A DNA stretch of 64,000 bases from [Synechococcus] sp. NIES-970 (GTDB taxonomy: Bacteria; Cyanobacteriota; Cyanobacteriia; Cyanobacteriales; MRBY01): assembly GCA_002356215.1 (NCBI GenBank), contig AP017959.1:2310195-2374194 (forward strand), in the 5' to 3' direction. A program made the position numbers and the translations under genes. Below are positions 1 to 64,000 of the stretch, piece by piece. The first letter of the stretch is position 1, and each line of letters starts with the position of its first letter. Under the pieces are notes generated by a model. That model had not been told where the DNA came from, ran no database searches, and worked only from the letters and a program-made list of their open reading frames with translations.

Positions 1-168
1 TTACAGGATTCGGGTTTACATCCAGCACAACTTAAGGATCGCGTCACTAGCCCAGGGGGAACAACGATCGCCGGCGTGGCCACCCTCGAAGCCCATGGTT
101 TTCGGTCGGCGGTAATGGAAGCTGTCAATTCAGCCAAGGAACGTTCAGCAGAATTAGGACAGGAATGA
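1..168 (+). CDS. proC: Pyrroline-5-carboxylate reductase, C-terminal end only
   Basis: Only the last 55 codons are in the window; the gene begins upstream. The fragment contains the typical C-terminal signature of the family, [16 protein letters not shown], followed by GVATLE and a helix ending in a charged tail. The enzyme reduces pyrroline-5-carboxylate to proline with NAD(P)H in the cytoplasm, the last step of proline synthesis. Its stop codon overlaps the start of cofH (ATGA type), so the two are probably translated as a coupled pair. The family call rests on this motif alone but it is distinctive. Confidence 0.85.
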
Positions 169-1307
169 ACCTCACCCGCGTTTTAGAAAAGGCGATCGCC
201 CTCCAAGATTTAACGATCGAAGAAGGGGTTTTTCTGTTGGCACAAACTCAACCGTCGGAACTGGAGGAGATTCGCTCGGCGGCGGATCAATTGCGGAAAA
301 AATTGTGCGGCGATCGCGTGTCCTATGTGGTGAACCGGAACCTCAATTTTACGAATATCTGCGAGCAGCATTGTCATTTCTGCGCGTTTCGGCGGGATGA
401 GGGCGATGAAGGCGCATTTTGGCTGGATAATGCCCAACTTCATGAAAAAGCGGCGGATGCTCTGACCAAAGGGGCAACGGAACTTTGTATGCAGGGGGGT
501 TTGAACCTTAAAGCGAAAATTAACGGGCGATCGCTGGATTATTATCTCGATTTGGTGCAATCTCTCAAAACCGCGTTTCCGAGTTTGCATATTCACGCTT
601 TTTCGCCGCAGGAAATCGAATTTATCGCCCGTCAAGATGGGATCAGTTTTGCGGAGGTGATTCTCGCGTTAAAAAATGCTGGCGTGGGATCGCTCCCTGG
701 TACAGCGGCGGAGGTTTTAGACGATCAGATTCGGCGGCAAATTTGTCCAGAGAAATTAAACACGGCGACTTGGTTAGAAATTGTCAGCACGGCGCACCGC
801 TTGGGTTTGCACACCACTAGCACGATGCTTTGCGGACATTTAGAAACGCCCCGTCAACAGATTGAACATTTCGATCAACTGCGATCGCTACAACAAAAAG
901 CCATTGAAAATGACTATCCTGCGCGAATCACAGAATTTATTTTGCTGCCCTTCGTCGGGCAAGATGCTCCGGCAGTTTTGCGTAAAAAAGTAGGACGAGA
1001 TCAGCCAGACTTAGCCAAAACCCTGCATTTAACCGCTGTTTCCCGTTTATTCTTTGGTCAATGGATTTCAAATCATCAGCCCAGTTGGGTCAAACTCGGT
1101 TTATCTGGCGCGACAGAAGCTCTGTTGTGGGGTTGTAACGATTTGGGGGGAACCCTGATGGAAGAACACATTACATCGATGGCAGGGGCGCAGGGCGGAA
1201 CTTGTTTAACCGTGGCAGAATTACGGGGGGCGATCGCCAGCATTAACCGTCAGCCAGTGGAGCGCAACACTTTGTATGAAACACGAATCACCCATTCGGT
1301 AGCATAG
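165..1307 (+). CDS. cofH: CofH, F0 (deazaflavin) synthase subunit 2, radical SAM
   Basis: Radical SAM protein of 380 residues, normal for CofH. The iron-sulfur cluster motif C-x3-C-x2-C is Cys66, Cys70 and Cys73 in the stretch [11 protein letters not shown]. With CofG it makes 8-hydroxy-5-deazaflavin (F0) from tyrosine and 5-amino-6-ribitylaminouracil. In cyanobacteria F0 is best known as the antenna chromophore of a class of DNA photolyase. The ATG overlaps the proC stop and AGGACAGGA sits just upstream as ribosome-binding site. cofG is not next to it, so the subunits are encoded apart, as is common in cyanobacteria. The sequence also resembles MqnE/MqnC-type enzymes, but the Cys context fits CofH better. 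Confidence 0.85.
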
Positions 1308-1384
1308 CCCTTATGATCAATTAGATAATTATTTAAACCTTTAAAAATCCTTTTACACCCGCAAAATTCTAGGAGAACCACAAC

Positions 1385-2392
1385 ATGGATTTGGTCGCAC
1401 TCCAAAGCCTTTTAGATAACACTTCATTTCTCGTCCTCTTCCTGACGATGCTCACCTACTGGGGGGGAGCCGCCTTTCCGAATCTGCCCATTCTCTCCAG
1501 CCTTGGCACAATCGGCATGGCGATCGCCAATCTCTGTATGGCAACCCTCCTCGGTGCGCGTTGGCTCGAAGCCGGCTATTTTCCCTTAAGCAATCTTTAC
1601 GAATCCCTCTTTTTCCTCGCGTGGGGTGTCACAACCATGCACCTCGTCGCCGAATGGATGAGCCGGAGCCGTTGGGTTGGCGTAATTACAGCCCCCGTCG
1701 CCATGGGGATCACTGCCTTCGCTGCTCTCACTCTCCCCGCCGAAATGCAAAACTCCGCGCCCCTCGTGCCAGCCCTTAAATCCAATTGGCTGATGATGCA
1801 TGTCAGCGTCATGATGATTAGCTACTCTGCCTTACTCGTGGGTTCATTGTTGGCGATCGCCTTCCTGATTGTCACCAAAGGGCAAAAAGTTGAATTACGC
1901 GGCAGTTCCGTGGGCAATGGCTCCTACCGTCTGCGTAAAAATAGCGAACCCGAAACCGTACCGAACGTTAATGCCGTTGCCTTCCAAAAACCTAGCTTTG
2001 AGGGCAATACCGCCGTTCTTACCCAACCTAACCTCGAAAACCTTACCACCACAAGCCTCAGCCCCCAGATGTTGAGCCTTGCTGATACCCTCGATAACAT
2101 CAGTTACCGGATCATCGGTTTGGGTTTCCCACTGTTGACTATTGGCATCATCGCCGGCGCTGTCTGGGCCAATGAAGCCTGGGGTTCCTACTGGAGTTGG
2201 GACCCCAAAGAGACCTGGGCCATGATTACTTGGCTCGTGTTTGCCGCCTACCTCCATGCCCGCATCACCAGAGGCTGGCATGGCCGACAACCCGCCATTA
2301 TTGCTGCCGCTGGATTTTTTGTGGTGTGGATTTGTTACCTAGGTGTCAATATTTTGGGTAAAGGATTGCACTCCTACGGATGGTTTTTCTAA
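1385..2392 (+). CDS. ccsA: Cytochrome c biogenesis protein CcsA (system II)
   Basis: Polytopic membrane protein of 335 residues with many hydrophobic segments. The Trp-rich haem-handling motif [13 protein letters not shown] is at about residues 266-278, followed by a membrane segment and the typical C-terminal [11 protein letters not shown]. CcsA works with CcsB (Ccs1) to move haem across the membrane and attach it to apocytochromes c, such as cytochromes f and c6. A hydrophilic insert of about 60 residues (roughly 165-225) separates the N-terminal membrane part from the WWD half; such linkers vary in the family. AGGAGA lies eight bases before the ATG. ccsB is not in the window. Confidence 0.92.
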
Positions 2393-2538
2393 AAATCCGT
2401 AAATTTTAAAAAGAAAAAGACATTTCCGTAGGAAAAGCGCGATTACAATAAGGCAGAAGGATTGAATCTAAACCAATCCGCCCAAACGCTCCTTCAGCTT
2501 CATGACCTAATTACTATCGACACTGTGGGGAAATAATC

Positions 2539-4347
2539 GTGAGCAAAAACTTTCAACCATTGAGCAGCGGTGAGGTGCTGTCGATTGACAGTGGATCTCA
2601 CTTCGTGATTGGCCATAGCACCTTTCGCGTTGATGAATTTACTGCGGCCCTCAAGCAGCTTCTATTAGAACAAGGTCTAGGGGGCATTACTGACGAAACC
2701 ATTGATTGGGTCACTGATGATGGGATTGAGTGTGATGTACTGCGGTTTGGTGCTTCCGGATGGGTGAAAGGAAAGGTTAGATTACACCTCGAATTTGCCG
2801 AAGAAGGTGACGAGGCAAGTGTTGACCCAAAGCCTAAGGCAGCTACTGATGTTCTTCTGTCGGTAGCTGCCCATGAGATTTCCAGTCCGACGACAGCGAC
2901 AGTAGAGTCTGCGGTAACACCTGCAGAACTAGATGAATGGGACCTGGATTTTGACGAAGAACTCAGCTTAGATCTAGATGATTCTGAGGCGCCATCGAAT
3001 GAGCTTTCTTTGCCTGACATAGGGTTGTCTCAACCAAAGGCCTTCACCAGAACCCTCGACGATTCCAGTGATTTTAATTTAGCAACATCAAGCCCAGAGG
3101 TCGCTGCTAATTTAGCTGAGACTGATAATTCTGAAGACTTTGAGGCTTTTTTTGAAGATGAATCTGAAGTGGGAACTCCAGCAGCCGAAATAGAGGCTGA
3201 TTTTGATGCTGAAACAGATGATCTCGATGATTTATTCGGGGAAGAGGATGCTGATTTTGATGTCTTGGTAGCGGCAGAATCGGCGACAGCGGCAGTGGAA
3301 TCAACGGATGATTTAGACGGTCTCTTCAACGAAGAGATGTCTAGCTTTGATGGCATCTTTGATGAGTTGCCAGAAGAGGCGATCGCCCCACCAGAACCAA
3401 CAGATATTGCCATGGACTTCGAGGAAAATCATCCCGAACCATCCGTGGCGCCTTTCGAAGACATCGACGTACCAGCACCACTTGGGAAAGAGACGATTAT
3501 CTCCCACGACACCCTAGTTCAACCTGATGAAACGTCCCTCGAAGAGCTATTTGGTGAAGCGCCATCCGCTGAGCCCAGCGATCCGCCAGTACAGGCAGAA
3601 AACGCTTTAGCGTCTGACATGGAGGACGAAGCTCTTTTCGATGAAAATATCTCCCTCGATGAGATTGACGCAGAGATCTCCGATGAGCACCTTGAAGATC
3701 TATTTGAAGCAGAAAATGAACTGACTGAAGACCTATTCGGCACCTCAGATCCAGAGGAAGACTTATTCGGCAATCCTGATGCTGAGGATAACCTCAGTGA
3801 ATTTGAGTTGGATTTAGACCTAGAAGATCTCCCTGACGATGACGATGAACCCACGGCAATTACTACTGAAGTGTTCGACCTAGAAGAGGAGGAGTCTTTA
3901 GATGAACTCTTTGAAGCTGAAGCAGCAAACACCAGTGCCGAAGATGTTTTTGATTCTTTGCTAGAAGACGATTCTACGAATACTTTTGACGATTTAGAGG
4001 ATTTAGATTTAGACTTCCCTGAAGTCAGTAGTAATCCCTTTGGAGACCTTGGCGAGACTTCCACATTACCCGATAGCGGTTCCCTTGATACGCTCGATAA
4101 TACGGAAGACCCCTTTGCTACTTTTACGGCAGAAGAAGAGGCGACTATTGACGAACTGTCGGGAGAACTCGGTTTATCCCTCGAAGAGAACGATCAGACT
4201 TTTGATGATGTAGATGAAGATGATTTAGGCTTTGACGATTTGTTTGAGGAAACAGAAACACCAAAAACAGAGTCCCAAAGTCCGTCATCTAAGGCAGAAG
4301 ATCTCGGAGAATTCATCAACGTGACGATGTTCCGGAAAAAGCAGTAA
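2539..4347 (+). CDS. KGK-domain protein with long acidic tail
   Basis: 602 residues starting with GTG, preceded by GGGGAAA. Residues about 8-90 match the cyanobacterial KGK domain (family of unknown function), with the name-giving WVKGKV at 75-80. The rest, about 500 residues, is extremely rich in Asp and Glu, low in aromatic residues other than Phe, and looks disordered. Inside it the short pattern acidic-x-Leu-Phe recurs about eight times (DDLF near 230, DGLF near 260, EELF near 335, EDLF near 387, 397 and 407, DELF near 455, DDLF near 567). The extreme C-terminus turns basic (FRKKQ). No enzymatic motif is visible. A scaffold or binding role for the repeated motifs is inference. It stands between ccsA and tilS with its own spacing. 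Confidence 0.8.
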   Translation: MSKNFQPLSSGEVLSIDSGSHFVIGHSTFRVDEFTAALKQLLLEQGLGGITDETIDWVTDDGIECDVLRFGASGWVKGKVRLHLEFAEEGDEASVDPKPKAATDVLLSVAAHEISSPTTATVESAVTPAELDEWDLDFDEELSLDLDDSEAPSNELSLPDIGLSQPKAFTRTLDDSSDFNLATSSPEVAANLAETDNSEDFEAFFEDESEVGTPAAEIEADFDAETDDLDDLFGEEDADFDVLVAAESATAAVESTDDLDGLFNEEMSSFDGIFDELPEEAIAPPEPTDIAMDFEENHPEPSVAPFEDIDVPAPLGKETIISHDTLVQPDETSLEELFGEAPSAEPSDPPVQAENALASDMEDEALFDENISLDEIDAEISDEHLEDLFEAENELTEDLFGTSDPEEDLFGNPDAEDNLSEFELDLDLEDLPDDDDEPTAITTEVFDLEEEESLDELFEAEAANTSAEDVFDSLLEDDSTNTFDDLEDLDLDFPEVSSNPFGDLGETSTLPDSGSLDTLDNTEDPFATFTAEEEATIDELSGELGLSLEENDQTFDDVDEDDLGFDDLFEETETPKTESQSPSSKAEDLGEFINVTMFRKKQ

Positions 4348-4442
4348 ATCCACTGCACTTCTCGGGATAGACAATCTCTACAGATGTTGCGCTCCCCATC
4401 AATCTTTCTAGATGCCTCATTTAGTAACTAAGGAAGCTAGTG

Positions 4443-5417
4443 ATGACCTGGAGTGCTTTACATGGACGGCTACATCGTCAACTCAAAATATCTGGGTTGT
4501 TACCACCGGGAAAAACCTTGGTATTAGCGATTTCTGGGGGCCAAGACTCCCTTTGTTTAGGGCGACTTCTCTTGGATTTACAACCCCACTGGCAGTGGTC
4601 TTTGGCGATCGCCCACTGTGACCATGGTTGGCCGGGGGATCATCAAATTGCGACTCAGGTGGCAACACTTGCGGCCCAGTGGCAAGTGCCCTTTTATCTC
4701 TGTCGTCCTGAGGTTCCTTTGCCAGAAACAGAAAATGCCGCTCGCCAATGGCGCTATGGAGTGCTTGGGGATCTGACGGAGCAGCTACGGGGACAATATG
4801 TAGTAACCGGCCATACCCAAAGCGACCGTGCGGAAACGTTGATTTATAATCTTGCGCGGGGGGCAGGCACAGCAGGTATGGGGAGTTTAAACGCAGTACG
4901 CCCTCTCAAAGCGGATGTCACTTTAGTACGGCCTTTATTGGAGATTACACGCCAAGAAACAGCAGATTTTTGTCAAAAATTGCATCTCCCTGTTTGCCCT
5001 GACCCCTACAATCATCAGCTTCGTTTTAAGCGCAATCAAGTGCGCCAGCAGGTGTTGCCCAAGCTCCGAGAACTTAATACCCGAGTTGATAAACACCTTG
5101 CCCAAACGGCCTTAATTCTTCAGGCAGAAAATGACTACCTAGAGGCGATCGCCCGGCAGCATCTCCAGCAAACCCTCAATGGCCAAAACCATCTCCACCG
5201 CCCCCCTTTACAACCGCTCCACCTTGCCCTTCAAAGGCGGATTGTCCGGCAATTTCTCCAACAGATACTCCCGAAAATGCCGACCTTCTCCCAAATTACT
5301 GATACGGTGCGATTGATTGATGGCGCCAATGGCGATCGCCTGGGTAGCTTTCCAGGGAATATTCAATTACAAGTTGTCGGTCATTGGATTATTCCCATCC
5401 AAATACCCCATCAATAA
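4443..5417 (+). CDS. tilS: tRNA(Ile)-lysidine synthase TilS
   Basis: 324 residues. The PP-loop ATP-binding motif SGGQDS is at residues 31-36, followed by the family's CDHG and a GHTQSDRAET segment. The enzyme adds lysine to C34 of the CAU-anticodon tRNA(Ile), changing its codon specificity from AUG to AUA; it is essential in most bacteria. The length matches the short TilS form that lacks the full C-terminal domains of the E. coli protein. I chose the ATG preceded by AAGGAAG with six bases of spacing; an in-frame GTG lies one codon earlier. About 280 AT-rich bases without a gene follow. Confidence 0.9.
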   Translation: MTWSALHGRLHRQLKISGLLPPGKTLVLAISGGQDSLCLGRLLLDLQPHWQWSLAIAHCDHGWPGDHQIATQVATLAAQWQVPFYLCRPEVPLPETENAARQWRYGVLGDLTEQLRGQYVVTGHTQSDRAETLIYNLARGAGTAGMGSLNAVRPLKADVTLVRPLLEITRQETADFCQKLHLPVCPDPYNHQLRFKRNQVRQQVLPKLRELNTRVDKHLAQTALILQAENDYLEAIARQHLQQTLNGQNHLHRPPLQPLHLALQRRIVRQFLQQILPKMPTFSQITDTVRLIDGANGDRLGSFPGNIQLQVVGHWIIPIQIPHQ

Positions 5418-5698
5418 AACTACGGAGAAAATTAAATTATTCAATCAATAAAGATTAATGTATTGTCAGTATTTTTACGGATATTTCAGCTGAATTACCT
5501 AGAAAACAATAAACTTTAATAAAAATCACTACTACTTTTGATATAACTATGCCAATATTATTGTGATAAATAGCCTAGGCTTTTATTAGAACCTACTAAA
5601 CCTAGTTTTCCCTAAAGTTCAGTTTTAATATCTGATTCAATCCCCTGAATTTATGTGGAAAACATTAGTCGATATACCTTTGATTTGGCCGAACAATC

Positions 5699-6481
5699 AT
5701 GGAACCAATGATGACCACTAAAGTCGGTGACAATATCAAATTTAAGACCATAGAACTTTTCCAGCAATATCAAAAGTCAAAAGATATTAAGGTTCGCAAT
5801 CAAATCGTCAACCTCAACATTGGCCTAGTCAGAAAGGAAGCCCATCACTGGTCAAAGCAATGTAACGAAGCTTTTGATGATCTGATGCAAGTGGGCAGCC
5901 TCGGACTCCTCCGGGCGATCGAACGCTTCACCCTAGAGCGGGGGAATGCCTTTAGTTCCTTTGCCAGTCCCTATATCCGGGGAGAAATTCAGCATTATCT
6001 ACGCGACAAAAGTGCGACTGTTCGTATCCCCCGACGGATTCTCCAGTTGCGGCAGCAGTCAAATGCTTTTATCCGCGCGTTCCGCCAAGTCCATAATCGC
6101 CAACCTTCCGTCGTTGAAATCGCCAGCCATCTCGAAATTTCTGTTGCAGAGTGGCAAGCGATCCATCTGGCTTACCAAAACCGTGACCCAGTGAGCCTAG
6201 ATGTGGCGATCTCTGCCGATCAGGGTGAGAACACCAGCTTAGGGGATCTCGTCCCCGACCCTGGCTACAAAAGCTTCCAGTTAGCTATCGAAGACCAAAT
6301 TCGCATCCAACAGGGCCTTGCACAGCTAGAAGAACATACTCGTAAGGTGCTGGAATTTGTTTTTCTCCACGATTTGACCCAGAAAGAAGCGGCAGAGCTT
6401 CTCGGGGTGAGTGTTATTACCGTTTCTCGCCATGTAAAAAAAGGCATTAGCGCCCTCAAAAAGATTCTTGGGAGCGATTAA
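5699..6481 (+). CDS. sigF: Group 3 RNA polymerase sigma factor, SigF type
   Basis: 260 residues with sigma-70 region 2 (NIGLVRKEAHHW, DLMQVGSLGLLRAIERF, FSSFASPYIRGEI, VRIPRR), region 3 and region 4 with the helix-turn-helix TQKEAAELLGVSVITVSRH. There is no region 1.1 and the length suits group 3 (alternative) factors. The region 2 sequence resembles cyanobacterial SigF, known in Synechocystis for control of pilus and motility genes; the assignment among group 3 members is by memory. The upstream 280 bases are AT-rich and hold no gene; they probably carry the promoter. The stop is only 12 bases from the convergent dnaJ stop, and no terminator is visible between them. Confidence 0.8.
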   Translation: MEPMMTTKVGDNIKFKTIELFQQYQKSKDIKVRNQIVNLNIGLVRKEAHHWSKQCNEAFDDLMQVGSLGLLRAIERFTLERGNAFSSFASPYIRGEIQHYLRDKSATVRIPRRILQLRQQSNAFIRAFRQVHNRQPSVVEIASHLEISVAEWQAIHLAYQNRDPVSLDVAISADQGENTSLGDLVPDPGYKSFQLAIEDQIRIQQGLAQLEEHTRKVLEFVFLHDLTQKEAAELLGVSVITVSRHVKKGISALKKILGSD

Positions 6482-6493
6482 AGCGACTAAATA

Positions 6494-7471
6494 TTAAAGA
6501 TGAATATTTCTGAGGCGATCGCGGGGTTTAAACTGATTTAAAGTCCGCAGTTTTTCATAGCAGTCTTTTTCCGCATCACTAGGATGCGCCGGAACAACAA
6601 TTTCAATTTTTACCAGTTGATCTGTGCGACTACCTTTAGATTGCGGCCAGCCTTTGCCCCGGAGGCGGAGTGATTGGCCCCCTTTAATCCCAGCCGGAAT
6701 TTTCATCGTCACCATTCCATCAGGAGTCGGCACATCCACCGCCGCACCGAGGACTGCTTCATCGGGAGTAATCGGTAAAGTGCAGGTGAGATTCACCCCT
6801 TCAAATTGGAAAAAATCATGGGGCTGCAGCTCGACGATTAGGTACAAATCCCCCCGTTGCCCCCCCATTGCTCCAGGGTTTCCTTTGCCTTTAACACGAA
6901 TTTTATTGCCTTGGGTCACTCCGGCTGGAATTTTGACAGTAATATTGTCCGTACCTAAAATGAGGCGCTTTTCGACACCCCGAAACGCTTCAGAAAAGGT
7001 GAGTTGGAGCTTGGCCTCTCGATTTGCCCCTTGGGGAGATCCCCCTTGGCCTGTATTAAACCCAAAATCACTGTATGGAGTACTGCCTCCCCGTGATCCA
7101 GGGCCAGCACTAGCGCGGCCTAATAATTCATTGATAAATTCGTCAAAACTACCAAAATTGCCAAAATCAAAATTACTGAAGTTATTAAAATCAACGTTGA
7201 CTCCGGAGCCATAGGGATTACCGGTGCTCCGGCCGACCTGTTGCCAATATTGACCAAATTGGTCATACTTTTGTCGCTTTTCCGGATCGGAAAGGACTTC
7301 ATAGGCTTCACTAATTTCTTTGAATTTTGCTTCAGCTGCTTGATCCCCAGGGTTACGGTCGGGATGATATTGTAGGGCGAGCTTGCGGAATTTTTTCTTA
7401 ATTTCGTCGGCAGAGGCACTTTTACTAACCCCGAGAATGGAATAGTAATCTTTGAAATCAGTTGCTGCCAT
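6494..7471 (-). CDS. dnaJ: DnaJ-class co-chaperone without zinc finger (type II / CbpA-like)
   Basis: 325 residues. The J domain occupies about residues 6-75 with the HPD tripeptide at 36-38, which stimulates DnaK ATPase. A Gly/Phe/Ser-rich stretch follows (about 75-150), then the two-lobed substrate-binding C-terminal domain. The CxxCxGxG zinc-finger repeats of type I DnaJ are absent, so it is a type II or CbpA-like protein. I chose the ATG with AAGGAGG ten bases upstream; a TTG three codons earlier is too close to that site. It lies 108 bases downstream of the penicillin-binding protein on the same strand and may be read from that transcript. Confidence 0.88.
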
Positions 7472-7579
7472 CGAAATCAAGCCTCCTTGCGGGGGTCATT
7501 ATTGACTACACCATAGAATAGCAAATTGCCTTTGAGAATTTGGGTTGGTTTTCCCCCTGCAGATTGCCAGATCTCCGTA

Positions 7580-9814
7580 TCAAAGGACTTCACGCATGTA
7601 AGCGCCCCAGAGTTTGGCTGCATTGCTACTGCCGCCACGGGTGGGGCTATTGTCGTCGTTCCCAAGCCAAACGGCTGTGACGAGGTCCCGGGAGGGAAGA
7701 TAGCCGACAAACCAAAGATCGACATTACGATTGGTTGTGCCTGTTTTTCCGGCTTCATCGAGCCCAAGGCGTGCTGCCGAGCCAGTCCCCCCTTGGATAA
7801 CGCCCTGGAGCATACCTGTCATGGTGCGGGCAGTATTGCGACTAATGACTTGTTCTCGGTGGAGGTCGACGCGATTGTTGAAGTCGTAAAGGAGGTAGCA
7901 GCTTTCGATGGTTTCGCCGCTACAGTCGCTACTATCAAAAATGCGCCGAATGGCATGGGGCTTGTTCCAGGTGCCGTCATTGGCAAAGGTGGCATAGGCA
8001 CCAGCCATTTCTAGGACAGAGACTTCACTTTCTCCCAAAATCAAACCGGGAGAGGCGGCTAGAGATGATTCGACGCCGAGTTTTTGGGCAAAGCTAATCA
8101 CTTGATCTAACCCTACAGATTGGGCGATGCGCAAGGCGATCGCATTTTCCGATTGAGCCATCCCCCGGAACATATCGGCGCTGGTTGTACTGGTGCGTTC
8201 ACAGCCGCGATATTGTTGGCCTTGCCAGCTGAGGGGAGCACAGGAAAAAGCGGTATAAGGAGAGATTCCCTGTTCCAGCGCAACCCCATAGCCAAAGACC
8301 TTAAAGGTTGAGCCGGGTTGACGCTTGGCCTGGACGGCACGGTTAAATTGACTTTCGGCATAATCTTTGCCGCCCACCATGGCTAAAATTTCTCCCGTTG
8401 TGCTGTCGAGGGTGGCGATCGCCCCCTGGGAAAATCCCACCTGAGCTCCATCTTGCTCAATAGACGCTTTTAAAGATGCCGCCGCCTTTTGTTGCATCCC
8501 AATATCTAGACCCGTCTCAATATACAGATTTCCCAACTTGAGAGCATCTTCTCCTAATAATTCCGTTAATTCCTGTTGAACATAACCATAAAAATAAGGC
8601 GCTGCATTATTTGATAAAGAACGGCGCGCTTCTTCACTCAAACGATCTTCAATAGGGGTTAACTTTGCCTGACGCTGTTCTTGATCCGTGATCATCCCCA
8701 ATTTATGCATCCGATCAATTACTAAGTTGCGCTGCTCCCGTGACTTATCCGGATCTACGATGGGATTAAACGCATTGGGAGCCGGGAGCATGGCAATTAA
8801 AGTAGCTGCTTCCACCAGGTCTAAATCCCGAGCTGACTTATCAAAATAGAACTGCGCCGCATCCTCAAAGCCCGATTGGCCAACCCCTAGATAAACCTTA
8901 TTGAGATACAGTAAGAGAATTTCATCTTTACTAAAGAAGGTCTCCATTTTCAGGGCTACAATAATTTCGCGGAGTTTTCGACCAGCGCTTTTATCTCGCC
9001 CAACCTCTACAAAAAGACTGCGGGCAACCTGTTGGGTGATTGTACTCGCCCCTTGGGTCGCACTTCCCCGTGAAAGAGCTACCCTTACGGCACGGGCAAT
9101 CCCAATCGGGTCAATGCCAGGATGCCAATAAAAGCGCGCATCCTCAGAAGCCATTAATCCATTTCTTAAATAGGGTGAAAATTCCTCCAGTCGTTGGATT
9201 TCTCGGTGACTATCGGTGGTGACAGGATTAATCGCCGTTTCTCCATCCCCTGCAAAGATCACCACAGGGCCAGTCACCCCAGAAGGCAGAGGGTTCAGCG
9301 GATATTTTGTCCATTGCCAAAGAAGAAAAAGTGTGAGTAAACCCACAAATCCACCAGTACCCCACAGGCCGTAGCGGATGACTTTAACCCAGAGAGGGGC
9401 TTCGTAGCGATAGGTCAAGCGAGCAGCCTGGGCTAAGTCCGGTGGAGCTAGGTGAATCACATCACCGTTACGGAGAGAAAAATGTTTGACTTTACGCCGA
9501 TTGATGTAGATACCGTTAGAGGATCCTTCGTCATGGATCTGATAATGGCGCGGGTTATGAGGATCTTTGCTGAGAGAAAAATGTTTGGCACTGACAGTTT
9601 CATTGCGGATGGTAATATCCTGACTGGAGCTGCGACCGCCAGTATGGCGATCGCCAATTAACGGAAAAGGTTGTGTCTGGCCTTCAATGTGCAGTTCTGG
9701 GACCCGAGCACCAGGCTTGAGCGTATGTTGCCCAAAATGAACCATCGTATTGAAAGCTTGGGTAACCATTTGTCCCAGTTGAGTTTTTGGCGGTTGGGAA
9801 TTTGGTTGGGTCAT
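7580..9814 (-). CDS. Class A penicillin-binding protein with N-terminal FHA domain
   Basis: 744 residues. About residues 50-130 form an FHA domain (HTGGRSSSQDI, then DEGSSNGIYIN), which in other proteins binds phosphothreonine. A membrane segment follows at about 146-168, then the glycosyltransferase family 51 domain (catalytic Glu in the SEDARFYWHPGID motif, about 224). The transpeptidase domain has the SxxK motif in GSTFK, SEN, and KTGTTN. It polymerises and cross-links peptidoglycan at the outer face of the cytoplasmic membrane, while the FHA domain stays inside the cell. I took the ATG that begins MTQPNS; a TTG 18 codons upstream would extend the frame. FHA-PBP fusions are known in cyanobacteria. 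Confidence 0.88.
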   Translation of the reverse strand: MTQPNSQPPKTQLGQMVTQAFNTMVHFGQHTLKPGARVPELHIEGQTQPFPLIGDRHTGGRSSSQDITIRNETVSAKHFSLSKDPHNPRHYQIHDEGSSNGIYINRRKVKHFSLRNGDVIHLAPPDLAQAARLTYRYEAPLWVKVIRYGLWGTGGFVGLLTLFLLWQWTKYPLNPLPSGVTGPVVIFAGDGETAINPVTTDSHREIQRLEEFSPYLRNGLMASEDARFYWHPGIDPIGIARAVRVALSRGSATQGASTITQQVARSLFVEVGRDKSAGRKLREIIVALKMETFFSKDEILLLYLNKVYLGVGQSGFEDAAQFYFDKSARDLDLVEAATLIAMLPAPNAFNPIVDPDKSREQRNLVIDRMHKLGMITDQEQRQAKLTPIEDRLSEEARRSLSNNAAPYFYGYVQQELTELLGEDALKLGNLYIETGLDIGMQQKAAASLKASIEQDGAQVGFSQGAIATLDSTTGEILAMVGGKDYAESQFNRAVQAKRQPGSTFKVFGYGVALEQGISPYTAFSCAPLSWQGQQYRGCERTSTTSADMFRGMAQSENAIALRIAQSVGLDQVISFAQKLGVESSLAASPGLILGESEVSVLEMAGAYATFANDGTWNKPHAIRRIFDSSDCSGETIESCYLLYDFNNRVDLHREQVISRNTARTMTGMLQGVIQGGTGSAARLGLDEAGKTGTTNRNVDLWFVGYLPSRDLVTAVWLGNDDNSPTRGGSSNAAKLWGAYMREVL

Positions 9815-9949
9815 CACAGATATTGCCCCAGAAATGCACTGTAAAAATACAAGATCTAGGGTAGTCAATTTTCACCCTAATTTAGATCCTGTTACCTATT
9901 CGCAAACTGAATTTACGGCTAAATGCCTTGCCCCAAGGCTAAATTTCCA

Positions 9950-9977
9950 AAAAAATAAGAGGTCGTTAGTCGACCTC
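9950..9977 (-). terminator. Rho-independent terminator of the apcABC operon
   Basis: Read on the minus strand, GAGGTCG - ACTAA - CGACCTC forms a perfect seven-pair stem with a five-base loop. It is followed directly by TTATTTTTTT. It lies 38 bases after the apcC stop codon, the expected place for the operon's end. Confidence 0.8.
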
Positions 9978-10014
9978 CCCAAGTCCACACCCCAAATAAT
10001 GGGATTTTTAATCT

Positions 10015-10218
10015 CTAAGTCAAACCAGTGTTGGTACCAGGCTTTCCAGTTGCAAGCTGCACCTTGACAATTTTGCCACCCATTTTCATGATGCGCTGCT
10101 GCTCGCGGAACCAGTTGTCATAGGGGACGAGCTTAGTGAAATAAGTGTTTTGTAATTCCCGCTGTGTCCGAATTCGGCTTTGGCTCGGTACACAGGCTGT
10201 GATTTTAAACATCCGCAT
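10015..10218 (-). CDS. apcC: Phycobilisome core linker ApcC (Lc7.8)
   Basis: 67 residues, the normal size of the 7.8 kDa small core linker. The sequence begins MRMFKITACVPSQSRIRTQR and continues with YFTKLVPYDNWFREQQRI, which identifies the family clearly. The protein sits in the central hole of the terminal allophycocyanin discs of the phycobilisome core, stabilises them and shifts their absorption. AAGGAGA is found upstream of the ATG. It is the last gene of apcA-apcB-apcC, separated from apcB by 223 bases that start with a compact hairpin. Confidence 0.97.
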   Translation of the reverse strand: MRMFKITACVPSQSRIRTQRELQNTYFTKLVPYDNWFREQQRIMKMGGKIVKVQLATGKPGTNTGLT

Positions 10219-10420
10219 GGCTTAAACGGTCTCCTTAAAAAGTTATTGAACCCAGTCGCTTATCTGAAAGAGTTTTATTATCAAAGCTGATATAGCAAAG
10301 TTCGGAAGCTGCAACACAAACCCTAGATCTTTAAAACTCATACAACGAAATTGTAAAAGCTTATTAAGAGCTAGACAGTGAGCGCATACCTCCGAACTCA
10401 TTTAGGTGACTACACCATTT

Positions 10421-10435
10421 GCATCTGACAGATGC
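10421..10435 (-). promoter_or_regulatory. Hairpin between apcB and apcC
   Basis: GCATCTG-A-CAGATGC is a perfect seven-pair inverted repeat with a single central base, six bases after the apcB stop. No T-run follows, so it is not a classic terminator. In other cyanobacteria apcAB messages are more abundant than apcABC; a hairpin here could stop or protect the shorter transcript. That role is inference. Confidence 0.5.
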
Positions 10436-10441
10436 GAAGCA

Positions 10442-10927
10442 TTAGCTTAAGCCAGAGCAGATGTAGTCGAAGTAAACACCCATTTCGCGGCCAGCATCGG
10501 CACCGACAAGACCAGCAGTGACTTCTTTCATTGCTTGGATTGCTTGAACGGTAGAACCAACGGGTACACCGAGGGAGTTGTAAGTTTCTTTCAAACCGTT
10601 GAGTACACGCTCATCGAGAATGGAAGGATCGCCAGCAAGCATTGCGTAGGTTGCGTAGCGGAGATAGTAGTCGAGGTCACGGATACAAGCAGCGTAACGA
10701 CGAGTGGTGTACATGTTTCCACCAGGACGGGTTACGTCGGAGTACAACAGGGACTTAGCAACCGCTTCTTTGACGATCGCTGCAGCGTTAGCACTGATGG
10801 TGCTAGCGGCACGAACACGGAGAGCACCAGTTGTGAAATAAGCTTTGAGCTTATCCATTGCACTGCCATCAAGGTATTTACCTTGGACGTCAGCAGAGTT
10901 GATTACAGAAGTAATTGCGTCTTGCAT
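10442..10927 (-). CDS. apcB: Allophycocyanin beta subunit
   Basis: 161 residues, standard length. Phycobiliprotein globin fold with the chromophore-attaching cysteine at residue 81 ([12 protein letters not shown]). Asn71 lies in the RPGGNMY motif, the site that is N-methylated in beta subunits of this family. One phycocyanobilin is expected per subunit. With ApcA it forms the trimers of the phycobilisome core that pass excitation energy to chlorophyll. ATAAGGAAC precedes the start. It is second in the operon, 83 bases after apcA. Confidence 0.98.
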
Positions 10928-11010
10928 TTTTATAGTTCCTTATCTTAGTAGGTCTTAACGAAGTTCCAGAGGGCAAAATTACCATGGAGAGAGTGAATCA
11001 AAAAATTTGA

Positions 11011-11496
11011 TTACTCCATCGCTCCGATGACATAGTCAAAGTAAGCACCAGCTTCAGCTGCATCGTCGCCAGACATCATGCCAGTCGCAACAGCTTTCAT
11101 CTCACGAACTGACTGGGCAACTGCGTCTACGGGAGTTCCCAAAGACTTGTACATTTCGCGAACGCCAACAAGACCGATTTCTTCGATAGGAGTTACATCA
11201 CCAGCAACGACACCATAGGTGATCAGGCGGAGATAGTAGTCCATGTCACGGAGACAGGTTGCGGTCATTTCTTCGCCGTAAGCGTTACCACCGGGAGAAA
11301 CAACGTCAGGGCGCTTTTGGAACAGGGCGTCGCCAGCTGCTTTGATGATGCGCTCGCGAGAACCAGTGAGGGTTTCAGCAATCCGAAGACGGCTTTCACC
11401 AGAAGTAACAAAAGCTTTGATGCGATCGAGTTCACCGGGGCTGAGGTAACGAGCTTCAGCGTCGGCATTCACGATGGATTTCGTGACGATACTCAT
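11011..11496 (-). CDS. apcA: Allophycocyanin alpha subunit
   Basis: 161 residues, standard length, first gene of the operon. The phycocyanobilin-binding cysteine is residue 81 ([13 protein letters not shown]). The N-terminus [20 protein letters not shown] is typical of ApcA. It pairs with ApcB into core trimers. A strong ribosome-binding site, GAGGAGGAA, lies just upstream of the ATG, as expected for an abundant protein. The 455 bases upstream hold no gene and must contain the promoter. apcE is not adjacent. Confidence 0.98.
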
Positions 11497-11951
11497 CTAT
11501 GGATTCCTCCTCTAGATATGAGACTAAATAAAGTAAATAATTACCAGATTTTAGATTTAAACTGGTTTTTTATCAAATTAATGCTGGCTTTCTTTAATTT
11601 GCTTTATATTGCTCAAATTAAAACCAACATCTTGGGTGTGTGAAGCCTTTAAGCATCCGGACTACTATCTCGCGTTGATTGGAGATTTAAGCCGACACTG
11701 CTTGAGGTTTTCCTACAACCGTCCGCAAATATTTTGCGTTACTGTGTCACCTCTCTCTGTTGTTTCGTAACAGTTTTTAACATCTGCGAGGCCTAGGGGT
11801 CTTAGGGGTTTAGTGCCAATAGCAGAAATTCAGCCTAAGGAATTTTCTCAGGTGACAGGGACTTTGCTGAAAGAAAGCGCGACCCATAGGACAGGTAACA
11901 GGGAGGTAAATGTAGTTCATCAATGGTGGTTGGGTTGCCTATACCCAGATG
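11497..11951. other. Gene-free leader/promoter region of apcABC
   Basis: 455 bases between apcA and the tail of the DUF72 gene without a credible reading frame. The part next to apcA is AT-rich, which suits a long 5' leader. An HLR1-like direct repeat is found about 270 bases before the apcA start (separate entry). I see no tRNA or small photosystem gene here. Confidence 0.6.
11764..11781 (-). promoter_or_regulatory. HLR1-like (RpaB-type) site upstream of apcA
   Basis: On the minus strand the sequence reads GTTAAAAA-CT-GTTACGAA. The HLR1 consensus bound by the response regulator RpaB is two copies of (G/T)TTACA(T/A)(T/A) separated by two bases. Each half here has one mismatch and the spacing is exact. 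It lies about 270 bases upstream of the apcA start. Binding is inference. Confidence 0.35.
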
Positions 11952-12851
11952 TTAGAAGAGGCTGAGTTGTTCTGGCACTGGGGCGATCGCCCCAGGATTG
12001 ACTTCGCGGCTTACCTGCCAAGGAAGAGGCGGCACAGGGCAGTTGGTCTGTTGCAACATCGTCTGGAAATAGAGGGCATGGTCTGGGGAATGGTCTTCAA
12101 TGGGGCAGTGCATGAAGAAATAGATGGAATGGCCAGCGCTATACCATTGCTGGATCTGCTGGCACCACTGTTCGAAGTAGGGTTGATTGGAAGGGCGATG
12201 GGGGTGGCTGATAAAGCGCACGATTGCCTTCCCATTAGTGACTACGGGAATGAGTGGTAATTGAGGTTTACGGCGTTGGGAGTGGGCTTGGGGATCGTCG
12301 ATACAGTTGTAAATAGGACGAGTGTCTAACAAAACCCTGGTGATGTCATGTTGGGATAAGACTGCATTTAAAACCGCGTGGTGAGGCGCTTGGAACCAGT
12401 CACGGTGACGAACTTCCACGCCAAGGGGGATCTCTGCGGCAGTGAGAGTAAGTAGAAATGCCTGTAAATCATCGAGATATTTCGGGGAATAGTAAGGGGG
12501 AAGCTGGGCAAAGATACAACCTAGGCGATCGCCCAACGATGCAACTCGTTCGATGAATGCTTGGGCCTCTCCCAAGTGGGCCATCAAGGGGCCTTTGTGG
12601 GTCACTGCCTGGGGAAATTTTAAACAAAAGCGAAATTCGGGGGGCGTCTGCTCCCGCCAACGTTGCACTGTTTCTGCCGCCGGTACAGCATAAAAAGTTG
12701 TGTTCCCTTCAACGGCATGGAGGCGATCGCCATAGAGCTGTAAAAAATTTTTCCCCTGACTCCCCGGCGGATAAAAATTTCCCAACCACCCCCGGTATGA
12801 CCAAACCGCACAACCTAAACGGAACTCCTGACTAGGGCTATTGCTTTTCAT
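11952..12851 (-). CDS. DUF72 (YecE-like) family protein
   Basis: 299 residues from the ATG that begins MKSNSPSQ. The family pattern is visible: an N-terminal GCAVWSYRGWLGNFYPPG, then LHAVEGNTTFYAVP, FCLKFPQAVTH, LGVEVRHRDW and a C-terminal region with FMHCPIEDHSP. DUF72 proteins adopt a TIM-barrel fold and their biochemical role is not established. The length is at the normal upper end. A TTG five codons upstream is a possible alternative start. It is transcribed toward apcA but separated from it by 455 bases. Confidence 0.85.
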   Translation of the reverse strand: MKSNSPSQEFRLGCAVWSYRGWLGNFYPPGSQGKNFLQLYGDRLHAVEGNTTFYAVPAAETVQRWREQTPPEFRFCLKFPQAVTHKGPLMAHLGEAQAFIERVASLGDRLGCIFAQLPPYYSPKYLDDLQAFLLTLTAAEIPLGVEVRHRDWFQAPHHAVLNAVLSQHDITRVLLDTRPIYNCIDDPQAHSQRRKPQLPLIPVVTNGKAIVRFISHPHRPSNQPYFEQWCQQIQQWYSAGHSIYFFMHCPIEDHSPDHALYFQTMLQQTNCPVPPLPWQVSREVNPGAIAPVPEQLSLF

Positions 12852-12996
12852 GCTGTACTGAATCAATCCCCTGAAAACCCAATTTTATCCAGAAATCTCA
12901 ATAAACAAGTATTTTTACTCATTGCTTTGTTCATTTTGAGCACTTTTTCCCAAAAAAAACGTCAAAATATAGCAAAAGCAGACTTGTCAATAATTG

Positions 12997-13014
12997 TTTA
13001 CAATATGTAACAAG
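12997..13014 (+). promoter_or_regulatory. HLR1-like (RpaB-type) site upstream of nblA
   Basis: TTTACAAT-AT-GTAACAAG: the first half fits the HLR1 half-site (G/T)TTACA(T/A)(T/A) perfectly, the spacer is the required two bases, and the second half matches six of eight. It lies 70-87 bases before the nblA start. In Synechococcus elongatus the NblS-RpaB/SrrA system is known to act at nblA, which makes this placement sensible. Actual binding is inference. Confidence 0.5.
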
Positions 13015-13059
13015 CCATCTGGTAAATTGTCCTCAACTATTTAAGAGCAATCACCCCTA

Positions 13060-13072
13060 AACAATTGACGAC
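13060..13072 (+). promoter_or_regulatory. Leader motif AACAATTGACGAC of nblA
   Basis: This 13-base sequence lies 12 bases before the nblA ATG, between the promoter region and the ribosome-binding site. An identical copy is found at nearly the same place in front of psb34 (21470-21482). Its function is unknown; see the findings. Confidence 0.4.
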
Positions 13073-13083
13073 CCAGGAGATGA

Positions 13084-13266
13084 ATGATGTTTCCAACGAA
13101 CAATGAACTTTCACTAGAACAGCAATTCAGTCTGCGTTCTTTTGAAAATCAGGTCCAACAGATGAATCGAGAGCAAGCCCTAGAGCACCTCGTGAAACTC
13201 TATGAGCAAATGCTGTCCCGCGAAAACATGTACAAGGAGGTGATCAAGCACCAATGGGGGCTGTAA
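13084..13266 (+). CDS. nblA: Phycobilisome degradation protein NblA
   Basis: 60 residues, the usual size. The family pattern LSLEQQFSLRSFENQV followed by REQALEHLVKLYEQML, REN and MYKEVIKHQWG is clear; it forms the two-helix bundle of the NblA dimer. NblA binds phycobiliproteins and Clp chaperones, and directs phycobilisomes to proteolysis under nitrogen or sulfur starvation and high light. AGGAG lies before the tandem ATG-ATG start. It sits between the apc operon and the carotenoid genes, with an HLR1-like site upstream. The stop codon lies inside an inverted repeat. Confidence 0.95.
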   Translation: MMFPTNNELSLEQQFSLRSFENQVQQMNREQALEHLVKLYEQMLSRENMYKEVIKHQWGL

Positions 13267-13294
13267 TCGGAAACGTTTCCTTGACTAATTACAG
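13261..13294 (+). terminator. Hairpin at the 3' end of nblA
   Basis: CTGTAAT pairs with ATTACAG across 20 bases, and the interior holds the perfect palindrome GGAAACGTTTCC. The nblA stop codon TAA lies in the left arm. There is no T-run, so it may act in message stability rather than classic termination. Confidence 0.4.
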
Positions 13295-13372
13295 CAATAT
13301 CATTTGAGTGCATCGGATAATTTTTCACTAGTCTCCTTCTCCAGCTTGATTCTGTCGATATCATCCTAGGGA

Positions 13373-13430
13373 TGTGGGGGTAGCCGAAAAATTCTTTTCA
13401 GTTTATCTGGGTACGGTTCAACTCCCCACA
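13373..13430 (+). ncRNA. Possible structured RNA element between nblA and the stress gene
   Basis: TGTGGGG at the 5' end pairs with CCCCACA at the 3' end. Inside, AGCCG can pair with CGGTT, and GAAAA-ATTC-TTTTC makes a further small hairpin. The element ends 62 bases before the universal stress gene. It is too short for a tRNA and has no T-run after it. It could be part of that gene's leader or a small RNA. No known family was recognised. Confidence 0.25.
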
Positions 13431-13492
13431 AAGAGAAGTGTTACCGTAAAGAAAATTTTGATTTTTGCCCACCGTTTCTTGCACCCATTGCC

Positions 13493-14365
13493 ATGTTCCA
13501 CAGCGCCCTAATCTGTACCGATTTTTCCGATGGTCTAGATCGCCTTACTGAACGCATTACAGACCTGGTACAGGGAGGTCTCTCCCGGATTGTTTTCTTT
13601 CATAGCGTACCCCTGTGGACAGAAGGCAATATCCCTCGCATTGACAAAGAAAAGGTGGCTGCAGCGCAAACCCAGCTTTCTAAAGCATTAATCCAAGTAC
13701 CTCCTGGGGTGGATGTAAAGGTAGAGGTAGTTTCTGGAAATGCCCTGGATAATATTCCCCAGGTGATTGAACGTTACCAGTGTGATGTGATTTTAATGGG
13801 GACGCCGATTAAGAGCTTACTCCAAGAAAAAATGTTTGGCAGTACCAGCATGGGTTTAATGAAATCCAAGAAGAAGCCAGTCATGATCCTCCGTCCTCAG
13901 GTAGTCTCGACTTACACCCGTGAAGAGTTAGCGCTCCGTTGCCAACATTTATGGCGATATCTCCTGCTTCCCTACAATGGCAGTGATGAGGCGAAATATT
14001 TGGTAAAGCAGATTAAAAACCTTGTGCAAGAAGCGCCGGAAGGGGCGATCGCCTGTTGTCTCCTCCTGTCGGTTCTTGATGACGGGGGCGTCCAGCGGAT
14101 GCAGATTGATTATCTCCAGCGAGAAGCAGAAACAAACTTAGCGGCGGTCAAAGCAGAATTAGAGAGCATCGGTTTGCAAGTACAAACGGCCGTTAAAATT
14201 GGCAACCCACTCACCGAAACCCTTAAAGTAGCTGCCCAAGAGGATATTAGTGCGATCGCCATTGCCAGCAAACCACGCAACCAACTTTTAGAATTGACAG
14301 TACATAGCTATGCCAGTGATTTATTGCATCGCAGTTGGTTCCCGACCCTCTTTTTCCCAATCTAG
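13493..14365 (+). CDS. Universal stress protein, two-domain
   Basis: 290 residues, about twice a single UspA domain. The N-terminal domain starts FHSALICTDFSDGLDRL and ends with MGTPIKSLLQEKMFGSTSMGLM, close to the ATP-binding pattern G-x2-G-x9-G(S/T) but with the first glycines altered. The second half starts near RYLLLPYNG and ends IAIASKPRN, with a less conserved nucleotide loop. Tandem Usp proteins are common in cyanobacteria; their physiological role is usually unknown. No good ribosome-binding site precedes the ATG. It lies alone between nblA and crtP. Confidence 0.82.
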   Translation: MFHSALICTDFSDGLDRLTERITDLVQGGLSRIVFFHSVPLWTEGNIPRIDKEKVAAAQTQLSKALIQVPPGVDVKVEVVSGNALDNIPQVIERYQCDVILMGTPIKSLLQEKMFGSTSMGLMKSKKKPVMILRPQVVSTYTREELALRCQHLWRYLLLPYNGSDEAKYLVKQIKNLVQEAPEGAIACCLLLSVLDDGGVQRMQIDYLQREAETNLAAVKAELESIGLQVQTAVKIGNPLTETLKVAAQEDISAIAIASKPRNQLLELTVHSYASDLLHRSWFPTLFFPI

Positions 14366-14485
14366 GGCTTCATAAACCCCGTCCATTTGTCACAGGGCGA
14401 TCGCCACCCGCCTCTATCACATAGGGATTTTCTGAGAGATCGCAGGGTTTTCCCCAGAAAAACTCAAATGTAACGAATTGCAAAG

Positions 14486-14491
14486 TATAAT
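14486..14491 (+). promoter_or_regulatory. Candidate -10 element of crtP
   Basis: A perfect TATAAT lies 51 bases before the crtP start. No convincing TTGACA-like -35 is seen 17 bases upstream, so this rests on the -10 sequence and location only. Confidence 0.35.
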
Positions 14492-14524
14492 GAACGATAT
14501 TAATTTTTAGTTGTCGTTCGTTAG

Positions 14525-15958
<1,434 letters not shown>

Positions 15959-16093
15959 CGCCAGCTTTTGGGAAACTTCTTGACAGAATTAAGATTAATT
16001 TCCCATTTGACTCGTACAATGCGACAATCATGATGGTTTTTTTGCCCACGGGGAGCCCCGGAAACGACTCCCCAGACACTTCGCCCGCAACGC

Positions 16094-17035
16094 ATGCTGC
16101 AATTGTCTAGACTTCAACCTCCCCCAAAAACCGCCTCATCTTTAATCTCCTGCGAAGAGGCCTATGAGTATTGCCGTGCCATTACGGCAATGTATTCTAA
16201 GACCTTCTACCTGGGCACATTGCTGATGCCCAAGGAAAAGCGCGAGGCAATTTGGGCAATTTATGTCTGGTGTCGCCGCACTGATGAGCTGGTTGACGGG
16301 CCGGAAGCGGTAAACACGACCCCAGAGACCCTAGACCAATGGGAACAGGATCTCGAATCGGTGTTTGCGGGACAGCCGATCGCCGACCCAGATGTCGCTT
16401 TGGTCGATAGCTTAAATCGATTTCCTTTAGATATTCAGCCCTTCCGGGACATGATTGCGGGCCAGCGGATGGATCTCTATCGCAGTCGCTATGAAACCTT
16501 TGAAGACTTGGAACTGTACTGCTACCGGGTTGCTGGTACTGTCGGCTTGATGTCTGGGGCAGTCATGGGACTGGATCAAAACCGCAGCCCTGCGCCTTGG
16601 GATTGTCAAACACAGTCCCAGACGCCCACCGAGGAGGCGATCGCCCTCGGCATTGCCAACCAGTTAACCAACATTCTGCGGGATGTGGGGGAAGACCGGG
16701 GGCGGGGCCGTATTTATCTGCCCCTCGAAGACCTGGAAACTTTTAATTATTCAGAGAAAGAGCTGTTTGCGGGGGTCATTGACGAACGGTGGCGATCGCT
16801 CATGAAGTTTCAGATTCAGCGTGCCCGCCATTACTATGAAATCGCCGAGCGGGGCATCCGCGCTCTCCACCCTGATGCCCGCTGGCCCGTCTGGTCAGCG
16901 TTGATGCTGTATCAAGGCATCCTTGATGTCATCGAGAAAAATGACTACGATGTTTTTAATAGACGCGCCTACGTGCCTACCGCCAAAAAAATGGTCTATC
17001 TCCCCGTTGCTCTGCTGCGCTCCCAGGTACTGTAA
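16094..17035 (+). CDS. crtB: Phytoene synthase CrtB
   Basis: 313 residues. The two prenyl-synthase Asp-rich regions are visible: DELVD in YVWCRRTDELVDGPEA and the second in LTNILRDVGEDRGRGRIYLP. It condenses two geranylgeranyl diphosphates into phytoene, the first committed step of carotenoid synthesis, and supplies CrtP. The intergenic gap to crtP has no terminator, so co-transcription is likely. There is no good Shine-Dalgarno sequence. The neighbour downstream is convergent. Confidence 0.96.
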   Translation: MLQLSRLQPPPKTASSLISCEEAYEYCRAITAMYSKTFYLGTLLMPKEKREAIWAIYVWCRRTDELVDGPEAVNTTPETLDQWEQDLESVFAGQPIADPDVALVDSLNRFPLDIQPFRDMIAGQRMDLYRSRYETFEDLELYCYRVAGTVGLMSGAVMGLDQNRSPAPWDCQTQSQTPTEEAIALGIANQLTNILRDVGEDRGRGRIYLPLEDLETFNYSEKELFAGVIDERWRSLMKFQIQRARHYYEIAERGIRALHPDARWPVWSALMLYQGILDVIEKNDYDVFNRRAYVPTAKKMVYLPVALLRSQVL

Positions 17036-17091
17036 GACTCAACAAACCAAGCATTGAGCCCCCAGATCCAGAGAGATGGTGAGTTCCGGGT

Positions 17092-17487
17092 CTAAGCCTT
17101 GAGCAGCCGACGAATTTGCCCCAGGAAATCATCGTAGTCCACGACGGGCTTAGAGATATAACCGTCTGCCCCACTTTTAGCCAGGAAAGTTTCGCGATCG
17201 CCTTGCATCGCATGGGCTGTGACAAGAATTATCGGAATATCTTGGGTTTCAGGATTCGCCCTAAGGATTTGGGTAATCCGAATCCCGTCCACCAGTTCCC
17301 CCTGATACATACTGGCCGTCAGAGAGACGTCCATCATGACCACATCAACTTTCCCGGTCGCCACAAGGGTGATAATTTCTGTCACATCCTCAGAGCAGAT
17401 CACCTCAAAATTGCCCCGTTTGCGTAAAATCGTGCTAAAAACACGTACATTAATCGGGTCATCTTCAACTATTAATACCGTTGCCAT
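17092..17487 (-). CDS. Stand-alone response regulator receiver protein
   Basis: 131 residues consisting of one CheY-like receiver domain. The acidic pocket is Glu8-Asp9-Asp10, the phosphoacceptor Asp53, and the switch residues Thr90 and Lys113. No output domain is present. A short insertion (SLTASMYQGELVDG) after the phosphoacceptor is like that in DivK/Rcp-type single-domain regulators of cyanobacteria. Partner kinases cannot be told from context. It is divergent from the topoisomerase gene and convergent with crtB. Confidence 0.88.
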   Translation of the reverse strand: MATVLIVEDDPINVRVFSTILRKRGNFEVICSEDVTEIITLVATGKVDVVMMDVSLTASMYQGELVDGIRITQILRANPETQDIPIILVTAHAMQGDRETFLAKSGADGYISKPVVDYDDFLGQIRRLLKA

Positions 17488-17779
17488 AGATACTCTGGAT
17501 GTTTGGGGCAGGTGTCAAAATTAACCGTAATACTCTACCAATATCAAGTTTTTTTTGAATCCAGCAACGATAATACATTACTTCTGAAGGCGGAGGGGTA
17601 GGGCGATCGCCACCCCGGTCATTTAGCTTTTTTACAAAATAGACTAAAACAGTTGATCAAGGCAAAAAAACCTGCCATTGAGCGGAAAATCCCCTATGTC
17701 CCTTGTAAAGATTGAAGCATCGACAGTATATTCCTTGAAAACAGACTCACCCACTATTGTCCCACCAGCATAAGATTCC

Positions 17780-20299
17780 ATGGCACAACAACTCGATCTA
17801 CTCCAGTCCGGCAACATCATTCCAACCGCTCTCCATGTGGAAATGGAACAGTCCTACCTGGAATATGCGATGAGCGTTATTGTCGGTCGAGCCTTACCAG
17901 ACGTGCGAGATGGCTTAAAACCTGTACATCGGCGAATTTTGTATGCAATGTATGAGCTGGGTCTGAGTCCAGATCGACCCTACCGAAAATGCGCTCGGGT
18001 AGTGGGGGATGTCCTCGGGAAATATCACCCCCATGGTGATCAGTCTGTTTACGATGCCCTCGTGCGCTTGGTTCAGGATTTTTCGACCCGCTATCCCCTC
18101 TTAGCTGGCCATGGCAATTTTGGCTCTATTGATAATGATCCGCCAGCGGCGATGCGCTACACCGAAACGCGATTGTCTCCCATTGGTTTCGAGGCGATGC
18201 TTGACCAAATCGGGGAAGAGACAGTTGATTTTACCGACAATTTTGACGGTTCCCAACAGGAACCAGTGGTCTTACCTGTACAATTGCCGATTTTATTACT
18301 CAATGGCTCTTCTGGTATCGCCGTGGGGATGGCAACCAATATGCCACCCCATAATCTAGGCGAAGTGGTAGATGGCCTGATCGCTTTGATTGACCATCCC
18401 GAAATTGCAGAGGAAAAGCTCTGGGATATGATTCCTGCGCCGGATTTTCCGACAGGGGGCGAAATTGTTGACCTGGAGGGGGTGCGAGAAACCTACCGCA
18501 CTGGGCGCGGCATTATCCCAATGCGGGGGATTGTCCATTTAGAAGTGCTCCAGGTGGGCAAGAAGCGGAAACGGGATGTGAATGCTCTAGTAGTCACAGA
18601 GCTGCCCTACCAGGTGAATAAGGCGGGCTGGATTGAGAAGCTGGCAGATTTGGTGAATGATGGCAAAATTGTCGGCATTTCGGATATTCGTGATGAGAGC
18701 GATCGCCAAGGCATGCGGGTGGTCATCGAGCTCAAGCGGGATGCAGAACCAGAGAAACTGCTAAAAGTGCTCTACAAAAAAACAGCATTGCAGTCAAATT
18801 TTGGGGCAATTTTGCTGTCATTAGTGGACAATCAGCCCCGCCAGCTATCTTTAAAGGAAATTTTGCAAGCATTTCTCAAATTCCGAGAAGAAACCCTAAC
18901 ACGTCAATACCGGCACGAACTGACCCAAAAGGAAACCCGTCAACATTCGGTGGATGGCCTGTTACTCGCCCTCAACAATTTAGATGTAGTCATTGAGATT
19001 TTGCGTCATGCGGCGGATGGCACAACAGCGAAGCGGCAGTTTCAGAGTGAGCTGGGCCTCAGTGAAGATCAAGCCGATGCAATCTTAGGGATGCCGATGC
19101 GACGGTTAACGGGCCTGGAGCGTCAAAAGCTAGAACAGGAGTCGCAGGAACTGGCAGGCGAGATTGCAAAATTGCATCAATTGTTGGGCGATCGCCACGA
19201 ATTATTTAAAGCCCTAAAGCGAGAATTGCGCAGCCTCAAGCGTAAATTTGCCGACCCCCGCCGCACCCGTTTGCCCGATCTGAAAATGGCGAAGCCGCAA
19301 CCCGTTTCCCCCCATACCACCCCAGAGACCCAACCAGAAGCGCTTCCTAAAAAACAACGACAGCCCCGCAAGGAGGCAGAAGCCACTCTGACTCTCTTGC
19401 CCCAACTCACGGCAACCTCCCATGTGGCGATTACCGCCTCGGGGGAAGTTTATTGGGGGAATGATGATGCTGGGCTTTTGGCTGAGGAACCGAGTATTTT
19501 CAAAGCTCAATTGGGCAAAAAAGATAATTTAATTGTTTGCACTGACCAAGGAAAAGCCTTTCCGGTGGCGATCGCCGATTTACCCTACCAAGAGCAGCGA
19601 GACAAACCCCAATTAGTCGATTTATTACCAGATCATGCCCTACGGGATAATCACCGACCCATCACCCAATTTTTACTGCCGGATAATTTAGGGACCTATG
19701 ATTTGCTACTCCTCACAGCCCAGGGACGCATTAAGCGTCTCCCCGCCATAGAGTTAGAGGGATTCACCAGTCGTGGGTTGAGCCTAATTAAGCTCAAGGA
19801 CAAAGACAGTCTCAAATTTGCCTGTTTTGTCCAGCCAGGCGATCGCGTGGCGATCGCCGTCAGCAGTGGCCGGGTTTTATATCTCCCTGTCAATGACCAA
19901 GAAATCCCTGTGATGGGTCGCACTTCCCAAGGCAATCAGGGGCTGCGACTACGTTTCAGCGAAAAAATTGTCGCCTGTATCCCCTGTCAGCGGGAAAGTG
20001 AAATTTATCTCCTTTCCGAAGAAGGCTATGGCAAAAGATTAGCGGCCCATAGCTTGAGGCTCGGCAAACAAGGGGATATGGGCAACCATGTAATGCGCTT
20101 TGAATCAAAAACAGATTTATTGCTGAGCTTGTTTGTTGCTGGGGAACAGGACGCGCTGCTGGTCAAAGATTCCCAGGGCAAGCTTGAATCAGTTGCCTTA
20201 ACTAAATTCCCGTTGGCAGAAAAGGATAGCCCCGGCCAAAAGGTGCTGAAATTAGCGGGGGGCGATCGCCTCACTATTTGTCATCTCAGTGGGATCTAA
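17780..20299 (+). CDS. Type IIA DNA topoisomerase subunit A (GyrA/ParC family)
   Basis: 839 residues. The breakage-reunion domain is complete, with the catalytic tyrosine at residue 127 in AMRYTE and the HPHGD motif at 83-87. The C-terminal domain shows repeated beta-blade segments, but the GyrA-box (QRRGG-K/R-G), needed for gyrase wrapping, is not seen in any blade. This suggests the ParC-like paralogue (topoisomerase IV A) of the two GyrA-like proteins that cyanobacteria usually have. Genome annotation may still call it gyrA. Gln88 stands where E. coli GyrA has the quinolone-contact Ser83. The 290 bases upstream hold no gene. Confidence 0.88.
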
Positions 20300-20465
20300 C
20301 CGCCATGAAAAAGAGGGGATAAATTTCCCCTCCGTGGTTATCACCTTTGAGCTTATTTTTAAGCATTTGATTGCGTTTTTTCAGTTGTCGCTGCCGGGCA
20401 GAACCGCCTTTTCCTTTGTCATTGCGACCCCGACGGCGGGGGCTTTCCCAACTTTTGATGCGCAT
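20286..20465 (-). CDS. Small basic protein, unknown function
   Basis: 59 residues, very rich in Lys and Arg in the first 45 ([35 protein letters not shown]), then a short hydrophobic end. The ATG I chose has AAGGAGG five bases upstream, one of the best ribosome-binding sites in the window, which is the main reason to believe the gene. The upstream extension of the frame lacks this support. It converges with the topoisomerase gene and their ends overlap by 14 bases. Such proteins often bind nucleic acid; that is inference. Confidence 0.55.
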
Positions 20466-20601
20466 TGCCGCCTCCTTGGATGACTGAGCTTCTATATATT
20501 CTGACGATAGCACAATTATTTACGGTGCTCGGAATTTTTGGGATGCTCAAAAATCAGAACTTTCCGCCTATGATGAAAATCACGTTGTCCCGTGGGAGCC
20601 T

Positions 20602-21393
20602 ATGTTGCGATCGCTTTGCCGAAAAGCCCTGATTTTACTGACGACCTACTACGCCTACATGGTGGAGTATCGGGCTGAATTATTTTTCTGGGTACTGAAT
20701 TCCTCGCTGCCAATCATTCTCTTAGGGGTCTGGACCGAAGCCTCCCAGCAGGTGGAGTTACCCCTATCGGCGATCGACTTTGCCCGCTACTTTATCGCTG
20801 TCTTTTTTATCCGTCAACTGACCCTAGTGTGGGTCATCTGGGAATTTGAAAAAGAAGTATCCCAAGGAAAATTATCCTTCGCGCTGCTCCAACCCATCGA
20901 CCCAGTCTGGCGACATTTTGCCAGCCATGTGGCTGAGCGCTTTGCCCGTCTCCCCTTTAGCATTGCCCTTGTCTTTCTCTTTTTTCTTCTCTATCCCGAC
21001 GCCTTTTGGGTTCCTAGTGTCACCCAAATCTTTTTTTGTATTTTGACGGCGGCGATCGCCTTTTGTCTGCGCTTCCTCTTACAGTACACCTTCGCTATGA
21101 CCGCTTTTTGGGTAGAGCGAGCGAGTGCGATCGAACAAATCTGGTTTTTGTTTTATATCTTTCTTTCTGGCTACATCGCCCCCCTCGAAACCTTTCCGCC
21201 CCTCATGAAAGAAATTGCCCTGCTGACGCCCTTTCCCTATGTGGTGTATTTTCCGGCGGCAATCCTGATGGGGCTTCCTGTCCGCCTCGTTGAAGGGTTT
21301 ATCGTGATGGGAGTGTGGAGTCTCATTTTCTATGGCCTAAACCGCTACTTTTGGCGCAAAGGCCTGAAGCACTACTCCGGTATGGGAGCCTAA
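20602..21393 (+). CDS. ABC-2 type transporter permease (DUF990/ABC2_membrane_6-like)
   Basis: 263 residues with about six membrane segments and a conserved stretch FEKEVSQGKLSFALLQPIDP after the second one, typical of the ABC-2 family permeases that work as pairs with a separate ATPase. The ATPase and second permease are not adjacent, so the rest of the complex must be encoded elsewhere. GGGAG lies close before the ATG. The substrate is unknown. It is followed after about 100 bases by psb34. Confidence 0.8.
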   Translation: MLRSLCRKALILLTTYYAYMVEYRAELFFWVLNSSLPIILLGVWTEASQQVELPLSAIDFARYFIAVFFIRQLTLVWVIWEFEKEVSQGKLSFALLQPIDPVWRHFASHVAERFARLPFSIALVFLFFLLYPDAFWVPSVTQIFFCILTAAIAFCLRFLLQYTFAMTAFWVERASAIEQIWFLFYIFLSGYIAPLETFPPLMKEIALLTPFPYVVYFPAAILMGLPVRLVEGFIVMGVWSLIFYGLNRYFWRKGLKHYSGMGA

Positions 21394-21469
21394 GAAACTT
21401 AACTTTTGTTGAGTTTTGTTGATACCGATAAAGCCAGATTCCTATGATGATCGCAACCCCTAGCAGGTT

Positions 21470-21482
21470 AACAATTGACGAC
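21470..21482 (+). promoter_or_regulatory. Leader motif AACAATTGACGAC of psb34
   Basis: Identical to the 13-base motif before nblA, here ending 17 bases before the psb34 ATG and just upstream of AAGGAG. CCCCTA is found a short distance upstream in both. Function unknown. Confidence 0.4.
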
Positions 21483-21499
21483 ATTATAAGGAGCTATTA

Positions 21500-21673
21500 A
21501 TGCGCTATCTAGAAGATGAAGACGGCAAGCTAAATAACTTTGCCATGGAGCCCAAAATGTACCAAGCAGAGCCTAAAACGGGTGACGACCAGAAAAATTT
21601 GCTGATTTTGGGTATTTTAGGTGGAGCATTAGTGGTGGCCTTGATTGGGGTGACTTTCCTAATTTCCAACTAG
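21500..21673 (+). CDS. psb34: Photosystem II assembly protein Psb34 (ssl1498 family)
   Basis: 57 residues. The pattern LNNFAMEPKMYQAEP near the N-terminus and one C-terminal membrane segment (about 34-55, NLLILGILGGALVVALIG) match the small cyanobacterial family that includes Psb34. In Thermosynechococcus, Psb34 is found on photosystem II assembly intermediates containing CP47. AAGGAG lies seven bases before the ATG. The frame is short and easily missed, but the family pattern and the ribosome-binding site support it. A weak hairpin (CCGAC/GTCGG) follows the stop. Confidence 0.85.
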   Translation: MRYLEDEDGKLNNFAMEPKMYQAEPKTGDDQKNLLILGILGGALVVALIGVTFLISN

Positions 21674-21861
21674 AAAACGTGGCACCCCAGGTGTAATATT
21701 TCAGATCCGACTCTGGCTGGTGTCGGTCTTTACTACCTGCCTCATCCCAAGGCTGAAAAATGATGCTCCCATTGTCCCAGGGCATATCGCCGCCAGAGAA
21801 AGATAAAAGCACAAAGACACAGGCTAAAATAGGGTCTGCCATTTGTAAGCCCCTGAATGAA

Positions 21862-22758
21862 ATGAACGATTTTGTTGTCATTACCTTTTACAAATTTTTT
21901 GACTTTCCCGACTACAAAGAGCGGCAACAATCTATTTTTCATTTCGCCGAAAGCCAAGGCATTATCGGCACAATTCTCCTGGCCCATGAGGGGATTAATG
22001 CGACCATTGCAGGCACCCAAACGGCCCTCGATGCTATGGTCGATTTTCTCCATCGAGACGATCGCCTCGCAGATTTGACTTACAAAGTTTCTTTGGCTCC
22101 GAAGCAACCTTTTAAGCGCTTGAAGGTCAAACTCAAGCGAGAAATTGTCACCCTCGGTCAGCCCAATGTTGACCCGAGTAGTATTGTGGGCACTTACATC
22201 GACCCCAAAGATTGGAACAAGTTAATTCAAGATCCTGAGGTGATCCTCATCGATACCCGAAATGATTACGAAGTGGGTATTGGCACATTTCAGGGGGCGA
22301 TCAACCCCCGGACGAAAACTTTCCGAGAATTTCCTGAATATGTCGCCCAAAATCTAGACCCGGAGAAGCATTCCAAGGTGGCGATGTTCTGCACCGGGGG
22401 TATTCGTTGTGAAAAAGCCACTGCCTATCTACTCGACCAAGGGTTCCAAGAGGTTTATCACCTCAAGGGGGGAATTTTGAAATATCTTGAAGAAATTCCT
22501 GTTGAAGCCAGTCTCTGGGAGGGGGAATGCTTTGTTTTTGATGAACGAGTGACCGTAAAGCATGGCCTCGAAACAGGCCAATATGAGCTATGTTATGCCT
22601 GCGGCCACCCCATTGACGAGGAAGATAAGGCTTCTAATACTTATGAGATTGGTATTTCTTGTCCCTATTGTATTGAAGCGCTTACCCCCGAACGGCGATC
22701 GCGTTTCGAGGCAAAATGGCAGCAGCGACAGCAGATGAGGGCTCACCAAGCCAGTTAG
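21862..22758 (+). CDS. trhO: tRNA uridine(34) 5-hydroxylase TrhO (rhodanese family)
   Basis: 298 residues from the ATG beginning MNDFVV; the frame stays open 34 codons further upstream but the family starts here. An N-terminal acylphosphatase-like part is followed by a rhodanese domain with the active-site loop FCTGGIRCEKA (Cys177), and a C-terminal Cys-rich part (CYACGHP, CPYC). TrhO uses molecular oxygen to make 5-hydroxyuridine at the wobble base of some tRNAs. It is a soluble cytoplasmic protein. It follows psb34 on the same strand with about 190 bases between. Confidence 0.88.
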   Translation: MNDFVVITFYKFFDFPDYKERQQSIFHFAESQGIIGTILLAHEGINATIAGTQTALDAMVDFLHRDDRLADLTYKVSLAPKQPFKRLKVKLKREIVTLGQPNVDPSSIVGTYIDPKDWNKLIQDPEVILIDTRNDYEVGIGTFQGAINPRTKTFREFPEYVAQNLDPEKHSKVAMFCTGGIRCEKATAYLLDQGFQEVYHLKGGILKYLEEIPVEASLWEGECFVFDERVTVKHGLETGQYELCYACGHPIDEEDKASNTYEIGISCPYCIEALTPERRSRFEAKWQQRQQMRAHQAS

Positions 22759-23010
22759 GTCGTCAAGGAATCCACAGCAGAATTGGGGAACTTCTCGACT
22801 ACAATGGGGCTAATTCACTGTCAGCATTCATGATTTAAGCGACGCAAATTGTTAATTGTTCGGCCATTACCTTAGTTTGAGACTAGGCGATCGCCAGCAA
22901 TTAGCGCTGAAATGACTAATCACCTTACATTCACCTGCAAAAGTATGCCACAACTGCATCTTTCCCACTCGACCCCCCGCGAACAAACTGCAAATGCCCA
23001 AGGAGCAACG

Positions 23011-23781
23011 ATGCCAATGGGAGATGCAAACATGGGTGGAATGATGCCGGATTTAGATTTGGCGAGCGTGAATGAAACCTTAATGAAGGCCACAGCGGCA
23101 GAAGTGGTTCAATGGGCGGCGAAAACCTTCTCTGAAGGACTGATCATGAGTACCAGTTTTGGCATTCAGTCAGCGGTAATGCTCCATTTGGTCACCCAAA
23201 TCATTCCTGATATTCCCATCGTCTGGATTGACACAGGCTATCTTCCTGAAGCCACCTACCGTTTTGCAGAGGAGTTGAGCGATCGCCTCCATCTCAATCT
23301 CAAAGTTTATCAATCCCCCCTCAGCCCCGCTCGGATGGAAGCCCTTTACGGCAAACTCTGGGAACAAGAAGATGTAGAAGCGTTTAATCGCTATGACTAC
23401 ATCCGCAAAGTTGAACCCATGCAACGGGCTCTCCAGGAGCTTCAGGCCAAAGCTTGGTTAGCTGGACTCCGTAAAGGTCAAACCGATCATCGCCAAACTC
23501 TCGGTTATGTAGCCAAGCAGGGCAAACAATATAAAGTTCACCCGATTCTGACCTGGACTGCTAAGGATGTCTATGAATACCTAATGGCCCATGATTTGCC
23601 CTACCATCCCTACTTTGATAAAGGGTACGTCACTGTGGGAGATTGGCATTCTAGTCGCCCCCTCATGGCAGGGGATGAAAGCGAGCGCGATACCCGTTTC
23701 CGGGGCCTCAAACAGGAATGCGGCCTCCATTTGCCCAGTACCTCAGAGGAAGCCCAGAGCTTAGATTCTAGTGGTCTTTAG
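23011..23781 (+). CDS. cysH: Phosphoadenylyl-sulfate reductase CysH
   Basis: 256 residues. PAPS-reductase fold with the P-loop-like [10 protein letters not shown], the [14 protein letters not shown] motif, and the catalytic ECGLH near the C-terminus (Cys237). The paired Cys motifs that hold an iron-sulfur cluster in APS reductases are missing, so the substrate should be PAPS. It makes sulfite in sulfate assimilation. I chose the ATG with AAGGAG five bases upstream; the frame is open 33 codons earlier, but that extension shows no family similarity. A further start at MPDLDL is possible. Confidence 0.88.
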
Positions 23782-23853
23782 GCAGTTATTTGCACAACTC
23801 CCCATGACAGAGTCCACGGTAAGACATTGTTGATGGGAAAAACCCGACACAAA

Positions 23854-23883
23854 AAAGAGCGGCTCAAATTTGGGCCGCTCTTT
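23854..23883 (-). terminator. Terminator between cysH and rplI
   Basis: AAAGAGCGGC pairs with GCCGCTCTTT over ten positions around a ten-base loop. On the minus strand the stem runs into six Ts, so it should end rplI 41 bases after its stop. On the plus strand there are three Ts, and it may also serve cysH. Confidence 0.82.
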
Positions 23884-23923
23884 GGCATTATTAAAAGGTT
23901 TAGGCGTGATTTAGGCGTGTTTC

Positions 23924-24382
23924 CTAGAGGGAAATAACGTCGAACTGAACCGTTGCCGTCACTTCTGGGTGGAGCTTGACCTGGGCCTCATAGGTGCCAG
24001 TTTTGCCAATTTCAGGCAGGGTGATGCCACGGCGATCGACCTCTTGGCCAGCTCTTTCTTTGATAGCATCGGCGATATCTTGGGTGGTGACGGTCCCGAA
24101 GATTTGGTTTTCTTCACCTACCTGCTTGCGGATGATCAGCTTGCCAACGGTCTTGAGGGCTACTTTACGTCCTTCAGCCTCTTGGAGCTCAGCCAACAGC
24201 CGTTGACGTTCTTTTTCGCGGCGCTGTTCAACTTGACGCAGAATGCCGGGGGTGGCAAGGGAGGCAATGCCTTGGGGGAGAAGGTAGTTGCGGGCGTAGC
24301 CGGGAGCAACTTCAACGAGGTCACCGTTGTTGCCTAGCTTGCGCACGTCCTGCTTGAGGACTACCTGTAAACGCTTACTCAT
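23924..24382 (-). CDS. rplI: 50S ribosomal protein L9
   Basis: 152 residues, normal size. The N-terminal RNA-binding domain is typical: [20 protein letters not shown] followed by [13 protein letters not shown], then the long helix (about 50-75, rich in Glu, Arg and Lys) and the C-terminal domain. L9 binds 23S rRNA at the base of the L1 stalk and affects reading-frame maintenance. It is encoded alone here with its own terminator. Confidence 0.97.
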
Positions 24383-24515
24383 AATATTGACAGAATAATT
24401 TTTTCTATAGAAATCTGTGGGCTTCCAGAACTTTAAATTCTACAAGTTCAGGGATTGTTTAGGCAAATGGTTTGCTTCGCTAGGATCGATCGCCAAGGAT
24501 AGATCTGCACTAGGT

Positions 24516-26003
24516 TTATGCATCTGTCAATTGTTGACGTTGCTTGCGGCGCTGCTTATTGCGGTACATTTTTTCATCAACCTGAGCGAGTAATTTCTCC
24601 AGGGAAGCATGGGGCGGAAATTCACCATAGCTGGCGTAACCGATGCTGATTGACAGTTTATAGGGCCGGTGTTGTTGCTGATTAAAGGAGGCGATCGCCT
24701 CTTTTAACCGCTGGCAAATCAAATCTGCCTCTGCCTGGGGAACAGGGGCAAAACTTGTAAATTCATCACCCCCCAGTCGGGCCACAATATCAGCCCGGCG
24801 GAAGCAACTCTGGAGAATTTTTGCCGCATCAGTAATCACGCGATCACCAACCCCGTGACCAAGGCGGTCATTAATGTCCTTGAGATTATCGACATCAAAG
24901 AAAAAGAGAGAAAAAGGCAATTGCTGTCGCTCAATCAAAGATAATTCTTGTTCGACAAGCATAAAGAAACCCCGGCGATTATAGACCCCTGTCAATTCAT
25001 CCGTAAGGGACAATTGCCGGATGCGATTTTCTGCCTTTTTTCGTTCCTGAACCTCTTGGCGTAATTTTTGATTGAGTCGATCTAGCTCCTGGGTGCGCTC
25101 TTGAATTTGTTGTTCCAAAAAACTCACCAGCCCATACATTTCATTTTGGTTCATCGCTTCCAAAAGACTCGATTGCGTCACGAGGCCAAGCAATTCGTGC
25201 TGATCCCCAACAACGACCAAACGATGGGTTTGGTGTTTCTCCATCAACTGCTTCGCTTCCACAAGGGAGTGTTGCACGGGGATTTTTACCGGCCGGGTCA
25301 TGGCTTGCTCCGCCGTTATTTTTTTCAGATCGAGGCCGAGGCAGCGCAGATGTAAAATATCCTGCTCCGTCACAAGACCTAGGGGGAACCACCCTTGCTC
25401 AAGGGTGGGGTGTGCTTTGACCACCACAATCGAGCCTACCCGCGCTTTCATCATGACCTGGGCCAAATGCCAAATGGACTGGTCCGGCAGGGCACGCACA
25501 ATATCTCTGGCCATTACCTCAGTGACAAAGCGCAGTCGCAGAAGATGGACTGGCTCGATCACACTGCGCAATAAACGGTGGGTAATTAAACCAAAAAGAT
25601 GTCCCTGGGCATCAAGCACCGGCAGGTGACGAATGCGATGCTTATGCAGTAGCTGGGCAATAGTCAGGGGGGTCAAATTCTCGTTCCAAGTCACAGAAAC
25701 GATCGCCGTTGTCATAATCTGACTGAGGGTAAGTCGCTGCCAGTTTTCACTCTGCACAACCCACTTCAACAAATCCCGTTCCGTGACGATCCCTTGGAGC
25801 TTTGGCCCGGCCATCACCAAAATACAACTGGCGCGACTACTACTAATTTCTAAGGCATTACCGGCCTTGTCCTGGAGCTCGCAGGTTGGCTTTATACTGG
25901 CCATGGCATTGGCCGCTTCACTCAATGTGGTCTCTGGACCAAGGACAATGGGATCCTTGAGGAGGCATTTTTCGAGGGATTTTTGGGACGTCAGGTCAAG
26001 CAT
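24516..26003 (-). CDS. CBS-domain diguanylate cyclase (GGDEF)
   Basis: 495 residues from the ATG beginning MLDLTSQ; the frame is open 24 codons upstream. Four CBS-like repeats fill about residues 1-300 (for example VTERDLL, GLITHRLL, GLVTEQDIL, GLVTQSSLL). A coiled coil follows (about 305-340), then a GGDEF domain with the signature at 411-415. The inhibitory-site motif RxxD (RRAD) lies upstream at the usual distance, so feedback inhibition is likely. No EAL domain is present. It should make cyclic di-GMP from GTP, with CBS pairs sensing adenine nucleotides. It is soluble and alone on its strand. Confidence 0.9.
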   Translation of the reverse strand: MLDLTSQKSLEKCLLKDPIVLGPETTLSEAANAMASIKPTCELQDKAGNALEISSSRASCILVMAGPKLQGIVTERDLLKWVVQSENWQRLTLSQIMTTAIVSVTWNENLTPLTIAQLLHKHRIRHLPVLDAQGHLFGLITHRLLRSVIEPVHLLRLRFVTEVMARDIVRALPDQSIWHLAQVMMKARVGSIVVVKAHPTLEQGWFPLGLVTEQDILHLRCLGLDLKKITAEQAMTRPVKIPVQHSLVEAKQLMEKHQTHRLVVVGDQHELLGLVTQSSLLEAMNQNEMYGLVSFLEQQIQERTQELDRLNQKLRQEVQERKKAENRIRQLSLTDELTGVYNRRGFFMLVEQELSLIERQQLPFSLFFFDVDNLKDINDRLGHGVGDRVITDAAKILQSCFRRADIVARLGGDEFTSFAPVPQAEADLICQRLKEAIASFNQQQHRPYKLSISIGYASYGEFPPHASLEKLLAQVDEKMYRNKQRRKQRQQLTDA

Positions 26004-26176
26004 AGATGGCGATCGCAAAAATGGTTTATTAAAACCTATGGCAAATGGCAATCCTGAACACCGTATAAACATCAATGTCTGTGAGGACGGTGATCATCGG
26101 CTTTATCTCTCTACCATCATAGGAGGGCGACCAGCGGCAGCGGCCCTTTGGTAATGAATCTTGAATCCGCCGCCGC

Positions 26177-27232
26177 TTATTCTTCTGGCAAATCAGATTC
26201 ATCAGGAGACTCATTCAGGCTGACTGGGGTTTGCTGTGCCTTGAGATCGTCGAGCACATCCCAGATATGTTGTAACAACTGATCTAAACCCGTGCGGGAT
26301 ACTGCCGAAATTGTAAAAATTTTTGCCGTGGTTAGTTGTTGTAGCTCTTCCGTAATGAAATCGGCAAATTCGCGATCGCCTGTATCCAATTTATTCAGGG
26401 CAATAATCTGGGGCAGCTCAGGCAAACCCCGACCATAGGCCACCAATTCCCGTTGAATCGTCTGGTAATTTTGCAGCGGATCCTCCGCATTGAGATCAAC
26501 AAGGTGAACAAGGATTTTTGTCCGTTCGATGTGCCGTAAAAATTCATGACCCAGGCCGACCCCTTGGTGGGCACCCTCGATTAACCCAGGGATATCAGCA
26601 AACACCGTGCCATCCCCCGTGGGCCGTCGCACAACACCAAGGTTCGGAATCAAAGTAGTGAAAGGATAAGCGCCAATTTTTGGCCGGGCTGCTGACAGTG
26701 CAGAAATCAATGTTGATTTGCCCGCATTAGGAAGACCAATAATACCCACCTCTGCCAAGAGTTTTAGCTCCAGGCGCAGTTGTTTAATTTCTCCTTCTAA
26801 CCCAGGCAGGGCATATTCGGGGGCGCGGTTCTTGTTGCTGAGAAAATGCTTATTACCGAGGCCACCTTTACCCCCCTGCGCCACGCAAAAGGTTTGGCCA
26901 TGGAAGATCAAATCGCCAATTTCTTCATCGGTTTCGCGGTCGTAGATCACCGTCCCACAGGGCACATCTACAATCAAATCTTCCCCAGAAGCGCCCGTAC
27001 AATTGTTCGGGCCACCCCGCTCCCCATCCGGCGCCTTAAAGGTGCGCGCGTAACGAAAATCCAGTAGAGTTTGTAAGTTTTCTTCGGCCCGAAAGATCAC
27101 TGAGCCGCCCCAACCGCCGTTGCCCCCGGCAGGCCCCCCGGCAGGGACATATTTTTCGCGACGAAAGGCAACGATGCCGTCCCCCCCTTTTCCGGCGATG
27201 ACTTCGATTTCGGCGTGGTCGATAAATTGCAT
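26177..27232 (-). CDS. obg: GTPase Obg/CgtA
   Basis: 351 residues. The N-terminal Obg fold is Gly-rich (KGGDGIVAFRREKYVPAGGPAGGNGGWGG region), followed by the GTPase domain with the P-loop GLPNAGKST, the switch DIPGLIEGAHQGVGLG and NKLD. The variable C-terminus is short and acidic. Obg binds the 50S subunit and is needed for ribosome assembly and growth control. It is 173 bases upstream of the CBS-GGDEF gene in the same direction. Confidence 0.95.
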   Translation of the reverse strand: MQFIDHAEIEVIAGKGGDGIVAFRREKYVPAGGPAGGNGGWGGSVIFRAEENLQTLLDFRYARTFKAPDGERGGPNNCTGASGEDLIVDVPCGTVIYDRETDEEIGDLIFHGQTFCVAQGGKGGLGNKHFLSNKNRAPEYALPGLEGEIKQLRLELKLLAEVGIIGLPNAGKSTLISALSAARPKIGAYPFTTLIPNLGVVRRPTGDGTVFADIPGLIEGAHQGVGLGHEFLRHIERTKILVHLVDLNAEDPLQNYQTIQRELVAYGRGLPELPQIIALNKLDTGDREFADFITEELQQLTTAKIFTISAVSRTGLDQLLQHIWDVLDDLKAQQTPVSLNESPDESDLPEE

Positions 27233-27394
27233 GGGGAAAATATAGAAATGGATAGTTTCGGGGCAATCAGTTATTATAACCCGCTGTCTTTTATTCGTTA
27301 GTGAATTCTTTGTGGGGTCATGGGTGTTGTCCCGCGGGGAAAAAAAGACCTGTTATCCTATAGAAAATTTTGCCATTGCCAATGGGGGAAATCC

Positions 27395-27853
27395 ATGGAA
27401 CGACGCAACGTTATTATCAGTTTCTTGGCGGGCTGTTTATGGTTATGTTTGGGGTTATTTCCCTTTAGTCAGGCGATCGCCCTCACACCGATTCAGTTGT
27501 CTGATTTGAGCTATGAGCGATGTCCCCCAGAGATGCAGGGCATTGTCACGAGTGGGTCGAGCGAAGATGCAAATTGCTTCATGATTAAGGGGAAAGCAAA
27601 CAATACGTCAGGGAAATATATTGTCGATGCGGACGTGTTTGGTCGCATCTACGATGCAACGGGATCCCCCACCTTTGAAAATCGGGGCCGGGTTGGGACT
27701 ATTTTAGAAGTCCCGCCAGGGGTCAGCGATTTTCAGATCCCGGTATCAGTGGCAGCCAATCAGCCGGAACCGCTCCAATTAAAGCAATTCAAGGCATCCG
27801 GTTTTACTTCCCAGGTGCGTCCCTTCTACTATGATAACGAGGATGCAGAATAA
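27395..27853 (+). CDS. Secreted protein of unknown function
   Basis: 152 residues. The start chosen gives a good signal peptide (MERRNVIISFLAGCLWLCLG, ending near SQAIA), and GGGGGAA lies just upstream. The mature part is soluble, with two cysteines (ERCPPEM and DANCFMI) that could form a disulfide, and looks beta-rich. It is probably periplasmic or thylakoid-lumenal. The family was not recognised. Its last 23 bases overlap the start of the DppC-like permease in another frame, so the two are likely co-transcribed. Confidence 0.7.
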   Translation: MERRNVIISFLAGCLWLCLGLFPFSQAIALTPIQLSDLSYERCPPEMQGIVTSGSSEDANCFMIKGKANNTSGKYIVDADVFGRIYDATGSPTFENRGRVGTILEVPPGVSDFQIPVSVAANQPEPLQLKQFKASGFTSQVRPFYYDNEDAE

Positions 27854-28718
27854 TTCCCGTGGTTGGCGACGGTTTCGACAGAATCGCCTGGCGGTGCTCG
27901 GTGCCATTGTACTGGGGGCGATCGCCCTCTTGATTTTTGTTTTCCCCCTGATTTATACAACCCCCATCGACGGTATTGACTTTGTCAGCAGCGCCGCCCC
28001 ACCCAGTTGGCAGCATCCCTTCGGCACGGATGATTTGGGCCAGGATCAATTGGCACGGGTACTCTTTGGCGGCAAGATTTCTTTGGCAGTGGGCTTGGCG
28101 GCGATGGTGGTCGCGATTATTTTTGGCACGATCATCGGGGCGATCGCCGGCTTTTATGGCGGCTGGCTTGACCAATTATTGATGCGGATTACAGATCTAT
28201 TTCTCTCCTTACCCCAATTGCCACTCCTGTTGCTTATCGTCTACCTCTTTCGAGAAAAAATGCGGGCGATCGCCGGGGCCCAGTGGGGCACGTTTAGCTT
28301 GGTGGTGGTAGTCATTGGTGGTTTAAATTGGATGGCGATCGCCCGTCTAGTGCGCGCCCAATGTCTCAGTCTCAAAACCCGCGAATTTATCACTGCTGCC
28401 CGGGCGATGGGTGCCAATCCCCTGCGGATCTTAACAGCACATATTTTGCCGAATCTCATCAGTCTAATTGCCGTAGCTGCAACCCTCTCCGTGAGCAATG
28501 CCATCATCACCGAATCAACCCTCAGTTTTCTGGGCTTGGGTTTTCCGCCAGATATTCCCACCTGGGGACGGATGCTCTATGACGCTCAAAATTTCGTCAC
28601 CACTGCTCCCCACATGGCCTTATTTCCTGGCTTAGCGATTTTTTTGACTGTGCTGAGTTTGAACTACCTTGGAGATGGCCTCCGGGATGCCTCCGACCCC
28701 AAAAGCAACTCCCATTAA
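27831..28718 (+). CDS. ABC transporter permease, DppC/OppC-like
   Basis: 295 residues with an N-terminal cytoplasmic arginine-rich part, about six membrane segments and the binding-protein-dependent permease loop near REFITAARAMGANPLRILTAHILPN. The sequence HPFGTDDLGQDQLARVLFGG after the first segment is typical of DppC/OppC. Partner DppB-like permease, ATPases and substrate-binding protein are not in the neighbourhood; the protein may share subunits made elsewhere. A peptide or nickel substrate is possible, but cannot be told. The start overlaps the preceding gene; an ATG four codons later is an alternative. Confidence 0.85.
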   Translation: MITRMQNNSRGWRRFRQNRLAVLGAIVLGAIALLIFVFPLIYTTPIDGIDFVSSAAPPSWQHPFGTDDLGQDQLARVLFGGKISLAVGLAAMVVAIIFGTIIGAIAGFYGGWLDQLLMRITDLFLSLPQLPLLLLIVYLFREKMRAIAGAQWGTFSLVVVVIGGLNWMAIARLVRAQCLSLKTREFITAARAMGANPLRILTAHILPNLISLIAVAATLSVSNAIITESTLSFLGLGFPPDIPTWGRMLYDAQNFVTTAPHMALFPGLAIFLTVLSLNYLGDGLRDASDPKSNSH

Positions 28719-28744
28719 GCACCAGCGTCGCCGATTTTTCTCAC

Positions 28745-29026
28745 ATGACATCAACCATGGCAAAGAAGCAAAAACAGCGTTTTCCCCATCTCCTTGGCTC
28801 CAAATGGACCGCCACCCAAAAAACCTTCGGTTGGCGACATTTTCAAGTGATGAATCGCCGTCACGAAGGGAAGTGGATTTTTGCCGAACTGGTTTCCTCT
28901 TGTGATCCCGATACCCGGTTCTGGATCAATGCCAAACAACTCAAAGATCAAACCCTTTGGGAAGCTGGCTGGAAAACCCTCGAAGAAATGAATCAGCCCC
29001 CCGAAAATCCATTTTGGCAAGACTAA
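28745..29026 (+). CDS. TIGR02450-type Trp-rich small protein
   Basis: 93 residues with seven tryptophans. The pattern GSKWTATQKTFGWRHFQV, then FAELVSSCDPDTRFWI, LKDQTLWEAGWKTLEEM matches the conserved tryptophan-rich family seen in cyanobacteria and some marine bacteria; the function is unknown. The start is either of two methionines four codons apart. It follows the permease by 26 bases and may be part of its transcript. The basic N-terminus (AKKQKQR) and absence of membrane segments suggest a soluble protein. Confidence 0.78.
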   Translation: MTSTMAKKQKQRFPHLLGSKWTATQKTFGWRHFQVMNRRHEGKWIFAELVSSCDPDTRFWINAKQLKDQTLWEAGWKTLEEMNQPPENPFWQD

Positions 29027-29225
29027 AAATAAGAAAAAGACCAGGCGATCGCCCTAGGTGCAGATCTCCCCAAGAGACGATTTCAGATCCTAGACGCCAG
29101 TGAACAAACATAATAAAATCCAAAAGTTATAATTTAGCCTTCTAGAGATCCTAGGGACACAGCCAAGCGCCGGTGGTCTCAGATCTAAAGAATCAAACAC
29201 ACAACAGATAGGGGTCAGCGCACAA

Positions 29226-30275
29226 GTGGGTTTATTCAGTCGCTTTTCATTTTCACGGGATATGGGTATCGATCTCGGTACTGCCAATACCCTTGTATAT
29301 GTTTCTGGCAAAGGCATCGTCCTCCAGGAACCCTCTGTTGTCGCTATCAATAAAGTTAATCAAGAGGTCCTCGCCGTTGGCCTAGAAGCGAAGCGGATGC
29401 TCGGGCGGACTCCCGATAATGTGATTGCGATTCGTCCCCTGCGGGATGGGGTCATCGCTGACTTTGATACCGCTGAAGCGATGCTCAAGCATTTCATTAA
29501 ACGCGTCCACGACAATCGTAATCCCCTCGTCCGCCCCCGGATGGTTATTGGCATTCCCAGTGGGGTCACTGGTGTAGAACGACGGGCTGTAGAAGAAGCC
29601 GCTAAAGAAGCCGGGGCCAGTGAAGTTTATCTGATCGACGAACCCGTAGCTGCCGCCATTGGCGCTGGTCTCCCTGTTTCCGAACCCACCGGTAACATGA
29701 TCATCGACATTGGTGGAGGCACAACGGAAGTAGCCGTCCTGAGCTTACAGGGCACTGTGCTGAGTGAATCAGTCCGGGTTGCTGGGGATGAACTGAGCGA
29801 TTCGATCATGCTCTACATGAAGAAGGTACATAACCTCGTTGTCGGGGAGCGTACTGCCGAAGATATTAAGATCCAATTGGGGTCAGCTTACCCGACCGAT
29901 GCCGAAGAGCCCATCATGGAAGTCCGAGGTTTACATCTTCTTTCTGGGTTACCCCGCACCGTGACGATCAAAGCACCAGAAATTCGCGAAAGCATGTCGG
30001 AGCCCCTATCGATTATTGTAGAAGCGGTAAAACGGACCCTAGAGCGAATTCCCCCAGAATTGGCCGCTGATATTATCGACCGAGGCATTATGCTAGCGGG
30101 TGGTGGAGCACTCCTTAAAGGACTAGATACCCTTATTAGCCATGAAACGGGGATTGTCACCCATGTGGCTGACAATGCTGAGAGTTGTGTTGCCCTGGGC
30201 ACTGGCCGGGTCTTAGAAAACTTTAAGGACAAGGACATGGAGCGGGTTTTCAAAAGTCACACCCGATATGAGTAA
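29226..30275 (+). CDS. mreB: Rod shape-determining protein MreB
   Basis: 349 residues beginning at a GTG. Actin-fold nucleotide motifs are present: MGIDLGTANTLVYV (phosphate 1), DIGGGTTEVAV (phosphate 2) and MLAGGGALLKGL (adenosine). An N-terminal Phe-rich amphipathic stretch (GLFSRFSFSRD) fits membrane attachment. MreB polymers organise wall synthesis and cell shape along the membrane. mreC and mreD follow directly, giving the classic order. A TATAAT sequence about 95 bases upstream (29128-29133) may be the promoter -10. HIP1 octamers are absent from this gene. Confidence 0.97.
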   Translation: MGLFSRFSFSRDMGIDLGTANTLVYVSGKGIVLQEPSVVAINKVNQEVLAVGLEAKRMLGRTPDNVIAIRPLRDGVIADFDTAEAMLKHFIKRVHDNRNPLVRPRMVIGIPSGVTGVERRAVEEAAKEAGASEVYLIDEPVAAAIGAGLPVSEPTGNMIIDIGGGTTEVAVLSLQGTVLSESVRVAGDELSDSIMLYMKKVHNLVVGERTAEDIKIQLGSAYPTDAEEPIMEVRGLHLLSGLPRTVTIKAPEIRESMSEPLSIIVEAVKRTLERIPPELAADIIDRGIMLAGGGALLKGLDTLISHETGIVTHVADNAESCVALGTGRVLENFKDKDMERVFKSHTRYE

Positions 30276-30308
30276 TATTAAGATGGCCTGCTTCGTCTTT
30301 CCGAGTGA

Positions 30309-31109
30309 ATGTTGATGTTCCGCCGCTGGTGGCAACGCTATGGAATCAGCCTCATCTTAGTTGGGGTTGGTCTCTCGGTGGCACTGTTTTTGCGTCAAAC
30401 CCAGGGGGGCGCAATCCAAGAATTTTATGGGCTCTTGTTTAATCGCCAGGGTAATTTGACTGAAGCAGAAACAGAAATTTTGCTCCAGAATAGTAAACTC
30501 CGGGAGCTTCAAAATCGTGTTGAGGAGCTGGAGGCTCAAAATCTTCAACTCCAAAATTTACTGGATTATCGCCAGGCTTCGATGGGAGAGGCGATCGCCG
30601 CTCCGGTCATTGGTCGTAGTGCTGATGCCTGGTGGCAACAAATCACCATCGGCCAGGGGAGCCAAGCCGGCATTAAAATCGGTGATACGGTGACTGGGGT
30701 GGGCGGTTTAGTCGGCCGGGTCGTGCAGGTGACCCCCCGCAGTAGTCGAGTTGCTTTGGTGAGTGATTTGAATCAACAGGTGGGTGTCATGCTCTCCCGG
30801 AGCCGCTTTCAAGGATACCTCAGAGGACAGAATGATCCGCTACAGGCTGAAATGATTTTCTACGAGAAAGTCCCTGATGTGGAGGTGGGGGACATGGTCA
30901 CCACTTCAAATTTAAGTACGTTGTACGCGCCAGGGATCCCCATTGGTCGCATCGCGGCGATCGACTTCAATGCTGGGCCGGCCCCAAGCGCGACGGTAGA
31001 GTTGACGGTTCCCCTTGGGTCTTTGGAGTGGGTTCTAGTCTCACCCTTTGAGGCAAAACCACTGAATTTTGAGCTACAACCGGAGCAGGATGTTTCGCAA
31101 ACTCCCTAA
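30309..31109 (+). CDS. mreC: Rod shape-determining protein MreC
   Basis: 266 residues. One N-terminal membrane segment (about 12-30), then a coiled coil (about 55-95: ETEILLQNSKLRELQNRVEE), then the two beta-barrel lobes of MreC with the typical PVIGRSADAWWQQITI and DLNQQVGVMLSRSR. It links MreB filaments inside to PBPs outside. The gene follows mreB by 33 bases and its end overlaps mreD by 20 bases. Confidence 0.95.
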   Translation: MLMFRRWWQRYGISLILVGVGLSVALFLRQTQGGAIQEFYGLLFNRQGNLTEAETEILLQNSKLRELQNRVEELEAQNLQLQNLLDYRQASMGEAIAAPVIGRSADAWWQQITIGQGSQAGIKIGDTVTGVGGLVGRVVQVTPRSSRVALVSDLNQQVGVMLSRSRFQGYLRGQNDPLQAEMIFYEKVPDVEVGDMVTTSNLSTLYAPGIPIGRIAAIDFNAGPAPSATVELTVPLGSLEWVLVSPFEAKPLNFELQPEQDVSQTP

Positions 31110-31632
31110 ATGGACTCTGCCCTGGCTAAACTATTTGGTGATTGCAGGCTCGATATTGCTCTGTGCTTGCCTGTTGATGCTGCGGATTCCGGGAATGAGT
31201 ATCCTTGGTCTCGGCCCCCAATGGCTGTTGATGTGGGTGATTGCCTGGAGTGTTAAACAGGAAACGCTCTATGCAATCTTAGGGGCGATCGCCGCGGCCT
31301 GGCTCCATGATAGTTTGATGATTACGACTCTTCCTTCCCACCTACCGGGCTTTGTGCTGGTGGCCTATTGTGTGTCCCGCTGGCGTCGTCAACGTTATTT
31401 TGAAGAAGACTTTATTATTTTGGCGCTGCTGGTTTTTGTCATGACCTTGGTGGCCGAGATGGTTATGGCTTGCCAATATCTTCTGTGGGGCCTTGGTGCT
31501 CCGGCCCTTCTCTGGAGGGAGTTTCAACAGATCGCTCTAACCACAGCTATCTTAAGTAGCCTCTGGACTCCTCTCCTTTGCACTCCCCTGGTGCGTTGGT
31601 GGAGCTATGTGAGAATGCCAGAAAAACAATAG
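31090..31632 (+). CDS. mreD: Rod shape-determining protein MreD
   Basis: 180 residues with about five membrane segments, as for MreD. Sequence conservation in this family is low, so position after mreB-mreC carries much of the call. The ATG chosen has GGAGCAGG just upstream and overlaps the end of mreC by 20 bases, suggesting translational coupling; a TTG seven codons earlier is less likely. The 3' end overlaps that of the convergent HAD gene by 28 bases. Confidence 0.87.
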   Translation: MFRKLPKWTLPWLNYLVIAGSILLCACLLMLRIPGMSILGLGPQWLLMWVIAWSVKQETLYAILGAIAAAWLHDSLMITTLPSHLPGFVLVAYCVSRWRRQRYFEEDFIILALLVFVMTLVAEMVMACQYLLWGLGAPALLWREFQQIALTTAILSSLWTPLLCTPLVRWWSYVRMPEKQ

Positions 31633-32435
31633 TGATGATGCCGTTGTGCCTGGGACGGGCGTTGACATTCCAGGAGAAAATGGGCCACAGAAAGAAGATC
31701 GCTGCAGCAGTGTTCCGGCTGATAACCTTCGAGGGTAGAGAGATCGCGAATACCACAGGTCACGGCAATGGCGGCGATTTTCATATTTTTAGCAGCCACA
31801 ATATCAGCTTCGGTGTCACCGACCATCAGCCACTGATCGCTCACTTCTCCCTGTTCGGCGATCGCCTGTTTCAGTAAAGCCGTTTTTGCCTCAGCATTAT
31901 TGAGATAGGCTGTCTGGTGATTATCACTCCCATAGATACCACTGAATAGCCGTCTAAGACCATACTGGTCAAGCATCTTACAAACCTGCTGTTTTTCCCG
32001 GAGAGTGACCAATACCAACTTTACCCCGTAGGAATGGAGCAGCCCCAGGGACCAGTTAACGCCGCCCTGCATTTTGTCTAAATGGAGGAGGGTCGCATCA
32101 TTGACGATCGCCCGGACATGGTCGAGGAAAAAAGTAATCTGTTCTTCCTGGAGCCCCGATTGGATCGCAATCTCAATGTCACTGACCCGTTGGCGTTTCA
32201 TTTGCCAAAACTGGTCTTTACTGAGGCATTTGAGGGGGACTGCCTGTCCTTGGTGAGCATAGATCTGTTGGGTATGCTGAAGAGCGGCCCGATAAGTGCC
32301 ATAGTACCGCTCTGAGACATCTACCAAAGGCCCATCAAAATCGCAAAACATCGTTAATTTAAGGCGTCTTGCATTGGGGGACTTGGCTGTTTGAAAGCGG
32401 GCAGCGGTTCTGTGGAACAAGCCTGGGATACTCAT
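31605..32435 (-). CDS. HAD-superfamily hydrolase
   Basis: 276 residues. The four HAD motifs are in order: FCDFDGPLVD (nucleophile Asp32, acid/base Asp34), LVTLRE, a Lys in the AEAKTALLKQ region, and VGDTEADIVAA. A helical cap of about 90 residues lies between motifs I and II, as in phosphoglycolate-phosphatase-like members. The substrate cannot be read from sequence. The first 27 residues are rich in basic residues and may not be part of the fold. The tail is His-rich (AQRHHHY). Confidence 0.82.
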   Translation of the reverse strand: MSIPGLFHRTAARFQTAKSPNARRLKLTMFCDFDGPLVDVSERYYGTYRAALQHTQQIYAHQGQAVPLKCLSKDQFWQMKRQRVSDIEIAIQSGLQEEQITFFLDHVRAIVNDATLLHLDKMQGGVNWSLGLLHSYGVKLVLVTLREKQQVCKMLDQYGLRRLFSGIYGSDNHQTAYLNNAEAKTALLKQAIAEQGEVSDQWLMVGDTEADIVAAKNMKIAAIAVTCGIRDLSTLEGYQPEHCCSDLLSVAHFLLECQRPSQAQRHHHYCFSGILT

Positions 32436-32747
32436 GGTACTTCTGTGTCAATGCTCTATCTTTAGCATGATTTACTTTTGTGCTTTGGTTGTCTACATCA
32501 CACATTTATTCGCGATGTACGGACTTGGCTACAAATTTGAATAACTTACTTAAACTTTCTTTACAATAGCAAATTTTTATTGGAATAGACCCAAACAAAA
32601 ACCCAGGAACGATGAAAAAATCAGGGATAGGTGATAAAGGATGCTGAAGAGTCTGGGTAATTGCCTCAGCTGACAGTTGCTGGAGTCACTGTCCCAAGGA
32701 ATGCCACAATAAACAGAGAATTTTTGAGCAACAAAGGCCTAAACACG
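32436..32747. other. Gene-free interval between two divergent genes
   Basis: 312 bases that separate the HAD gene (leftward) from a small membrane protein (rightward). It is AT-rich with a TTTACAAT octamer at 32568-32575 and no second half-site. The only frames are short and lack ribosome-binding sites. It probably holds both promoters. Confidence 0.5.
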
Positions 32748-33155
32748 ATGGATCAACTAGAAAAACTGATTAAGCTTGCGGAAGACCAATTGGTCGAATA
32801 CAGTACCGACGCCCGCAAGATTGAAAAGTTGCGCCGTAAATTTGCGTTTATGCTCAATCCCAGACAACGGGAGATGGTCAAACAAGAGCTTTTAGAGCAG
32901 ATTCCCCAGGGCTTTCTCGGAAAAGTAATGTTGGAAAATCGTCAAACGGTGGCTCTACCGTTCTGGGGCATTGCAGGCTTGGGATTATTGTTTGGGATTT
33001 CACTCCAACAGCCTTTGGACTTTCTTGCGCCGGCGATCGCCATTCCCGCCGCCATTCAGATCCAACGCTGGGGCTGGCAGTTAGAAGCAAAAAATCTTGT
33101 CCTCAAAACCATTGAAGATCTTGAGGCCCGCGCCAACAACCCCACCGAATCCTAG
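32748..33155 (+). CDS. Small conserved-looking membrane protein, unknown function
   Basis: 135 residues from the ATG beginning MDQLEKLIK; the frame is open 29 codons upstream without similarity to anything. An N-terminal helical part rich in charged residues (LEKLIKLAEDQL, KIEKLRRKFAFML) is followed by two close hydrophobic segments (about 68-100: LPFWGIAGLGLLFGI and LAPAIAIPAAIQI) and a short helical end. It may be a hairpin membrane protein. I do not recognise the family. Confidence 0.65.
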   Translation: MDQLEKLIKLAEDQLVEYSTDARKIEKLRRKFAFMLNPRQREMVKQELLEQIPQGFLGKVMLENRQTVALPFWGIAGLGLLFGISLQQPLDFLAPAIAIPAAIQIQRWGWQLEAKNLVLKTIEDLEARANNPTES

Positions 33156-33163
33156 GCATTGAG

Positions 33164-33739
33164 TTAGATAAATCCATACTCACTCGTGTCTAGGCTTGTG
33201 CCACGGTACAGATCTGCCACAGGGATTTCCAACTGAATACTGGTTAAGAACAAAGTATCTAAGTGGAGATAAATGTGACGGCTCCACCCCTGGGGCGATC
33301 GCCGCCAGATTTCAACTTCCTGATGGGTTTGAGCGATCAGAACATATTCCTCAAAGGTGTCAATTTTCTGGTAATCCTGGAATTTCTCTATGCGGTCAAA
33401 GGTTGCGGTGGCTGGGGATAAAACTTCGGCAATCAGCTTCGGAAATTGCTTGACATAACGATTTTGGCGATCGCGCGGATCACAAGTTACAAAGGCATCG
33501 GGATAATAAAAAAACTGGTCCGCATAGTTCACCTTGACATCCCCGGCAAAAAAGCGACAAGCATTGTCTCGGAGGTGGAGATTGAGAGCAGTCAAAAAAT
33601 TAATGGCGATGCGACTGTGGTCATCGCTACCACCCGCCATGGCATAAACCAAACCCTGACGATATTCATGACGAATGGTGCTTTGGGCCTCAAGTTCGAG
33701 GTATTCCTGGGGTGAAAAACCACTCGGCAGAGCAATCAT
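33164..33739 (-). CDS. Uma2 family (DUF820) putative endonuclease
   Basis: 191 residues from the ATG beginning MIALPSGF; a TTG 15 codons upstream is possible. The PD-(D/E)xK-like pattern of this family is visible: an N-terminal LELEAQSTIRHEYRQGLVYAM, then YYPDAFVTCD (metal-binding Asp), LIAEVLSPATATFDRIEKFQDYQ with the E and K positions. Uma2 genes occur in many copies in cyanobacterial genomes and their biological role is not established. The start region is close to menD, which is divergent. Confidence 0.83.
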   Translation of the reverse strand: MIALPSGFSPQEYLELEAQSTIRHEYRQGLVYAMAGGSDDHSRIAINFLTALNLHLRDNACRFFAGDVKVNYADQFFYYPDAFVTCDPRDRQNRYVKQFPKLIAEVLSPATATFDRIEKFQDYQKIDTFEEYVLIAQTHQEVEIWRRSPQGWSRHIYLHLDTLFLTSIQLEIPVADLYRGTSLDTSEYGFI

Positions 33740-33811
33740 GGCAAAAAGACCGAAAATCAGTGATTTAATTTTAGCTTGGGGCAATTGTCAGAAAGTCCGG
33801 GGCCGCTTGGA

Positions 33812-35554
33812 ATGGATTTAAATTTTAGTAACCTTAATAATTTGTGGGCGAGTGTGCTGATCGAAACCCTCGCTCGTTTGGGGTTGCAGGCGGCGGTAAT
33901 CTGTCCAGGGTCGCGCTCAACGCCCCTCACCGTTGCCCTGGCCCGTCATTCTCAAATTAAAACAATCCCGATTTTAGATGAACGGTCGGCGGCCTTTTTT
34001 GCCCTCGGTTTAGCGAAAAGTTCCGGCCTGCCTACGGTTTTGGTTTGTACTTCCGGGACGGCAGGGGCCAATTTTTATCCGGCGGTGATTGAAGCTTATC
34101 AAAGTGCGGTGCCTTTGATTATTTTCACAGGTGATCGCCCGCCGGAACTGCGGGATTGTCATTCCGGGCAAACCATTGATCAAATCAAGCTATTTGGGGA
34201 TTTTGCCCAGTGGTTTAGTGAGATGGCGACCCCTATTGCTTCGGTGGAAATGTTGCGTTACGCTCGGCAAACCATGGTGCAGGCTTGGCGGCGATCGCAG
34301 TTTCCCCAACAAGGTGTTGTCCATCTCAATTGCCCATTTCGAGACCCCCTCGCCCCCATCGATGATGGTTCCGTGCTGCACCTTAAAAATAAAATTACTG
34401 CGGATTTTTTTGCCGGGATTCAGCCCCAACCGAAGGCCGCATTTTCGACCGATATTCTCCCCATCGAGGTTTGGAAAAACTATTCTCGAGGCCTCATTAT
34501 TGCTGGGGTTGACGCGCCAGCAGATCCAGAAGGCTATTGTCAGGCGATCGCCCAACTGTCTGGCTATCTCAGTTTTCCGGTCTCAGCCGAAGCCCTGTCG
34601 CCCGTGCGCAACTATGCCCATTACTTCCCCCAGGGTTTGGTGACCACCTATGATTTTATGCTGCGGGATCAAGCCCTGGCCGAAGTCCTCCAGCCTGAAA
34701 TTGTGATCCAAATCGGGGCGTTACCTACCAGTAAAGTGCTCCGGGCCTGGCTCGAAAAACAGCAAGTTCAAACCTATATTTTGAGTGAGCGGGCTGATAA
34801 CGTTGATCCCCTCCATCGTCCCCACCAACATCTCGCTGTTAATCTGCGCTTTTTCAAGTATTTAGATATTTTTCCTGACAACCAAAAAGGCTTGGCTTAT
34901 TTTGGGCTATGGCAAACCCAGCAAAATAAAATTCAAAGTAAAATTGAGACAATTTTTCAAGAAGAAATAGAACTTCGGGAAGGGGCGATCGCCTACTATT
35001 TATCCCGTCATTTACCAGCGCAAACAGCCGTTTTTTTAGCAAATAGTATGGTGGTGCGTTATGCCGAATTTTTCTGGCAGTTAAATGCCAAACAGATTTT
35101 GCCCTACTTTAACCGAGGCGCCAATGGCATCGATGGCACCCTTTCAACGGCTTTAGGCATTGCTGAAAATCATTCTCCCTGTGTGCTATTGACTGGAGAT
35201 TTAGCCCTCCTACATGACATCAATGGATTTTTGACACTATCAAAATTCACCGGTTCCCTCACAATTATTGTTGTTAATAATCAGGGGGGCGGCATCTTTG
35301 AGATGTTGCCAATCGCCGCAGCACAGGATGTATTTGAAGACTATTTTGCAACGCCCCAAACTGTGCAATTTTCTAAACTGTGTGATTTGTATGGTGTTGC
35401 ATATCACAAAATTCAAACCAAAATAGATCTGATTCAAGCCTGTGAAAATTTGCCCTCTCAGGGTGTACAACTGCTAGAAATTACAACAGACCGTCACCAA
35501 GATATTGCGTGGCTAAAAAATCTGCTCCAAGGTTTTCAAATAACCAGAAATTAA
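33812..35554 (+). CDS. menD: MenD, SEPHCHC synthase (menaquinone/phylloquinone pathway)
   Basis: 580 residues from the chosen ATG. Thiamine-diphosphate enzyme with the N-terminal [16 protein letters not shown], the cofactor-activating Glu in [19 protein letters not shown], and the diphosphate-binding [13 protein letters not shown] near the C-terminus. It joins isochorismate and 2-oxoglutarate. In cyanobacteria the product is phylloquinone, used in photosystem I. A TTG 12 codons upstream is an alternative start. Its stop overlaps the stop of the convergent glgA. Confidence 0.94.
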
Positions 35555-36987
35555 ATGGCGTGCTTTTCGACTAAATAAGTGATTTTTTCAGCTTCATCAG
35601 TCGTGAGTTCTGGTGCTTCTCGGATACTTTGGCGATACATTTTCAGATATTCTCCAGCGGATTTGTACCAACTGAAGTCATGGCTCATGCCCCGCTTTTG
35701 CAGCTCGGCCCAATCTTTTTTGTAGCGGAAACTTTCCCAAGCCCGCACCATGCAAGTGTACATATCTAGGGGTTCGTAGCGGTCAAAGCTAAAGCCTGTA
35801 CCCGTTTGGGTAATGGGGTCATGGAAGGCAACGGTATCGACTAGGCCCCCGGTGCGGCGCACAATGGGCACGGAGCCATAGCGCATTGCCATCATTTGGC
35901 TAATGCCACAGGGCTCAAAGCGAGACGGCATCAGGAAGACGTCGGAGCCAGCATAGATCCGACGGGACAGGGCATCGTTGTAGAGCAGTTGCACAGACAT
36001 CCGTCCCTTGAAGCGGTAGGCCGTTTGCCACAGTTGCGTTTCATAATGGCGATCGCCTGTGCCGAGAACAATTAACTGGGCATCGGTGTAGGCCATAAAC
36101 TGCTCCAGAATATTCAGCAGCAGATCAATACCTTTTTGTTCCACCAGGCGGGTCACCATCGCCATGAGGAATGCATTTTTATTGACCTCTAGGCCCGTTT
36201 CTTCCTGGATAGCAACCTTGTTGGCGGCGCGGTCTTCTAGGTTTGTGGTCGAAAATTGTTTGATCAAGGCTTGGTCATTGGACGGATTGAACAGCTCCAC
36301 ATCAATGCCATTAACGATGCCGCGACTCTTGCCGCTGATCCAAGACAAGAGCCCTTCGAGTTTTTCACCATAGACTTTTGTTTGAATTTGCTGGGCATAG
36401 GTGGGGGAGACGGTATTCACCTGGTCAGCGAACATCAGCGCTGAGGCCATCACATTGTCACCTTCCATATACCAGGGGCACCAGGTATTGCGTTCCAAAA
36501 AGCCGCGCCAAGGCCCTTGGTAAGCCAAATTATGAATCGTGAAAACAGTGCTGATATCGGGGGACTGGTGCATCCACACCGGAATCATCCCCGTGTGCCA
36601 ATCGTGACAATGGGCGATCTGCGGCTTCCAATGATTCCACATAAATTCAGCGGCCCCATTCGCAAAGAAGGTGAAGCGCCAGAATTCATCTTGGCCTCCA
36701 TAAATTTGTCGCCCATCAAAGGCCGGATGACCAAACAAATATAGGGGCACATCGGTACCAGGCAGCACTGTTTCATAAACAGCAAAATCATTAAACATGG
36801 CGGTGCCGCGCCATACGGGTTCTGCTGGGATATCGAGCTTGTCGTTGAGGAAGCCGTAATAGGGCAAAAAAATCCGCGCATCATGTCCCAACTGCCGGAG
36901 CACCTTGGGCAGAGAACCGACCACATCCCCCATTCCTCCTGCTTTCGCGACAGGGGCGGCTTCGGCAGAAACAAACAGAATACGCAT
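35551..36987 (-). CDS. glgA: Glycogen synthase GlgA (ADP-glucose type)
   Basis: 478 residues. The N-terminal KAGGMGDV (Lys15) binds ADP-glucose; the C-terminal part has the family 5 glycosyltransferase motif [18 protein letters not shown]. It elongates alpha-1,4-glucan, using photosynthetic carbon for storage. Cyanobacteria often have two glgA genes; which of them this is cannot be told here. The first part of the interval toward the next gene is AT-rich and no terminator is visible. Confidence 0.95.
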
Positions 36988-37056
36988 CGAATTTTCTCGT
37001 TAATTTTGAAGTTCTGTTAGAGCGTATCATTCTTTGAGGGATCCCAAGAACAAATC

Positions 37057-37905
37057 CTATCTGGGAAATTTGTCCTGGAGAAATGACGTAATTTTCCCTT
37101 GGTAGAGGGCTGGATTTTCGAGCATCGGGAAATGGCCCACCTGGGGAATTTCAACATATTGAAATCGGGGATTGAGGGCGATCGCCTTTTTTGCCATGGT
37201 CGCTGGGATAATCTGGTCTTTTTCCCCAGCGATGAGCAGGGTCGGGCAGGTAATGGCTTGAAACGCTTGGGGGAGACGCAGCACCATTTCTTCATTCACC
37301 GCAGCAACCAAGGTGCCAGCGGCGGCGCGATGATCCGCTTTTAAAAAATCATCGAGGAATTGCCCCCGGTCTGTTTGAGAAATCGGCTGGCTGAGAAAAC
37401 GGGCGATCGCCAAACGATCCATCCCCGGCACTAAGCGCAACCAGGGAAAACGCAAGCGCACCACCTGGCCGCCAATTTTCTGAAAGGTGGCGAACGCGCG
37501 GGCGTCATATTCAAACACACCGCTGCAGTTGAGAATTAGCCGTTCGACCTGCTCAGGAAACTGCGCTGTAAATAGCGCGGCAATCGAAGCTCCCATGGAA
37601 TGGGCATTAAGAACAATTTTTTCGGTGATGTCTAACTTTTCTAACAGGGCTGCAAGATCGAGAACATATTCCCCCAGGTCATATTGGCCATCGTAGTCCA
37701 TGGGCAAAACAGACTGGCCAAAACCGCGCAAGTCATAGAGCAAGCAGTTGAAATGAGCCCGCAAACTTTGGGCTGTACTGCGCCAATAGTGGCTGGAGCC
37801 GCCCCAACCATGGACAAAAACCAGCACGGGTTTTCGCGGGTCGCGCTCCCCCTGACAGATCCATTCGTAATAATGGGGGACTCCCCGCACCTGGGCGATC
37901 GCCAT
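37057..37905 (-). CDS. Alpha/beta-fold hydrolase
   Basis: 282 residues. Oxyanion-hole motif HGWGGSSHYW, nucleophile elbow AHSMGAS (Ser103, with Ala in place of the first Gly of GxSxG), an acid in the GEKDQII region and the catalytic His in QVGHFPMLENP. It resembles C-C bond hydrolases and haloperoxidase-like esterases; the substrate is unknown. The start lies 18 bases after the clpX stop, so it is probably the third gene of clpP-clpX. Confidence 0.85.
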   Translation of the reverse strand: MAIAQVRGVPHYYEWICQGERDPRKPVLVFVHGWGGSSHYWRSTAQSLRAHFNCLLYDLRGFGQSVLPMDYDGQYDLGEYVLDLAALLEKLDITEKIVLNAHSMGASIAALFTAQFPEQVERLILNCSGVFEYDARAFATFQKIGGQVVRLRFPWLRLVPGMDRLAIARFLSQPISQTDRGQFLDDFLKADHRAAAGTLVAAVNEEMVLRLPQAFQAITCPTLLIAGEKDQIIPATMAKKAIALNPRFQYVEIPQVGHFPMLENPALYQGKITSFLQDKFPR

Positions 37906-37923
37906 TTTAGATCAGGACAAATT

Positions 37924-39264
37924 CTAGGCAGATTCCGGCTTTGGCAGGGAAGACGGATGGAGCAAAAGCTCGGCGGTAGAACGCTTTTCGACCATCTCCG
38001 GCGTAATTGTGCAGCGGTGGACATCCTTGCGGGAAGGCAGCTCGTACATCACATCCAGCATCAATTCTTCCACAATGCCCCGCAGCGCCCTAGCGCCGGT
38101 TTTGCGGCGGTAGGCTTCCTGGGCGATCGCCCGGATGGCCGTCGGTTCAAACTCCAGCTGCACACTGTCCATCTTCAGCAGCTTTTTGTATTGCTTGACG
38201 AGGGCATTTTTGGGCTGGGTCAAAATTTCTACCAGGGCTTCCTCATCCAATGGCGTCAGGGAAGCAATCACCGGGATTCGTCCAATAAACTCGGGAATCA
38301 TCCCATATTTGACGAGATCTTCGGGGGCCATGTGTTGGAGTAACTCAGCCGTGCGTTGATCCTTGGCGTTTCCTTCCTCTCCGGGCCGCACAAAGCCCAT
38401 ACTCTTTTTCCCGACCCGGCGCTCAATCACCTTCTCGAGGCCCACAAAAGCGCCACCACAAATAAAGAGAATATTGCGGGTATCGATCTGGATACAGTCT
38501 TGGTAGGGGTGTTTGCGGCCTCCCTGGGGTGGCACATTGGCGATCGTCCCTTCCAGCATCTTGAGGAGTGCCTGTTGCACCCCTTCCCCAGACACGTCCC
38601 GGGTAATCGAAGGATTTTCGCTCTTGCGGGAAATTTTATCGATTTCGTCAATGTAAATGATGCCTCGCTGGGCTTCTTCCACATCTAAATCGGCCACTTG
38701 CAGGAGGCGCAGGAGGATATTTTCCACATCTTCCCCCACATAACCGGCTTCTGTGAGGGTCGTCGCGTCAGCTACGGCAAAGGGCACATCAAGGATCTTC
38801 GCCAGGGTCTGGGCGAGGAGGGTTTTGCCGCACCCCGTCGGCCCGATCAGCAGAATATTAGATTTGTGCAGCTCGATGCCATCGGCCACAGGATTTACAT
38901 CGTCTTCCTGGAGGAGGCTCAGGCGTTTGTAGTGGTTATAGACGGCCACAGAAAGCACTTTTTTGGCTTCGTCTTGACCAATTACATGTTCATCAAGGTA
39001 ATGCTTAATTTCTCGGGGCTTGGGAATATCTTCAAAATTAATCTTTTCAGGGGGGGCTTTCTCCGGATTTTTGTTTGGCGATCGCCCCATACCCATGCCG
39101 CCCATTCCTCCGGCACTTTCCATGAGTTCTTCATCGAGAATCTCATTGCACAGCTCGACACATTCATCGCAAATGTAGACCCCTGGCCCAGCAATAAGCT
39201 TTCTGACCTGCTCTTGGGATTTGCCACAAAAGGAACATTTGAGATGGGAGTCGTATTTAGACAT
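37924..39264 (-). CDS. clpX: ATP-dependent protease ATPase subunit ClpX
   Basis: 446 residues. The N-terminal zinc-binding domain has Cys10, Cys13, Cys32 and Cys35. The AAA+ core shows the Walker A GPTGCGKT, Walker [11 protein letters not shown], the pore loop [11 protein letters not shown] and the IGF-equivalent region near KSMGFVRPG. ClpX unfolds substrates and feeds them to ClpP. Located 45 bases after clpP on the same strand, the usual pair. The protease set is relevant to nblA-driven phycobilisome breakdown, though ClpC is the partner shown for NblA. Confidence 0.97.
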
Positions 39265-39309
39265 GGCTTTTATATGTCGGGCCTAGGAAATAGAATGGGC
39301 AGAGGGAAA

Positions 39310-39993
39310 TTAAGCAGTCGGAGGAGCGATGATTTGGTCGATTAAGCCATACCGACAGGCTTCTTCGGCAGACATATAAAAATCCCGCTCAGTATCTTCT
39401 GCCACCTTATCAAAGGGCTGACCAGTATGGCCGGCGATTAAGGTATTGAGTTTATCTTTAATGTAAAGAATTTCTTTGGCTTGAATTTCAATGTCCACTG
39501 CTTGGCCTTGGGCGCCCCCAAGGGGTTGGTGAATCATAATCCGGGAACTGGGGAGGGCCATCCGTTTTCCTTTTGTGCCCCCAGAGAGCAAAAAAGCCCC
39601 CATACTCGCGGCAATACCATAGCAAATCGTCACTACATTGGGACGAATTTGCTGCATGGTGTCGTAGATGGCCATCCCTGCATAAACAGAACCGCCGGGA
39701 GAATTGATGTAAAGTTGGATGTCTTTTTCGGCATCCTCGGCATCTAAAAACAGTAACTGAGCGACGACGGAATCGGCCACAGTGTCATCGATCGCCGTCC
39801 CCAAAAAGACGATCCGTTCCCGGAGGAGACGGGAATAAATATCAAAAGCTCGCTCTCCCATGCCGGATTGCTCGACAACCATCGGTACCACCGTTCCACC
39901 CATGGCGTAGGTGTAGGGAGCGGCTTGGCTAGAAAGGTCTTGGTAGGCAGTTGTTGATTGAACCATGGGGCTTGATGCTGAGTTTATTGGCAC
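39310..39993 (-). CDS. clpP: ATP-dependent Clp protease proteolytic subunit ClpP
   Basis: 227 residues. Catalytic triad residues: Ser130 in [10 protein letters not shown], His155 in IMIHQPLGG and an Asp near the C-terminus. An N-terminal extension of about 40 residues (Ser- and Thr-rich) precedes the mature ClpP fold and may be cut off. Cyanobacteria have several clpP genes; this is the one next to clpX. An ATG nine codons later is an alternative start. No terminator is seen before clpX. Confidence 0.95.
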
Positions 39994-40172
39994 TGAAATC
40001 GTCAGGAGTTGGAACTATTGTTGAGAAATCTGCTCAATACATTTACGACGGTTACATATAGTAAGCAACAGGTTTCCCATACAGCCCTCATTATATAGTC
40101 GCATGGGGGGAGATGGGGCTTCTTTGTGTTGGCGATCACACTGGGGTTTCGCCACCCATCATCGCCAAAAAA

Positions 40173-40838
40173 TCAAAGGTTAAATAATGGCTGGCTTTCA
40201 GAGAGGGCGATCGCCTGAGTCAGTTTTGAGTAGGCGTCCGTCAAATAACCGGTGCCGCGCAAGAAGCCAGTATTCGCAGCGGGAAGCAGGTATTCTAAAC
40301 GGCCTGTTTCAAAGCGGGCGCAGAGTTTGCGAATACTTTGGCACTGGCGACCCCAATGAAAGGTTTTGGCGGTGCGTAGCGCCAGAATTTCCCCCCTTTG
40401 ATTCGGCAGAAGATGACGGCCTGTAAAAAGGTAACCTGCCCCTTGGCCATAGTAGAGGCAGGAAGCCCCCGGAGAAAATCCTGGCGTCCAAATCCCTTGA
40501 AAGTCGCCTTGTTCCCACTGGTCACGGAAGGGGGTCACCGTCGCTTCGGGCATCAGGTAAGCTTCTTGTTCTTGGATTACAATGTCGCAGTTGAGGGCCT
40601 GCTGGATTTTTGCCACCTGGTTACTAATCGCTGCCCGGTGGGTAATGTAAAGGGTATGCACGCCCCCTTGGGCTGTCAGAAAAGCCAGGGTTTCTGGATA
40701 CCAAGGTGGACAATCGACTAACAAGCCACCGTCGGTTCCTGCGATAAAGTAGGCGGTGCCGCCGAGGGTTTCTCGATTGGGGACAAAGGCATAGATTCCA
40801 GGAAATAGTTCCCGGGGAGATTTAGCGGCAGTCTTCAA
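40173..40838 (-). CDS. Metallo-beta-lactamase-fold protein with lost metal site
   Basis: 221 residues. The fold order is visible (GGTAYFIAGTDGGLLVDCP, then LYITHRAAISN, WTPGFSPGASCLYY, YLFTGRHLLP). However, the HxHxDH motif reads HRAAIS, the His of TPGH is Phe, and the Asp of TGD is Arg. All three metal-ligand motifs are gone, so hydrolase activity of the standard type is unlikely. It may be a binding or regulatory protein. The coding frame is intact, which argues against a decaying gene. It lies upstream of clpP on the same strand, with 179 bases between. Confidence 0.75.
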   Translation of the reverse strand: MKTAAKSPRELFPGIYAFVPNRETLGGTAYFIAGTDGGLLVDCPPWYPETLAFLTAQGGVHTLYITHRAAISNQVAKIQQALNCDIVIQEQEAYLMPEATVTPFRDQWEQGDFQGIWTPGFSPGASCLYYGQGAGYLFTGRHLLPNQRGEILALRTAKTFHWGRQCQSIRKLCARFETGRLEYLLPAANTGFLRGTGYLTDAYSKLTQAIALSESQPLFNL

Positions 40839-40994
40839 ATGGAGCCCCCTACTTGTACTGAACAGTCGTTACCATTGTTGCATTGGGGTGAGGTTTCGAC
40901 AATTTTTGGCCATGGTGCGATCGCCGTAAATCCGGGGCCAAAATTCGGTCTATTGTTCCATTTATTTTTTTAGCAAGGTTTTAAGTCGAAGTTC

Positions 40995-42506
40995 ATGGAA
41001 GTTTGGTTGCTGTTCTTGATTATGGGGGTGATCACCTATGTCCTCATCCGTCGCACGGTTCCGCCAGAAAATAAAGCACCACTGGGGTTGTTATGGCTGG
41101 TGATGATGCTGCCAGCTTCCGCCTGGTTGGTTTGGATTTTAGTGTTTGGGGCGACGCAACCGATGCCTCTGATTGTGATGTTGCCTCTTTTGGTGGTTTC
41201 TCCGGTGATGTATTGGAGCCTGTTGGATTGGGGCAAACCAAAATCTGGCGAAGTGCCTGGGCCAAAAGAGGCGACACCGCCCCAGCCCCCCAACCTAGAA
41301 ACCCTAGAACAGTCTTCTTCTGTGGCCAAAGAGGCGGATGCGACCAAACTCCGGCCGATCAGTACCCAAGAAGAAGAGGCGCTGCGGGGCTGTTTTCCCT
41401 GGGGAATGTATTATCTCCAGACCATCGACTACCATCCCCAGGCGATTCTTTGTCGGGGCAAGCTCCGGGCAGTGCCCCAGGAGGCTTACCAAACGATTCG
41501 GGACAATATTGAAAAGCTTTTTGGCGATCGCTTTATTGTAGTTTTTCAAGAAAGCTTGCGGGGGCAACCCTTTTTTGCCCTTGTGCCCAACTATTGGCAA
41601 ACGGATAAGCAAAACCAGGGAAAAGAAGAACCCCTGACGCGGCCTGATTTGGCGATCGCCCTTGTCTTAATCTCCCTGTTTACCACCACAGTAATGGGCC
41701 TAGAGTTACAGGGGATCGCGCCTGAAGCGATCCAACAAGATCCCCGGATGCTCTGGCAAGGATTACCCTACGGCCTTTTGCTGGTAGGAATTTTAGGGCT
41801 CCATGAGTTGGGTCACTATGGGGCAGCGCTCTATTACAAAATCAAAACGACCTTGCCCTACTTCGTCCCTATTCCTTTCTTTATCGGCACTCTAGGGGCC
41901 TATACCCAGCGCAAAACCCCTATTCCTCACCGCCAAGCGCTCTTTGATTTTGCGGCGGCGGGCTCCTGGATTGGCATGCTTTTGACCCTACCTTGCCTTT
42001 GGATTGGTTTGGGGCTCTCCCAGGTGGTGCCGATGCCAGAGGAGACAACCCTCTTGACATTTAATGAATTTGACCCGAGGTTTTCTCTCCTGTTGGGGCT
42101 GATGAGTCGTTTAGCCCTGGGCAGTGACTTTACTCCAGAAATGGCAGTAAATTTGCACCCGGTGGCGATCGCTGGCTACGTGGCGTTGATGTTAGGGGGG
42201 CTACAGCTGTTACCCATTGGCCAATTGGACGGGGGCTTGATAACCCACGCGGTTTTTGGTCAACGAACAGCGGGCATCATCGCCCAGGTAACACGAATTT
42301 TTATGATTGCGATCGCCTTTGTGCAGCCCAATTTTGTGTTCCTTGCCATTTTTGCGCTCCTGATGCCGATTGCCAATCAACCTGCCCTCAACGATGTGAC
42401 GGATCTAGACAATCGCCGCGATCTGTTGGGAATGTTGACCTTGGTTTTTGTGGCGCTTATTTTTCTACCTTTGCCCGCTGGTCTGAGTGCTTGGCTCAAT
42501 TTTTAA
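40995..42506 (+). CDS. Site-2 protease family M50 metalloprotease, EGY-like
   Basis: 503 residues. Two N-terminal membrane segments and a soluble domain (about 80-210) precede a membrane protease core with HELGH at 270-274 and LDGG near 415 as the third zinc ligand. Order and sequence are like plant EGY1/EGY2 chloroplast proteases, whose cyanobacterial relatives are common. It cuts substrates within the membrane; the substrate is unknown here. The stop overlaps that of the convergent polymerase-like gene by four bases. Confidence 0.88.
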   Translation: MEVWLLFLIMGVITYVLIRRTVPPENKAPLGLLWLVMMLPASAWLVWILVFGATQPMPLIVMLPLLVVSPVMYWSLLDWGKPKSGEVPGPKEATPPQPPNLETLEQSSSVAKEADATKLRPISTQEEEALRGCFPWGMYYLQTIDYHPQAILCRGKLRAVPQEAYQTIRDNIEKLFGDRFIVVFQESLRGQPFFALVPNYWQTDKQNQGKEEPLTRPDLAIALVLISLFTTTVMGLELQGIAPEAIQQDPRMLWQGLPYGLLLVGILGLHELGHYGAALYYKIKTTLPYFVPIPFFIGTLGAYTQRKTPIPHRQALFDFAAAGSWIGMLLTLPCLWIGLGLSQVVPMPEETTLLTFNEFDPRFSLLLGLMSRLALGSDFTPEMAVNLHPVAIAGYVALMLGGLQLLPIGQLDGGLITHAVFGQRTAGIIAQVTRIFMIAIAFVQPNFVFLAIFALLMPIANQPALNDVTDLDNRRDLLGMLTLVFVALIFLPLPAGLSAWLNF

Positions 42507-45004
42507 GGGGCGATCGCCCCTATCAACGCTTCCCGGAGGGGTTGCAACTGCCGATCAAAGCTTGGGTCATAGGTGATGGTGGGAAAAAATTCACCGAACC
42601 AAGTATTAATTGCTAGGTTTTCGCTCACTGTCCAAAAGTCAGTGGGATTAGGACCATCAATGTGGCGACTGTTTACGTTAAATCCGGCCCGGAAGCGGCG
42701 ATATTGCACCTCAGGGGCCAAGGCACGAATCCAGGTGGCAAAATCTGGAGCATTGGCCAGGGAGCTCAGGAATTCTTGGCGTTGACTAGCCGATAGGGGC
42801 TGCTGGGGAGAAACTTTTGCCCAAGCTTGGTCAAGCAGGGTTAAACGTTCTTCGGGTTGATCCCAGATCCTCTGCAGGAGGGCGATCGCCGTACCTTGTC
42901 CTAAATCCTCTTTCCCAGGGAGTAAACCCAAGGCAGTGGGGTCAAAATATTGGCGAAATTCTGCTTCTGCACGCTCAAAATCCCCAATCCACCAGGCGAT
43001 GCCGCCCCGACAACGGTGCAGGAGGACATTTTCAGGGTAGGTAGTCAGGAGCGTTTCGTAATGACCCATCACCCGTTCCAAGACCGCTGGGTAGAGCTCC
43101 CCCAAGCCCCCAGAACGCCAGATAGGGCTGGTAATAAACATCGGATCCCGGAGAATTTCGAGGGCGATCGCCTCCAGGGCTAAATCTGTTTTTTCCTGGG
43201 CCAAAAGGCTCAAGCCTAAACCGTAAAAAACACCCCGTTTCGCGGGAACCAGGCGGGCTGCCTCGGAAAATTCTACCGCTGCGGCCGCGCCATCATTATT
43301 TGCCAGATGGAGCCAAGCGAGATTACTGCGGCCAAATTCTTGGTGAGGGGCCGCCAAATTTCCCTGGTTAAACCAGGCGATCGCCTCTTGGAGGTATTGC
43401 TGTCGCCGCTCTAAATCCGTCGTCTGAAGGGCCAATTCTCCTAGGTTTGCCCCTAACTGGTAAGCATAATAAGACTCCCAAGGAACTAATGCCTGGGCAG
43501 CACCGAGATTGTCCACAAAGCGATCATAGTCAGGAATATCTTGCTCAAGGGCTAAAAATCCGGTGCTGGATCTTTCCCAAGCGGCGTGAACTGGGGTTAA
43601 CCAAATAGCCATAACACCATAAAGTCCCAACAAACCAAGGGCAACTAGACGGGGTTTTCCCAGTAATTTTTCTGGATTGGGTGTTTGGGGAATAGAATTT
43701 TGGGGTTGATCTTGCCGGGCGATCGCCGCCAATAAAGCTAGCAGAATAACAATCATGCCACTGATGGCCACATTGTCCAGTTGATAATCTGTCCAACTAA
43801 GAGCCCAGTAACCGCTTAAGCCAACGTAGATGCTGCCCAGTAGGATGCGGTCTTCCCGCGCCATAATCTTGACAACTCTTCGTTGCCGCCAGAGAACTGC
43901 CCCCAGGAAAATCGGCACCCCAAAAAACAACACCAAACCCCAGAGGCCCATCTCGGCCCAGAGCTGCACCGGAGTGCTGTGGAGCTGGTAAATAAACTCC
44001 GATAAACGTCCGGCAGTGATCGGTCGATATTGCTGATACAAAAGCGGCACATTCCCCAAACCTGCCCCCGTCCACCAATGCTCCAGGCCCATAGCCCAAC
44101 CCACCTGAACATTGACCCAGCGGTAATTTAATTCTTCAAATTCCCCCCGCAGCAGAGGTAAAACCAAGTTGTACAGTCGGTCATTGGCCAGGACAAAAAT
44201 CGCGAGCACTCCCACCGTGAGTAACCCCGCCAGCCCCAGATAAAATTTGCGGATCTGACTGAACCCCCAGGCGAATCCAAAGGCCACCCCAGAGGCGATC
44301 GCCAAGCCGAGCCAACCGCCCCGGGAACTGGTGGTATAAAGATCGATCGCCCCGATGAAAACCCCTGTCGCCCACAACCAACGCCGCCAATCCCGATGGA
44401 GTAGCGCTAACCCCAGCAACGTTGGCAAACACAGAATAAGATAACCTGCCACATAATTTTGGTGACCCAAGGGAGCCCAATTTCGCAGCTCTAGCAAAGA
44501 AAAATCAAATTGCCCCCAGGCATCTTCAACGCCCAAATCCTGGAGCCGCTCAATCTCTGGGAGAAAAGTACGACTCAGCCACAGGGCCAAACTGAACGTC
44601 ACAAAAGCCAAACTCAAATAGCCCTGGCCCAAAAATAACCAGTAACGATCCTTTGTCCCCTTGAGCCAGCCACTAATGGGATAAAGGGCCGCCAGAAAAC
44701 CCAAAGCGGCCCAAGCCTGCCAGCGGGCCTGTTGCGGAAATGCTGCCCCCAAAGTTGAAACAAAAAGACTAACCAAGGTAAAACTCAGTACCAGATCAAA
44801 GCCATTTCCCAGGAGATAAATCCGGCGGTTGTCCCATAGTTGCACCAAAAACCAAAGCAGTGGACAAAATAAACCGACCTGCCAAACGAAAACCCAAGAC
44901 CAAGCCACCATCATGCTGTGGCTATCAGGAATGAGGCTAAAGAGGATATAAAAAAAGGCAGTAAAGTAAGCCAACAGTGGGCCGGGAGACTGAGATTCAG
45001 GCAT
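42503..45004 (-). CDS. O-antigen ligase-like membrane protein with TPR tail
   Basis: 833 residues. The N-terminal half (about 1-450) has some ten or more membrane segments and the Wzy/ligase-type loop (TSSRGGWLGL, then WAMGLEHWWTGAGLGNVPLLY and HSTPVQLWAEMGLWGL). The C-terminal half is soluble and helical, with TPR-like repeats (LAWLHLANNDGAAAAVEFSEAA, FYGLGLSLLAQEKTDLALEAI). It likely takes part in polysaccharide polymerisation or transfer at the outer side of the membrane. The ATG chosen is two codons inside the longest frame. It is alone, with no other sugar genes near. Confidence 0.8.
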   Translation of the reverse strand: MPESQSPGPLLAYFTAFFYILFSLIPDSHSMMVAWSWVFVWQVGLFCPLLWFLVQLWDNRRIYLLGNGFDLVLSFTLVSLFVSTLGAAFPQQARWQAWAALGFLAALYPISGWLKGTKDRYWLFLGQGYLSLAFVTFSLALWLSRTFLPEIERLQDLGVEDAWGQFDFSLLELRNWAPLGHQNYVAGYLILCLPTLLGLALLHRDWRRWLWATGVFIGAIDLYTTSSRGGWLGLAIASGVAFGFAWGFSQIRKFYLGLAGLLTVGVLAIFVLANDRLYNLVLPLLRGEFEELNYRWVNVQVGWAMGLEHWWTGAGLGNVPLLYQQYRPITAGRLSEFIYQLHSTPVQLWAEMGLWGLVLFFGVPIFLGAVLWRQRRVVKIMAREDRILLGSIYVGLSGYWALSWTDYQLDNVAISGMIVILLALLAAIARQDQPQNSIPQTPNPEKLLGKPRLVALGLLGLYGVMAIWLTPVHAAWERSSTGFLALEQDIPDYDRFVDNLGAAQALVPWESYYAYQLGANLGELALQTTDLERRQQYLQEAIAWFNQGNLAAPHQEFGRSNLAWLHLANNDGAAAAVEFSEAARLVPAKRGVFYGLGLSLLAQEKTDLALEAIALEILRDPMFITSPIWRSGGLGELYPAVLERVMGHYETLLTTYPENVLLHRCRGGIAWWIGDFERAEAEFRQYFDPTALGLLPGKEDLGQGTAIALLQRIWDQPEERLTLLDQAWAKVSPQQPLSASQRQEFLSSLANAPDFATWIRALAPEVQYRRFRAGFNVNSRHIDGPNPTDFWTVSENLAINTWFGEFFPTITYDPSFDRQLQPLREALIGAIAP

Positions 45005-45111
45005 GGACAAGGCTCGTCAAAGGGGCACTGCTCCCATTAAATCCCATTTTCCAGAACTTCCATGGCCATGGGCTAGAATAGGTAAGATTTTTTCAGTCAC
45101 CCAACCTCGCC

Positions 45112-45546
45112 ATGTCTCTTCCTCCCGATCAAACTGCGGCTACGAAGCAAAAGAAACAAAAGTTTTGGCAGAAAATCATCCTTTTCATTGGTGCTGGTTC
45201 CTTTGCTGCTACGGCGATGGTGCCTGTGATTGGGGGCATTGTCGAAAGTATGAACCAGTCGGCAACAACCGAGATCGGGCAAGCCGACCAGGAAGCCCAG
45301 TTAAAGGAACAGGAAGCGGGCTTGGTTGCTGTCCTAGAACGGGAACCAGATAACGTAAATGCGTTGCAGGGACTGGTACAGGTGCGCCTAGCCCTGGGAG
45401 ATTTAGAAGGGGCTCGCCCCCATCTGGCTCGATTGGTAGAGCTTTACCCAGAAGAACAGGTGCTACAGGATCTTTTGGCCCAGGTGGATGAAAATTTAGG
45501 CCGGACGGAGACGTCTCCTACCACCAATACCACGGACGCGCCCTAG
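45112..45546 (+). CDS. Membrane-anchored TPR-like protein
   Basis: 144 residues. A basic N-terminus (KQKKQKFWQK) leads into one membrane segment (about 21-41) and then a soluble part with at least one TPR-like helix pair (VLEREPDNVNALQGLVQVRL, then ALGDLEGARPHLARLVEL). The C-terminus is Thr- and Asp-rich. It probably mediates protein contact at the membrane; no specific family is recognised. The next gene starts 18 bases after its stop, so they are likely co-transcribed. Confidence 0.7.
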   Translation: MSLPPDQTAATKQKKQKFWQKIILFIGAGSFAATAMVPVIGGIVESMNQSATTEIGQADQEAQLKEQEAGLVAVLEREPDNVNALQGLVQVRLALGDLEGARPHLARLVELYPEEQVLQDLLAQVDENLGRTETSPTTNTTDAP

Positions 45547-45564
45547 GCGATCGCCCCTGGTGTT

Positions 45565-46221
45565 ATGAGTTCAAAATTACCATTATTGGTTTTGATTACC
45601 CTCTTGGGGGGACTGGGGATCATCTGGCTACAAAACAGTCAGCCTCTGAGTTTGGTGTTGTTTAACCAGGCATTGCCCCTCGCCTTACCCCTGGGGATCT
45701 GGTTAATCGCCGCAGTGTTACTTGGACTACTGCTGAGTTTGATTTTGCAACTGTTGCTCCGGGGAGGCAATCCCAGTGTCAGAGGTGATCGCCCCAATCC
45801 CCGCCTCGAACGCCTCAAGCAACGTCCCCCCCGGGAGCCAGACCGCCGCACTGGCCGCTCTGATTGGGAGCGGAGTCGCGCTAACTATGATTGGACGGAC
45901 AAAGAACTAGAGGCCCAGGATGAAGAAAGCTGGGATATCGAATCTCCCCCTAGCCAGCCGACCCGACCAAAGGCGCCCCCCCCAGCCAGCTCAGCCGAGC
46001 CAGAAATCCGTCCCCAGCCGAAACCCCAACGCCCCCGACCGACACCTCCTGTGACCCCTGCGCCCAGCTCGACACCAAGTCCTGCACCCAAGCAGCAGCC
46101 CAAGGCGGCAGATTCGGGAGCAGTTTATGATGCGGACTACCGGATTTTAACGCCTCCCTATGACCCCGACGCCACAGATCCCGGTGGGGTTGATCCAAAT
46201 GAAGACGAAGAATGGATTTAG
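45565..46221 (+). CDS. LapA-domain-like membrane protein with Pro-rich tail
   Basis: 218 residues. Two N-terminal membrane segments (about 5-22 and 40-65) match the small LapA/DUF1049 type. Then comes a charged region and a Pro-rich disordered part (about 125-180, with repeats like RPQPKPQRPRPTPP). It ends in a conserved-looking acidic tail (VYDADYRILTPPYDPD). The tail may be the functional part. It follows the TPR-like gene by 18 bases. The exact family is uncertain. Confidence 0.6.
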   Translation: MSSKLPLLVLITLLGGLGIIWLQNSQPLSLVLFNQALPLALPLGIWLIAAVLLGLLLSLILQLLLRGGNPSVRGDRPNPRLERLKQRPPREPDRRTGRSDWERSRANYDWTDKELEAQDEESWDIESPPSQPTRPKAPPPASSAEPEIRPQPKPQRPRPTPPVTPAPSSTPSPAPKQQPKAADSGAVYDADYRILTPPYDPDATDPGGVDPNEDEEWI

Positions 46222-46272
46222 ACAGAATGATTCTGTTAGGCTAAAACGGCTCTATTTGAGAAATTGATTCCT

Positions 46273-46686
46273 ATGGATATTTCCCCTGAATTGCTGGCGG
46301 CGATCGCCCTCTTAAAAGAAAAAAGTTGTGCAAGCACCCCTGTTATTGAGTCCGCAGCAGAGCGAGAAGCCCTCCGTCACAATTTACGTTTGGCTTGCCA
46401 GGCGGCAGATTGGGAAAATATTGGCATCTGCGCCGATGATGTGGCAGAAGCAGTGACGACCCTAGAGCAATATCTCAAGGGCCTTGGCTATGGTGCGCCA
46501 GAAAATATCGACACCACCGCCTGGGGCGATCGCCCGATTTACCTAAAATTTAATACCCAGACGATGAACCATTATTTCGATGAATATGTGGGGGACTACC
46601 GGGGAGTGCTGGTGGCGCTCCAGTCTCCCGAATTCGAAATAGAAGGGATTTATGGCCATTTTCCTCTAGATTTGTTTGCAGAATGA
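46273..46686 (+). CDS. DUF1824 family protein
   Basis: 137 residues. The pattern WGDRPIYLKFNTQT, YFDEYVGDYRGVLVALQSPE and IYGHFPLDLF matches the cyanobacterial DUF1824 family of unknown function. It is a small soluble protein. I took the ATG three codons inside the longest frame (which begins with TTG). It is 51 bases after the Pro-rich gene and 44 before the next one, so the four genes from 45.1 to 47.4 kb may form one transcript. Confidence 0.8.
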   Translation: MDISPELLAAIALLKEKSCASTPVIESAAEREALRHNLRLACQAADWENIGICADDVAEAVTTLEQYLKGLGYGAPENIDTTAWGDRPIYLKFNTQTMNHYFDEYVGDYRGVLVALQSPEFEIEGIYGHFPLDLFAE

Positions 46687-46730
46687 TCTAGGATGGGAAA
46701 AAATTTTGTCTGCGGTGGGGAACCTACGTT

Positions 46731-47417
46731 TTGAGAAAGAAACAGTGTTTTGGTTTTTTGGGTAGTATTTTGGCGATTACCTGGCCTCTGCCCAGCCTAG
46801 CCCAGCCCCTCAGCCCTGATCAGCTGGATTTATCCCCAGAAATTTTTGAACAGAGTCCGGTGCTCCAGCGCTGGAGCCAGGAAATCCCGGATGTGCGCCA
46901 AAATATCCGCCACGAGCCAAGTTTTCGCACCCGTTGGCGGTTGGGCTATGTCCAATTTCCGAGTAATGGTCAACAGGGGGGACTGGGCCTTGGGGTCGAG
47001 GATCTGTTTCTCACAGAAACGTTGCCCCTCACCCTCAGCGCTGAAGGTCACACCAGTTTTAATGGCGATCGCTCCCAAGTCGCCGCCCGCGCCAACTATT
47101 ATCTATTGCCCCTCGGCAGCCGTTTTAACATCGCCCCGACCCTGGGTTACCAAAGCTTTTCGGGAGAAGATTACCGCCGCGCAGGGCTAGAAGTGGGGGC
47201 AAAAATGCAGTTGAGCCTTTCCCGTTCCGGTGCTTCGACTCTGAGCCTTAGTCAACAGTTTGTCAACCTCGGAACAGCAGAAGAAATGGGGGTCACTACC
47301 CTTGGTGCTGGTTATGCTTTTTCTCGGCAATGGCGCGCAGCTACGGAAATCCAAAAGCATAATTCCACCGCGGCGAAGGAAAGTAAGGTGGGATTTTTCT
47401 TGGAGTGGATGCCCTAG
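46731..47417 (+). CDS. Secreted beta-rich protein, unknown function
   Basis: 228 residues starting with TTG; GGGGAA lies eight bases upstream and no later ATG leaves the signal peptide intact. The signal peptide ends near SLA-QPLS (about residue 24). The mature part has alternating patterns (TRWRLGYVQFP, GLGLGVEDLFL, SQVAARANYYLLP, ASTLSLSQQFVNLG) and ends in an aromatic residue region (FFLEWMP). This suits an outer-membrane beta-barrel, perhaps of eight to ten strands. No family is recognised. Confidence 0.6.
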   Translation: MRKKQCFGFLGSILAITWPLPSLAQPLSPDQLDLSPEIFEQSPVLQRWSQEIPDVRQNIRHEPSFRTRWRLGYVQFPSNGQQGGLGLGVEDLFLTETLPLTLSAEGHTSFNGDRSQVAARANYYLLPLGSRFNIAPTLGYQSFSGEDYRRAGLEVGAKMQLSLSRSGASTLSLSQQFVNLGTAEEMGVTTLGAGYAFSRQWRAATEIQKHNSTAAKESKVGFFLEWMP

Positions 47418-47421
47418 ATTT

Positions 47422-47449
47422 AAAAAAGGGGGAAGCCTTGAGCTCCCCC
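47422..47449 (-). terminator. Terminator downstream of the RNase II-family gene
   Basis: On the minus strand GGGGGAGC - TCAAG - GCTTCCCCC forms a strong stem with one bulged base and is followed by TTTTTT. It lies about 42 bases after the stop of the minus-strand gene, and 5 bases after the convergent plus-strand stop. Confidence 0.85.
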
Positions 47450-47490
47450 GTGGGATTGACCTTAAAGTGAGACGAGAATATCTATCTACC

Positions 47491-49779
47491 CTATTCTTCT
47501 TCTGCTGAATCACTCCAAGTCGATTCTGGGTCTTGCGCCTCATCTTCGGTTTTGGTGTTTTTGGCGATCGCCAGGTCGATTTGTTGGCGGTAATAATCGA
47601 CGCTCTTGACCTCCACTTCGACGGTATTCCCCAAGCGGTAGGCGATGCGATTTTTGCGACCCACCAGGCAGCTGTGGCGAGCGCGGTATTCGTACCAGTC
47701 GTCCTTCAAGGAGCTGACATGCACTAGACCTTCCACCAGTAGATCTTCGATTTCCACAAAGAAACCATAGGACTGCACCCCGGTAATCAAGCCCCGGAAG
47801 GTATGGCCAGTGTGGGCCTTCATTTTTTCTGCCTTTTGCAGACCCTGGAGGTCTTTTTCGGCGTCATCGGCGATTTTTTCTTGATCATTGAGCTGCAAAA
47901 TTAAGCCCGCGATGGATTCTTCGAGTTCTGTCTGGATGGGTGTAGGCAAAACATTCCAATTGACTTGGTCATGGCAGGTGCTACTGCCAAGATTAACCCC
48001 TACTTTGACACGGCTGGAGCGGCGATCGCGTCCTTCTGAAAACACAAGCTTCAGAATCCGTTGCATCACCAGATCGCTATAGCGCTGACCCGGACAACAA
48101 ACCCGGGCGTACCCATCATTGTAAGCAAGGCCAAAATGCGGATGGGGGTGTGTGCCATAACGGGGGACGTCAAGGGTTTCTTGCAATAGATAGTTCAGGA
48201 TTTTGGTCATGTCCGTCTGACTAAACTCCTGGATAAAGTGCTGGTAATCGTGGGGCAGCAGTTCTTCTTCCGATTCGAGTTTGAGCTTCAGGTTGAGGTT
48301 GTTGCCCAGCTTGATCAAATTTTCAAGACTTTCAAAATCAGGCTTTGCCTGGTAGCAGTAAATGGCGGGTAATCCCAGGGCGATCATGTGTTGGGCCACA
48401 GCGCGACCGGCCAGAATCATCACCTCAGCTAAGAGCGATCGCACGGGCAGCGTCGGCGAGACAATCATTGTTCCAAAGCGCCCTTCATCTTTAAAGGCAG
48501 AGGTCACTTCCGGTAAAGAAATCTGGAAGCCCCCCCGTTGGAGGCGCTGGGCCTTGATCAAGGGGCTGAGGTTGAAAATCAGGTCATTGAGGAGGGCCGT
48601 CACATCTACCAGATCTTGATCGGCGGGCTCATCACTGCTGAGGAGATGCTGCACTTTTTGATAACTGAGGCTGTGGTCAACCTGGATCACACTGGGGGCA
48701 ATTTCAAATTCTGCGACATTGCCCTGGTCATCGAAGGTCAAAAAGATGGACATCGTCAGGCGATCGCTGCCCGGCCGTAGTTCAATTTTTTCTTGAAGCT
48801 CTGAGGGGAACAGGGGAATCGTCATCTGCCCCAAAAAGACTGCTGTACCATGCTTTTTCGCCCAGCGATCGAGCACCCCTTGGGCCGGCACATATTCCGC
48901 CACATCAGCTAGGTGAATCCCTAATTGCCACTGGCCTGCTTCTGTTTTTTGGAGGGTAAAGGCATTTTCAATAAAGGTTTCATTGCCCGCGCTCAGATGC
49001 AGCTCATCTTCGATGGTCACCGTTAATTGGTCGCGCAAATCACGCCGTTTTTTGAGAACCGTCTTCGTGAGCTTGCTGGGAATATCCTTCACCGCTGCCA
49101 GCACCTCTGCCGGAAATTGCCGCAATAAATCGTGCTTACAGCACACAATATCCGTATCTGCCGCTGCCTCTGCATCACTCCCCAGCACCTTTGTCACGGC
49201 CCCCTGGGGGAGATATTGGGCGATCGGATATTGCACAACCGACACATGGACTAAATGATCTAATGCCGCCTGGAGCCGCGCTTCTTCATCCTTTAGTTCG
49301 AGTTCAAATAACAGGCGATCATCGAGGGGCACTGCCCGGAATCCTTCGTCTTTTTGGACAACCCGTGCCAGGAGCGAGGGATTGGCCCGCTCTAAAATAA
49401 GACGTACTATTCCTTCAGGCGATCGCCGCCGACTGCCCTCCTTGACGATTTTTACTAACACGCGATCGCCATTCCAAGCATTACTAAGATAACTTTCACG
49501 GATATAGATATCCTCCGCATCCTCAGAATCTTGGATCGCAAAGCAAAAGCCTTTACTCGAACACCGTAGCTTTGCCTCCACCACATCCGTTTCTGGCACC
49601 CGGCGGTATTTACCCCGTTCTTTCGCTAAAATCTCAGCCCGCTCCAATGCATCCAGGATAATCTGGAGCTGTTCTGCATCTTCCTCAGAATGGCACTCTA
49701 GCTTCTTTTCGAGGAATTTACCGGCAACTAATTTGTCATCTGTAAAGAAAGACAGCAGTGTGGCGATTGAAAAATCCAT
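47491..49779 (-). CDS. RNase II/R (RNB)-family protein with S1 domain, active site degenerate
   Basis: 762 residues. Cold-shock-like N-terminal domains, an RNB domain (about 245-580) and a C-terminal S1 domain (about 660-745: GHTFRGLITGVQSYGFFVEI). The fold is clear (GIHLADVAEYVP at 287-298). However, the catalytic motif that reads TID-x5-D-x-DDA in RNases II and R is here TIEDELHLSAGNETFIENAF (residues 255-274). The four catalytic Asp positions are not conserved, and the usual RRYPDL reads QRYSDL. Exonuclease activity is doubtful; it may bind RNA only. In Synechocystis a second RNB protein, Zam (acetazolamide resistance), exists and this could be its relative. AAGGA lies before the ATG. Confidence 0.82.
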   Translation of the reverse strand: MDFSIATLLSFFTDDKLVAGKFLEKKLECHSEEDAEQLQIILDALERAEILAKERGKYRRVPETDVVEAKLRCSSKGFCFAIQDSEDAEDIYIRESYLSNAWNGDRVLVKIVKEGSRRRSPEGIVRLILERANPSLLARVVQKDEGFRAVPLDDRLLFELELKDEEARLQAALDHLVHVSVVQYPIAQYLPQGAVTKVLGSDAEAAADTDIVCCKHDLLRQFPAEVLAAVKDIPSKLTKTVLKKRRDLRDQLTVTIEDELHLSAGNETFIENAFTLQKTEAGQWQLGIHLADVAEYVPAQGVLDRWAKKHGTAVFLGQMTIPLFPSELQEKIELRPGSDRLTMSIFLTFDDQGNVAEFEIAPSVIQVDHSLSYQKVQHLLSSDEPADQDLVDVTALLNDLIFNLSPLIKAQRLQRGGFQISLPEVTSAFKDEGRFGTMIVSPTLPVRSLLAEVMILAGRAVAQHMIALGLPAIYCYQAKPDFESLENLIKLGNNLNLKLKLESEEELLPHDYQHFIQEFSQTDMTKILNYLLQETLDVPRYGTHPHPHFGLAYNDGYARVCCPGQRYSDLVMQRILKLVFSEGRDRRSSRVKVGVNLGSSTCHDQVNWNVLPTPIQTELEESIAGLILQLNDQEKIADDAEKDLQGLQKAEKMKAHTGHTFRGLITGVQSYGFFVEIEDLLVEGLVHVSSLKDDWYEYRARHSCLVGRKNRIAYRLGNTVEVEVKSVDYYRQQIDLAIAKNTKTEDEAQDPESTWSDSAEEE

Positions 49780-50480
49780 GCAAGACTATCCTTTTCGTTA
49801 GAAAATAAAGTGAAACGACAATAGCCCACCAGCAGTAAAGTCCTGACCCATCGTTCGCCGCTGTCCCTAAACCTAAACAGCCAACGGGCCTATCTTGCTA
49901 GTGGAAAACGCCACAAATTCCTAGGGTTCCAAGGCTGACTGATCAAAACACTGTCTTCTCCACAAGGACGTCTTACTTCATGAGCGAAGCAAAACCATGG
50001 AGGAACGAGGCCTTTGGCACCTCAGGAGTTGACAAGTTCACAAACACACAGTCGCAAAGCTTGAATAAACCGATAGGAAGGAAACACCCACACCAAACCC
50101 TCAAGAGGTCATTACGTTTAGGCAACGGCGATGGTGAGGTATTTTTTTTCTGAAACTGACCCAAAAAGACGTGTTTCAGGGGGGAAGGAGGGCTGCCTGT
50201 GGCTAAGCAAACCCAATAGGGAGAAAAGCAATGCGATTATGGGAGGATCGTCCGATACAATCGTGGCTAGAGCAACGGTGAAATCTAATTTGCTTAGCCA
50301 ATAGACGTATATGTTGACTATCTTTTCACAATGCTTCCTAGATATTGTACCTTCTCGGGGACATTCCCACTACGGCCACCCCTTGATTTGCGCCTCAATG
50401 CTACTAACTTGGGGAAACTAAAGGGTACAATTGCACTGAATGAAATTTTGTCATTGTTTGTTATTCGTTACTTAGGTTCC
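49780..50480. other. Long gene-poor interval with an inverted repeat
   Basis: About 700 bases between the divergent RNB-family and unknown two-domain genes. No reading frame is convincing: a 57-codon frame (49980-50153) and an antisense one of 63 codons have no good ribosome-binding site or recognisable protein. The right half holds a 101-base element bounded by a 12-base inverted repeat (separate entry). The last 150 bases extend the downstream gene's frame, but without similarity. No tRNA or known small RNA was recognised. Confidence 0.6.
50200..50300. repeat. 101-base element bounded by a perfect 12-base inverted repeat
   Basis: TGGCTAAGCAAA at the left end is the exact reverse complement of TTTGCTTAGCCA at the right end. 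Between the arms, CGATT...AATCG and GGATCGTCC give a nested stem. No T-run follows. It could fold as an RNA, or be a remnant of a small mobile element. No known family is recognised. Confidence 0.45.
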
Positions 50481-51146
50481 ATGACACCAGAGATTTTTCG
50501 GCAGCGATATCCCCAGGGAGGCTTGATCAGTGAATTGGCGGCGATCGAGCATGGCCAGTTTATTGTGCGGGTGGTAGTGGAGCTTGAGGGGCGACAGTTG
50601 GCCAGTGGCCTTGCGGCAGCGCCTTCGGTGGAACAGGCCGAAGATCAAGCAAGAATCCGTGCTTTGAATTTGCTAGGCACGGTGATGATTTCGTCCCCAG
50701 ACAAGCCCAAACAAGCGGCAGCACCCCCTCCTGAAAGACCTGCTCCGGAGAAGACAATGACAGCACCATTTATTGAATCGCCACCGATTACTACTGCTGC
50801 TGCTACTCCAGCAACAAAAACACCACCAGTGCCCAACCCGGCGCCAGTGGCCCAAGCCCCAGAAACATTACCGCTTCAGATCGAGGCGATGGTGATCAAT
50901 TCGCCATCAAAAGTTGAGCCAGAATTACCGCCAACACCGGTATCGCTAGATCCAGAGGAAGCATTGGATTTTTCAGAGATTATTGCCCGCAGTGATGTGG
51001 AACTGAAGCGCTTGGGATGGTCAAGTGAACAGGGACGCACCTACCTACTCGAAACCTATGGCAAGCGATCGCGCCAGCTTCTGTCTGACGAGGAGCTCCT
51101 GGCGTTTTTACGCTACCTTGAAGCCCAGCCGACTCCTGGTTCCTAG
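50481..51146 (+). CDS. Two-domain protein of unknown function
   Basis: 221 residues from the ATG beginning MTPEIFRQRYPQ; the open frame extends 50 codons upstream but with no domain pattern. Residues 1-65 form a compact domain (LISELAAIEHGQFIVRVVVE, then EDQARIRALNLLG) that resembles a double-stranded RNA-binding fold in outline. A Pro/Ala/Thr-rich linker covers about 75-145. The C-terminal 60 residues (DVELKRLGWSSEQGRTYLLETYGKR, split by conserved charged residues) look like a separate folded domain. I do not recognise the family; RNA or DNA binding is a guess. Confidence 0.65.
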   Translation: MTPEIFRQRYPQGGLISELAAIEHGQFIVRVVVELEGRQLASGLAAAPSVEQAEDQARIRALNLLGTVMISSPDKPKQAAAPPPERPAPEKTMTAPFIESPPITTAAATPATKTPPVPNPAPVAQAPETLPLQIEAMVINSPSKVEPELPPTPVSLDPEEALDFSEIIARSDVELKRLGWSSEQGRTYLLETYGKRSRQLLSDEELLAFLRYLEAQPTPGS

Positions 51147-51670
51147 AGGAATTATCTCAGGTGAAAGTCAGCTCATTTTCAAAGAATACTCTGGTGTATT
51201 TCAGGTGATGCTGAGCGCTTTTACCTAGGGAGCTGCTTCGTCGCCAATATCCAGCAGGGTCAAGCCGCTTATCTGGCCTGGGGTAGACGGCGGTGTGGCT
51301 CCGTATCTAAGGGGATATTATCTTTGCGTTTGGGGCGATCGTGTTGATTGATTATGTGTTTGGTATTTTCCAACAGCCCCGCCAAACAGAGCCCTAACCA
51401 TTGGCAGCCACCCATTTGTAAACCTATTTTCTTTGTAACGCGGAAAATCTCTTCAATGCTCCACAAGGCCTCTGGAATGGGGGATTTAGAGAGTAAGTTT
51501 ATCGCCCCTGATCCTTGATTTAAGGCGTTTTTTCCATGGTTTACAATCCATCAAATTGACTTTTAGCACCATTGCTAAGGTTCTATTGCAAGATGTGCGG
51601 GTTTTGATGCAGGGTGATATTTCTTCGCTATGGTGAAAAAATCTTGTTGGCAAGGAAAGCGGGTTTACTT
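51147..51670. other. Intergenic stretch, possibly with a decayed gene fragment
   Basis: About 520 bases without a proper gene. On the minus strand about 97 codons (51563-51272) stay open without an ATG at the beginning; they translate to a segment with ALWSIEEIFRVTKKIGL and QWLGLCLAGLLENT, which is faintly like the C-terminal end of DDE-type transposases. It lacks the catalytic region, and the flanks show no terminal repeats. The rest should hold the promoter of the MFS gene. Confidence 0.35.
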
Positions 51671-52888
51671 ATGGAGCGACAACGGACGGGGATTCTGTGG
51701 CAACGGGTGATGGCGATCGCCGCCGTGCAGGTGGCGATTACATTGATGTGGATTGTCTACCGGGCCTATCTTGGTCAATTGCTCGGCGGTTGGGGTTTTT
51801 CGGAGGCTTTTACGGCGCAGATTTTGATGATCGAGGTGGTTTTGGCCCTGGCGATGGAGCCAATTTTTGGCGTTTTGAGCGATCGCCAACAGCGGTTTTT
51901 GGGGAGTCGGTTGCCTTTAATTGTCCTGGGGGTAATCCTCTCGGCGGTGATTTTTATTGGTTTACCCGTTTTGGGACTGTGGCAACTGTCCTGGCGCTGG
52001 CTTTTACCAACGGTGGCGATCGCCTGGGCCTTAGCGATGACGATCTTTCGGGCCCCAATCTATGTGCTGTTACTCAAAAGTACCCCCAACCAAGCGGAGT
52101 TACCCCTCGCCCTGTCGGTGCTGACGATGGTGATCGGCGTTATGGGGGTGCTGAGGCCAACGCTTCAAAATTTGCTGCTGGCTTGGGGGCCGCTCCCTGC
52201 CTTTATGGCGGGATCAGTGACCTTGGTGGCAGCATCCTTCTGCCTGGGGCTGTGCTTACCACAACAACCCACAGCGCCCGTGACAGAAAGATCGTCGCCC
52301 CCTAATGCTTTCCCTGGTGGGGGCTTTAGTAAAACGATCGCCATGGCGATCGCCATCACCTGGGGCGGCTCCCTGTTACTTAGTCAATGGCTACAACGTT
52401 TCGGCACCATTGCCCTAGGCGGTGGGCTGACGGGGGCAATGGGTTTAAATCTCCTGCTGGCTCTCCTTGCTATTCCCGTGGGCTGGCTCACACTGCGCTG
52501 GCGCCGTTATCCCCTGTTGGCGATCGCCTTTGGTTGGTTAACGGTCATTTTCTTAGTGCTACTGGGAGCGCCGCCCCAGGATGCAGGCTATGTGGTGGTG
52601 GCGTGCCTATGGGCCTGGGCCTTTGGTACCGTGAGAAATGGCACTTTACCTTATATTTTCAGCACAATGCCAGAGGATTGGGCTGGCCTGGGGGTCGGGG
52701 TTTTCTTTGGGGTAGCCGGGGTTGCAGATCTGGCACTCTCCCAATGGCTATCTGGCACCGTTCTCCCTGTACGAAACTTGATTGGTCTGGTCTGTTTGCT
52801 CATTGGCCTGGGCCTCGCCCTAATGCCTGGCCAAGAGAACCAGGCCCAAATCCTAAGCAGTGACGAGGTTCAAGAGCCCCTCAAATAA
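51671..52888 (+). CDS. MFS family transporter
   Basis: 405 residues from the ATG beginning MERQRTG, with about 12 membrane segments. The loop after segment two reads EPIFGVLSDRQQRFLGSRLP, a form of the MFS signature found in the PucC/BCD-like and sugar:cation symporter groups. The substrate is not evident. A GTG 19 codons upstream is a possible start, but the basic N-terminus fits better from the ATG. The 3' end overlaps purQ by 36 bases in convergent orientation. Confidence 0.78.
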   Translation: MERQRTGILWQRVMAIAAVQVAITLMWIVYRAYLGQLLGGWGFSEAFTAQILMIEVVLALAMEPIFGVLSDRQQRFLGSRLPLIVLGVILSAVIFIGLPVLGLWQLSWRWLLPTVAIAWALAMTIFRAPIYVLLLKSTPNQAELPLALSVLTMVIGVMGVLRPTLQNLLLAWGPLPAFMAGSVTLVAASFCLGLCLPQQPTAPVTERSSPPNAFPGGGFSKTIAMAIAITWGGSLLLSQWLQRFGTIALGGGLTGAMGLNLLLALLAIPVGWLTLRWRRYPLLAIAFGWLTVIFLVLLGAPPQDAGYVVVACLWAWAFGTVRNGTLPYIFSTMPEDWAGLGVGVFFGVAGVADLALSQWLSGTVLPVRNLIGLVCLLIGLGLALMPGQENQAQILSSDEVQEPLK

Positions 52889-53545
52889 GCCTTTGCCATC
52901 GACTAAACCGAGACTATGATCCGCCGCCCGTTCTGGGTGAGGCATCATCCCCAAAACATTCCCAGCGGTGTTGGTAATCCCGGCAATATTGTTTAAAGAG
53001 CCATTGGGATTGGCGGCCTCGTCCACATTTCCTTGGGCATCACAATAGCGGAACAGTACCTGGCCCTGGTCTTCGATCGCCTTGAGGGTATCTGGGTCGG
53101 CATGGTAGCGGCCTTCCCCATGGGCGATGGGAATATTGATCACCTGGTTGGGGCGATAACCCCTTGTCCAAACCTGCCCATTATTTTCGACCCGGAGAAA
53201 TTGGCGATCGCAAATGAAATGCAGGTCCCGATTGCGCACCAATGCCCCCGGCAGTAGGCCCACTTCCGTCAACACCTGGAAGCCGTTACAAACCCCCAAG
53301 ACATATTTCCCTTGGTTGGCATGGTCGATCACACTCTGCATCACTGGCGAAAAGCGGGCGATCGCCCCACAGCGGAGATAATCCCCGTAGCTAAAGCCCC
53401 CTGGGACAGCAATCACATCTAGATCGGAAATATCCGTTTCCTGGTGCCAGACCATACGGGTCGGTTGCCCAAAAATCCCTTCCGTCACCATCGCCATATC
53501 GCGATCGCAGTTTGAGCCAGGAAAAACAATCACACCAAATTTCAT
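52853..53545 (-). CDS. purQ: Phosphoribosylformylglycinamidine synthase subunit PurQ
   Basis: 230 residues. Class I glutamine amidotransferase with the nucleophile Cys86 in GVCNGFQVL, and the His-x-Glu pair in MMPHPERAADH near the C-terminus. The N-terminal VIVFPGSNCDRDM is typical. It supplies ammonia to PurL for the fourth step of purine synthesis. purS lies just upstream on the same strand, separated by 88 bases with a small hairpin. purL is not in the window. Confidence 0.97.
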   Translation of the reverse strand: MKFGVIVFPGSNCDRDMAMVTEGIFGQPTRMVWHQETDISDLDVIAVPGGFSYGDYLRCGAIARFSPVMQSVIDHANQGKYVLGVCNGFQVLTEVGLLPGALVRNRDLHFICDRQFLRVENNGQVWTRGYRPNQVINIPIAHGEGRYHADPDTLKAIEDQGQVLFRYCDAQGNVDEAANPNGSLNNIAGITNTAGNVLGMMPHPERAADHSLGLVDGKGLFEGLLNLVTA

Positions 53546-53591
53546 TGTGTTCTTACCAGTTGATCAGTTACATCAGGAGGGGAAATAGAGC

Positions 53592-53614
53592 GGGAGACCC
53601 CAGCCGGGTCACCC
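53592..53614 (-). promoter_or_regulatory. Hairpin between purS and purQ
   Basis: GACCC-CAGCC-GGGTC is a perfect five-pair stem extended by three pairs beyond one mismatch. No T-run follows on either strand. It may influence transcript processing in the purS-purQ unit. Confidence 0.3.
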
Positions 53615-53633
53615 ATGAGCAAAAAAACAGCAC

Positions 53634-53888
53634 CTAGGCCACAGGGGTCAGGTCAAAACGGTAATTTTCGATGACTGGATTAGTTAATAGCTGATCACAC
53701 ATTTGGTCAACTTTTGTTTGCGCCTCTGCTTCATCGGCCGCTGTCAAATCTAGCTCGATATACTTGCCAATGCGTACCCCAGAAACACCCCCATGGCCCA
53801 ATTGACCCAGACCTGATTCTACCGCTGCACCCGCTGGATCGAGCACAGAGGGACGGAGCGTGACATAAATTTGTGCGTGGTACTGCAT
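53634..53888 (-). CDS. purS: Phosphoribosylformylglycinamidine synthase subunit PurS
   Basis: 84 residues from the ATG beginning MQYHAQIYVTLRPSVLDPAG, the usual start and length of the family. The GVRIGKYIELDL and MCDQLLTNPVIENYRFD segments are typical. PurS bridges PurQ and PurL in the FGAM synthase complex. The frame is open 24 codons upstream (from 53960), with an ATG there too close to its AGGAG to be good. It is first of purS-purQ. Confidence 0.9.
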   Translation of the reverse strand: MQYHAQIYVTLRPSVLDPAGAAVESGLGQLGHGGVSGVRIGKYIELDLTAADEAEAQTKVDQMCDQLLTNPVIENYRFDLTPVA

Positions 53889-53980
53889 AGAATTCAAACT
53901 GTGAAGACGGTCTTTATTGTACGCCCCGGGGGGATTCTCGGAAACTGAGACTTCTGCCATCTCCTAAAGGCCCTAGAGAT

Positions 53981-55003
53981 TCACAGAAAATAGCTATAGC
54001 CAAGGGCAAAAAGAAAGGTGAGTTGTCCCGCCAGGAGAAACAGATAAAGGATAAAACGGGGCTTGAAAATCGAAAGCATCAAGCCGATCGCCTTGATATC
54101 GATCATCGGCCCAAAGATCAAAAAAGCCAGCAGGGAACCCGTGGTGAAAGTGGAAGCAAAAGACAGGGCGAAAAATGAATCTACGGTGGAACAGATAGAA
54201 ACGATCGCCGCCAGCAACATCATGGCCACGATGGAAGTGACGGTCCCTTGACCCAGGCTCAGCACCACTTCTCGGGGGACGAAAACTTGAATGAGGGCGG
54301 CGATCGCACTGCCAAAAATCAAGACTGCCCCCAGCTCCCGCAACTCCACCGTAATATTCGTAATCAAAGCATCAAGGCGGTCACGGAAGCGCTGGTCTGG
54401 CACCGGAGCCGCTGCCACCATCTGGGCGGCGGCCACAGCTTCTAAAGGGGCTGCTTGTTGGCCCCCCAGAAAAAAAGTCCCCGATTGGAGTAGGGGGCTC
54501 ACACTGGCGACCGCAGTTTGGTTTTGGTTCACGGATTGAACAAACTTGAGTCTTTGGGCCAGTTTTGGTTGTAGTAGAACCTTGGGGTCAGATTGGATGC
54601 TAAACACAGTACCGACGATGGTGGCGATCGCCAAGGAACCCAGCATCCGATAAAGCACGATTTCTGGCTGGCCCCGGAAGGCGATCCAAGTAGACCAAAT
54701 CACCACGGGATTTAGGGCCGGCGCTGACAACAAAAAGCCAACTGCCACGGAAGTCGGGAGACCCTGGAGCATAAATCGCCTAGCCACGGGCACGTTACCA
54801 CATTCACACACCGGAAATAAAAACCCGATGCAACTGCCCATAAAAGCACCCAATAAAGGGTTTTTTGGAAAACGCTGGATCAATTGACGCTCATCAACCC
54901 AGACCAACAAAACACTCGATAGAATGACCCCCAGCATCAAAAAGGGCATTGCCTCCACCAGTAGGCTGACAAAGAGGGTAAAGGCACTGTGTAGTTGACT
55001 CAT
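53981..55003 (-). CDS. DUF318/ArsP-type permease
   Basis: 340 residues with about eight membrane segments. The conserved motif FPVCECGNVPVARR (Cys66, Cys68) after the second segment and LLSAPALNPVVIWSTW identify the permease family that includes ArsP, an exporter of organoarsenicals in some bacteria, and related proteins of unknown substrate. A cytoplasmic loop of about 70 residues (155-225) splits the protein in two halves. The gene is the only membrane transporter between purS and the kinase and is 22 bases from the kinase stop. Confidence 0.85.
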   Translation of the reverse strand: MSQLHSAFTLFVSLLVEAMPFLMLGVILSSVLLVWVDERQLIQRFPKNPLLGAFMGSCIGFLFPVCECGNVPVARRFMLQGLPTSVAVGFLLSAPALNPVVIWSTWIAFRGQPEIVLYRMLGSLAIATIVGTVFSIQSDPKVLLQPKLAQRLKFVQSVNQNQTAVASVSPLLQSGTFFLGGQQAAPLEAVAAAQMVAAAPVPDQRFRDRLDALITNITVELRELGAVLIFGSAIAALIQVFVPREVVLSLGQGTVTSIVAMMLLAAIVSICSTVDSFFALSFASTFTTGSLLAFLIFGPMIDIKAIGLMLSIFKPRFILYLFLLAGQLTFLFALGYSYFL

Positions 55004-55025
55004 GGAGAAAAAATAACAATGGGCA

Positions 55026-56165
55026 CTAACTGAGGCGGCTTTTTAGGGAAATTTGTTCCGCTTTACGCGTCGGAAACGTGATGATTACCGTAGTTCCTAA
55101 CCCTACATTACTCTTAATCGTCACCGTCCCATTATAGATTTTTGCGATTCGCTCGGCGATCGCCAACCCCAGGCCCGTACCCTGCTGCTCATATTGCTGG
55201 CGATCGAACTGCATATAAGCGCCCATGGTGCGTACCTGCTCCGGCGTCATCCCCCGGCCCCGGTCCTTGACCGCTAATTGCCAAACCTCTCCATTGATAC
55301 GACTTTTGACTAAAACAGAACTCTGACATTCGGCCAAATGCTCAGAAAACTTAAACGCGTTATCAATAATTTCCTTAATGAGAGTCGCCAGCCACTTCTC
55401 TGACACTAATACATGAGCTGGACACAACTCCAATTTGAGGTCACCATCGCGTTGATAACGATGGGCAATTTGTTGAGCAAGGGTGCGAATCAAATGATCA
55501 CTCCTTTCCGTTACCTGACCATACCAACGGTGAAACTCTTCCGGGTCATGGGTGGCCAGATCGAGTTTTGTATACAACAAAAATTTTTGGATCAAATCAT
55601 GGAGGCGACTGGCAGAAATTCGGATACTGTCACTGATTTCTCGAATTTCTTGCCGATCTAAAGTTTCCCAAAACTCTCCCAGAAGTTCGGCAGACGTCAT
55701 AATCCCTTGGAGGGGCGTGCGTAGCTCATGGGGTAGAGCCATGGTCAAACTCCGCCGCAACTGTTCTAGCTGTTGAGCCGAATGTTGCGCCAGCCCTTTG
55801 CGACGGTTCAAGCGCCCCTGGATGGCACTGAGGAGCTCCTCGCGGGTAAATGGTTTGGGAATATAGTCGTCGGCCCCCAAATCCATCCCCTGCCGTTGGG
55901 CAGATCGGGAGGCACGTGCCGAAAGAAAAATAAAGGGAATGGTCGTGGTGGTTGGATTGTCATGGAGTTTTTGGAGAACTCCGTAACCATCTAAAAGGGG
56001 GAGATTGACATCGCAGATGATCAGATCTGGAAGTTGCTTCAAGGCGGTTTCGAGGCCAATTTGACCATTGGTGGCCGTAATGACATCAAAGCCCTCAACG
56101 GTCAGCATATCTCGCAGGATGCCTAGAACACTAAGCTCATCTTCAATGACTAAAACAGTTGTCAC
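55026..56165 (-). CDS. Receiver-histidine kinase hybrid (REC-HisKA-HATPase)
   Basis: 379 residues starting with GTG. An N-terminal receiver domain (phosphoacceptor Asp52, Lys104 in PKPF) is followed directly by a histidine kinase with His146 in ALPHELRTPL and the ATP-binding N, G1 and G2 boxes (DNAFKFSEH, DRGRGM, GTGLGLAI). There is no membrane or sensor domain. Such proteins work as intermediate relays, with the receiver controlling the kinase. The target is unknown. The gene is upstream of and close to the DUF318 permease, so co-transcription is likely. It is divergent from gcvP. Confidence 0.9.
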   Translation of the reverse strand: MTTVLVIEDELSVLGILRDMLTVEGFDVITATNGQIGLETALKQLPDLIICDVNLPLLDGYGVLQKLHDNPTTTTIPFIFLSARASRSAQRQGMDLGADDYIPKPFTREELLSAIQGRLNRRKGLAQHSAQQLEQLRRSLTMALPHELRTPLQGIMTSAELLGEFWETLDRQEIREISDSIRISASRLHDLIQKFLLYTKLDLATHDPEEFHRWYGQVTERSDHLIRTLAQQIAHRYQRDGDLKLELCPAHVLVSEKWLATLIKEIIDNAFKFSEHLAECQSSVLVKSRINGEVWQLAVKDRGRGMTPEQVRTMGAYMQFDRQQYEQQGTGLGLAIAERIAKIYNGTVTIKSNVGLGTTVIITFPTRKAEQISLKSRLS

Positions 56166-56268
56166 GAGATGTTAGGCCTCCGTCTTGGGAAAAGTGAAAA
56201 AACGTATCATGTCACGCCTATTATCTCATACCAGTTGAAGGCAATTTGCAAAGTGGTGCTTTGAACTG

Positions 56269-56297
56269 GGAATCAGAGTTGTTGGGGCACTGATTCC
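56269..56297 (+). promoter_or_regulatory. Hairpin upstream of gcvP
   Basis: GGAATCAG and CTGATTCC form an eight-pair stem with a 13-base loop, about 90 bases before the gcvP start. No T-run follows. It does not show the conserved core of the glycine riboswitch. It may be a protein-binding site or leader structure. Confidence 0.35.
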
Positions 56298-56387
56298 ATA
56301 TTAGGAACCATGTCAAGAATGGTGGGCCAGGGGAATTTTTGCCTATGATAGTTGGAGTGCCTCAGCCTGCTTTTTTCTGGTGATTTC

Positions 56388-59282
56388 ATGGTTAATTTGC
56401 AACAGTTACCGACCTTGACTCGTACCCTCGAGAATTTTTCGTTTGTCCAGCGTCATTTGGGGATCAGGGATAAAGCGGCGGCTCACATGCTCGCATTTTT
56501 GGGTTATGGCTCTTTAGATGAACTGATCGATCAAGCAATCCCTGTAAAGATTCGACAGCCACTAGACCTGGATCTCCCCGCAGCCCAGAGTGAACAGGAG
56601 GCTCTACAGGCTTTTTGGGCGATCGCCCAAAAAAACCAAGTCTATAAAAATTTCATTGGCATGGGCTATTACGACTGTGTAACGCCCCCGGTGATCCAGC
56701 GCAATATTTTAGAAAATCCGGGTTGGTACACAGCCTACACCCCCTATCAAGCGGAAATTGCCCAGGGCCGGCTAGAGGCGCTGCTCAATTTCCAGACGAT
56801 GATTGTTGAACTGACCGGCCTAGAGATTGCGAATGCATCGTTGTTGGATGAAGGTACGGCGGCGGCCGAAGCGATGGCGATGAGCTATGGGCTCTGCAAG
56901 AAGAAGCAGGCAAATACGTTTTTTGTGTCGGAATTGTGCCACCCACAGACCATTGAAGTGATCAAAACCCGAGCGATTCCGTTGAATATTAAGGTGGCGA
57001 TCGCCGACCACCGCACCTTTGAGATTACCGATGATGTATTTGGGGTGCTGCTGCAATATCCGGCGACGGATGGGAGCATTTTTGATTATCGCGACTTTAT
57101 CCAAAAAGCCCATGGCCAACAGGCGATCGCCACGGTCGCGGCGGACCTGTTAAGCCTCTGTTTACTCACTCCCCCCGGGGAAATGGGGGCAGATATTGCC
57201 GTGGGTACCAGTCAACGCTTTGGTGTGCCCCTTGGTTATGGCGGCCCCCATGCGGCCTATTTCGCCACAAAAGCCGAGTATCAACGGCAAATTCCGGGAC
57301 GGATCGTCGGGGTCTCGAGGGATAGTCAAGGTCAACCAGCATTACGGCTGGCGCTGCAAACCCGTGAACAACACATCCGGCGGGATAAGGCGACCAGCAA
57401 CATTTGTACGGCCCAAGTCCTTCTGGCGGTAATGGCCGCAATGTATGGGGTCTACCACGGGGCAGAAGGACTCAAGGCGATCGCCGCCCAGGTGCAGCAG
57501 CAGACGCAAATTTTGGCGATGGGCTTAGACAAACTCGGCTTTGTGGTCAATCGTGAGCCCATCTTCGACACGATTAAAGTGCAAACCACAGCAGAGCAAG
57601 CACAAGCGATTCGTCAACGCGCTGAAGCCCAGGGGTATAACTTCCGCTACTTTACCGACGGCAGTATCGGCATCAGTTGTGATGAAACGACCGTAGCCAG
57701 CAATATCGAAACTATTTGGGCCATTTTTTGCGCTGCCGAAGTTCCCTTTACTCAGGCTCAACTGGTGCAAAATTTTGTGCTGAATTTACCAGCAAATGTC
57801 ACCCGTACCAGTGACTTTCTCACAGATCCTGTGTTCAATCGCTACCGTTCCGAAACAGAATTACTCCGCTACATTCACCAGCTCCAGAGCAAAGATTTAT
57901 CGTTGACTACCTCCATGATCCCGTTGGGTTCCTGCACGATGAAACTCAACGCCACAGCAGAAATGATGCCTGTTACCTGGGCGAATTTTGGCAAAATCCA
58001 TCCCTTTGCTCCCCGTAGCCAAACCAAAGGCTATCAGCAAATGTGCGATCAGCTGGAGCATTGGCTCGCTGAGATCACGGGTTTTGCTGGGGTTTCTCTA
58101 CAACCCAATGCCGGATCCCAAGGGGAATATGCGGGGTTACAGGTGATTCGTCAATATCACATCAAACGGGGAGAGGCCCACCGAAATATCTGTTTAATTC
58201 CCGAATCGGCCCACGGTACAAACCCAGCCAGTGCAGTAATGTGCGGTTTCAAAGTAATTCCGATTAAATGTTGCAATAGTCAGGGGGATATCGAAATTGA
58301 GGATCTGCGTGCCAAGGCAGAAAAATATCAAGACAATCTTGCGGCGTTGATGGTCACCTATCCTTCAACTCACGGTGTATTTGAAGTAGGCATTAAAGAC
58401 ATTTGTCAGATTATCCATGACAACGGCGGCCAGGTTTATCTCGATGGCGCAAACATGAATGCGATGGTGGGGATTTGTCGTCCGGGGGATTTTGGCGCGG
58501 ATGTATGTCATTTGAATTTACACAAAACTTTCTGTATTCCCCATGGAGGCGGTGGCCCTGGGGTTGGCCCGATTGGGGTGGCGGCCCACTTGGTTCCCTA
58601 TCTACCCAAAACCGAATTAGAAGACAAGGCGGATAATATTGGCTTCATTTCAGCAGCCCCCTACGGCAGCGCTAGTATTCTGCCGATCTCTTGGATGTAC
58701 ATCGCCATGATGGGCGCGGCGGGCTTAACGAAAGCGACAAAGGTAGCGATCCTCAGTGCCAACTACATTGCGAAACGCTTGGATGACCATTATCCGGTGC
58801 TATTTAAGGGGATTAATGGTTGCGTGGCCCATGAATGCATTATCGATCTGCGCGATCTGCGTAAATCAGCCGATGTCACCGTGGAAGATGTGGCGAAACG
58901 CTTGATGGATTATGGTTTTCATGCACCGACGATTTCCTGGCCTGTGGCGGGGACGATGATGATCGAACCGACAGAAAGTGAATCCTTAGAAGAGTTAGAT
59001 CGTTTTTGTGAGGCGATGATTGCTATTCGTAACGAGATCCGGCAAATTGAACGGGGAGAAATGTCTAAAGAGGATAACCCTGTGAAAAATGCGCCCCATA
59101 CGGCGGAGTCGGTTATTTGTGGGGAATGGACGCATCCCTATTCCCGTGAGGTGGCGGCCTATCCTGCCCCTTGGCTGAAACAGCACAAGTTCTGGGCGAC
59201 GGTGGGCCGCATCGATAATGCCTATGGTGACAGAAACTTAGTCTGCTCCTGTGTGGGCATGGAAGCTTATGGGGAAGGGTAG
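56388..59282 (+). CDS. gcvP: Glycine dehydrogenase (decarboxylating), P-protein
   Basis: 964 residues, a full-length fused P-protein. The pyridoxal-phosphate lysine lies in [18 protein letters not shown] (about residue 710). The N-terminal half repeats the same fold, as usual. It decarboxylates glycine and passes the aminomethyl group to H-protein (GcvH); in cyanobacteria this serves photorespiratory glycolate metabolism. A TTG 12 codons upstream could extend the frame, but GGTGA before the ATG and the family N-terminus favour this start. gcvT and gcvH are elsewhere. Confidence 0.96.
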
Positions 59283-59399
59283 TGCCAGGGAAGACCTCTT
59301 GATTCTTTGTCGAAATACTACGAAGTGGGCGATCGCCCCATGTATCGCTTCCATAATGAGAGGTAGTTAGATGGACGACTAACCATCCTTGGGAATGTG

Positions 59400-60641
59400 A
59401 TGACTACCGCCCCAACGACCCCAAAAAGGAGCATTCCAAAAATTCTCCTGATCGCGCTGCCGATCCTCTTGGTGGGGGGCTTCGGAGTTGCTCTGGTGAC
59501 ATATTTACTCCGTCCAGAGGTCACCCAGGGCATTGAACTCAGCGGCCGCATCGAGGGCTACGAAACGAATATCAGTGCCAAGGTGGGTGGCCGCATCGAG
59601 GCGATCGCCGTCCGGGAGGGAGACAAAGTACAAAAGGGTCAAGTCCTCGCTACCCTTGATAGTGCAGAATTACAAGCTTCCCTAGATGGAGCCCAGGCAA
59701 GGCTCAACGCTGCCCAGCAGCAGGTGAACCAAGCCCAACTACAAATCACTGTGATCGAAAATCAGATCATCGAAGCCCAGCTCACCCAACGGCAAGCCCA
59801 GGATGACACCGCCGGACGGGTCAATGCCGCCCAAGCTAATGTTGCTGCCGCCCAAGCCCAACTCGCCCAGGCCCAAGCCCAAGTGAAACAACTGGAAGCA
59901 GAACTGGCCCTCGCCAAAGCCGATGGCGATCGCTTTCAAGAATTGTACGAATCCGGTGTGGTTTCTCAACAGCGATTAGAGCAGGCCCAAACCCAATACT
60001 TAGCCACAAAGGAAAGTCTGGATGCCCGCCGCGCCGTCGTGACTGCTGCCGCTGAACAGGTGAAGACCGCTGAAGGAAATCTCACCCAAACCCAAGCCAG
60101 CCAATTTAACCCCGACATCCGTGCTGTTCAAGTGCAACGGCTCCAAACCCAACTCGCCCAAGGCCAAGCACAACTCAGTGCCGCCCAAGCCCAAGTGCAA
60201 AATGCCCAAGCCAATTACAACGAAATCGCCGCCAAACTCAAAGATTTAGAATTGGTCAGTCCTATCGATGGGGTGGTTTTGACGCGCACTGCTGAACCGG
60301 GGGAAGTGGTGGCAATGGGTAAAACTCTGTTAACTCTGGTGAATTTAGAGGATGTATATCTGCGGGGCTTTATTCCCGAACAAGAAGTAGGGGTGATTCA
60401 AATCGGGCAAGGGGCAGCGGTGTTTTTAGACTCTGCACCAGACGAACCATTACGGGCAACGGTGGCGGCGATCGATACGGAGGCCTCGTTTACGCCGGAG
60501 AATATTTATTTTCGGGATGATCGCGTCACCCAGGTCTTTGGTTTGAAATTGCAAATCGAGAATGAATCCGGGTTTGCCAAACCTGGGATGCCGGCAGATG
60601 CAACGATTTTGACGGATGCGACCCAAAATGTGCGGCGATAG
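59400..60641 (+). CDS. HlyD-family membrane fusion protein
   Basis: 413 residues. One N-terminal membrane segment (about 17-37), then the first half of a lipoyl-like domain (GRIEGYETNISAKVGGRIEAI), a long coiled-coil hairpin (about 90-270, rich in Gln and Ala with repeated AQAQ), the second lipoyl half (SPIDGVVLTRTAEPGEVV) and a beta-barrel. It links an inner-membrane exporter to the outside. It is first of four genes that make an ABC exporter of the YbhGFSR type; a GTG one codon earlier is possible. Confidence 0.92.
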   Translation: MTTAPTTPKRSIPKILLIALPILLVGGFGVALVTYLLRPEVTQGIELSGRIEGYETNISAKVGGRIEAIAVREGDKVQKGQVLATLDSAELQASLDGAQARLNAAQQQVNQAQLQITVIENQIIEAQLTQRQAQDDTAGRVNAAQANVAAAQAQLAQAQAQVKQLEAELALAKADGDRFQELYESGVVSQQRLEQAQTQYLATKESLDARRAVVTAAAEQVKTAEGNLTQTQASQFNPDIRAVQVQRLQTQLAQGQAQLSAAQAQVQNAQANYNEIAAKLKDLELVSPIDGVVLTRTAEPGEVVAMGKTLLTLVNLEDVYLRGFIPEQEVGVIQIGQGAAVFLDSAPDEPLRATVAAIDTEASFTPENIYFRDDRVTQVFGLKLQIENESGFAKPGMPADATILTDATQNVRR

Positions 60642-60643
60642 CG

Positions 60644-62599
60644 ATGATGACAGCAACGGATAATCATTCAACCTTTAACAACGGGTTGCGCTACGGGGAA
60701 ACGATGATCCAGGTGTCGGGACTGCGGAAAAATTATGGTGCGGTGGAGGCGGTACGGGGGATCGATTTTTCGGTAAAAGCAGGGGAAATTTTTGGCCTGA
60801 TTGGGCCGGATGGAGCTGGGAAAACGAGCACATTCCAGATTTTGGCGGGGGTGATGGGGGCAACGGCTGGCTTGGTGACGATGCTCGGCAAAACAGCCCA
60901 GGAATCCCGTTTAGAAGTAGGTTATTTGACACAACAGTTTTCGCTGTATCTGGATTTGAGCATCCTAGAAAATCTACGTTATGTAGCGGGTTTGCGCCAT
61001 GTGGGAGATAAAGAGTTTGGCGATCGCCACCGCCACTTACTGAAATTAATGAACCTGGATCAATTTCCAAATCGTTTAGCGCGGCAGTTGTCAGGGGGAA
61101 TGAAACAGAAACTCGCGTTATGTTGTGCATTGATCGCCCAGCCAAAAATTTTGTTGCTCGATGAGCCGACGACGGGGGTTGATCCGGTGTCGCGGCGGGA
61201 GTTTTGGGATTTACTGGCGGGGATTGCGGCCCAGGGGGTAACGATTGTCACAGCGACGCCCTATCTGGATGAGGCGGAACGGTGTCATCGCATTGCCCTG
61301 ATTTATGAGGGGAAAATTCAGCAGCTTGGCACACTGGGGGAATTGCAACAAAATTTAGGCTTGCATCGCTTGGAATTACGGGCGACTCCCCTAACCACAG
61401 CAGAAAAATTGCTACGCAACCATGCGCCGGAAACGGTGATGGATGTGCAATCCTTTGGCGATCGCCTCGACATTTTGACCCCCGATGTAAAGCAAGCCCG
61501 GCAGGAAATTACCCAAGTTTTCGGCAGCGCAAATATTCAACTGCAAAGCTTGGAGGCCAATGAACCGACCCTCGAAAATGTCTTTGTAAACCATCTGCGG
61601 CAGCAAGGGGCCGATCCCGCATATAAACCCTTTCCCTATTACCGTAAACGGGGTAATTTCAAATCGGCATCCCCAAAAATCGCAATTTCTGCCCAACAAT
61701 TACAAAAAACCTTTGGGGAATTTCAGGCGGTAAAAAATGTCACCTTCGATGTCCACTACGGCGAAATTTATGGGCTCCTCGGCGCCAATGGGGCAGGTAA
61801 AACCACCACGATTAAAATGATCTGCGGCTTACTCCCTGCAACGGCAGGGGTGATGCAGTTGGCCGGAGAAACGCAAAATTTCCACCGTTCCGCAGTGCGA
61901 TCGCGGCTGGGATACATGAGCCAAAAATTCACTCTCTACGATGACTTAACGATTCAGCAAAATTTGGAATTTTACTGTGGGGTATATGGGATTCCCCGAA
62001 AATTGCGGCGGGAAAAAATTACCTGGGTTTTAGAAACCTGCGGCTTGCTCGGTCGGGAAAAAATCACGACAGGTAGCTTACCGGGGGGCTGGAAACAGCG
62101 GGTGGCATTTGGCGCGTCGGTGATGCATGAGCCGGATATTTTATTTCTCGATGAACCGACTTCGGGGGTAGACCCGGTGGCACGGCGGCAATTTTGGCGT
62201 TTGATTCGGGATTTTGCCGGACAAGGGACGGCGGTCCTGGTGACGACCCATTATTTAGAAGAGGCGGAAAACTGTAATCGCATGGCGTTTATGGTGGCGG
62301 GGGAGATTGTGGCCCAAGGTTCCCCGACGGAGATTAAGGCGGCGCAACCGGGGCAATTGATTGAGCTTTGTACCAACCACATTCAGCGCAGTTCGGATTT
62401 ACTCAAGGAAAAATTAGATCATTGGCGGGTGTCCATTTTTGGCGATCGCCTGCACCTCGTTTTAGATCATCCCGCCGAAGAATTAGATTTTATTCAGCAA
62501 ACCTTACAGCAAGCAGGGATTGAAATTTATAGCCAGCGCCCCATTCCCTTTACCCTCGAAGATGCTTTTATTGGCACAGTGCAACGGGCGGAGGCATAA
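60644..62599 (+). CDS. ABC transporter ATP-binding protein, two fused ATPase domains
   Basis: 651 residues carrying two nucleotide-binding domains. The first (about 20-315) has GPDGAGKTS, signature LSGGMKQK and LLLDEPTTG. The second (about 345-640) has GANGAGKTT, LFLDEPTSG and a variant signature, LPGGWKQR, typical of the second half of YbhF/YhiH-like proteins. It powers the two ABC-2 permeases that follow. The start is 2 bases after the HlyD stop. An internal ATG (MIQVSGL) with GGGGAAACG before it could be the true start of the conserved part. Confidence 0.93.
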   Translation: MMTATDNHSTFNNGLRYGETMIQVSGLRKNYGAVEAVRGIDFSVKAGEIFGLIGPDGAGKTSTFQILAGVMGATAGLVTMLGKTAQESRLEVGYLTQQFSLYLDLSILENLRYVAGLRHVGDKEFGDRHRHLLKLMNLDQFPNRLARQLSGGMKQKLALCCALIAQPKILLLDEPTTGVDPVSRREFWDLLAGIAAQGVTIVTATPYLDEAERCHRIALIYEGKIQQLGTLGELQQNLGLHRLELRATPLTTAEKLLRNHAPETVMDVQSFGDRLDILTPDVKQARQEITQVFGSANIQLQSLEANEPTLENVFVNHLRQQGADPAYKPFPYYRKRGNFKSASPKIAISAQQLQKTFGEFQAVKNVTFDVHYGEIYGLLGANGAGKTTTIKMICGLLPATAGVMQLAGETQNFHRSAVRSRLGYMSQKFTLYDDLTIQQNLEFYCGVYGIPRKLRREKITWVLETCGLLGREKITTGSLPGGWKQRVAFGASVMHEPDILFLDEPTSGVDPVARRQFWRLIRDFAGQGTAVLVTTHYLEEAENCNRMAFMVAGEIVAQGSPTEIKAAQPGQLIELCTNHIQRSSDLLKEKLDHWRVSIFGDRLHLVLDHPAEELDFIQQTLQQAGIEIYSQRPIPFTLEDAFIGTVQRAEA

Positions 62600-62608
62600 C
62601 GTTAAACC

Positions 62609-63715
62609 ATGGGTCTGAAACGAATTTTATCCCAAGCAAAAAAGGAACTGGCACAGTTTAGCCGCGATCGCCTCACCGTTGCCTTAGCGTTGGTGCTGCC
62701 CTTGGGGATGCTATTAATTTACGGCTATGCGATCCGTTTAGAAACAAAAAATATTCCCCTGAGCATTCAGGATTTCGATAATTCCCCCTTGAGTCGCAGC
62801 TATGTGGAACGGCTTTTTGCCACCAATCAATTTATCCCCACGCCCCTTGCTGGAACTTCCCCCCTATCGTCGTTGGATCAAGGCACCGCCAAAGCGACCA
62901 TCGTCATTCCCCCAACATTTGCAGAAGATGTGGCGGCGGGCAATGGGAAAGTACAAGCGCTCATTGACGGGACAGACGTGAATAATGCGCGGGTCATCCA
63001 AAACAGTGTGCGGGCGGTGACTAACTTTTTTAGCCAAACCCTACCCAATGTCCAACCCCCCGAAGGGATTCGTGCCAGGGTCAGGATTTGGTTTAATCCT
63101 GGTCGTGAGGAAGCCCTATATATTGTGCCGGGAATTTTTGGCGTCGTCTTTTGGGTATTTCCTTCAATGCTGGCGGCGATCGCCGTGGTGCGGGAAAAGG
63201 AACAGGGAACCGCAATTCAAGTCTACGCCTCGGATCTGAGTGCCACCGAATGGCTTTTGGGTAAAGGCCTGGCTTACTGGCTGGTGGCGATCGCCGAAGC
63301 CCTTGTTGTAATGGGCGTCTCGTTTCTCCTTTTCCATCTCCGCTTACAAACCAATCCCATACCGCTGCTTGTCGGCACAGCGATTTATCTGGCGGCGGCA
63401 GTGTCGTTTGGGTTATTTATCGGTGCCAGGGGCGGCAACCAAAATGCCGCAGTCCAAGGCACAGCCATTTTAGGTTTTCTTACTTCTTTTTTACTCTCCG
63501 GCTTCATTTATCGCCTTGAAAATATTCCCTTTCCGTTATCCTTGATTTCTAATATTATTCCCGCCCGCTACTATATTTTGCTTACCCGCGATGCCTTTGT
63601 GCGGGGCAGTGGTTGGCGCAGTATTTGGTACGTGCCGATTGTTGTTGGCATCATGGGATTAATTCTCTTTCGGGCAGCCACAAAATCCATGAAAAAAATG
63701 CAGTTATCGGAGTAA
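62609..63715 (+). CDS. ABC-2 type permease (YbhS-like)
   Basis: 368 residues. An N-terminal membrane segment (about 24-42), a large external domain (about 50-170), then five membrane segments at the C-terminus, the usual plan of the ABC-2 permeases of drug/lipid exporters. The sequence VVREKEQGTAIQVYASDLSATEWLLGKGLAY is the family's coupling region. It follows the ATPase by nine bases. Confidence 0.92.
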   Translation: MGLKRILSQAKKELAQFSRDRLTVALALVLPLGMLLIYGYAIRLETKNIPLSIQDFDNSPLSRSYVERLFATNQFIPTPLAGTSPLSSLDQGTAKATIVIPPTFAEDVAAGNGKVQALIDGTDVNNARVIQNSVRAVTNFFSQTLPNVQPPEGIRARVRIWFNPGREEALYIVPGIFGVVFWVFPSMLAAIAVVREKEQGTAIQVYASDLSATEWLLGKGLAYWLVAIAEALVVMGVSFLLFHLRLQTNPIPLLVGTAIYLAAAVSFGLFIGARGGNQNAAVQGTAILGFLTSFLLSGFIYRLENIPFPLSLISNIIPARYYILLTRDAFVRGSGWRSIWYVPIVVGIMGLILFRAATKSMKKMQLSE

Positions 63716-63722
63716 ATTTAAC

Positions 63723-64000
63723 ATGATAAAAAATAATTTACTACAACGTTTTTTTGATGGTCGGTTCTGGGCTTTAGTTCTGAAAGAAATTCAGCAAATT
63801 CTTAAAAGTCGCCAATCTGTTTTTCTTCTCATTTTTCCACCCACAATTCAATTATTAGTTTTTGGTTTGGCTCTCAGTCCCAATGTAGATCACCTCAGTT
63901 TAGGCTTGGTAGACTATGCTAATTCTGCCCAAAGTCGCGAATTTGTTTCGGCCTTAATTGAAAATGACATTTTTCAAATTACTGCGGCCCCAACAAACGA
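63723..64000 (+). CDS. ABC-2 type permease (YbhR-like), N-terminal part
   Basis: The first 92 codons are in the window and the gene continues past the edge. It starts seven bases after the previous stop. The visible part has a basic N-terminus (LKEIQQILKSRQ), one membrane segment (about 33-51, FLLIFPPTIQLLVFGLAL) and the beginning of an external domain (LGLVDYANSAQSREF), the same plan as the preceding permease. The two should form the heterodimeric channel of the exporter. Confidence 0.85.
   Translation, partial: MIKNNLLQRFFDGRFWALVLKEIQQILKSRQSVFLLIFPPTIQLLVFGLALSPNVDHLSLGLVDYANSAQSREFVSALIENDIFQITAAPTN

What the first reader, a model, noticed from the sequence alone, without database searches (positions are those of the whole stretch)
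47491..49779. RNase II-family protein with its catalytic aspartates missing
Seen: the RNB fold and S1 domain are intact, but the stretch where RNases II and R have TID-x5-D-x-DDA reads TIEDELHLSAGNETFIENAF, and the RRYPDL motif is QRYSDL. Known: the four Asp residues (201, 207, 209, 210 of E. coli RNase II) hold catalytic metals, and loss of single ones (209) abolishes activity. Inference: this is an RNA-binding pseudo-exonuclease. It may correspond to the cyanobacterial Zam protein.
Basis: partly seen in the sequence, partly recalled or inferred. Interest (0 to 1): 0.62.

Follow-up and report, generated by a model that had tools for sequence, protein, structure and literature searches.

The report
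Cyanobacterial Zam, a dead RNase-R-like protein
This gene encodes Zam, a known cyanobacterial relative of the RNA-degrading enzyme RNase R whose cutting site has decayed while its RNA-binding-type domains and a redox-sensing cysteine pair stayed almost unchanged, so it most likely regulates RNA decay instead of doing it.

Summary
The minus-strand ORF 47491-49779 (762 aa) has CSD1, CSD2, RNB and S1 domains. The four catalytic Asp of E. coli RNase II are E257, F269, E271 and N272 here, and Arg500 is Q565. The genome has one other RNB gene, whose site reads TIDDESTLEIDDG. The protein is Zam: its CSD1 cysteines are C73 and C79, the numbers given for PCC 7002 Zam, which Thomas et al. 2022 (PMC9145284) already described as a redox-regulated RNB protein with a degenerate site. 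The core finding is therefore known.

Added here: among 198 distinct Zam proteins none keeps four Asp, 56 keep three, 84 keep none; Arg500 decays with them; CSD1 and S1 are near-invariant while RNB is loose, the reverse of the paralogue Rnb. One open conflict: by gene order, Anabaena Alr1240, cited in a review as an active RNase II that binds and stimulates RNase E, is the Zam orthologue, and close relatives read T/V/E/N at the four positions. Either a decayed site still cuts RNA or the reported activity has another source. This is directly testable.

The parts
47491..49779 (-). zam gene, 762 aa RNase II/R-family protein
49405..49572 (-). CSD1 (OB_RNB), residues 70-125; C73 codon 49561-49563 and C79 codon 49543-49545
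   Evidence: Pfam; C73 in 196 of 198 and C79 in 194 of 198 Zam rows
49111..49323 (-). CSD2, residues 153-223
   Evidence: Pfam
48040..49047 (-). RNB domain, residues 245-580
   Evidence: Pfam; fold match to RNase R
48964..49011 (-). degenerate metal site, residues 257-272 (E257, F269, E271, N272 in place of D201, D207, D209, D210)
   Evidence: alignment
48070..48087 (-). QRYSDL, residues 565-570; Q565 in place of catalytic Arg500
   Evidence: alignment
47566..47814 (-). S1 domain, residues 656-738, 36 of 83 columns at least 95% identical among 198 Zam
   Evidence: Pfam

Best explanation
The gene is zam. It descends from an RNase R-type exonuclease whose RNB domain no longer holds the two metal ions needed to hydrolyse RNA, and it is kept for a non-catalytic job carried by its conserved CSD1 and S1 OB-folds. 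The most likely job is that of a redox-switched accessory factor of RNA decay: the C73/C79 pair in the RNA-facing loop of CSD1 is oxidised or reduced with the photosynthetic redox state, and this changes how the protein engages RNA and/or RNase E. Steps shown here: gene identity, loss of the catalytic residues, near-invariance of CSD1, S1 and the Cys pair, purifying selection, an Rnb paralogue with an Asp-bearing site. Steps shown by others: redox-dependent mobility of Zam and need for both cysteines in vivo (PMC9145284); Alr1240 binding and stimulating RNase E (cited in PMC10989914). Inferred: lack of catalysis in this protein and the redox-to-RNase E link, a model that Thomas et al. also propose.
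For: Catalytic residues replaced. CSD1 cysteines at exactly C73 and C79 as in PCC 7002 Zam. 0 of 198 distinct Zam proteins has four Asp and 84 of 198 have none, while D201, D209 and D210 are present in 46 of 46 Rnb rows, 5 of which are second copies of the same genes (copies seen by coordinates). Columns at least 95% identical: Zam CSD1 29/56, S1 36/83, RNB 15/336; Rnb CSD1 7/48, S1 4/62, RNB 80/289. R500 is kept in 56 of 56 rows with three Asp, 41 of 42 with two, 7 of 16 with one, 37 of 84 with none, as expected of a decaying site. dN/dS over the whole gene is 0.017-0.042 within the genus, so it is not a pseudogene. The predicted fold (mean pLDDT 90) matches RNase R (8cdu_C, Z 42.5) and also yeast Ssd1, deposited as a pseudonuclease (7am1_A, Z 35.3). 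Anabaena RNase II was again found in an RNase E co-precipitate (PMC10783494, passages).
Against: A review cites Alr1240, by gene order the Anabaena Zam orthologue, as able to degrade unstructured RNA. Position 209 is still acidic in 168 of 198 Zam (110 Asp, 58 Glu), so some constraint on the old site remains. RNA binding was not detected for PCC 7002 Zam. No activity was measured here. Both cysteines are lost in the two sampled members of family f29 (L192, L210), and C79 in L175 and L226, so the redox switch is not universal.
Confidence: 0.62

Rival explanations
1. Zam is a weak but real nuclease with a remodelled site: Glu at position 209 with Glu, Asn or Thr nearby holds a single metal ion, and the reported activity of Alr1240 is genuine.
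For: Alr1240 is cited as an RNase II degrading unstructured RNA and gene order makes it the Zam orthologue; position 209 acidic in 168 of 198 Zam; 56 of 198 keep three of four Asp; the site tolerates some change, since Glu stands at position 207 in 44 of 46 Rnb rows, a family with a proven active member, Synechocystis RNase II (PMC3293843; whether that protein has Glu there was not checked).
Against: Close relatives of Alr1240 read T/V/E/N at the four positions. In E. coli RNase II, D209N alone abolishes activity (stated in PMC3293843). Purified PCC 7002 Zam showed none, though it aggregated. The replacing residues differ between families, unlike a conserved new site. In the sampled rows of families f14, f26, f29 and f34 no Asp or Glu stands at position 209.
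Confidence: 0.15
2. Zam is an Ssd1-like RNA-binding pseudonuclease that holds specific mRNAs on its OB-fold surface and controls their translation or stability, without needing RNase E.
For: Same fold as Ssd1, which the PDB entry calls a pseudonuclease (7am1); CSD1 and S1 near-invariant; Arg, Lys and two Phe of the RNA-contacting L12 loop conserved as described by Thomas et al., taken here (my mapping) as R72 198/198, F78 188/198, F80 196/198 and K76 at least 97%.
Against: No RNA binding detected for PCC 7002 Zam. Structural likeness to active RNases R is stronger than to Ssd1. No target RNA is known to me.
Confidence: 0.2
3. A decaying gene on its way to loss.
For: Loose RNB domain; five of 290 genomes show only weak matches that fit Rnb alone.
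Against: dN/dS 0.017-0.042; clear matches in the other 285 of 290 class genomes (my reading of the E-values); near-invariant CSD1 and S1; deletion phenotypes (PMC9145284).
Confidence: 0.02

Closest known systems
Zam (A1543 of Synechococcus PCC 7002, Thomas et al. 2022, PMC9145284; sll1910 of Synechocystis PCC 6803 by its acetazolamide phenotype, PMC10989914)
   Same: Domain order, redox cysteines C73/C79, degenerate RNB site, coexistence with an Rnb, closeness to RNase R.
   Different: Nothing essential found. The Zam sequences of these two strains were not identified by name here; residues at the decayed site differ between lineages, and the window protein has also lost Arg500.
RNase R (E. 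coli rnr, B. subtilis RNase R 8cdu)
   Same: Fold and full domain order (Z 42.5 to 8cdu_C); of the references tried, the best sequence relative outside Zam.
   Different: Four catalytic Asp and Arg500 intact in E. coli RNase R; TIGR02063 cut-off not reached (440.6 against 597.85 bits).
Cyanobacterial Rnb / RNase II (sll1290 type; G000:C1:343614-344483)
   Same: Same superfamily, same genome.
   Different: Active-site Asp conserved (46 of 46 rows at D201, D209, D210); conservation sits in RNB, not in CSD1 and S1.
Yeast Ssd1 (7am1, pseudonuclease)
   Same: RNase II-family fold and, by its title, no nuclease activity; Z 35.3 over 616 residues.
   Different: Eukaryotic; no sign of common descent beyond the RNB superfamily; its RNA-recognition mode is recalled, not tested here.
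Alr1240 of Anabaena PCC 7120 (cited as RNase II binding RNase E, PMC10989914)
   Same: Zam orthologue by gene order in close relatives, as Thomas et al. also state.
   Different: Reported as an active exonuclease. The PCC 7120 sequence itself was not obtained here; relatives L113, L114 and L151 were read.

Membership tests
Zam | Two cold-shock domains, RNB, S1 | tested here: met
   Pfam
Zam | Invariant CSD1 cysteine pair C73/C79 | tested here: met
   numbering as in PMC9145284
Zam | Catalytic Asp lost | tested here: met
Zam | Separate Rnb in the same genome | tested here: met
   670 aa, TIDDESTLEIDDG
Zam | Nearer to RNase R than to RNase II | tested here: met
   BLASTP 239 bits to E. coli RNase R, 59 to RNase II
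Zam | Redox-active disulfide needed in vivo | not testable with these tools
   shown for PCC 7002 in PMC9145284
Active RNase II/R exoribonuclease | Asp201, 207, 209, 210 | tested here: not met
   E, F, E, N
Active RNase II/R exoribonuclease | Arg500 | tested here: not met
   Q565
Active RNase II/R exoribonuclease | RNase R equivalog score (TIGR02063) | tested here: not met
   440.6 bits, cut-off 597.85
Active RNase II/R exoribonuclease | Measured 3'-5' exonuclease activity | not testable with these tools
   none here; conflicting reports for orthologues
Ssd1-type pseudonuclease | RNase II-family fold | tested here: met
   7am1_A Z 35.3, rmsd 4.4, 616 aligned
Ssd1-type pseudonuclease | Alternative RNA-recognition surface | not tested
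   feature recalled; no model with RNA was made

The most novel reading that the evidence does not exclude
The RNase II/R site can be rebuilt without its canonical aspartates: Zam proteins with Glu at position 209 (such as Alr1240 and the window protein) remain weak, perhaps redox-gated 3'-5' exonucleases, and the family as a whole is a natural series from three Asp to none that catches an exonuclease in the course of becoming a regulator of RNase E.
Probability: 0.12. Interest if true: 0.72.

Novelty: already known. Interest (0 to 1): 0.36.

Why it matters
Zam is found in nearly all sampled cyanobacteria and, in PCC 7002, is needed for normal phycocyanin synthesis and photosystem balance (PMC9145284); its molecular job is not established. 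The census shows that the catalytic site decayed in a graded, lineage-specific way while CSD1, S1 and the cysteines were kept, so the retained function is very probably not catalysis. It also exposes a conflict: the Anabaena protein cited as an active RNase II and RNase E activator is a Zam whose close relatives lack all four aspartates. One clean assay would decide whether the reported activity is real and what a Zam contributes to the cyanobacterial degradosome.

Tried and rejected
Decaying pseudogene: rejected, dN/dS 0.017-0.042 within the genus and wide retention.

Alignment error hiding the Asp: rejected for the site itself. Flanking TI and the hydrophobic-x-x-A frame are shared, and three-Asp Zam rows (for example TIDGPDARVIDDAL in L241 against TIDGEDARDFDDAV of E. 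coli RNase R) have the same length as RNase R and fix the register. Several acidic columns conserved in the Zam RNB domain (D247, D292, D304, E452, D569) are conserved in Rnb and in both E. coli enzymes too. Others are acidic in over 90% of Zam but not of Rnb (for example D431, E432, D511); whether any of these lies near the old site in space was not tested.

Anabaena Alr1240 being the Rnb paralogue, which would have removed the conflict: rejected. The unit alr1240-alr1241-alr1242 (PMC10287535), alr1242 = 221 aa hypothetical (PMC2823733) and alr1244 = shikimate kinase (PMC4005646) match the order zam, UbiX family, 221-aa ORF, shikimate-kinase-like ORF in L151 and L147, and its first three genes in L149; the Rnb neighbourhoods L148, L150 and L152 show no such order (families, where the shikimate-kinase models match at E 2e-49 but under their cut-offs). 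The next ORF in L151 is argB; that PCC 7120 argB is alr1245 is recalled, and one search found no paper for it.

A single ancestral loss of the site: not decided. Two-way counts give 3 changes for D210 and 8 for D209 on a tree of 79 Zam; if Asp cannot be regained, the same tree implies 10 and 11 losses, but deep forks are weakly supported, E. coli RNase R is a very long branch, and the rooting is unsure. I claim graded, lineage-specific decay, not a number of events.

Origin in non-photosynthetic sister classes: one search found PF00773 in 70 of 146 phylum genomes, 5 of them outside the class. One of those five (L256) is nearer to E. coli RNase R than to Zam (191 against 73 bits); the other four were not examined further.

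Rfam: no match in the window at gathering thresholds.

The site was placed by sequence alignment only; the predicted structure was compared with PDB chains as a whole, and its coordinates at the site were not inspected. The loop 261-270 has mean pLDDT 62.

Row choices: the 123 Zam rows are distinct ORFs of at least 600 aa with Zam as best of four references; 75 more were added to the fixed alignment (80 regions, 5 duplicates dropped), giving 198. The set is not a random sample: it favours genomes listed high, plus families chosen for divergence and 12 named Nostocales genomes with some of their genus. The 46 Rnb rows include five second copies (L138-L142); the short Rnb-type frames (398-452 aa) of six f14 genomes were not fetched, and L213 was left out as too distant. 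Tree rows were thinned to 79, each under 72% identical to those kept before it. In one search synonymous sites are near saturation in two of the three pairs.

Full report
What is there. The minus-strand ORF 47491-49779 encodes 762 aa with OB_RNB 70-125, CSD2 153-223, RNB 245-580 and S1 656-738. It scores as an RNase R relative but under the curated cut-off (TIGR02063, 440.6 of 597.85 bits). By BLASTP it gives 239 bits to E. coli RNase R, 72 to the Rnb of its own genome and 59 to E. coli RNase II. The genome holds one other RNB gene, 670 aa, G000:C1:343614-344483, whose site reads TIDDESTLEIDDG.

The missing aspartates. An alignment of 123 Zam, 46 Rnb, and E. coli RNase II and R (mapping) puts E257, F269, E271 and N272 at D201, D207, D209 and D210, Q565 at R500, F315 at Y253 and A451 at E390, while E641 matches E542. 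That the four Asp and Arg500 make the active site, and that D209N alone abolishes activity, is stated in PMC3293843 (passages).

Identity. Thomas et al. 2022 (PMC9145284; outline, abstract and parts 1-4 of 6 read) describe Zam: an RNB-family clade grouped with RNase R, with two CSDs and S1, a degenerate site, and two invariant CSD1 cysteines, C73 and C79 in PCC 7002, which are redox-active and needed in vivo. The window protein has C73 and C79 at the same numbers. Their purified Zam showed no nuclease activity or RNA binding (data not shown, aggregation-prone).

Census. With 75 further sequences there are 198 distinct Zam proteins. Asp at all four positions: 0 of 198; three: 56; two: 42; one: 16; none: 84. 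By position: 201 has 58 Asp and 27 Glu; 209 has 110 Asp and 58 Glu; 210 has 99 Asp and 45 Asn; 207 is Asp in one row (L026) and Glu in five. R500 is Arg in 141 of 198, and falls from 56 of 56 (three Asp) to 41 of 42, 7 of 16 and 37 of 84. Rnb rows have D201, D209 and D210 in 46 of 46 and Glu at 207 in 44 of 46. The pattern is stable within families but differs between them: f25 DVDD in 27 of 36, f35 DADD in 24 of 25, f28 KSDD in 22 of 25, f14 with PLP or PLL after the first letter in 12 of 12, and Glu-Asn at 209/210 in 27 of 39 rows of families f1-f13, the window's order (counted from its table). Thomas et al. [quoted passage not shown] The census agrees for the full set of four, but shows that over a quarter of this (not random) sample keep three, always including D209.

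What is conserved instead. Columns at least 95% identical: CSD1 29 of 56, S1 36 of 83, RNB 15 of 336 in Zam; 7 of 48, 4 of 62 and 80 of 289 in Rnb. C73 is kept in 196, C79 in 194, R72 in 198 and W102 in 197 of 198. The exceptions are L175 and L226 (C79 to Gly) and the two f29 members L192 and L210, which lack both. Thomas et al. saw the same inversion on their own set. dN/dS over the whole gene is 0.017-0.042 between three members of the genus (synonymous sites are near saturation in two of the three pairs).

Distribution. All 290 sampled class genomes give a match to Zam at E 0.001 or better, but in G003, G058, G088, G098 and G278 the best match is weak (E 2e-15 to 3e-22), and a family search there finds only Rnb-type genes. 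G088 is a single contig, so the absence there is probably real; Thomas et al. found Zam in every genome they searched.

Structure. AlphaFold2 on 39 Zam sequences gives mean pLDDT 90.0 and pTM 0.87, with residues 261-270 in the active-site loop at 62 and residues 745-762 under 50. Best solved relatives are RNases R (8cdu_C Z 42.5, 627 aligned, rmsd 4.3); yeast Ssd1, titled a pseudonuclease, has Z 35.3. The fold is intact; fold alone does not tell enzyme from pseudoenzyme.

The conflict. The review PMC10989914 (passages) says that Alr1240 of Anabaena PCC 7120 degrades only unstructured RNA, binds RNase E and enhances its cleavage, citing Zhou et al. 2020, which is not held and which I know only from recall and citations. 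A later paper found RNase II again in an RNase E co-precipitate (PMC10783494, passages). Thomas et al. state in passing that this protein is Zam. I tested that by gene order: alr1240-alr1241-alr1242 is one unit (PMC10287535, passage), alr1242 has 221 aa (PMC2823733, passage), alr1244 is shikimate kinase (PMC4005646, passage). In the close relative L151 the order is zam, a UbiX-family gene, a 221-aa ORF, a small opposite-strand ORF, a shikimate-kinase-like gene, argB; L147 agrees. Zam in L147 is 52% identical to the window protein, and Zam of L113 (the same gene) and L151 reads TITGINSDTKVIENA, T/V/E/N at the four positions. So a protein cited as an active RNase II appears to lack all four canonical Asp. 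Contaminating host RNase II or R would explain it, as would real residual activity; I cannot tell which.

Mechanism. Most likely Zam is an RNase R turned regulator: catalysis was eroded, OB-folds and the cysteine switch were kept, and it acts on RNA decay through RNA and/or RNase E under redox control. The link to RNase E rests on the Anabaena reports; the redox control on PCC 7002.

Verdict. Observation confirmed; interpretation mostly right but already published, with RNA binding unproven and nuclease loss contested by a report on an orthologue. Added here are the graded census, the co-decay of Arg500, the exceptions to the cysteine pair, and the gene-order evidence that sharpens the Alr1240 conflict.

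Noticed in passing
window 50331-51146 (+): A 271-aa ORF without a Pfam match lies divergently upstream of zam and has a homologue in the same place in L147 (60% identity over a 60-aa C-terminal stretch). By eye, comparing the listed (capped) matches with zam places, it lies beside zam in at least 15 of the 146 genomes searched.
   Followed up: partly
window 45565-46221 (+): A 218-aa ORF related (27%, E 6e-10) to the 221-aa ORF of the Trichormus zam neighbourhood (alr1242 type), so part of that neighbourhood persists near zam here, while the ORFs between them (46264-46686, 46731-47417) are not UbiX.
   Followed up: partly
L137, L212, L213, L214, L215: Third RNB-family proteins of about 460-660 aa in some cyanobacteria, only distantly related to both Zam and Rnb by BLASTP.
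   Followed up: no
L192, L210 (family f29): Zam proteins without the C73/C79 pair, a natural test of the redox-switch model.
   Followed up: no
G088, G098, G058: Genomes of families f40 and f39 with only one RNB gene found, of Rnb type, so Zam appears absent.
   Followed up: partly
same-phylum rows: Of 146 phylum genomes 76 have no PF00773 match; the 20 of these that are listed all lie outside the class, so many non-photosynthetic sister lineages may lack the RNB family.
   Followed up: no
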